Under the pieces are notes generated by a model that had not been told where the DNA came from, ran no database searches, and worked only from the letters and a program-made list of their open reading frames with translations. From positions 13,572,501 through 13,636,500 of the forward strand of contig NC_092562.1 in assembly GCF_037975245.1 (NCBI RefSeq): a DNA stretch of 64,000 nucleotides, written 5' to 3'. Below, piece after piece: positions 1-64,000 of the stretch. The stretch's first letter is position 1; every line of letters begins with the position of its first letter. This DNA is from Apostichopus japonicus (lineage: Eukaryota; Echinodermata; Holothuroidea; Aspidochirotida; Stichopodidae). Position numbers and translations under genes: made by a program.

Positions 1-380
1 AAATATTTAATATATAATATATTGATCCTAATAATATCAAGACCTCTATCGCTAATTTTTTCCCCTTTTCTTTTGGAAGCTTCATTATATACATTGCCTA
101 CAAGGTTCAATAGTAGAATCAAAATACTATGAGACTTTGATCCACTTCTAAGAGAAACGTCCTGAGGTTTATCACCGTAAGACTATTTACGAATACATTA
201 AGATTATACTTGTACTATACCAATATGCACCACCTTGCACCAAAGTCATTTGCTAGCGCCGATATAAAGTTAATACCCAGATTCTTTTAATTTTAAGGTC
301 AAGCAAATACAACACCAAAAGGTAGCTTTTAAAGATGAGATTCTCAAGTATTTTCAAGCTTAACTGAAAATATTATCCAT

Positions 381-384
381 ATAC

Positions 385-457
<73 letters not shown>

Positions 458-475
458 CGTATATATATATATACG

Positions 476-547
<72 letters not shown>
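381..547. repeat. (TA)n microsatellite inside the first intron
   Basis: About 165 bases of nearly pure TA dinucleotides with a few CG or G/C interruptions. It starts about 15 bases after the donor of the exon at 773-563, reading along the minus strand. Apparent reading frames here only read as Tyr-Ile repeats and are not genes. Positions 1-380 hold nothing else recognisable. Confidence 0.95.
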
Positions 548-549
<2 letters not shown>

Positions 550-562
550 CCTATATACTTAC

Positions 563-773
563 CGGACACCAGTTCACCGTAGTATTGCTGGCTCCCTTCT
601 CCGGCGTGTGTCTGTCCCTCCTGAAGCAACCGGTTGGTCCTCCTCAAATACCCCTTGCGATCTACATTTTTCCTTATCTCGGCGAGGAAAAAAATCGGCA
701 CGACGAGAGACAGGCTAAATAAAGAAAGACATCCCGCCAACAAGTTACCACTGATTCTATTGGTGTTTACCAT
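563..773 (-). CDS. First coding exon of a type II membrane protein (probable Golgi enzyme); rest off the left edge
   Basis: Partial gene. The first ATG in this reading frame is at 773; longer readings would need a non-ATG start. The 70 codons encode a short N-terminal tail ([10 protein letters not shown]), one hydrophobic segment at about residues 11-30 and a basic, hydrophilic stem. The exon ends at a strong donor (GTAAGT, beginning at 562) with one extra base, i.e. phase 1. Two other minus-strand exons, at 14802 and 20914, have the same layout and phase, and the one at 14802 fits the sulfotransferase/glycosyltransferase exon at 9607. I infer that this is the anchor exon of a paralog whose catalytic exon lies left of position 1. 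No catalytic domain is visible here, so the enzyme class is inference. Confidence 0.5.
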
Positions 774-1411
774 ATTGTCTGCCACGCATAATATGTCCTG
801 CAAGTAGATTTCATAACGTATGTGCTTAGTTTTAGTCAAGAGTCAAGTATGTACTCTCCGAAATACCTTTATCTAAACACTATATGGTATACGGCCTTGC
901 CCCTTGACTGAGTGCACTGTGCATGGGTTAATCAAGCTTTAATCGGAAAAGTTGGATCCAGATAAAAGGACGTCAAACACTAAGGATCGGCAAAACAGTA
1001 TTTGAATGGATGATGGGTGAAGAAAACAAAAATCAATAACATTCAGAATACGAATAGTAACTAAGGCTTAGGGAACAGTCTATGGCTCTGACGTCACTCT
1101 CCAATCTGGAAATCGTTCGCACCACCTCCTCCCTTTATTACAATTCAATTTGGTTTCCAGACAAAGGGAGTACACGACAAAGGGAATCTTATAGGGGGAT
1201 TAAATGCATTAACATTTTAAGGTGATGTTACACAGATAACATTAACTGACCTACCGATTTTACTGAACAATATAATCCTGTCCGAGGTGATTGTCGTTAT
1301 CTCTCAGGTATTAACACATAGTTATGTCACCATGGAGATATGATACTGTCATATCAAACCTTCCGTGGTCAGAAATTGAAGGCGTATTACGTTGTTGAAG
1401 TTGAAAGCGTA
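774..1411. other. Intergenic, upstream of the exon at 773
   Basis: No gene, RNA or clear repeat is seen. On the minus strand this would hold the 5' UTR and promoter of the type II membrane protein gene, but no convincing promoter element can be named. Confidence 0.4.
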
Positions 1412-1972
1412 ACAAGCATGCAGTTGGTTAGGCCTCATCTGAAGTATGCTGAACAGGCTTGGAACCCATATTTTGCTAAGGATAATAAAGTACTCGTACT
1501 GGGTCCAGAGGAGGGCTTCTAGGGTGATTAGTTCCTTAAAGAGTGTTCCTTATTATAGGCGGTTACAACTGTTGAATCTCACTACACTTGAGCTTAGGAA
1601 GTTACGTGATGACTTGTTTCAGGTTTTCAAGATTGTGTATGGTTTTGACAATTTATCCTTCAATGACTTGTTCATGTTTGCTAATAGTAGTTGTACCAGA
1701 GGTCATTGTCTCAAACTCCAAAAGTCACAAAGTAGGATTAATATTTGGCATAATTTTTTTTCTATTAGGGTTGTGAATGAGTGGAAGGGTTTGTCTGAGA
1801 AAGTTGTACTTGCAAGTAGTGTGAATGGGTTGAAGATTGCTTTGGACAAGCACTTTAAGCATTGTCACTAATCGGGTCTGAGTGTTTGTGTCTTCAGTTC
1901 TTTCTCTCTCCTATAGGGTTCTTGATGGGGACTGAGTGTCCCTCCTGATCACTTTTTCTACTAAATTTAACT
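1412..1972 (+). mobile_element. 5'-truncated CR1-like LINE copy (3' end of reverse transcriptase plus 3' UTR)
   Basis: The translation, broken by at least one frameshift near 1500, matches the C-terminal part of a non-LTR reverse transcriptase ORF: QLVRPHLKYAEQAWNPYF, then QRRASRVISSLKSVPYYRRL, then VVNEWKGLSEKVV. The 3' UTR shares blocks (CTGAGTGTTTGTGTCTTCAG, GGTTCTTGATGGGGACT, TCCCTCCTGATC) with the minus-strand copies at 39036-42050 and 13972-14155. It ends in a TAAAC/TAAAT-type tail. The reverse transcriptase palm is absent, so this is a dead 5'-truncated insertion. Assignment to the CR1/L2 group is by overall motif resemblance. Confidence 0.85.
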
Positions 1973-2450
1973 AAATTATTGCGTAAGACAACGCCAATAT
2001 TTATGACGTTACAAAATCCTTGTCCAATTTTTCAAACCCTCATGCATTTAATGCCTTATGGCAAAAGTATGATTTTTATGAAGCTTTAGTGATATTTTGC
2101 ATCTGACAACAACACAATGATTTATCATTTTACTGTGACAATTTGATTTGTAAATGTTGTTATTTTTCTTGATTACATTGTAAATTATTTCTTCATATTT
2201 CAATGATACTACTGCTACAAATGTGTTTTATTTCGATGAAATTCTGGATACTGATGATATTGGTAGCTCAGCAAAGATTTCTAAATGTATCACATATCAA
2301 GTGATTTACCACATATCAAGTTTATTACGTAATCACATATCCAGGCTAGATCAGCAAGAAGATAATGATAGAAAAGTAAATATAATGGAAGATTAGCTAC
2401 CATGCTGATGTATGTATGTGTGTATGTGAGTGTGTGTATGTATCTATGTA
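1973..2450. other. AT-rich spacer with no recognised feature
   Basis: AT-rich sequence between the LINE fragment and the SINE. A short direct repeat of CACATATCAAGT lies near 2290-2325. The GT/ATGT-rich stretch at 2405-2450 is the tetranucleotide tail of the adjoining minus-strand SINE. Confidence 0.4.
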
Positions 2451-2668
2451 TTTTAGATCTTCCTGCAAGCAGGAACTCGCGAAGAAGCCATCATTGGCTT
2501 ATCAAAGCCATAAGCTGACCAAAGTCAGTCTCTTAGATTCATATTTTAACGTCCATGATTATGAATTGTCAATTGTCAACAACTCTGTAACTGGACGACA
2601 TATACATTAATCTTGGAGTGACTCGAACCGGGGACCTTATGATTGAAAGGCACCGGCGTTAACCACTG
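2451..2668 (-). repeat. tRNA-derived SINE, copy 1 (head truncated)
   Basis: Minus-strand copy of the SINE family also found at 6831, 12105, 21505, 30408, 44838 and 51001. It keeps the B-box region, the body (GTCCAGTTACAGAGTTGTTG, CATGGACGTTAAA, GAGACTGAC) and the tail, but lacks the first bases of the tRNA-like head. The tail is a tetranucleotide (ATAC)-type repeat, seen as TGTATGTATG on the plus strand to its left. Confidence 0.9.
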
Positions 2669-2731
2669 TCTGGTTGTCTTGATAGTCTTGTTAAGACCCT
2701 ATATAGTATGAACAGTTATAGTGTACCTTCT

Positions 2732-2952
2732 TTTTCAAGAAGGAATTTTGCCCGCAGCTATTGCTATACTGCCCAGAGAACGCCCGCGGCAACGCTTTCG
2801 ATATATACTCCTCGGGCATGTCAAAAACAGTGGGCAAGCACATTCGTGGTAGGCAGAAACGGACTCTGAGGCGCATATATAGTTGCGCGCGAGAAAAAGA
2901 GTTTTACAAACGACTTGGCCAAGTCTACCATGATGACATTACAGACCACTAA
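2732..2952 (+). CDS. Possible terminal exon of an unrecognised small basic protein
   Basis: An open frame reads from about 2732 to a TAA at 2950-2952 without an internal ATG start. It is less AT-rich than its surroundings and gives a plausible basic peptide with a furin-like dibasic run (GRQKR, about 35 residues before the stop) and three cysteines. A candidate splice acceptor (CCCGCAG) ends at 2757, inside the frame, and would shorten the exon. No family is recognised. It could be the last exon of a secreted precursor or a chance open frame. No upstream exon was identified. Confidence 0.2.
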
Positions 2953-3190
2953 CTTTGATTCACTTCCCGTATTAAAAGGAAGGGTGTCTTCAGTCAAAAA
3001 TAGGTTAACATTCAATCACAGATATATCAAATTAGGGACAAGATATTGATGTGGGGTTTTAAACTTATATTATGAAATATATTTCTCTTTTTCGTTTCTC
3101 AACAAGGAAAACTATGGAGTCACTTTTACTGACCTTCCAAGATTACTACTCAAAAATGTATATTACATGCCAATGTATATTACGAGTAAA

Positions 3191-3455
3191 GTCCCTGGGA
3201 TAAATCTTACGGCACGATGTATGAATTAAGCGTATCTAAGCGTAGCGCCACCATGCGTTGGCGCGAAGCGTACAAGAAAATATTGGCTGAAAATGCCTCC
3301 CAGATCGCTGGAAAACTTCCCAAGCCTTGTAAATTGCATCTAAGCATTTTCTATTTTGAAATTACTAGCGATATCATAAAAAAAATATGCTCAAGGAGGG
3401 GGCGGTCGCCCCCTTCGCCCCCCCCCCCACCTACTTGGCTACGCGCCTGGTCACA
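3191..3455. repeat. Truncated dispersed repeat containing the GTACGCTTCGCGCCAAC motif
   Basis: The stretch around 3225-3320 has the inverse of a motif (GTACGCTTCGCGCCAAC...GTGGCGCTACGCTTAGATAG) that recurs at 10630-10685, 19768-19815 and inside the four hAT MITEs. Next comes a G-rich then C-rich low-complexity stretch and GGCTACGCGCCTG. It is probably an old non-autonomous transposon with unclear ends. Confidence 0.5.
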
Positions 3456-3732
3456 TATCCGTAGTCAATGCATGCTAAGTTCTTCAATACCTCCCTTATT
3501 TACGTTCGGGGAAACATTTCATACTGTAGTTTGATTTTTGCTCCATTATCTGCCATCGGAATATCCCTTTAACTTTTAACATATGTTGCTAGCAGTTTCA
3601 CGACATTAATGCTTGCATGTACAATATTAACCACCACACATCCTCCGGTCTGGTTAAGTATAGTCAACCACTATCATTCCTAAGAAGAAACGACATTCTT
3701 TTGACCATCGGTTTTCATTTAAGGGATTAAAA

Positions 3733-3883
3733 AGGAAGGGAACCGGTCTTAAATTTGATTTGAGACCGATGATGACGTCATCGAGGAGGCTGAGCGGACC
3801 GAGGCGATAGCCGAGGTCCGCTGCCCTTCTCGATGACGTCATCAGAGGTCTCAAATCAAATTTAAGACCGGGTACCCTCGTTT
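3733..3883. mobile_element. Palindromic foldback element with paired TGACGTCA sites
   Basis: The left arm (from GGGAACCGGTCTTAAATTTG at 3738) and the right arm (ending CAAATTTAAGACCGGGTACCC) are inverted copies over about 70 bases. Each contains GATGACGTCATCGAG. The short centre is also inverted (ACCGAGGCGATAGCCGAGGT). The whole unit is a near-perfect foldback of about 150 bp, typical of a palindromic MITE. No clear target duplication was found beyond AT-rich flanks. Confidence 0.75.
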
Positions 3884-4500
3884 TTATCCCCATTCATAAA
3901 TGACCCTCACAAATGTTAGAAAACGGCATTTTTTCGCAAATTTTTGCTGATCTGTATTTAATTCTCCTAATGCCTCCCTTGATCTTTTTCCAGAATGACG
4001 TAATAGTAACCTCATTGTAAAACAGCATTTTCTTCCGACGAACATTAAGAGTGAAAAAAATACGAATGAAGCAGTGTCGTTTGGTCTTAAATTTTTGTAC
4101 TTTTATCCATTCAAACACTAAAAAATGGAGGCAAATGCAAATTAAATAAGTACAGATGAACAAATTTCTAAAGATAACATTGTAAAACGTTTTTTTGACC
4201 TATCAGGTCAAATTGCGCAATAAACAGATGCTGAGTTGTGTGTGTTCTGGAAAGTCCGTAAACACTACAACACAGTTAGGATAGCAACGTTGCTTGTTGC
4301 TAACAATCTTTTGAGTAGAACTCGTCTATCCCTGGTCGGTACATGAACCGTTCAAATAAACGTTTACTGGACCTGAGAATGAGCAGTTTTTGAAGAGGTT
4401 CCGAGCTCCATTGTTCGACAGGTGTTTTTGTAGTAACCGCAGTGTTATTGCGAGTCTGAAAGATCGTTAGGCCTAGTCCCTGGTCAGTAATGTCATTACT
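3884..4500. other. Spacer with no recognised feature
   Basis: AT-rich, with open frames that look random. Nothing recognisable was found. Confidence 0.35.
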
Positions 4501-4507
4501 GCTAGTA

Positions 4508-5000
4508 GTATAGTCAGTATTGCGAAGTTCGCCATACTGCGAAGTTCGGGCACCCTAAGAAATACACGATTTTCACCATGAAAACCTACAGGAAGAGCCA
4601 AATTTCACCAAAAAGTACGAAGCTACAGTTATTTTCTCTCCAAAATGACCCGTGTGCAAGAAATTACTTACATATTTGTCAATAAAATGACGAAGATCTA
4701 TGAAGTCTGTTATAATTACTGAAAGAGCAACAGCGCCACCGATTTTTACCAGCGCCACACTGTAGGTTGCGTGGCCGAAATTCGCAATACTCTAGCAAGA
4801 AATACCAGTTCCACAATCACGAAGAATCTTCTTGGAAAACAACGTGAAAACAGTTTGCAGGAAAGAAAGTTTGGCCGTGTATCGTACTATAACAAAATTC
4901 TCCCACCATATGAAGTATATTTTCAAATGATTTATACCAGAAGATTTAGTTTTGGGGTGTTTTAAGTCTTAAGTGGGCGAACTTCGAAGTCACCATCCTA
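4508..5000. repeat. Possible short inverted-repeat element
   Basis: GCGAAGTTCGCC at about 4520 is matched in inverse orientation by GGCGAACTTCG near 4977. They bracket about 450 bp without coding potential. This could be an eroded transposon, but no target duplication was established. Confidence 0.25.
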
Positions 5001-5453
5001 GTAGTGCTAACGTTATTGTTAGGCTTAGCAACAAGGTTTCTACTGTTACTAGTGTCAACATTGGACGCTTTACGCTTCGGTTCTTCGTTGAAGCACCTCG
5101 ATAAGGGTGCTGACATTGACTCTAGCCCAAAATTAAGCTCAAAATGAATCCCTAAGTCATTCATGTTACTCGAAGTATTTAGCTGGATGATTTAAGAAGT
5201 ACGTACAGTGTGTATTGAGACTCTGTGTGTGTGAAAACATATACAGTACTACTGCTGTAACTGATTGAAAGTAGGCTATATATACTGTACAGTGTTCTTT
5301 GCAATTTGGAAAATTTCTTTGCCCATAAACATATTTGCATATACTCATGGCATGTCTTCATTTCTTTTAATTATGACGTCATGATTGCCACGGCAACAAA
5401 CCAGTGTTTGTCTAACATTTCGATCCTGAAGCAATTCTCCTCTCTATACACTC

Positions 5454-5484
5454 GACCAGTCTCGAATCGCATTCGAGACTGGTC
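5454..5484. repeat. Perfect 14-bp inverted repeat (hairpin)
   Basis: GACCAGTCTCGAAT and its exact reverse complement are separated by three bases (CGC). It has no neighbouring gene end that would make it a terminator. It may be a relic of a palindromic element. Confidence 0.7.
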
Positions 5485-6830
5485 CAGTATACAGAAAGTT
5501 TGTTTAGGCATTTATGAATGCAAAGTAACTTATGTTATAAATCATAAGCGTATGATTGCGACGTAGGAGGGGGGGGGGGAAGAGTCTGAGCGGACCAGGA
5601 GCCTATATGCCACTATCCCGAACCTCTTTTTTTAAACCTAGGAATGCAGTCCACGACGTTATTCGATCGTTCAGCTAGCGAACGGACAGCCAGACAATCA
5701 ATTCATTATTGCTCGAATCTTTTTTTTTTTTCTCTTTCTTTTTTTAAGGATATTTAGTAGAAATTCCCTATAATTCGATAAAGTTTTGAAATTATACTGG
5801 ACATGAAACAGACGAACTACCAAGATATATTCCATGCCAATGAGAAAATTTGACATTATTTAAGAAACTCGTCGAACTTTGGGGATAAGAAGTCGAAATT
5901 GCGAGGAAAAATATATAAAAAAAATAAAACAAATTTCGTCATAGAAAAAAAAAGTCATAAATCTTGAGATAAATTACTCGTAACATTCTGATAAATCGAC
6001 ATTTTTATTTTAAAAATATATATGTAAATTAAAAGAAGTAAAATCAAGGAAAAAGAGAAGATAGTACCTTGGGGGATGGGGAGGGGGGGTGAGATGTTAA
6101 GCTTAATTCCGGTGTACGAAAGTCTATGTTTTGAGAATGTCGTCGTAACATGACAGAATAAGGACAGATTTAAAGTTAACGAGACGACATAGCTGAATAC
6201 AGACACTTCCCCTTGAAGTGCTCAATGCAGTTCCAAACTTAATATCGGAAAATTGTGTTATTTTGAAATTTGAGACTATAGTATTCTCATTTTATGAAAT
6301 AAAAAAAACTTCACTAGTAAACAGATTTTAGTACCAAGATTTCCAAAAGCGTTACAAATCAGGATTTTTCAAGGATTTTCTAGTGACAAATATTTCTGAA
6401 ACTTATATTGAAAAGAAAAATATTCCAAACTGCTAGTTGGAAATCGCCATCTTAATATTTTGCTCCTAACTCGATATGTGATTGATTGAATGTAACCTAT
6501 TTTGACTGGGTAAACCCTCAACTATACTGAAAGAAGTTGGATCACAGTGGGGGATATGTGATGGCATCTGGGGATATGTTCTCCCGCTAGCTTTACTCAG
6601 GATATTATTTCCACCCACGCCTCCCTTAAAAAAAAAATTGATTTATAATTGTAACCTGACATATCATTAACTGGTAGGTCGCGTGGTCAAACTGATTGAT
6701 AGTACAAGTTCAGTTTGTTCATACCGTTTTAATTTTGAATAAATTTGACATCATTTGAATCTAAATATCATTTGCATATTTATAATATGTGTGTATGTAT
6801 GTATATGGGTGTGTGTGTGTATGTATGTAT
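5485..6830. other. AT-rich spacer, nothing recognised
   Basis: Low-complexity AT-rich DNA with homopolymer runs (G at 5568-5579, T near 5720). The GT-rich stretch at 6787-6830 is the tail repeat of the next SINE. No gene is supported. Confidence 0.4.
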
Positions 6831-7062
6831 TTTTAGATCCTCCTGCGAGCAGAAACTCGCAAAGAAGCCATCATTTGGCTTATCATAACCGCAAGCTGAC
6901 CAATGTCAGTCTCTTAGATTCATATTAGACGTCCACGATTATGAATTGTAAATTGTCAACAACTCTGTAACTGGACGAAATATACATTAATCTTGGAGTG
7001 ACTCGAACTCGGGACCTTATGATTGAAAGGCACCGGCGTTAACCACTGAGCTAACACTCCTA
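6831..7062 (-). repeat. tRNA-derived SINE, copy 2 (near full length)
   Basis: Minus-strand copy. On that strand it starts with GGAGTGTTAGCTCAGTGGTT (tRNA A-box-like) and has a B-box region (GGTCCCGAGTTCGAGTCACT) and the complete body. It ends in an (ATAC)-type tail, seen as TGTATGTATG at 6787-6830. The acceptor-stem-like ends GGAGT and ACTCC of the head can still pair. Confidence 0.92.
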
Positions 7063-7781
7063 CAGTGGTGCGCGCATGGGGCGTGGTGGAATGAGGGGAA
7101 ATCCGACCCCCCCCCCCGCATCCCGGACTGATTTAGATATAGGGGCCGAAATCATATAGAAAGACCTTGCAGAGGCGAATCAAGTATTTTATAAGTATGG
7201 GTGCTGCCCTGGAATCATTGAAGCCGTGTACCCCAGAGAGAAGTAAATAATTTATAGACGCCAAGTGATCCATACTGGTGCATAGTTAGACCACAACTTC
7301 TGAGCTATATTAGAAGCTGGAACGCAAGGTTATGCTTATAAATACTTCATGTGAGCATCAAAGGGAGAGGCAATGTAACCTGTATATAAGTAATAGATCC
7401 TCGACTGAACCATTTTCCTCGGACTGAATCATTGCCGCACGCCCGACTGGCGAGGAGAGTTTGGGATCACCCCCCCCCCCCATCCCTCTACCCTTTATTT
7501 CATTTTAAACTTCATACAAACACTCCACTTAATAAAATTTAAAATGTATTTAAAATGTAAAAAATATATTCGATTTATATTATAACAAAATATTTAAAAT
7601 GAATGCTAGTTTATGTATTTATGTACATCACCCCACCCCACATCCCCTCCCAACCCAATCATCCTTTCCATCCAAGAAAATTGCTCAAAAACTACAACAA
7701 GCAAAAGCAACATTGCTCATACAGAACGCAATTATGTTCAACACATTGCAATATGGCTGACAAAAATTGCGAAGTACTATA
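7063..7781. other. 3' flank of the sulfotransferase/glycosyltransferase gene
   Basis: Contains two C-runs (about 7108 and 7472) and AT-rich DNA. An AATAAA-type signal on the minus strand (TTTATT near 7494) lies roughly 285 bases past the stop codon and may be the polyadenylation signal. No coding sequence is recognised. Confidence 0.35.
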
Positions 7782-9607
7782 CTACTGATTGGATAAGCAA
7801 GTGTCGTGAAGAAACTTGTTTAATAGTGACATTATTTGCGCTCTTGTTATGGACATGACTTGAGTTTGATTGAGTCCTAAGGGCAAAGATGTTAATACTC
7901 CTGCTTTCAATATGACAGAGATACTGCGATGGGAGTAATGTACAGCTATGGGCAACTGTGAGGGATCTGGCCGTCTCATCTGGAATTCTTTGGATGTACT
8001 ATTGCAACTGAATGGCACCTGAAATACGGTTTCGACTTGCTCTACTAAACTAAAAATGTCTACTAATCCATCTGACAAAAACTGAGCAAAGCATAACATA
8101 TCTGACACGTGAGGTTTACCTACAGCTATAAAAGTTGGATTGGACTGCCACTCGACTTCACCCATCAATCTCGCCACACGAGTATAATCGTTGCTGGTGC
8201 CATATACTAACGCTGGAACAATGCCTTCATAGATGGTAAATGAATCCTTGAAAGGTGGCGAGCAAGCTGGAAACTGAAATGGTAGCACGTCAAAGTCGGA
8301 CATCCAACCCCCGCCCACAGTAGCCATGGCGACGTATCTCAAAAAGCAAGACATTTCGTATTCTTTTCTATTTATTGTTGGTAACTGTTCAAATTTCGCT
8401 CGAAGACTCAGGTAATCTGGGTGTGTCTTCGCGTCCTCTTCGCTAAGTATACGAGGATTCCAACCGGCCAATGTCCACGATTCTGTCCATATTTGTAAGA
8501 TTGCCGCCTGTATAATACGCTCTTCTTCAGCGATCGCATTAATCTTTTGGAAGTAAGTATAAATGACACAATTCGTATTATTAGAGGAGGTAATATCGTC
8601 GCTGTGGTAGCCTTTGCGGTCTGCGCTCATCTTGTGTGTAATATCGTCCCTTTGGCGTCTTGTAGTACATTCTTGATAGCGCGATGCGAGCGTATCCGGC
8701 GTTAAGTCTAACTCTGGGTTTTGCAGCTCCGAACTATCGTGAAGATTCATCGAGTAACCTAAAACACAAAAATCGATCGCGTAAAGATTGGTCAACTTTG
8801 CCCAACTAGCTGAGTTGTAGTGTTTAGAACAATCGAGCTGAATCATTTCAGATTGCAAAGAAGATGTGTCCATATTTATTCTGCTGCCGAGGTCAAGGAT
8901 ACTCTGGTTCCAAGTTTCAAAGACTAAGAGTTGATCCATATCAAATTTTCCCGAGGAACGGAAAAGCATACCGACTTGTGTTTGAAGATGTTCGTTACTT
9001 TCAATGTGAACATCTCCGCCGGGAAAAAGAGATCTTTCCATGAAAGCTTCAAATGACGACGAGGTGACGTCATCAAAGAAAAAGCCCGCCAAATTATTAT
9101 CAGTTTTATGGTCAATCCACTCTTGAGATAAAACTTTCCAAACGGAGTGCAGTCGTGAACACGGATGACGGACTACGGCGAATTTGTAAAAATCTTGAAA
9201 GGCAATCGCGTCAAATTCGTCGATTTTATGGTATCCTCCTAAGGGATGTCCCCCCGTCACTCGTCTTTGATCGTCAAAAAGATATGACGTTTCGATGACG
9301 TCGCCACCGGCGAGAGGGATATGAATAAACAACAGTTGGTGCTCTTCTGAGATTTGACTATATTTGGGTGCAATGGGGTATTGGAGGATAGATTTCGATG
9401 ATCCTTTCTTGCAATATGGATGACCGGCTAGTTTATCAAATCCTGGACCGCAAACCCACGCGTTAGAATTGTCATTACGACATACTTGAGAGGGTGGATT
9501 ATCTGCGTCACCTTTTTTAATGACCTCTAACGACCAGCCGTTTGGACAGTTTGCCATTAGCAAACCACCGGTACTCGTGGTTTCCACTTGATGATCGGCA
9601 ACAGTAT
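7782..9607 (-). CDS. Catalytic exon: sulfotransferase-like domain fused to a DXD glycosyltransferase-like domain
   Basis: The exon starts at 9607 after a minus-strand acceptor (TTTATTGCACAG) and runs to the stop at 7782. Its first complete codons follow one base from the previous exon, so it enters in phase 1. Joined to the exon at 14802 it gives 683 residues. After a Cys-containing stem, HIPLAGG (about 171-177) and VVRHPCSRLHSVW (about 220-232) resemble the 5'-PSB and 3'-phosphate-binding motifs of membrane-bound sulfotransferases, here with the usual PSB lysine replaced. The C-terminal half has R-x10-GGGWMSDFD (DXD near 513-515), as in glycosyltransferases with a sugar-binding DXD region. 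A Golgi-lumen role in modifying glycans is inferred from family knowledge. Donor and acceptor sugars cannot be told. Two enzyme-like domains in one chain is unusual. Confidence 0.8.
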
Positions 9608-9792
9608 CTGTGCAATAAAAAACAAATCATAACATCAACCTCAAATTAATATGATAAATATTAGTTAAAAATAATAGTCACTGGTGTTTTTAAAAAATTT
9701 CAAAAAATAAGAGAGAAATCATTGTATATATATTTGCCTGCACGATCACAGAATATCATTGGAGGAATTGGAACAACTAGCGGTACAATGTA

Positions 9793-10398
9793 CCGTAAAA
9801 AGGGGTAACTTTGGCAGGTTTTAGGCTTATTTGTCGAATAAATAAAGAGTATAATAATAAAAAAAACACGTTTCTTATGTTAAAAATGAACATTGGCATT
9901 CTTATGTATTTATATAGATCAAATTTGATGTAAATATGTGGTGTTCTTAAAACTTATGTGATAAGTAAACCCCAAAAAATGATTTTTACATTTGGGGCAA
10001 CTTTGGCAGGTATATACAGTACTAAATCAATAGTATAAAAAAAATAAAAAAATATTCAATCAATTTTTTGCAAAAGTTTATTTTTTGGACATTGAGGGGG
10101 CTGGGATTCGAAGAAAAACTCTCAAAACCAAAAATAATACTTAGAGCGGCAATGGGAGCTTGCACAATATTTATGCAAATTAGCACATTATTTCCTAATT
10201 TCAATTGTTTACAAATTATTTCAAATAGTATCTATCATAATAATCATGTTGGCAAAATGTTCTACCCTTTATACCCCCAAACATCACACGAAATCACAAT
10301 ATTGAAACACTGTCGAAAATAGAGGGCAGTCGGTCAATTTAATAAAACCCCTTAACTGCCAATATTACCCCGGGTGCCAACGTTACCCCGTTTTACGG
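9793..10398. mobile_element. Non-autonomous inverted-repeat element with TA flanks (Tc1/mariner-type)
   Basis: The left end CCGTAAAAAGGGGTAACTTT (from 9793) and the right end, inverse of CCGTAAAACGGGGTAACGTT, form about 20-bp terminal inverted repeats flanked by TA at 9791-9792 and 10399-10400. GGGGCAACTTTGGCAGGT recurs inside. There is no transposase frame. It lies in the intron of the minus-strand enzyme gene. The superfamily is inferred only from the TA target. Confidence 0.7.
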
Positions 10399-10507
10399 TA
10401 ACACGCCGGATTATCTTGTAATATTAATATGGGGGTTGGGCGGGCGGATGGAGGAGGGGATCGGAATCTGAAGGCAAGTACTTTTGTGAACACTGTTTTT
10501 TTTTTTT

Positions 10508-10745
10508 TTTTTTTTTTGTAACCCGCTAAAAATTGGTTGATATTCATCACATCGCGTAAACGTAAACTAACTTATGTAATTACATTTACTATAAAATTGT
10601 ATTTTATCTGGGAGGCATTTTCGGCCAAACTTTTCTTTTACGCTTCGCGCCAACACATAGTGGCGATACGCTTAGATAGTTTGCCGACAGGCTTCGCTCC
10701 CCCCTTGGCAATTTCCTCGCTATACGCGCCTAAGCGTATATGGAC
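10508..10745. repeat. Fragment of a dispersed repeat with the TACGCTTCGCGCCAACACA motif
   Basis: After a T-run at 10497-10517, positions 10630-10685 carry the same TTACGCTTCGCGCCAAC...GTGGCGATACGCTTAGATAG block found at 3225, 19768 and within the hAT MITEs. The ends are not definable. Confidence 0.45.
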
Positions 10746-10781
10746 ATGACGGTGTTACGATACGTGAGTATATATCACGGG

Positions 10782-11222
10782 TATAGCAAGCCATGTGGGA
10801 CAAACACCGCATAATATATCAGCGTATTAATTGGAATTTATACGCGTATTAATTGGAATATATACGCGTATATTATTAGCCAATCATATGGCTTAAATAT
10901 ATCCGCATATTAATTCGAATATATACACGTATTAATTCGAATATAGACACGTATTGATTCGAATATATACACGTATTAAATAGAATACATATGGGGATTA
11001 AATCCAATTTATGCACGGATTAATTCGAATGTACACGAAAACACACTTCCGCTCTTGCTGTGTAAATATATCAACGATAAATATTTTGGCGGGCTTGCGA
11101 GATCGCTTCAAAAAGCGAAACTATACGCATGTACAACACATGTATATTCAATTAATACGCGTATATATTCGAATTAATACGCGGATATATTATGCGGTGT
11201 TTGTCCCACATGGCTTGCCATA
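10782..11222. mobile_element. Foldback element FB2 with 22-bp satellite-like arms
   Basis: The terminal inverted repeats of about 40 bp start TATAGCAAGCCATGTGGGAC on the left and TATGGCAAGCCATGTGGGAC on the right (inverse). They are flanked by a perfect 6-bp duplication CACGGG at 10776-10781 and 11223-11228. Inside each arm is a degenerate array of a 22-bp unit (CGTATTAATTCGAATATA). The unique centre (about 11025-11140) has no gene. The layout resembles TU/foldback elements of sea urchins. Confidence 0.85.
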
Positions 11223-11857
11223 CACGGGCCTCTTGGAAGTGTATCTCTACTACACAAGATCAGGGCTTGGGATGTTAAGTATACAATACCGATTACGACG
11301 TACATTGTGTTTCTGCCATTATTTGGCATCTATAAACGTCTTTCAACAATCGTAATGTAGCGGTTGATTGATCAGGGATTCTGTTATGTAATTTGAGAGA
11401 AACGGTTATTCTAAAAGCGAATTCCATCCGCCGTCGGACTGTCTTTACTATATAGAACAGCATGATTGGTATTCTGGCGAAGAGATGCCTGATAGATAAA
11501 CAAGTTGGATTATCAACCTGTTTTTCTTTTCCAAAGAGGAAATCTGCTAAAGTGCAAGCCAGGATAAAGTGCGTAGGTTTATTCATCTCAAAATTCCTAT
11601 CGTTAAAGAACCTTCATTTCTAATTTTGGGCTCCCACAGTCTGTGTACTAGCTATACCCCCTCGCCTTCTACAATTTATTCGTCTACTTTGGGTGATAAT
11701 TTAGGCACCCGGCATCCACCCCCCCCCCCTACTTCTTCTACGTCTCTCTTCCTCTCTCTCTCGCTTGCTACACGGCCGAATGTCCCCATATACATAACGT
11801 CTTTTTAATGTGGGTCTTACCTAACCACTAAGTTCACTATCACCTTATAACACCTAT
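11223..11857. other. Intronic spacer with no recognised feature
   Basis: Mixed sequence with a C-run near 11718 and CT-rich DNA to 11765. No coding or repeat feature is recognised in this part of the intron. Confidence 0.3.
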
Positions 11858-11892
11858 AGGAGAGTTAGCTCAGTGGTTTCCGCCGGTGCCTT
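11858..11892 (+). repeat. SINE head fragment
   Basis: Only the tRNA-like head (GAGTTAGCTCAGTGG...CCGCCGGTGCC) is present before a T-run interrupts it. It lies 250 bases upstream of a near-complete copy of the same family. Confidence 0.6.
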
Positions 11893-12104
11893 TTTTTTTC
11901 ATACCTTTATTTGCAAACCTTAAAAGAGCTACATTAGAACATATAACGAATTATGGTTGTCTTTATAAGTAAAGCATTACTGTCTTGGTTGTTGAGACTA
12001 AAGAAGTGTTTCGCGCAAAAATCTGTATGACTACGATCATCAAGGAAGATGCATTTGTTAAATCAGCAACCGCTAGTCGATCATTAATATCTTTAAAAAC
12101 TTTT

Positions 12105-12340
12105 AGGAGTGTTAGCTCAGTGGTTACCGCCGGTGCCTTTCACTCATACGGTCCCCGGTTCGAGTCACTCCAAGATTAATGTATGTCATCCAGTTACAGA
12201 GTTGTTGACAATTGACAATTCATAATCATGGACGTTAAATATGAATGTAAGAGACTGACTTCGGTCAGATTGCGACTTTGATAAGCCAATGAGGCTTCTT
12301 CGCGAGTTCCTGATTGCAAGAGGATCTAAAATACATGCCA
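12105..12340 (+). repeat. tRNA-derived SINE, copy 3 (near full length)
   Basis: It starts GGAGTGTTAGCTCAGTGGTT and has a B-box region (CCCCGGTTCGAGTCACTCC), the full body with GTCCAGTTACAGAGTTGTTG, and ends GAGGATCTAAAATACAT. This copy is the clearest view of the family's head. Its terminal GGAGT/ACTCC pair mimics an acceptor stem. It is not a functional tRNA gene because the anticodon arm is degenerate. Confidence 0.93.
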
Positions 12341-13253
12341 TTAAGTTTTTAAAGACCATGGCGACTTTGGAGGAACAAGATCGCATCAAATACCTTTATC
12401 AATTTGTTTATCTCAATTGCTTGACAGTATTATGACGAAAATGTGTTCAACACCTCACATTATTTGGAAAATGTTATAAGTCGTACGTATCTTCCAAAAG
12501 ACCAGCTGCTGTAGAATTTAATATTCCGTATATTATCCGAGGATTTTGTTCTTATAAGCCATTGAAAGCAATTAATTCTCGTTAAGCCACTGGTCAAGAT
12601 GGATTCAGTGCCTTTGTTCTCAAATACTCTGTCGAATAGATCGTTGGTAGCTTGACTCATATAATTCTAAACAACACCTATTAGATGTCATGTATATTCC
12701 CTACGAAATGGGGAAAAAAAGCGAAAGTTAGGTCAATCTTCAAAAATAATTCCAAGCTTAACATCTCAAACTATAGACCCATATCCATTCTATACCGGTA
12801 TTACCAGATTATCAGACTTGAGAAAATACAACTTTCACAAAGTACCTTGAAAACTTACTACGAATTGCCCAGTCTGGTTTTAGAGAGAATCATTCATGCG
12901 AAACTACCCTCATTAAGATTATTGATAAATGGATGGAAACTAACGACAATGGATACAGTATAGAGCCGTCTTTGTTCAACTTCGAAAAGTCTTTGATCTT
13001 GCTATAGGCCTAATCACAAATATCTTGTAACAAATGTGACATATGTATGGCTTTTCCGCGATAACACACTCAAATGGTTCGGAACATACCTTATACAGAA
13101 AGGGTGCAAAGTATACGTACATAGACAAAGTTTCTTCTTTTTTACCGAATATTCATAGTTTAATTCACCGTTTGAACTGGGATTATAGGACTTCGCATAC
13201 AAAAGTTACGGTGCCAAATAGCCCCCACAGTGCGGAAAAACTAGGGTTTCCAA

Positions 13254-13644
13254 CAGTGGCGGAGCTAGGGATATTGGTCAGGAGGGGCGAGAATGGTCTG
13301 TACAGGGCAATTTCGACATTATCTAAGCGGAGCGCCACCGCCGGTTGGCGCGTAGCGTATACAGAATTTTTCTGAGTAAAGATACTCCCTAGATCGCCAG
13401 AAATGACCCTTTCCGGGCCTTGCTAATTTGCAGATAAACGAAGAATAAATAGGTGTCATCGCGAAATTACACCAACAAAATGTGACAAATGTCAATATAG
13501 GTAGATGAGAGCGCAATAAAAAAGTCAATAATCGCGAATGAGTAAAAAGTGGTAAAGAGCTGAAAAGGGCGCCAGCAGTTCATTTGAGTCCGTCAGGGGG
13601 CATCGCCCCCCCCCACCCCCGACTGTATGGACGCTCCGCCACTG
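13254..13644 (-). mobile_element. hAT-type MITE, copy 1, with perfect 8-bp target duplication
   Basis: The ends are CAGTGGCGGAGC and its inverse GCTCCGCCACTG. The element is flanked by GTTTCCAA at 13246-13253 and 13645-13652. About 390 bp with no coding capacity. The interior shares CTTTTTACCACTTTTTACT and GACACCTATTTATTCTTCG-type blocks (inverse here) with copies at 37646, 51353 and 62279. An 8-bp duplication plus CAGTGGCGG ends are hallmarks of hAT elements. Confidence 0.95.
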
Positions 13645-13971
13645 GTTTCCAAGTGTACTCTCATTGAAAATGTCCTAAAAAAAATTTTCATTTAAAATTG
13701 GCGTAAGGTTACCGTAATATATGGATTAAGGCATACACCACCTGAAAGCTAACCGTTTAAGCTTTCAAAATATGGATGGTCCAATATGATTGACTAAATA
13801 CACATGAGAAGATACAGGTCAAAACACACACAAAATGGCTCTTGCGCTACACAGTTAAAGACCCTCACGGAGTGCCATGAGCGCTATGTTCCGTTATGCA
13901 ATGGAAGTGGCCTCTGCAGGGTGCCACAACAGGGTTCAATTCTTGGGCCATTACTATTTCGCATCTTTCTT

Positions 13972-14155
13972 AGTTTAGTTTAGTTTAAAAATGTAAAAAA
14001 AAAGGATCAGGAGGGACACTTAAGTCCCCATCAAGGACTCTATAGAGAGAGAGAAAAAAACTGAAGACACAAACACTCAGACCCGATTACAATGCTTAAC
14101 CTTGTCCAAAGCATTCTTAAACCCATTGACACCTCTTGCAAGTACAACTTTCTCT
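13972..14155 (-). mobile_element. CR1-like LINE 3' end fragment
   Basis: Minus-strand 3' UTR and last codons: the AGTTTAGTTTAGTTTA tail, GGATCAGGAGGGACAC, AAGTCCCCATCAAGGAC and CTCAGACCCGATTACAATGC are shared with 39036-39170. It sits between the GSILGPLLF and YADD blocks of the other LINE, so it inserted later. Confidence 0.85.
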
Positions 14156-14576
14156 TAATGACACAGTGGCCCTAAGCCTACACCACTGTCTTGTATAGGC
14201 ATGTACGCGGATGACACAACATTATATTTATTCGATACTAATATTCAGGAACTAAACATGAAGATACGGAGGAAGATGTTTCTAACATAAAAAGAGTGGT
14301 GTATAAACAAAACCAATGGTAATGAATTCAGTAATGAATGTTAACGAAACGATGTTAATATCTTCAAAGCTCAAATTTTCATAAAGCCCACAGTCGCATC
14401 ATTTTTTTCTACTTCGTTTTCCTTCATCTTTAAATTCTGTTGCTTTTTCTTTCTTGCTTTAGTTTTTGGCTATTTGTTTACCTTAGTTTTACTTTTATGG
14501 GCATCGGGGGGAGATTAGCATTCTAGCTAACCGAGTTTTACCCTTCTGTCAAAAGTTAAATAAATATATAAATTAC

Positions 14577-14802
14577 CTGCAACGACTGTTAGTTCACTGG
14601 CACTTATCATTCTTGTTATACTACTCAGTTTAGCGTGTTTTTCTTGGCGATTAATTTTCCCTCCATGCAAGAAGGAACCTTCGTGGTTAAGAGGCAATAA
14701 TGTTGGTCGTTCCAAGATTGTTAGGTAGAGAACACCGCAGAGGAACAACAAACACAAAAACAAATCCTTGAGATCAATACTATGGTGATATAGTCTTGCC
14801 AT
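14577..14802 (-). CDS. First coding exon (membrane anchor) of the sulfotransferase/glycosyltransferase gene
   Basis: ATG at 14802. The 75 codons plus one base encode a short tail (MARLYHHSIDLK), a single hydrophobic anchor at about residues 13-30 (LFLCLLFLCGVLYLTIL) and a stem. It ends at GCAG/GTAATT with the donor at 14576. Phase 1 matches the acceptor at 9607 and forms an Asp codon at the junction. The 4,969-base intron between them holds a mariner-like element, a foldback element, SINE pieces, a LINE and a hAT MITE. The short tail, anchor and stem layout is that of type II Golgi transferases. The joining is inferred from phase, strand and distance, not from a transcript. Confidence 0.65.
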
Positions 14803-16280
14803 CTCGGAATGTTCTAGTATTTAATTAACTTTTAACACGAAGTATAGGTCAGTTGACTTCTGAAAGTTTTGGAAAGGCAGTCCAACGAGGAGTTGTGAAT
14901 CGTAACTAATTCTCAACGAATTCTCCAGTCCAGTGTGTGTTAGTCCCCTCTACATAAGGATTCCTTTCGGCATTATACTGGTCTGGTCTGCATCTGAAGT
15001 TTATGCACAGCAAACCACCTGTATACGCGCAATTTAACGACGCACCCCTTTGTTGACACGAAACACTCATTTATCCGTATTAAATGATGCATGGAAGTAT
15101 CTTATCACAGTACTTGTATCGGCACATTCAAAAGAGCTATCTGTTTTGAGTAGGAGTTTTGCGATGGGACTTTTTGTAGATTAAGTCTCCATACGACCAT
15201 ACACAAAGAAAGCAAATCCGACCCTCTTCAAGGATTTATAGCGGTATACGTGTAGCCCACTGTACTACGATTATTGAATAAAACATTAGAAGGGTTAATC
15301 TGGGTTTTTTTCTTATTATTATTCCTTTTGCAATGGTTTATCATCATTTTATTTTAATGCTTCGACGTCGAAGAAGATCAAATATACGTTTACTGTTGGT
15401 GTAAACTAGTAAGGGGGAATTGCAAGTGGTTTGAAAACATCTGTTTATTCCCTAGCAACCTTGGCATGTGACGAAGTGAGTATGTACTAAGTCGATGGAA
15501 ATATCGCCTATAAATAATAATGGTCTCATGCATGCGTGGTAACAGCATTCGATAAAACAGAGCCTTTTTCAGTGTATGTGTCAATACTGGAAACAGTGTG
15601 AATTCATGTTTACCAAAAATGAATCATCTAACGATGCTTGGTTGTCAAAACATTATATCAATATAAAATTGTAGATATTTTCTGGGGGCGGGAGTGGGGG
15701 GTTGGAGGTAGTCTAGAAGAATCTCGCGATCCACTTATGGTGCTGATCATTATAATCAAACACTTTAACTGGGACATTCTCAGTCCCCCCCCCCCCATCC
15801 CACCCAGTCCCCTTACATCGTGGATGGTGATACCTGGCAAGTGACACAAGGTAAGAAAAACTTAAGAAATGTACCACATTCAAAAACACTTATAGGAAAC
15901 GCCTATATAGGTTAAACTTATGGATGGTAGATTCTGAATTCGGAGGATTGAGTGACGGAGTGGAGTCTCTGTGTGTCGGTTAGGTAGATGAGGAAAGTGC
16001 AGAAGTAGACTAGAGACAGGTAAGTATCGTCGATTTCAAGGATAGATCAAATATTTGTATAATATATAGGAAAGAAGAGCTGCCACGATTATACCATAGA
16101 CCCATTCTACTATATGAATTACATGAATAAGTGGCAGAATTAAGCCAATCGAAATATAGGTAACCGCCAGATTGAGATGGTACTTCCAACTAACAGAGTA
16201 GAATATGTTGATGTATGTTATGATTATGATTATGTTTATGTTATGATGTATGTTATGATAGAGTAGAATATTTCTGTGCT
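14803..16280. other. Spacer upstream of the membrane-anchor exon
   Basis: May contain the promoter of the minus-strand gene starting at 14802. G-rich (15690) and C-rich (15786) runs bracket about 100 bp. No gene is recognised. Confidence 0.35.
16200..16262. repeat. TTATGATTATG short tandem repeat
   Basis: Imperfect repeats of GATGTATGTTATGATTATG-type words. Low complexity only. Confidence 0.6.
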
Positions 16281-16544
16281 TAAATAACAGAAGTGGTGAC
16301 AGGGACGTAGCTAAGGCCTGATGATTGGATGGGGAGGTGGGGGGGGGGTAGTGGCTGAAAATCCAACTAGATGGGTTTTGAAGCCAGAAAATTCCGACTG
16401 CTGTCTTGTACCCCCCCCCCACCCTCGCGATACTCATCAACGATACGGTCAGTGTCAGTCGGACACCCAATCTTTCGCGACTGCACTTTTGTTCTCAACT
16501 ATTTTCGATATATTTGTACCCACTGGCACTCATTTCACAAACTT

Positions 16545-16910
16545 ATTAGCCCCCTCCCCCTCCCCCACACCACCCCAGCCAAATATTTTTGTGAAAATTC
16601 GTTCAATATGCTGATAACTTTTCGGGCACCTACTGAAAGAAAGATAATATGCAATGTGTTTTTCAGTGGTTAAACTTATATTAGTATTACTTTTAATATT
16701 GTAACGACTTTCCCAATAATTATAACCAATATGGAAGGGTAATAAGACGGAAAATGATTGTATGTTATTGGCATGCGATGTAAAAACCGATGCATGCCTA
16801 TATGATATGCACATTATCATGTGGAACGCGCGAAAAATTTTGGTTATATTTTTCGGGCAAGTCGTTACAGCACCCCCCCCCCCCCCACCCATTCAAATTG
16901 GGCTCCTACG
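16545..16910. mobile_element. MITE copy related to the element at 40916-41300 (left end eroded)
   Basis: It shares long blocks with 40960-41295: AATATTTTTGTGAAAATT-like start, TTTTTCGGGCACCTA, AATGTGTTTTTCA, GTTAAACTTATATTA, CAATAATTATAACCAATATG, GGTTATATTTTTCGGGCAAG and the end GGGCTCCTACGC. The left inverted repeat is missing or replaced by a C-rich run, and a G/C-rich repeat (16305-16440) lies just before it. Confidence 0.8.
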
Positions 16911-17660
16911 CATATATGACGGTAGTTCTATTAGGCATTCTTTTTTGGAGTATTCAAAATCATACGAAATTTTGTACGGTGAAGTATAAGAATCACGAGA
17001 TACAATTTCTCAAAGTGGCAAGGAAAACGTGGTAAATATCACTGATTAAAGGTCAATTTTGACTGAAATATTTCAACTTTTAGGTCATGCACAATCACAG
17101 GAATAAATGAAGAGGCCTAGATAAACTAAAGTGCGACAGTCGGAAATTACGACTGTCGCACTCCAATATTCCAAATATCGTCCATGAGGCAATGCCTGTA
17201 TACGAAATATCCTAAATCAGTGACGTAGGCAGTTTTTAAAATATGTTAGGGGGGCGGAAAACCGGTGGAGTTTGAGCTGTTGAGTCACCACAAGTAACTT
17301 AGTTTTGTAGATGTATGCTACGGTGGCCGAGGTGGTACCTTGAAAGTATCAACTATTTGATATCAAAATTTCGCCTTTTTTCTAAACTGTACGAATGTCA
17401 GTTTTTCATCGAAAATTTCCCCTTTCATGTCAAAAGTTTAGAGAAAAACAGCTAAAAAGTAGAGTCATGAGTTACATGAGTTTATCAGTTGCCTGATTGC
17501 CTGGTTCCGCGGTTGCTCACTCCTTACCAATTATCCAACTCATGGGCGCAGATCAGTCTTGGATAATGGTGGGGGACGCGTGTCTGTTCTCTGATACTAT
17601 AAGCGGTGCGCGACCATAATATGTTGGCGCGTTGCGTACAATACATTTTTGGCAAATATA
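16911..17660. other. Spacer with a short hairpin
   Basis: GTGCGACAGTCGGAAATTACGACTGTCGCAC at 17131-17161 is a perfect 13-bp inverted repeat around a short loop. The rest is unremarkable AT-rich DNA without supported genes. Confidence 0.5.
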
Positions 17661-17669
17661 CCTCACACA

Positions 17670-17765
17670 TGGGCGGCGATCCTGGGGGGGGGGGATGGGG
17701 GGATATATCCCCCCCATGAAAATGGGTGGAGGGGATGTAATACACCATATCCCCCCACCAAATGC
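17670..17765. repeat. G/C-run repeat (GGTGGAGGGGATG...CATATCCCCCCACC)
   Basis: A G-run and a C-run bracket an imperfect inverted repeat. A similar arrangement (GGTGGGGACA...TGTCCCCACC) occurs at 20308-20337 and nearby. Probably a degraded non-autonomous element family. Confidence 0.4.
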
Positions 17766-17997
17766 CAGGGTTAAGAATATTTTCATGCCTACATTTATGC
17801 ATCATCGTGAATGTACGGCTCTTTTTTATCTTCATTTCTCGCCTACCATAAACGCAGTGCGATCTTTTCAAGTAAAGCGTCTTTATAAAGCAAGAATAGT
17901 TGACTGTAGGCTTCATTGGCCATATAACAACAAAATGTATAATTGCGCCCACGGTATTGATGTAGTACATATATGCACCCTCATAGTATTCATATCA

Positions 17998-19339
17998 TCG
18001 AGGTAAATGAATCTGGAAGATTCATGTCAATTGGGCGCGCGTACCATGCATGGAGGGTCATGTGATGTGTTCCAGGCTGGTACCAAACTGATATTTCTCT
18101 GTAGCAGTTCGAAAATAGTGTTAGTGACTTCGTGAAAGATTTGCACCAAGACGGATCGAACATGGGAAGTAACGGCGTAAGAAGGTACTGGTACTTCAGG
18201 CCTACGAAATAGTGCTAATATGCTACCGGTAACGTTAGACATGCTGGCACAGAACAAGTACAGATCCTCTCTTTATTTCTATGGTACAGATACATTGGGC
18301 TTGCAGCGGGAAATGTCGATGTCTGAATTGTATTTCAAGGGTGAGCGTTTGGTGCTGTGGGGCAAAGTTTAGTTCAGTGCAGCCACGGAATTCTCCATGC
18401 AACGAGGTAAATGAATCTGGAGAAACTATCACACAGTAAATACGCGCGTACGCGCGTACCATGTATGGAGGGTCATGTGATGTGTTCCAGGGTGGTACTA
18501 ATATACTACTCTCCCTATTACGCATGATGATTTCACCCAACTAGTACGTAAATGTGTTTGCGGGCTTAGGGCAGCAGACGACACCCGTTACCTAGCAATA
18601 ACCGTGCCTGTAGCCTAACGTGATAGCTATATTCCCGTCGAGCAGCATTAGGCTCTGTTCCATGGAGAATTCCGTAGTTGCACTGAACTAAACATTTCCC
18701 CACATTTCCCATTTCTACATTCACTTATAGCGTGTAGTAATAACGTTAGGCCATATGAGACAAAGCTTACCCCTAGAGCTGTATTAATAAGTAAGATTAT
18801 GTAGAAAGCCTGCCTTCATTCAAGAGAATAAGGTTGAACGTTAGCATATTAACACTATTTCGTAGGCCTGAAGTACCAGTACCTTCTTATGCCGTTAGTT
18901 CCCATGTCCGAACCGACCAATCTTTCACGAAGTCGCTAACACTGTTCTCGAACTGCTACAGAGAAATATCAGTATAGTACCACCCTGGAACACATCACAT
19001 GACCCTCCATACATGGTACGCGCGCACCCAATTGACATGAATCCTCCAGATTCATTTACCTCGTTGTCTCCATGGAACAGAGCCTAATGCTGCTCAGCCG
19101 GAATATAGCTATCACGTTAGGCTACAGGCACGGTTATTGCTAGGTAACGGGTGTCGTCTGCTGCTCTAAGCACGCATACACATTTACGTACTAGTTGGGT
19201 GAAATCATCATGCGTAATGGGGAGAGTAAAATATTAGTACCGTCCTGGAACACATCACATGACCCTCCATGCATGGTACGCGCGTTCGCGCGTATTTACT
19301 GTGTGATAGTTTCTCCAGATTCATTTACAGGTACCTCGA
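17998..19339. repeat. Complex inverted repeat of modules A, B, A', B'
   Basis: Module A (17998-18222) is repeated in inverse as A' (18842-19065), and module B (18403-18664) in inverse as B' (19070-19339). All four contain a core with CATGNATGGAGGGTCATGTG and TGTGTTCCAGG, preceded or followed by GGTAAATGAATCTGG. A short piece before B (GTTTAGTTCAGTGCAGCCACG) is inverted just after B. The order A-B-A'-B' is not a simple palindrome. No coding sequence is recognised. Confidence 0.85.
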
Positions 19340-20270
19340 TGATTCATATAGGCCCTTTAGTAGGCCTACACACGTACATGTTCCCTCGAACAGCTGAGAA
19401 TCTCATATTACCAGGGTAATGCTTAATACACGTTTCACCTGGATGCCCTAGCAATCGGTACCTAGGAATGTAACTATGTGTAATTGTGTATTGCATGTGT
19501 ATAGGCCTATAATAGCCTGCATGAGGCCATTTTCTTCATCGAATAATATAAAAGAGATCTCGAACATTCTAACGTAGCGCCTGAAACAAGATTGAGTTGG
19601 GCAATTTTCCCAAAATAACACCCGAAATTAAACAAAAAGTATTTTGGATCCTGATTATGAGATATTTTGGATATGATATCCTTATTTTAAAGTTGGGTAT
19701 ATGCCGCTTGGAAACCTCGGTAAGTGCCGTTTCCGGCCATCTAGAGGGTTTGTAAATCCCAAAATTTTCTTGTACGCTTCGCGCAAACTCATGGTGGCGC
19801 TACGCTTAGATAGTCAACAAGGTCATATCCCCCCCCCCCCCACTCGGAAATACGGATCGCCGCCCATGACCTCACAGATCGACGGAAATAACACTTTCCA
19901 GACCCAATGATCCTCACAAACCTCCTTAAGTTTTAGATTTCATGGCTTAGAAATTTAGTTTGGGGAAATACATGGGCGTGTGCAGAAAAAAAAAAAAAAA
20001 TAAGAGGACAACTAATCCAAGTAGACTTTTGTATACGATGGGTCTGGGGTCCTCTCCCAGAAAACAATTATAGACTGCCGCAAATGCGATTTCCGTCCTA
20101 TATTAAACAACTGTGGATAAATATAATAATATGAGAACTAGTGATAAATTAAGTTACATCCACTTATATGAATGCTGCTCCTACATGCCCGTAAATATTC
20201 ATCTTAGAAAGCTCATAGGTCTCACAGTACCATCACTACCATGAAACCTCAACTCAAACTAAAAGTTTAA
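19340..20270. other. Spacer with a dispersed-repeat fragment
   Basis: Positions 19768-19815 carry the TACGCTTCGCGC...GTGGCGCTACGCTTAGATAG block also seen at 3225 and 10640, then a C-run. An A-run lies at 19986. Nothing else is recognised. Confidence 0.4.
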
Positions 20271-20299
20271 TACAATTTGAAATGCAGCGTTTAGTCAAG

Positions 20300-20530
20300 A
20301 AAAATTGGTGGGGACACGGTATATCATGTCCCCACCACTGAAAAAGTTGGTGGGGAAGCGTCCCGCTGTCCCCCACCATGATATGCGCCCCATGATGATC
20401 CAACTGAATGGGTTAGCATTATACCGTGAATTGCATCCCTTCTTGAAAAAGTGAGGGGACAGAAATATATACATATATCCCTAGTTTCCATAATGGAGGG
20501 GGGGGGGGTGACAGTGTCCCTCCCACCCCA
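20300..20530. repeat. GGTGGGGAC / GTCCCCACC inverted-repeat stretch
   Basis: GGTGGGGACA and TGTCCCCACC (20308-20337) form a 10-bp inverted repeat, followed by further copies near 20350-20385 and 20500-20530 with a G-run. Its similarity to 17670-17765 suggests a repeat family with unclear ends. Confidence 0.4.
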
Positions 20531-20682
20531 CACGTTCCAACGCTTAAGCAAGTTCCAACGCTTAAGCAAGTACCAACATCACATTCTTTATTATCGATAA
20601 GTCAACATTTCATTCACTTAGTTGATATACTTGAGCTAGCACCCTAACAACTCCCTGCTTTGACAAAGTTTAATTATTTTAC

Positions 20683-20914
20683 CTCTAGAAAATACATCAC
20701 CATCTCTTGTCATGTGTACTATGCCCTGAATTCTGTCACGATTTCCATGGTGATAACTCTTCCCAGGAGGTGATGAGGAAATTAGCAAGGTGTCTCGTTG
20801 CCTCAGTGGCGGTTTAATTGAATTCCAGACTGCAAAATAGATACCACCGCATAAGAACATACTCCTTAAAGCGAAAATAAGTAACGACCGGTTTCTTAGG
20901 GTAAAATTTTCCAT
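20683..20914 (-). CDS. Alternative or paralogous first exon encoding a type II membrane anchor
   Basis: ATG at 20914. The 77 codons plus one base encode MENFTLRNRS, a hydrophobic anchor at about residues 11-29 and a hydrophilic stem. It ends AGAG/GTAAAA with the donor at 20682. Layout, strand, length and phase 1 match the exons at 14802 and 773. It could splice in frame to 9607, giving 685 residues, as an alternative promoter/first exon. It could instead be the first exon of a paralog whose own catalytic exon has been lost. There is no sign of a second catalytic exon between 20682 and 14803. Confidence 0.45.
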
Positions 20915-20950
20915 CCCAAAAGTTTCGCAAACTGTGTGTCCGCGTTCCAA

Positions 20951-21504
20951 ACGTCTATAGTATACATGCAGAGTATGCGTGGTCGTTGTTACAATATTTC
21001 CACAGACACGGCTGATGTATATTTACTCTCCACAGAATAAGAGAAAAAAACAAAGAAAAAGAGAAGCCTTATGCGGATAAAGTAACATTGGTGTCCATTC
21101 CGAACTTCTAAAGGTCTTGTATATTTTAAGCAGAAAACCAAATGGAGCATCTCCGGCGGGGTAAGTTTACTCCCAAACCTAAAAGCCCTGAGTCACTTGT
21201 TGTCAAGTGTGTAGGAGGACAAACCTGCAAAGAATTACAGCTTCTTTACATGAAAATGAAAAGGAGAAAACAAACAAGCAAAAGAAAGAAGAGGCGGTCA
21301 CTTTGAATGATAAAGGCTGATGAGCAAAAGGAAAACATGGCAAAAGGAAAGAAACTGGCATATGGAGGTTACAGCATACACGCAGTATAGCACTTTACAG
21401 TTTGTCATTAGTCAGGTGGAGTAAGCGAGGCTATATACTCCCCAACCGTCGTCCATGGTAACTGGCCCACCATAAACAGTATGTATATATATGTATTGGA
21501 TGTA
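20951..21504. other. Upstream flank of the anchor exon
   Basis: No gene or repeat is recognised. It may hold the promoter of the exon at 20914. Confidence 0.3.
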
Positions 21505-21697
21505 TTTTAGATCCTCCTGCAAGCAGGTACTCGCGAAGAAGCCTAATTGGTTATATCAAAGCCGCAAGCTGACCGAAGTCAGTCTCTTACATTCATATTT
21601 AACGTCCATGATTATGAATTGTCAATTATCAACAACTCTGTAACTGGACGACAATCTTGGAGTGACTCGAACTGGGGACCTTATGATTGGAAGGCAC
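21505..21697 (-). repeat. tRNA-derived SINE, copy 4 (head truncated)
   Basis: Minus-strand copy with tail (GTATTTTAGATCCTCCTGCA at its plus-strand left edge), complete body and part of the B-box region. The head is lost and replaced by a small direct repeat (TTTGGAAGGCACATGCATAC). Confidence 0.88.
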
Positions 21698-22092
21698 ATG
21701 CATACTTTGGAAGGCACATGCATACTATGACACATGCATACTCTGGTAATAACGTCCCCTTTCCTAAGGCCCTCTATACGCCGCTAGATTATTAACAAGC
21801 GAATTATGGTCACACCTCCAAATCTTTGAGGCCCCTGAACTTCCCTGAAGTATGCCCAGGCTAACCATTTCCCCTCTAACCCTACCCACCCCCCTCCGAT
21901 TGTATTTGTCTTCATCACACACACCATTCAAATGTGTTGGCAGGCTAACACGGTATTTGGACTGTGAAATCAAGTGCATGGTCATATGCCATGGAAGATA
22001 CCACGCCTTGTTCACATCTGAGAATGCAAGTAAGGGTTAATGATCTTCTTCTCCCTCTGAGAGATAAAATACTGACCCCCGGGAGGCGTCTG

Positions 22093-23478
22093 TTAGGAAC
22101 GCCATGTTAACATTTATTCAATAGTTTAGAGATATCTTCAATTTAATTCGACATATCTGCAATTAATTTCAGATATCTCGAATTAAATTGAAGATATCTC
22201 GAATTATTTCAGATATCTCCAATTCAATTTGAGATATCCTGCAGTAATTGCACTTTCGATATCTTGAATTTTCTTTAAGATATCAAATTGATTTTTTTAA
22301 GCTATCAAGAAATAAATTAAAGATATGTCAAATGGAAAAATTATTAAGGATATCTCGAATTGAATTCGAGATTACCAAAATTGAATTCGAGATATCAAGA
22401 AAAGAATTCGAGATATCCAAAATTGAATTCGAGATATTCAAAATTGAATTCGAGATATCAAGAATTCGAATTAGAGATATCAAGAATTCAAACTGTATAG
22501 CTTTAACAAGAAGAGCGAATCTAAATCGGCAAATACATTGCAGGAAAACGAGGCATTATCAAATTCGGTGGCTACTACTACTAGTACTAGATTGGTCTAG
22601 GCTACTAATACTAGGCTAGGCCTTATGGGTATAACCCTAACTAGTAGTTCTTCGATTCCATTCTACTTATACGTACCAACCTACATGCGTATTGCAGACT
22701 GGCACTGTAGCGGGTCTTTCATTCAGTGCCTCCATTTAATCAAAGCCCCATTTATTTAGATGGACCACATAAACTATCGATGGGCTAAGCAGATAAATAA
22801 ATGGTTTTCCTGCCCTCCACCATGCATTAGCAAATTTTCTTGATTTTCTTTCTTATCCGTCACATTTCTAGAATTCCAGCTGATGAATTTCCTTTGATTT
22901 CCTTAAGGTTTCCGTAATTTCACCTATATCAACAAGTTTTTGAAATATACCTTCACTCATCTATTTTCCTCACAATCAGAAATTAATATCATTGAAAGTG
23001 AAAGTACTGCTAAGACTACTTATTCGCGTTAGTGCAATTAAGTAACCTTCGTAGCAGGTGTGGATATGTACATATTACATATGCAGCTAACCGGTGCAGT
23101 AGTAATATAAACGTCCGCCGTGCGGGCAAGCAGTTAAGAGGTCTTAAGAAGTCACATGTACCGGAAACTGAATTTCGGATATCTCGAATTCGAATTCTTG
23201 ATATCTCTAATTCAATTTTGGATATCTCTAATTGTATTGCCGATATCTCTCATTCAATTTTGGATATCTCTAATTGTATTGCCGATATCTCTCATTCAAT
23301 TTTGGATATCTCTAAATCGAATTCTTTATATCCCGAATGAAATTTCTGATATCTTAAATATGTATAAATAATTGATATCTGGAAATGAATTAGAGATATA
23401 TGAAAATAATTAGAGATATCCAAAAATTAATGAGAGATATCTGTAATTGTTGAATCAATGTTAAAATGGCGTTCCATT
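22093..23478. mobile_element. Foldback element FB1 with 21-bp GATATC-rich arms
   Basis: The left end TTAGGAACGCCATGTTAACA is matched by the inverse of the right end (AATGGAACGCCATTTTAACA). Arms (22120-22500 and 23165-23445) are arrays of a 21-bp unit containing GAATTCGAGATATC, in opposite orientations. CGTCTG (22087-22092) and CGTCCG (23479-23484) could be a 6-bp target duplication with one mismatch. The centre has no recognised gene, and frames across the arms read as repetitive Ile/Glu/Phe peptides. Confidence 0.8.
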
Positions 23479-23800
23479 CGTCCGCGTTTCATAGCGGTTG
23501 GCGGATGAACGTCGAACGAAAGAACTATGCGGGTGTGAAACGCCGCGTTGAATATTTACAAATCAAGTAGTTATTGTAGTGCTCGTACGCGCTTCAATGT
23601 TGGCATTACTGGCCTGGTTAACGATACCTACATGACTGGACGTTGAAACTTAAAGTTTCATATAAGCTCTGTACATTTGCAGAGGCTAGCTGCGTAGCCA
23701 ACTTATTCTGAGCCTGTCACGGCGCTCACAAGCGCCCTCACTTTGTAGGTACCTACATGACTTTACTCCCTGGTGTGTTGTCCGCGCAAAAAATAACACC

Positions 23801-23846
23801 ATGAACAACCGAAAAGTTCTTCCTAACAATGCAAGCAGTCCACGTG
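23801..23846. repeat. Left half of a duplicated unit, split by FB3
   Basis: ATGAACAACCGAAAAGTT and CAATGCAAGCAGTCCACGTG match 24723-24770. The matching right half resumes at 24606 beyond the foldback element. Confidence 0.8.
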
Positions 23847-24605
23847 TACGGTAGGCCATACGGGAAATAATTGCTGATTTAATGTCCGTATGAACTAAAA
23901 ATATTACCGGTAATAATTCTATTTAATACCGGCATTAATTCTCAGCCAATCACCATGTAGCTTCATATGCGGTATTCAATAGAATTAATACCGGCATTAA
24001 ATATAATTAATACCGGCATTAAATATAATTAATACCGGCATTAAATATAATTAATACCGGCATTAAATAGACCAATCACATTAGCGAATTTTGAAGCTGT
24101 TATCATGCATGCTATGAGCGAGTGTTAATCCCTCTTGCTGTAGCGGGAAAGCAGCGCAGTTATTTCTGCTGTATAAAGCAATGGCACGCATGATAGACAA
24201 AGTACAACAGGTGCGTGATTTTCGTCGAGAAGCGAAGAATACCTGTAGGTTATTGACAAATTTTGACTCCCAATCCCACACAATGCGATGTTTGTTCGCA
24301 ATGCTTTGAACCGGTTTGTTAATCTTCGATGAGCATAACGCTATGCTGAGGTTCGAAGACTCCTGAATCCGGATTTATATGGTACATATACGATTTATGC
24401 GGTACATAATTCGGATTTATGCGGTACATAAATACGATTAATGTACCGCATAATAAGCATCGAGATGCGCTTATACCTGATTGGTCGATTTATGTCCGAC
24501 ATAATTCGTATTTACGTGGTACATAACTCGGATTTATGTCGGACATAATTCAGCAATTATGTCGGACATAACTCAGCAATTATTTCCCATGCGGCCTATA
24601 CCATA
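23847..24605. mobile_element. Foldback element FB3 with satellite-like arms
   Basis: The left end TACGGTAGGCCATACGGGAA and the inverse right end TATGGTATAGGCCGCATGGG continue into GAAATAATTGCTGA on both sides. The left arm has a unit AATTAATACCGGCATTAAAT (about 21 bp). The right arm has units such as CGGATTTATG(C/T)GGTACATA and ATTATGTCGGACATAA. CACGTG flanks both sides (23841-23846, 24606-24611). The intact paralogous site at 24723-24800 reads CACATGCAC there. No gene is inside. Confidence 0.85.
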
Positions 24606-24840
24606 CACGTGCATTACAATACTGTCAATACTGCGTCTTTGCAGGCAAATACAGTTCTAGTTAAAAATAGTACCACTATGGTCAGAGCACTTGTGCCAGT
24701 CTGTGTGTATTTGCGGAAGTGATGAACAACCGAAAAGTTTTTCCTAACAATGCAAGCAGTCCACATGCACTACAATATAGTCAATACTGCATCATTGCAG
24801 GCAAATACAGTTCTAGTTAACAATAGTACCACTATGAGTC
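24606..24840. repeat. Right half of the split unit followed by an intact paralogous copy
   Basis: 24606-24680 continues the unit interrupted by FB3 (CAATACTG, GGCAAATACAGTTCTAGTTA, AATAGTACCACTATG). 24723-24838 is an uninterrupted copy of the same unit. In addition 24680-24722 (GTCAGAGCACTTGTGCCAGT...) returns in inverse at 25048-25092. Confidence 0.8.
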
Positions 24841-27000
24841 AGTACTCGTCTCCCTCAAAGCCTCCTAGCCTTGATTACGCCTTCCTTGTGTGGAAAATAA
24901 TGTCTTTATTTATTAGTCTTAACTCGAATGGATTCATATCCCAATTCATACTTGGTGAATTAAAGATATCAGTTAACAACGCTATAATGACAAAGCAAAA
25001 AATGTTTAACTATACAGACGTCATGATACTTGCGGTTACCTGTGCTCGTCACTTCCGCATATACACACAGACTGGCACAAGAGCTCTGACCACAGCGGCT
25101 TCAGCTGGAAGGGGGAGGGCTGTGTTGTTCCCCCTCCCGCAGATGGGTTAATTAACTCGCACGGCACTCTAGTAACCAGGGTTCCTAACCTAAGCCCCCC
25201 CCCCCCCACACACACACACACCCTCACATCATCACCCAGCTAATGAAGTCAAGCGGTTCTAGGGGGATTTCATTTAGTATCAAACTTTATTGATTTATCG
25301 TGAGTCTCATGCTGTAAGTTTTCTGTAATTTTGCTCTAGCGCCGATACAGATGCCCAATAGAGGGTTATATACCACACAAATTTGGGTTGTAAACTTCAA
25401 CTTTATGAAGTTGCTGATTGGTTAAATTCACCCTTGCGTAACTAAGACGTCGTCTGCAGTCAGTTCCGCACTGATCAAGATCTGTACAACATATATTGTA
25501 CAAAAACAATGACACTGAATTTAGCGAGTACGTACGTACACACACATTACTTTCATTTTCCATCATTGCTACAACTATGCTAAAGCGGAAACAGAAGGAA
25601 AACGTACTTATGTTTGAAGTAAACTTTCGAATTGGTATGACATGTATGACATGATTACTTTTATAACTTCGATGTTATGATGTTATTTTCTAAATAGCTT
25701 TTCTGTCTTCTATGAAACGTTATAATTATTAAGCGTTTGTAACATTTCAAAATTAAGCTTAGCCTAGCCCTAGGCCTAACTGTTAGTGTTAGGCCTATTT
25801 AATTATTAGGGGTAGGACTGTAGGAGACAGAGTAATAGTTAGAACCTACGTTAGACATATGCTATGTCTAGTAAAAGCTTTTCCGAAAAGCCCTAACAAC
25901 TTAGGTATATGTGCACATGGTGAGGCTATGTTTTGACCTAGTTGACTGCAAATTCTGGACATCTTAGGATAAAGGCCAGCTTAAGCTTGCAGTGCAATTG
26001 TTCATTCAATTGTAAACATGCACAATTAGAAACTTCTGAGGCCAAAGTTATGTCTAGAGCCTATATATCCAGAACAGTACAAGCGGTAGGGCAAGGCCTA
26101 GTTTGAAAATATTTGTAATGATAAGGAACTTCTCTGAGCAATTGTGTAAATGCAAAGCAATATGAAAAAAATGTCCAGTCTTCACAGACAAACTGACCAA
26201 TTTGAGAGTATAACTTGAGGTGTGTTAGTAGGTTAGATTTGGCCTCTCCTTTGCTTGATGGTATCACAGGACTGTTTCGAAGAGATCATAACCTAGGTCT
26301 GTTGTCACATTTTAAACCAATACTAATAATTAAATATGACCTAATTATGATATTCATGCAAATTATTCTATTCCTTGGAAGAATGGCATTTGTAAGAAAA
26401 AACAAGAAAGCAATTTTATGACAAATTGTTATCACTTTGAACACTTTGTGATTGCAAATTAATTGAGACAATCTCCATTTTAATGTGGATGCAGGTTTTA
26501 ACCCAATAATTCTCTTTGAGTTAAATCATTGACCTGATCTGTCATGTGTGTATGTCATATATGATGAAAAATATGTTGAAAATTAATAATGCATATATAT
26601 GATTTGTTACAAAATTTGAGAAGAACTATAAAATCTCAGTGTGTTTGCCAAATTTTAACTTTGACCTTTCCAGCTTAATTACTGCCCTAAAAGCTCAGTG
26701 AAAATAACACTGTTCTATGCAATTTTCATATTAATAATCATTATTTATATTGAGTTACTGTCGTTAAACATTTTGAGCTGAATAAAATTCGCTAGATTTT
26801 TTAACGAGTCCGTAGATTCTACAAATTTCAATCAAACTTTGCAAGCATCAATGCACCAATCAAATCTCTGTTTTTTTACAACCGTTAGGCCTGTGTGCAA
26901 GCCTATGTTAGGTCCATATTTGAATAGTATCTTTCTTTCAGTCTTACTGATGTAGCTTGCAAAATTGTTTGATTTCCTTTCATTGCAAGGAATTAACAGG
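24841..27000. other. Gene-poor spacer
   Basis: Contains the inverted copy at 25048-25092, a C-run followed by (CA)n at 25195-25222, and AT-rich DNA. No exon is supported. Confidence 0.35.
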
Positions 27001-27310
27001 TGTTTTCAGACGTTTCCTCTGTGAAATTGGGTAAAATAGTGGACGATAGGCGTATATACAGTGGGTTACATTTGTGCAATGAACATGCTGATATGGGCGG
27101 TTGCATAAGGGCAACAGAAAATAAATTTCTTTCCTTCGATTGCGACAGCTTTTCTCCATTAAGCCCACCTGGTCAGAGTGCATTTAGAATAAGAAACATT
27201 GAATCTGCTTCGGAAGTTTGTTTTCCGAAATTCATCAGCAAACATAGATTGAGACTTTAAGCAAGAAGAAACAAGTAAAAAAAAAGAAGAATAAAAATAG
27301 TGAAAATCAG
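27001..27310 (+). CDS. Possible last exon of an unrecognised plus-strand gene
   Basis: After AATTAACAG (acceptor-like, ending at 26999 or 27000), an open frame of about 85 codons ends at TAA 27258-27260. An AATAAA signal follows about 30 bases later (near 27290). The translation is varied and contains five cysteines, but no family is recognised. No donor-bearing upstream exon was found. This may be a chance frame. Confidence 0.25.
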
Positions 27311-29151
27311 ACATGAGCAACTTGAACAATATACAGTATTTTATTGACCTGCATAAGTATTGGCAGAATCTCTAATTGTACAGCTGTAAATATTTTCATT
27401 TTCTAAAAACTACAAAAGTATGTTAAATGTTGCTTCTATTAAAAAGTCAAATTCAACTTAAATATCCTTTTGAAACTGAATGCATCTTAATAGGAATTAC
27501 GACGCTTTTAACGAAAGTTGGAACTGATACCTAATTTGCATACGTAATTCAGAACAGGAAACATGAAGGGGAAAAAAATCCTTGAAGTTGTCTATGTGCA
27601 GCTCTAACATTGATCTTTCCTGCTTGCTTCAAGTTCACTGTTGTCACAAGACTTAATAGCTTCAAGTGAAGTTATCTTGAAAATGGTATGTAGGAGTTGA
27701 ATAAACCTTTCACCTGGCTGTCTATAGACGGATTTCTCCTTTTACCGGCCAGAAGATAACATTCCTTTTTTCTATGATTTAATTGTAAGTTACAATACTG
27801 TAGTTGTTAAGATTGGACCATAATATAGAGCAGGAACAGGGAATGATTGCATGAGTAGAGGAATCCAGAGGCATGAATGTCATATTAGCGTCTAGAGGCA
27901 TACGTACATGTCTACGTCGCATACAAACATACATGTATCCTGGTGTTGTAACTATGGGCTAGTACTGGGTGTACCCGAAATCCCATGTGGGTGCGTATTC
28001 GGAATTGATGTAATCAAAAGTTGTTGTTATAGATACATGAACTCAAGTTTGAAATATCATGATCATGTCCACTTCTGTTGCTAGATCATTGCCAGCAGAT
28101 CAAATAACAATGACCACCTGATGAAGCCATGCATGTGCAGCCAAACAGTATAGGCTTACTGTATGTACTTACAAAATTGCTACTAAATGACTAATGTAAA
28201 TGTAATGTACCGTTAATGTTCAGGAAGATCAAAGATTCATCCAGAGTTGGGAATAAACATCATAATACTCATATACTTACTGACTGATGTATAATGTGTT
28301 TATAGTTACTTGTGCTACAAACATAATAATATATATCTACATTAGTATAAATGTTTCAATTGGTGAAGTAGGATCTGTTGTTGCCCCTGAAAGTAGAGTT
28401 CAAATCATATATCCTGTTCATTGTGTTGTAACCACAGTAATACAATAGAACTGAATTGCATACTTCACAATACAGGCTAGCATTTTTGTGAAGTACTTAG
28501 ACTGCATAAAAGGGGATTTTTGGTAGAAAAACTCCAAACCAAAAGCCTGGAATTTAATAATGTGTGTCTTTTTTTTGGCTATGTACATTTTCGTGCAAAA
28601 TAATTACAGGTGGCTTATAAGGTACTGTAGTGTGGAACAGATTTACCCAATAAGCTTGCTATGTCATGCACTATATATAGGCTAATGTACTTCAATCGAA
28701 TCAGGAACTAAATTTATAAAGGGAATTTGTACATATTTATTGCAGATGATATAGTCAACATAAATACAAAGCAGTGGTCATTAAATTACTGCATGTGAGT
28801 GGTTGATCTGTATTGGTGGAATCATGGTATTGGCCATCAATACATTTGTTGTGATATCGTCTGTTAATTCGTTGATACACAAACTTCTCTACAATGCAGT
28901 CAGCATTTGGTGTATGGGGATGTATAGTCACCACAGTGGCTTGTACTGGGAAGAGGGGTCAATAGCCAAGCTTGGGTGTGAGTGACCTTATTATCTGTGT
29001 GAGTGAAATATTTAAAATAATTTAGTAAAATTGTTGACAATATCCTTGACTGCGACCCAAGTATAGATCTGTGTACTAAGTAATAACAGCTTCTTTGAGT
29101 AATTAATAATCAACAATTTTCTCAAACCCACCAATTATTAAGATATATAAT
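27311..29151. other. Gene-poor spacer
   Basis: AT-rich DNA with no supported gene, RNA or repeat. Confidence 0.35.
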
Positions 29152-29688
29152 CAGACCTGTCAACCTGTTTGACCCCAAAATAGGGAGAATAAAATTTTTC
29201 AGGGCCAAAAAATAGGGAGAACAAGGGGAAATTAGGGAGGTTGGTAATTTTCAACTGAAATGATATAAATACTCCTAAATAAGTATAGTCTACTTATGCA
29301 ATACAGTGAGAGAATCATCCAATCAGTGTTTCTTGTTGTAGTTTACCGCAGCTCGCTTCGCTTTCTACAGGGTTTCTTTAGTAGGCTTTCATTTGGAACA
29401 ATGAACAGTGGACTCTGGGTACTGTGACTTCATGGCTAGTATGCTAGATATAGTCCCACCAAGCTTGAGACTAGTGACCGACTGTCTGTCTTGTTCTTGC
29501 GAACTACACTGAATAGCCTTTCCTGTTCAGCATTACTGTGGGGAATTACATAGGACTAATCGTTGGCTATTTTCAGAATTGTCGCAAGTGATGAAACATT
29601 AAAAAACCGGGAGAATAGAATATGAAACCGGGAGATTCGAGTAAAAACCGGGAGTCTCCCGGTAAAACCGAGAGAGTTGACGGGTCTG
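29152..29688. mobile_element. Non-autonomous hAT-like element
   Basis: Left end CAGACCTGTCAACC and right end, inverse of CAGACCCGTCAACTCT, are terminal inverted repeats of about 13 bp. TATAAT occurs directly outside both ends (29146-29151, 29689-29694). GGGAGAATA-type words and an ACCGGGAGTCTCCCGGT palindrome lie inside. No transposase. The CAG...CTG ends suggest hAT, but an 8-bp duplication is not intact. Confidence 0.65.
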
Positions 29689-29694
29689 TATAAT

Positions 29695-30380
29695 TGATGA
29701 AACTGAGACACCATTTTCCTACAAATTCTGGGTTGAAATGAGTGAGTCAGTAATGAATTTGATTCAGTTGTCAAATGTTTTGTTGCCAAGACACCAAGTA
29801 TGTTCATATTAATATTAATGCTACAAGCAAACATTTGGAAAACATCTTCTCTTTCCTTTTTTCTTTCACTTCTGTGTCATTAGTTGAAATTAAACTTGAC
29901 TGAAATCAAGGTTAACTAATGAAAAAGATTAATGTAGTCTTGTATCACTGTCACATAATCTGACAATATTGATCCGAATCAACTCAATATTCTGCTTCTG
30001 TATTAAGAGCAAAGAGACCACAAAACACTGTAGTGCACACACTGTGATCACTTTGGCTTAATTATGTCTGCTCACACATCTATGGCTTTAAATTTGATAT
30101 TCACGTTCGATCCTATATGTACACATTTACAGTATGTATGTTACATCACAATTGACATACACATACTGTACATTGACAACAGTGTTCAGCTTAAAAGTGA
30201 ATGTCACACAGCATTTATCTGAACGTGCATTTGGCACTACGTTAACTTGTTTCCTTGCAGAAACGTTATTTAAGGCACATCCAGGAAGTTTGTGATAACA
30301 GTATCACAGAGCAGTGCAGAGCATTAATGTTTTCAATAATAGTTATTTGCAGCTTTACAGTACTTTCCATGTATTAATTT
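29695..30380. other. Spacer with nothing recognised
   Basis: AT-rich sequence without supported genes or clear repeats. Confidence 0.35.
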
Positions 30381-30407
30381 ATTAGGAGTGTTATTAGGAG
30401 TGTAATT

Positions 30408-30640
30408 AGGAGTGTTAGCTCAAGTGGTTAAAGCCGGTGCCTTTCAATCATAAGGTCCAGAGTCACTCCTAGATTAATGTATGTCGTCCAGTTACAGAGT
30501 TGTTGACAATTCATAATCATGGACGTTAAATATGAGTCTAAGAGACTGACTTTGGTCAGCTTGCGGCTTTATAAGCCAATGAGGCTTCTTCGCGAGTTCT
30601 TGCAGGAGGATCTAAATTACATACAAATACATACATACAT
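30408..30640 (+). repeat. tRNA-derived SINE, copy 5
   Basis: Plus-strand copy beginning GGAGTGTTAGCTCAAGTGGT. The first bases are preceded by two extra partial heads (ATTAGGAGTGT repeated at 30382-30407). The B-box region is damaged (GGTCCAGAGTCACTCC). The tail is ATACATACATACAT. Confidence 0.9.
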
Positions 30641-33600
30641 AATTAATTGTTACAGTATGTAGTATGTAACAGTGTCGATGACATTTGAAAAGTATACCAA
30701 CCAGAAAAATTAAAATAAACAAAGGAAGAGGACAACTCTATAGTTTTAGTTTTACTCTCGCTATGTAGATTTGCTCATGAAATACTGTTTTTTTCCCCGT
30801 AAAATCAATCAATTGTAATAGATGATTTACAAGTCTTTTGGTTGTATCAGCTGGGAATAATTTAGATTTCAACTTTTGTGTTGCAGTTTTGAAAGCTCTG
30901 CATTTTTTTCTGTAACAAGATACTATGGTTCCTGCATGTGTAACAAAATGCTATACATCTTTGGTCTTGTATAGCAATCTGACAATTTTGCATTTAACAT
31001 ATATTGCGATTCGATACGGGATAAATTGTTCCCTATCGCTGTTTTTACGCCACGCAAACTAAAGAAATCTAGACTATGGCTGTCTTTAAAATCAAACGTT
31101 TGCTTCAACCAGCAGAACGATGGGTACATCTCACATTTCCATCACAGAAATATGGTCACCTTTAATGTCATTCATTATGTAGGAAATGCACTATTTCCAT
31201 GTATTTCATGTGAATTCTATATCTTCATGATATAGTGTGTTACTTGTAACTTTGTGTCACTATGAGTAAAATTCAAACCACCATGTAAATATATAAAGTG
31301 CTAAGTGCTACTTGTTTATGATCTAGACATTGCTATTTACAGTTTCATCCTCCATCCAATGTGTGATTTCAATGATGGTTCCAGGCCTAATTAAATGTTG
31401 TCAGAATGGGATAACGGCAAATTGTTCTCTCCTTAGGAAGTTGATCCTGCTAAAAATTTCTGTTAAAAGCATTTCTACCTCTAAATAAAACTTCAAATTT
31501 GTAAGTTGTGTGAAAATTAGCAGCATGTAATTATTTTGCATGTTTACAGTAACTTCAAGCTGTGGTCATTACCATCTGAGACTGCATAAGACATGCTTGT
31601 ATTACAAATTATATCCCACCCTCCCTCCTTCCTTCCTATTATCCTTCCCCCCCTTCATATCCTCCTCCCAGTCAACCACCCTCAACCTCGCCCTCCTCTC
31701 CCACACTATACAGAACATTCCAGCCATCACACTTTGTTTGCAACTGCTTGTATGCACTAGTCATTAGTGCTGTTATAGGTATAACCAGCTTGCATAGCCT
31801 GCCATATAGCTAGCATCCTCCATATATTTCCTGCCCTAGCTGTGAAGCCCTAATATAGAAATTGGAAAAGCAAAGGGGAAGTTGTGAAATCACCACATGG
31901 AGGCATTGTGACATCACACATTAGGTGGTATATATGACATACAACTTGTACTTCATAAGCCCAGGAGCATGTGCTTGTTGCTCATTACCTTAAAAGCTAC
32001 TGTCAAATAAAGTTAATGTACAGTATGATGGGTCCAGGAATTCATGGGTTTATATCTCCTTAAGATTTGCAACAGACCTATTAAGCCATGTAAGAAGTCC
32101 AATTTAAGGGTGGGGGTTGGGGAAGGGGCCACAATCAAAGCCAAGGGCAAGATAACTTATAATTGTGAGGTTTTTTACAAGAGTAGTTGCACAAATGAGG
32201 GAGAGGGGGGGGGAACAGTGGTCTATATGCCCCTCCATGCCCCAGCATGGCTATTGGCCAGGCTAATGCTACAACCGATTAATCCCTGTAGTAGATTCAT
32301 AGTTTCATATTAATTGTTTGTCATCACACCAAACGGCTGAACCTCCCAGCCTAGGCTATGGTGATATACGTCACCAGGCTTCATTCATTCTTGTATATAT
32401 CTCACACTTGCCTTACAGTTATCCTATTGAATAGACGTGTGCATAAACCGGCTACCTCAGTGTTATTGTATTTTCTTGTGGTTCTAGAGTCACCACAATC
32501 CCAAAATAGAATTTGGATAAATAATGGCTACAAAAAACACATGGAAGGTAAAAACTGAGTCTCATGTCCCTGTTTTTAACCATAGTACACATATCTGTGA
32601 TTTACTGATTGATTCTTATCATGATATTTTAGTGTACAATGTAGAAATATTCACTCTCTATTACTATACATGTGTACAAGAAACTACTCCAGATATTGAG
32701 CTACTAATGGATTAAGTAAGATTTTAATTATGTGGTACTTAAAATACAGTTAACATTGAAACAACCATTTGATAAATTAGGAACAAGATTTTGAGAAAGT
32801 GGGGATAACAACTCTCTTTACATACTATTAATTAATAGTCATATTGTCTGTCATATTGTGTTACAATCAGGATTGAGAGAAGAGTACGGTCAAAGCATCA
32901 TGTCACATGGCTCGCAGTAATCTTGGCTATAGACGTTTGAATGTAAAAGAATATATACAGACAGAGCTATGATATAAGTAGTTCTATATTGAAGTGATGG
33001 TATACCATTAGTGACTAAAGGTCTTAAAAATTATATGTTTACTGGAATAGATGCTATATACCAGCTGGAAAAATGCAACAAACTGTGTTTGCAGACATTT
33101 ATTTGAATCTGTCGGTTTATGCGTTTTTATCATACATCTACATATCATTCTACTGTAGTTTGTTTCATCAATTTCTAAATAAAGTGACATCAGATAGTGG
33201 CAGGGCAATCGTGGCAAACTTCACAAAATCGAACACTTATCAATGTAGACAGTAATGAAACACTGACCATTTATTAATAAAATATATTTTAAGGGTCATC
33301 AAGATTATGTTTACATGTCGATGATATTGTCCAAAGAGAATCCATCTTGCTTACGATCGATACTTAATCACATGTATTTAAATGAGCCTGATAGCCTGTT
33401 ATCACTGCTAAGATGGCCAAGACTCTAAATTTTTTATGTTTAGAAAACCTACTGTACATTATGGATCAGACCTCCCTTTTATGAATTCTTTTTTGGCTTA
33501 TTAAAACAAAAATCAATATTCTTATGTTATTTGAGTGGTGTAGTGTATTGTATTATGTCACTCTTTGCAGTTGCTGGAGTAATATTACACTTTCCAACAT

Positions 33601-33690
33601 TCAAAGTTAAGTGCTATCCGTGTTGATTTCAAACTATGTATGTATGGATTGGCTACACAGTATGGTAGGAATTTTCTCTTTCATATACGT
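30641..33690. other. Gene-poor spacer
   Basis: AT-rich DNA with a pyrimidine-rich patch at 31615-31705 and a short G-run near 32205. No coding, RNA or repeat feature is supported. Confidence 0.35.
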
Positions 33691-33702
33691 TGAAAATTGA
33701 AG

Positions 33703-34050
33703 TGGTATGATATGTGGTTTGTGGTATGTTATGTGGTATGTGGTATGTTATGTGGTATTTGGTATGTTATGTGGTATTTTGGAAGTTATGTGGTATTTGG
33801 TATGTTATGTGGTATTTGGTATCTTATGTGGTATTTGGTATGTTATGTGGTATGTTATGTGGTATTTGGTATGTTATGTGGTATGTTGTGTTTGGTATGT
33901 TATGTGGTATTTTGTATGTTATGTGGTATTTGGTATGTTATTTGGTATGTTATGTGGTATTTGGTATGTTATTTGGTATGTTATGTGGTATTTGATATGT
34001 TAAGTGGTATTTGGTATGTTATGTGGCATTTGGTATGTTATGCGTTAGTT
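33703..34050. repeat. Minisatellite of TGGTATTTGGTATGTTATG units
   Basis: About 350 bp of head-to-tail units of 12 and 19 bp built from GGTATGTTATGT and GGTATTT. All three plus-strand frames are open because the units lack stops, so open frames here are artefacts. Confidence 0.95.
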
Positions 34051-34500
34051 TGAGGTTAGACAGCTCATATTATGCAGACTTCAGGGAATAATTTAGTGTT
34101 CATATTTTGTGTAGTGCCAGGTAATTTTCAAGGTTCTGATCTTTGTGTGTTATAAAGTACTATATGATGTATCCAAAAGAAAGGTATACATCTTTGGACT
34201 TGTACAGCTGTACTTTATCATTTTGCATCGCATTTTGTGATTTGATAACTGGATAAATTATTTTTTCGTTTTTGGTGTACACAAGTACAAGTACAAGTTA
34301 AGGCTGCCAGGATTGACTATATAATAATCCTGCACTATATATATCAATACAAGATTTCCAAAATGCCTGAGAACGATTACTACTGTATAACAGAAAGTTG
34401 CAAACACATTATTTTTGTAAGTTATGAATACTGTATATATATTGTCAGCCAGTAATGCAAGTACTGCGCTACATATATACACATCTCACATTTATATCAG

Positions 34501-35205
34501 TAGTGTCTTGTTATTATTTGCCTACTGTATATTTCCTTTTCATTTAAGGTGGATTATATTGTGAAGTGGTATTTAAATACCAGCAGGAGGTGGCTTTGTA
34601 TTTGACAGCTATTGATCAATATGGCTGTTACTTGTATAATTTTATGCTTTTAAGTTAGAATTGCCTACAGCATCTGATTGAATATCTGTAGTGTCTTGTT
34701 ATTTTTTGCCTATATTTTCTTTTCAATTAAGGTGAATTATATTGTGAAGTGGTATGCACCAGCAGGAGGCTATTGTATTTTCCAGCTCTTCGTCAATATG
34801 GCTGTTAATTACTAGCAGTAAATTGTATAATTTTATGCTAAAGTTAGAATTGCCTTACAGCATCTGATTGAATATCTGTAGTGTCTTGTTACTTTTTGCC
34901 TATATTTCCTTTTATTTAAGGTGATTATATTGTGAATAGGTATCCACCAGCAGGAGGCTATTGTATTTTCCAGCTATTGGTCAATATGGCTGTATGTGTC
35001 ATGCAGTTTCATCTAACTCAGCTGGCATATGGACCTAGGGATGGAACAGGCTGTGGAATTGTGTTTGTTATTAAAAAATATTATAAAAGAAAATATAATA
35101 TTCGATCCATATTGTGGCTGGCCCTAGGTTTGTTAAAAACAGGCTTGTTACTAGCAGTGACTTGTATGACTTTATGCTATTTAGCTAGAATTGACTACAG
35201 TACAT
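34501..35205. repeat. Tandem array of about 188-bp units (roughly 2.7 copies)
   Basis: GTAGTGTCTTGTTA...TTTGCCTA starts units at about 34501, 34689 and 34877. Each contains CACCAGCAGGAGGCTATTGT-like and TCAATATGGCTGTTA blocks and ends CATCTGATTGAATATCT. The third unit is split by about 150 bp of extra sequence and resumes near 35148. An open frame of 91 codons (34932-35207) crosses the third unit with two hydrophobic stretches. Its coding status is doubtful. Confidence 0.85.
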
Positions 35206-35746
35206 AAATATATCATTTTTCAGAGCTGCCAACTTAGTACGGTTTTTTTCATATTTTGTTCAGGAAATCATAATGTACAAATGTATCTTAAAAGTCTTTC
35301 CCCAAAGTGTTAGGGATTTTATTAACCTGTAATAGTAATAATATATAGCCTATGCATTGAAAAGAAATGGCTGCTGCAATCATAGAACATTCTTAAAGGT
35401 AGTCAGTATAGACCCCAAATTAGCACGCTGTAATTGCTAGAAGTTTTCAGAAAATACTTTCCTGGAGGTCTTTACTCTCCAAATTGTTCTCAGACAATTT
35501 TTAAGGAACACACAAGTTGACTGAATGTCCCAGTGAGGATAAATTTCTTCAAGGTTGTAATAAAAACAGTTTAAACATTTTAACCAAAGGTGACCATATT
35601 TGAATATCTAACATATTTGGGGCCAATACAGCATACATTTAAACTGGCCTAATCAGAGTCATCCCGATGACCAGACTAAAAATAATGTTTTATCATACAG
35701 TTGATATGTAAACTATAGGAATTGGTTCGGCAGCTTGCCATGGAGC

Positions 35747-36102
35747 TTAAAGGGTGTGAAGACTCGCGCACAAAGAAAAATCTAATGCTGGTAATCTGAA
35801 CTAATTTTCGAATGGGGTGTAACAGAAGTGTTAGACACCACCATCGATCTCAGAAAATACACACACAGCTTGCTCCCGTCGGTAATTAGACACTAGTGTA
35901 CAGTCAATTCATGCAGCTGCGGTCAATACCTACAACACAGTGTACATGAAGCGATGGACATCTCAGGTCTAGATAAAAGATAACAAGGTATCACGTTTCA
36001 TTACTGTCTGCATTTTGTAGGGACAAGAAAAAAACAAGCAACGGAAAGTTAACTTTTTTCAGTGGCGGCACGCGGCTTGGGACGAGTCTTCAATGCCTTT
36101 AA
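35747..36102 (-). mobile_element. TTAA-flanked MITE, copy 1
   Basis: The element runs TTAAAGGGTGTGAAGACTCG to the inverse of TTAAAGGCATTGAAGACTCG, with TTAA at both ends. About 356 bp. The interior is shared with copies at 56449, 60843, 63329 and 63595 (CACACAGCTTGCTCCCGTCG, CATGAAGCGATGGACATCTC here). No coding capacity. A TTAA target is characteristic of piggyBac-type insertion, so this is a likely non-autonomous relative. Confidence 0.88.
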
Positions 36103-37645
36103 TGCAAGCTTAAGTTTTGAGCCTACTGTATCTTTGTCAACAGCCAATCTCAGTCAGAATTAACTATTTGAACACCAGTGGCCCTAGATTTGCACATGTT
36201 ACACATTGTGGTGGGTGTTCAAACAAACTTTAACAGAGTTTCTCATTTCAGTTTGACTAAAATCAACAAACACACTTGAAAATTGAAAAATTTATAACAG
36301 AGAAATGGTGAAGACTTTGTTATGTAATGCAATGTTAGTTTATAGTCATAGAAATGCAACTCTATTGATTTCTCATGCAATGAAGAAAGGTTGTTGATCA
36401 TCGATCTTATGACACACAGTGCTTGGCCTACAGGGTAGGTTTTAAAGCAACTGTATCGTAGCCATGAGCTACAGTAAGTAGCATTGGTTGTCTTATCTCC
36501 TGGATGTTGGTGTCTTTACGTTCTCGGATATGTCATCTCTTCATCTTCTCTTTTGTCTACCCCTCTTCTTCTTCTCCCTTTTCTTGGCTTTTTGTTGATT
36601 TTCCCGTCAGTAATTGTTAAACTCTTTTTTGCAGGTTTAATTAACTTACATACAGATTTTGCCAAAATACTACTGTAGTTTTGTAGGAATAATACTGGTT
36701 TAAGATTTGAAAGTACTAAAGGTTGTCAGAGCAGCTATGATCTTAGGTTTAATGGCTGGGGTACATGTAAACCAAGATGGCTCCTACAGGTACTGCATGA
36801 TGAATAGAGACAGGTGGTCAGTACTGTTGGTCCAACATGGCCCTAGTCTTTCAGGTTCATAAACACAAACATGAGTACTGGTAAAAATCATTGACAGATG
36901 TCCATGAAAAATTTAATACCATAATGTACGATCTATATTGTACAAGTTTATAACATTCTGGTGGAAGATGAAAGTCTCACAAAACTAGCGGCTCATACTC
37001 TTCATGACCTCTAGCCATGTGATGTTGAAACAATTTGTCATCGTTATAACGAGTCACCTCTTCTGTGAAGCGTTGAGGTAGCATATACGCCCATTAAAAG
37101 CCCCATTGACTTACACACTAAATCACAAAAGTAATGAGGTCTCTAAGTCTAGATAGAAGTTTTCACTAGCTAAATGCTACCCATCACCAGATAGCTGACA
37201 AGTTGGGCCTTGCATGGCACCATCAATTTTCCATATCATGATGATACATTTTTTTGCTATCCCAACCGGAAGTTTTCGTCACATGTAAACAAACCTCTTC
37301 ACTCAGTAAGAAAAATATTTTCCTACGCTGCTCCTGGGAGGCCTAAAGGGGTCTAAAATTGACCCAATTTTCTCACCACATGTACTTCCATTCATGCTCT
37401 TCAACATGCAAGCCACAAAAAACTAGATCATGATTGATAACAGGTCAAAAAAGATGTTCTTCTCCTGCTGCTTTTTGGCCCTTTCCTGAAGGAGAACAAT
37501 CAAGCGGATGGATATAGACTCTAATAGGAGTATGCCACCTTGAGCTTCATCTAGTATTACATAATCCACTGTACATCCATGTAGCAAAATGTAATGCATG
37601 TTACAATTCATTTCCAGTATTTGCTGTGTAAGCTTCTAGTGTATA
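36103..37645. other. Gene-poor spacer
   Basis: No supported gene. Open frames are short and of random composition. Confidence 0.35.
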
Positions 37646-38018
37646 CAGTGGCGGAGCGTCCATACAGTCAGAGGGGGCGGATGCCCCCCCTGACGGACTC
37701 AAATGGACTGCTGGCGCCCTTTTCAGCTTTTTACCACTTTTTACTTATTCGCGATTATTTACTTTTTTATTTCGCTCTCATCTACCTATTGACATTTGTC
37801 ACATTTTTTTGGCGATGACACCTATTTATTCTTCGTTTATCTGCAAATTAGCAAGGCCAGGAAAGGGTCATTTCCGGCGATCTAGGAAGTATCTTTACTC
37901 AAAAATGTTTTGTACGCTCTGCGCCAACCTGTGGTGGCGCTCCGCTTAAGATAGTGTCGAAAGCGCCCTTACAGACCATCCTCGCCCCCCTTGACCAATA
38001 CCCCTAGCTCCGCCACTG
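37646..38018 (+). mobile_element. hAT-type MITE, copy 2, with perfect 8-bp target duplication
   Basis: CAGTGGCGGAGC to GCTCCGCCACTG, 373 bp, flanked by AGTGTATA at 37638-37645 and 38019-38026. Same family as 13254, 51353 and 62279. The interior includes a G-run/C-run hairpin near the left end and GTACGCTCTGCGCCAACCTG. Confidence 0.96.
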
Positions 38019-38289
38019 AGTGTATATGTTTTGACACACACCTTAAACCATCATGACTTAGACATAAGGGAAGGAAATTCAGAAGTTTCCTTTTAAAACA
38101 GATATCAGTGTTTCCTGGTGGTCTGCACTTTACTACAGTAAAAGGTTGAAAGTTAAGATGAAAGTGTCCCAAAGTTAAAGTTATTAAGTACGTACTGTAT
38201 GTAGCACACCTACAGTCAACCATTTATACAGTTTCATTACTTTCCTCACATAGAGAACTGTAATAGGTACTTACACATCTCATAGACTG

Positions 38290-38340
38290 TATGTTCAATT
38301 TTGCTTTAAATGAATTACATTTAAAGCAAAATTGAACATA
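38290..38340. repeat. Perfect 23-bp inverted repeat with 5-base loop
   Basis: TATGTTCAATTTTGCTTTAA begins the left arm at 38290. Its exact reverse complement ends at 38340, and AATTA is the loop. It lies about 610 bases upstream of the start codon of the FRRS1-like gene. It could be a small foldback relic. Confidence 0.9.
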
Positions 38341-38952
38341 TGACAATTTGATTGTTCGTTAATATTTATATAATCTCACTCACTTGCATATTATTGTTGT
38401 ATACAACAATAAATTGGTACATTAGTATTCAATATCCACAGTGAAATTACCCACGAAAGGGATTGCAGCATTGGGTTCAATCAAATCTGCAAGTCGCTGA
38501 CCGAATTTAACCTTCAAAGTAGTGCTTGTGAATTTTCACAGTACATTGTTTGTTGGTTTAGTTTACACCAATTTTGAGAATTTTGTCACTATGGCAGTGT
38601 CATTGTACAGTACATATCCAAGAAGAACAGACACACAAGCCAGGATTTTTCATGATTCATTTACGATACAACAGAGAGCTCAAATGCTTGAATAGAGCTT
38701 TTGTATTGTGAAGGAAGTAAATGGGTGGAGGTAGCTGCATGGGGATGGTACGTGGTTTATATTACACATTGGCATTTTTCAAAAATTTTAAAAAATTCAC
38801 AGAAATTTATCATAGATCATATCTGAGTTCTGCATTGCTTTGTTAATTGTATATGTCAGATCGTTTGTTGACAACATGAAATTATTAATTTTTTTTTCTT
38901 TCTATGGCCACGGTTTATTTCAGATTAGACTAGTCAGCAGCCTGGACCGAAG

Positions 38953-63120
<24,168 letters not shown>

Positions 63121-63328
63121 GTAATTCAATTTACAGACTAGGGATCACAATATACTCTGTGTGCACTAAACTCTCATGGGAAAGACAATCTAATCAACAT
63201 CAAGAGTTCTCAATAGGCAGGCCCACGGGCCAAATCTGGTCCGCAAACAATTTCAAACTGACCTTGGGGGGGGGGGGTTATATGCCCACAATCTTGTGCT
63301 ACATCATGATACCCTTAAAGCCTTCACC

Positions 63329-63598
63329 TTAAAGGCATTGAAAACTCCCCCCAAGCCGCGTGTGGCGCTCTGAAAAAGTTAACTTTCCGTTGCTTGCAAA
63401 TGACGTTTTCTTCTTGTCGCTACAAAATGCAGACTGTAATGAAACGTGATGCATGTCTAATTACCAACGGTAGCAAGCTGTGTGTGTATTTTCTGGGATC
63501 GATGGTGGGGGATAACACTTCCCTTACACCTCATTCAAAACTAGGTCAAATTATCGGCATGAGACGTTTCTTTGTGCGCGTGTCTTCACACCCTTTAA
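63329..63598 (+). mobile_element. TTAA-type MITE, copy 4 (internally deleted)
   Basis: TTAAAGGCATTGAAAACTCC to TGTCTTCACACCCTTTAA. About 90 bases in the middle (the CTGGACCTGAGATGTCCATC part) are missing. Its right TTAA is also the left TTAA of copy 5. Confidence 0.88.
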
Positions 63599-63965
63599 AG
63601 TCATTGAAGACTCGCACCAAACCGCCTGCGGCCATCTGAAAAAGTTAACTTTCTGTTGCTTGCAAGTGACGTTTTTTTTGTGTCGCTACAAAATGCAGAC
63701 AGTAATGAAACGTGATACCTTGTTATCTTTAGCTTGACCTGAGATGTCCATCGCTGTATCGTTTATACACTATGCTCTGCATGGGTATTGACCGCAGCTG
63801 TATGTACTGACTGTACACTAGTGTCTAATTACCGACGGTAGCAAGCTGTGTGTGTATTTTATGGGATCGATGGTGGTGTCTAACACTCCTGATACACCTC
63901 ATTCGAAACTAGTCAGATTACCAGCATTAGACGTTTCTTTTTGCGCGAGTCTTCACACCCTTTAA
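63595..63965 (+). mobile_element. TTAA-type MITE, copy 5
   Basis: TTAAAGTCATTGAAGACTCG to GCGCGAGTCTTCACACCCTTTAA, near full length, joined head to tail with copy 4 through one shared TTAA. Confidence 0.9.
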
Positions 63966-64000
63966 GCACCTTACAGGCTTATCTTGCACATTGCTCAATC

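Follow-up and report, generated by a model that had tools for sequence, protein, structure and literature searches.

A sea cucumber gene family joining a sulfotransferase-type domain to a putative DXD transferase domain with viral relatives

The window, the whole stretch of 64,000 nucleotides that was analysed, carries on its minus strand a two-exon gene whose features are collected in Table 1. Joining the exons by sequence produced a frame of 683 codons followed by a stop codon. GTAATT lies directly 3′ of exon 1 (14802-14577, minus strand) and the DNA directly 5′ of exon 2 (9607-7782, minus strand) ends in TTGCACAG; most of the aligned paralogs listed have an AG at this acceptor position or close to it. 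Exon 2 by itself encodes the four-cysteine stem, the sulfotransferase-like half and the DXD half in a single frame. The hydrophobic anchor-like start described in the earlier note was found in the sequence of exon 1 (residues about 12-29) and would fit a type II anchor. Exon 1 is supported less well than exon 2. A screen of 1.5-3.1 kb of upstream DNA per paralog for the combination of ATG, hydrophobic stretch and phase-1 donor returned a candidate anchor exon for 3 of 11 paralogs (L013, L017 and L018), and the end of the L013 candidate, RIIASEVT, resembles the RMISASELT of exon 1. A further stretch of the window is listed only as a candidate first exon of the two-domain gene. The predicted order of the protein would be anchor, four-cysteine stem, Sulfotransfer_2-type domain, linker and DXD glycosyltransferase-type domain.

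Table 1. Features of the two-domain gene and its surroundings, in window positions.
Feature	Position	Strand	Description or basis
Exon 1	14577..14802	minus	226 nt; start codon, putative hydrophobic anchor, stem start, phase-1 donor
Intron 1	9608..14576	minus	GT...AG, phase 1
Exon 2	7782..9607	minus	1826 nt; both domains and stop codon
Four-cysteine stem module	9411..9548	minus	shared with L014 and L015 (sulfotransferase half only) and L021 (transferase half only)
Sulfotransferase-like domain, Sulfotransfer_2 type	8640..9371	minus	profile matches
HIPLAGGD, 5′-PSB region, Lys to Leu	9300..9323	minus	alignment
LGGYHKI, in place of GGH	9222..9242	minus	GGH in all other sulfotransferase rows except L002 and L011
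VRHPCSRL, 3′-PSB region, intact	9150..9173	minus	alignment
Glycosyltransferase-like domain, unmodelled family	7785..8579	minus	profile and alignment
GGGWMSDFD, DXD motif	8289..8315	minus	alignment
HVSDM, conserved second motif	8097..8111	minus	alignment
AVHYSH, conserved late His	7929..7946	minus	alignment
Candidate alternative first exon	20683..20914	minus	hydrophobic stretch, phase-1 donor

COX1 on contig C35 of this genome follows the echinoderm mitochondrial code, with AAA standing for Asn, ATA for Ile and AGA for Ser at positions that are conserved in COX1; further COX1 features and the distribution of Sulfotransfer_2 matches would fit a sea cucumber. A search of the same genome with the exon 2 protein gave 23 matches at E ≤ 4e-41, one of them the window gene itself, and exon 2 is therefore not a chance frame. 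The long two-domain open frames among these matches were 37-44% identical to the exon 2 protein. The 23 places were resolved into 21 genes, of which 12, including the window gene, were intact two-domain genes; all gene counts in the genome are lower bounds. The two modules also occurred apart, as the sulfotransferase half only in 6 genes (L014, L015 and L017-L020) and as the stem and transferase half only in one (L021). One disrupted copy (L012), whose 5′-PSB sequence IPHAGGT is also without the lysine, was excluded from all counts, and one gene with a masked upstream part (L016) was entered in the transferase-half counts only. Used alone as queries at E ≤ 1, neither half recovered an additional gene; the first half gave one weak extra match, on contig C8 (E = 0.398), and C3, C9 and C17, contigs that carry genes with the sulfotransferase half only, held no match to the transferase half. 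L002, found 0.82 Mb from the window gene on its contig, is a near-identical copy (98.6% over 4.6 kb) that may have arisen by recent duplication or be a duplicate of the assembly.

A gene model wrongly joining two neighbouring genes is extremely improbable. The junction of the exons at 14577/9607 was made from sequence only, but a single uninterrupted exon holds both domains, and this arrangement is repeated in 12 genes on C2, C16, C18 and C19. The shared exon in these genes ruled out two separate genes for the two domains, in agreement with the earlier claim of one two-domain protein.

The first half had been described as of sulfotransferase type, and profile searches agreed with this: 18 of 20 aligned rows matched Sulfotransfer_2 (PF03567) at E ≤ 1 (best 9e-15), and all 11 sulfotransferase domains submitted matched phrog_3347 (window copy, E = 5e-07). 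Paralogs on C3, C9, C16, C17, C18 and C19 exceeded the PF03567 cut-off, and the window copy was absent from that listing. With 76 Sulfotransfer_2 matches in the genome, on contigs with numbers as high as C23, the two-domain genes form one branch of a large set. Viral relatives of this half were also sought: tblastn of the window sulfotransferase half against named phages gave no match, none of 50 viral pattern matches was confirmed, and the animal sulfotransferase profile had no match at E ≤ 0.1 in 84 loci encoding relatives of the transferase half.

All three motifs named in the earlier note, HIPLAGGD, VVRHPCSRLHSVW (3′-PSB core at 9173-9150, minus strand) and GGGWMSDFD, were present, and the 5′-PSB lysine was indeed replaced, by leucine in HIPLAGGD. 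The same lysine was replaced in 4 of the 12 two-domain genes (leucine in the window gene and L002, histidine in L011 and glutamine in L013) and retained in the remaining 8 and in 6 of 6 genes with the sulfotransferase half only. The suggestion that the sulfotransferase half may be inactive fits the window copy. Because 8 of 12 two-domain genes keep the lysine, the proposed coupling of sugar transfer with sulfation would be more plausible for them than for the window gene. GGH, whose histidine we take to be possibly catalytic, reads GGY in the window gene and L002 and is missing in L011. The arginine and serine of the 3′-PSB were both found in the window copy (VRHPCSRL), the arginine being missing among 18 rows only in L011.

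L011, without the 5′-PSB lysine, the 3′-PSB arginine and GGH, had the most diverged sulfotransferase half (33-41% identity to six other genes) and a normal transferase half (38-46% identity to five genes). The window gene presented a different picture, its identity to L003, L006 and L013 being 49% in the sulfotransferase half and 47-49% in the transferase half. A decayed relic is therefore unsupported, and because the sulfotransferase half is no more diverged than its partner, some other role would seem to maintain it if it is catalytically dead. Comparison of close pairs gave a dN/dS ratio for the sulfotransferase half in 9 of 12 pairs (0.17-0.75), with few differences and unreliable single values. 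For the transferase half, a ratio was obtained in 10 of 10 pairs, below 1 in 9 of them and 1.21 in L006/L010, single values again being unreliable. In the trees, 6 of 15 sulfotransferase forks and 6 of 12 transferase forks were open and long branches met, so that more than one count of independent lysine losses would fit. Two-domain copies with and without the PAPS lysine form a natural series for studying the loss of one activity from a double enzyme.

The intact VRHPCSRL, conservation about equal to that of the lysine-bearing paralogs and the histidine that follows GGY would all suit an active window sulfotransferase half that uses another residue in place of the lysine, which would make the protein a true double enzyme. 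This alternative is nevertheless unlikely. Sulfotransferases almost always carry the basic residue of the 5′-PSB and lose most of their activity when it is mutated, yet it is missing in the window copy; GGH has turned into GGY, and the match to PF03567 (17.2 bits, E = 0.0059) lies below the Pfam cut-off of 22. Against an active half also stand the differences between the window gene and L002, two in the sulfotransferase half, both replacements, and two in the transferase half, both silent, which are too few to carry weight. Lacking both the lysine that binds PAPS and the standard GGH, the sulfotransferase half of the window copy would instead probably serve as an acceptor-binding/positioning or structural module.

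The second half had been called glycosyltransferase-like, with Gly_transf_sug as the family to compare; it has the DXD motif, which is common to many families. Membership of Gly_transf_sug was rejected: PF04488 matched none of 7 proteins at E ≤ 10 and none of 32 rows at E ≤ 0.1. In a search of the whole genome this profile and its controls alike stayed silent, so that search carries no weight. Pfam and NCBIfam scans of the second half returned no named transferase family, only a few single unrelated matches (E 0.037 or weaker), and PDB sequences held no relative, the best hit (E 0.26) being unrelated-looking. The PHROG library contributed two matches, each isolated, weak and to an unnamed family. 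As judged from these searches, the half is a member of a family absent from the libraries searched (Pfam, NCBIfam and PDB sequences). All 14 animal rows that include a transferase half retain the DXD motif, HVSDM and the late histidine, and this holds even for genes that have lost the PAPS site. This supports a putative metal-dependent (DXD) transferase, in which the late histidine of AVHYSH may possibly be a metal ligand. A transferase fold is suggested by the motifs, by the neighbour genes described below and by homology to viral proteins that are equally uncharacterised. The failure of named transferase families to match would also be expected of a non-catalytic, lectin-like module, the protein then being a member of a sulfotransferase family that has gained a binding domain, but conservation of the three motifs in every one of these rows, even with the PAPS site lost, makes this quite unlikely.

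Relatives of the putative transferase half were found in viruses. The animal profile detected 2 loci in a scan of viral contigs, and a widened profile gave 6 loci and then 141 relative-encoding stretches, the best 80 of which were retained, duplicates among them. Aligning 8 animal with 24 viral sequences showed two tryptophans and both DXD aspartates to be invariant, although the final viral scan used a DXD-bearing pattern and the invariance of DXD in the viral rows is partly due to selection. The aspartate of HVSDM and the late histidine were present in ≥ 90% of the sequences. A profile of the 24 viral rows alone, a set itself reached by a search starting from the animal profile, recovered the window frame at E = 3.9e-47 and 0 of 581 other targets (381 window frames and 200 shuffles). 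No match was found in named phages by tblastn with the window transferase half or three viral queries, nor in plasmids with one viral query. Two scans of bacterial contigs, made with few short patterns and thus weak, gave 24 and 13 pattern matches, none confirmed.

The neighbour genes of the viral relatives were searched in 84 loci (L054-L137, duplicates included), 83 of them viral, since L060 derives from the sea cucumber genome itself. A match to the L061 GDP-fucose synthase at E ≤ 1e-8 was found in 6 of the 84 (strong in L061, L062 and L063; weak in L056, L064 and L066) and in none of the remaining 78; a capsid relative, by comparison, occurred in 54 of 84, related phages not being independent. 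A GDP-mannose 4,6-dehydratase also occurs in L062 and L063. Against solved chains, the L061 gene was identified as GDP-fucose synthase (E = 2e-83) and the L063 gene as GDP-mannose 4,6-dehydratase (8e-131), as was that of L062, which has an insert. Among eight neighbour frames chosen by eye for a Pfam check, those in L056 and L064 were general epimerases, L061 had a Polysacc_synt_2 protein besides its GDP-fucose synthase, and L084 had a polysaccharide pyruvyl transferase. Two other candidates, a retrotransposon at 1443-1871 and a sulfotransferase at L084 6187-6792, were dropped after giving no Pfam match at E ≤ 0.1. The nearest viral relatives thus adjoin polysaccharide genes. The donor may be GDP-fucose, other nucleotide sugars being possible as well. 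A fucosyltransferase is hinted at only by the neighbour genes in 3 of the 84 loci.

Together, these data make it fairly probable that the window protein is a type II Golgi enzyme acting on glycans, with a transferase half that works and a probably dead sulfotransferase half. The two-domain frame, the paralogs, the residues and the homologies were observed; we infer the Golgi location, the catalysis, the coupling and the loss of activity. The C-terminal half would extend or branch a matrix polysaccharide in the Golgi and, in the window copy, most likely works. Paralogs with a full PAPS site would most likely add sugar and sulfate to one matrix polysaccharide.

The viral neighbour genes, combined with the sulfated fucans that passages of PMC11468063 report from echinoderms, gave rise to the fucose reading. 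In its broadest form the two-domain family would be the missing maker of sulfated fucan or fucosylated chondroitin sulfate, a new GDP-fucose-dependent transferase joined to a chain-decorating sulfotransferase, the transferase having once been exchanged between bacterial viruses and animals. We regard this as doubtful. If it were true, copies whose sulfotransferase half is dead would determine where the chain stays unsulfated. The same passages state that the fucosyltransferases making brown-algal sulfated fucans are unknown and do not describe any echinoderm sulfotransferase as characterised; they also count 79 GT10 members on average in echinoderm genomes (PMC11468063), which would be a rival source of echinoderm fucosyltransferases. 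Two further sources report an expansion of both sulfotransferases and fucosyltransferases in a sea cucumber (PMC10213396) and candidate algal fucosyltransferases without biochemical characterisation (PMC13380512). Titles and abstract openings among the best matches listed contained no description of a sulfotransferase-glycosyltransferase fusion in echinoderms; database entries may well exist, the search having covered sources other than eukaryotic protein databases. As a family in which a sulfotransferase is fused to an unmodelled transferase, and whose viral relatives in some cases neighbour GDP-fucose genes, the two-domain genes provide a concrete candidate set for sulfated-glycan synthesis in echinoderms.

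The sulfotransferase half shows the PSB motif order of Sulfotransfer_2 carbohydrate sulfotransferases, and its best solved chain by profile was heparan sulfate 6-O-sulfotransferase 3 (5t03), a weak match (E = 0.039). The window protein differs from these enzymes in its additional, fused enzyme-like domain and in the loss of the 5′-PSB lysine. It also resembles by profile phrog_3347, annotated as Galactose-3-O-sulfotransferase, a name that is a phage-library label and not an assayed function. The environmental-virus family (L052-L059 and L061-L137) shares YTY, W..W, GW, DXD, SD and the late H with the second half, mostly near-invariant, but consists mostly of stand-alone frames of about 185-257 residues. 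NDST unites a deacetylase and a sulfotransferase, and EXT1/EXT2 two sugar transferases, each on one type II Golgi protein. The window protein would likewise combine two catalytic-type modules in a type II Golgi protein, but its pairing, a sulfotransferase with a transferase-like domain, is a different one.

A second candidate exon of the anchor type was located in the window, with a donor of phase 1 that is compatible with the phase of exon 2. A 95% copy of this exon was also found upstream of the near-identical paralog L002, at C2:14415573-14415800. The exon is possibly an alternative first exon of the window gene or the beginning of another gene. Among the remaining paralogs, the two-domain gene L012 was disrupted mid-gene, and the linker past the stem in L009 and L010 was built from NPHS-type repeats, the number of which varies among paralogs. 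Elsewhere in the A. japonicus genome, 11 Sulfotransfer_2 matches formed a tandem run (C1:1237266-1317076) with open frames of 274-278 residues. A further open frame in the window was considered as the end of a retrotransposon reverse transcriptase, a reading that was rejected when Pfam gave no match at E<=0.1.

Features of the window and of two environmental viral loci
Feature	Location	Strand	Remarks
Open frame	window 1443-1871	+	142 residues
Second anchor-type exon	window 20683-20914	-	phase-1 donor
Frame adjoining viral transferase	L084 6187-6792	-	begins MNIISFPRSGQHLIESVL
GDP-mannose 4,6-dehydratase frame	L062 2384-4339		interrupted by insert, ~335 residues
Second transferase-like frame	L062 4453-4995		

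At viral locus L084, the start of the frame adjoining the transferase resembles a sulfotransferase 5'-PSB; this frame matched neither the animal sulfotransferase profile nor Pfam. At viral locus L062, the insert in the dehydratase gave a LAGLIDADG_3-like match slightly below the cut-off (20.2 vs 22.5 bits) and is possibly an intein.
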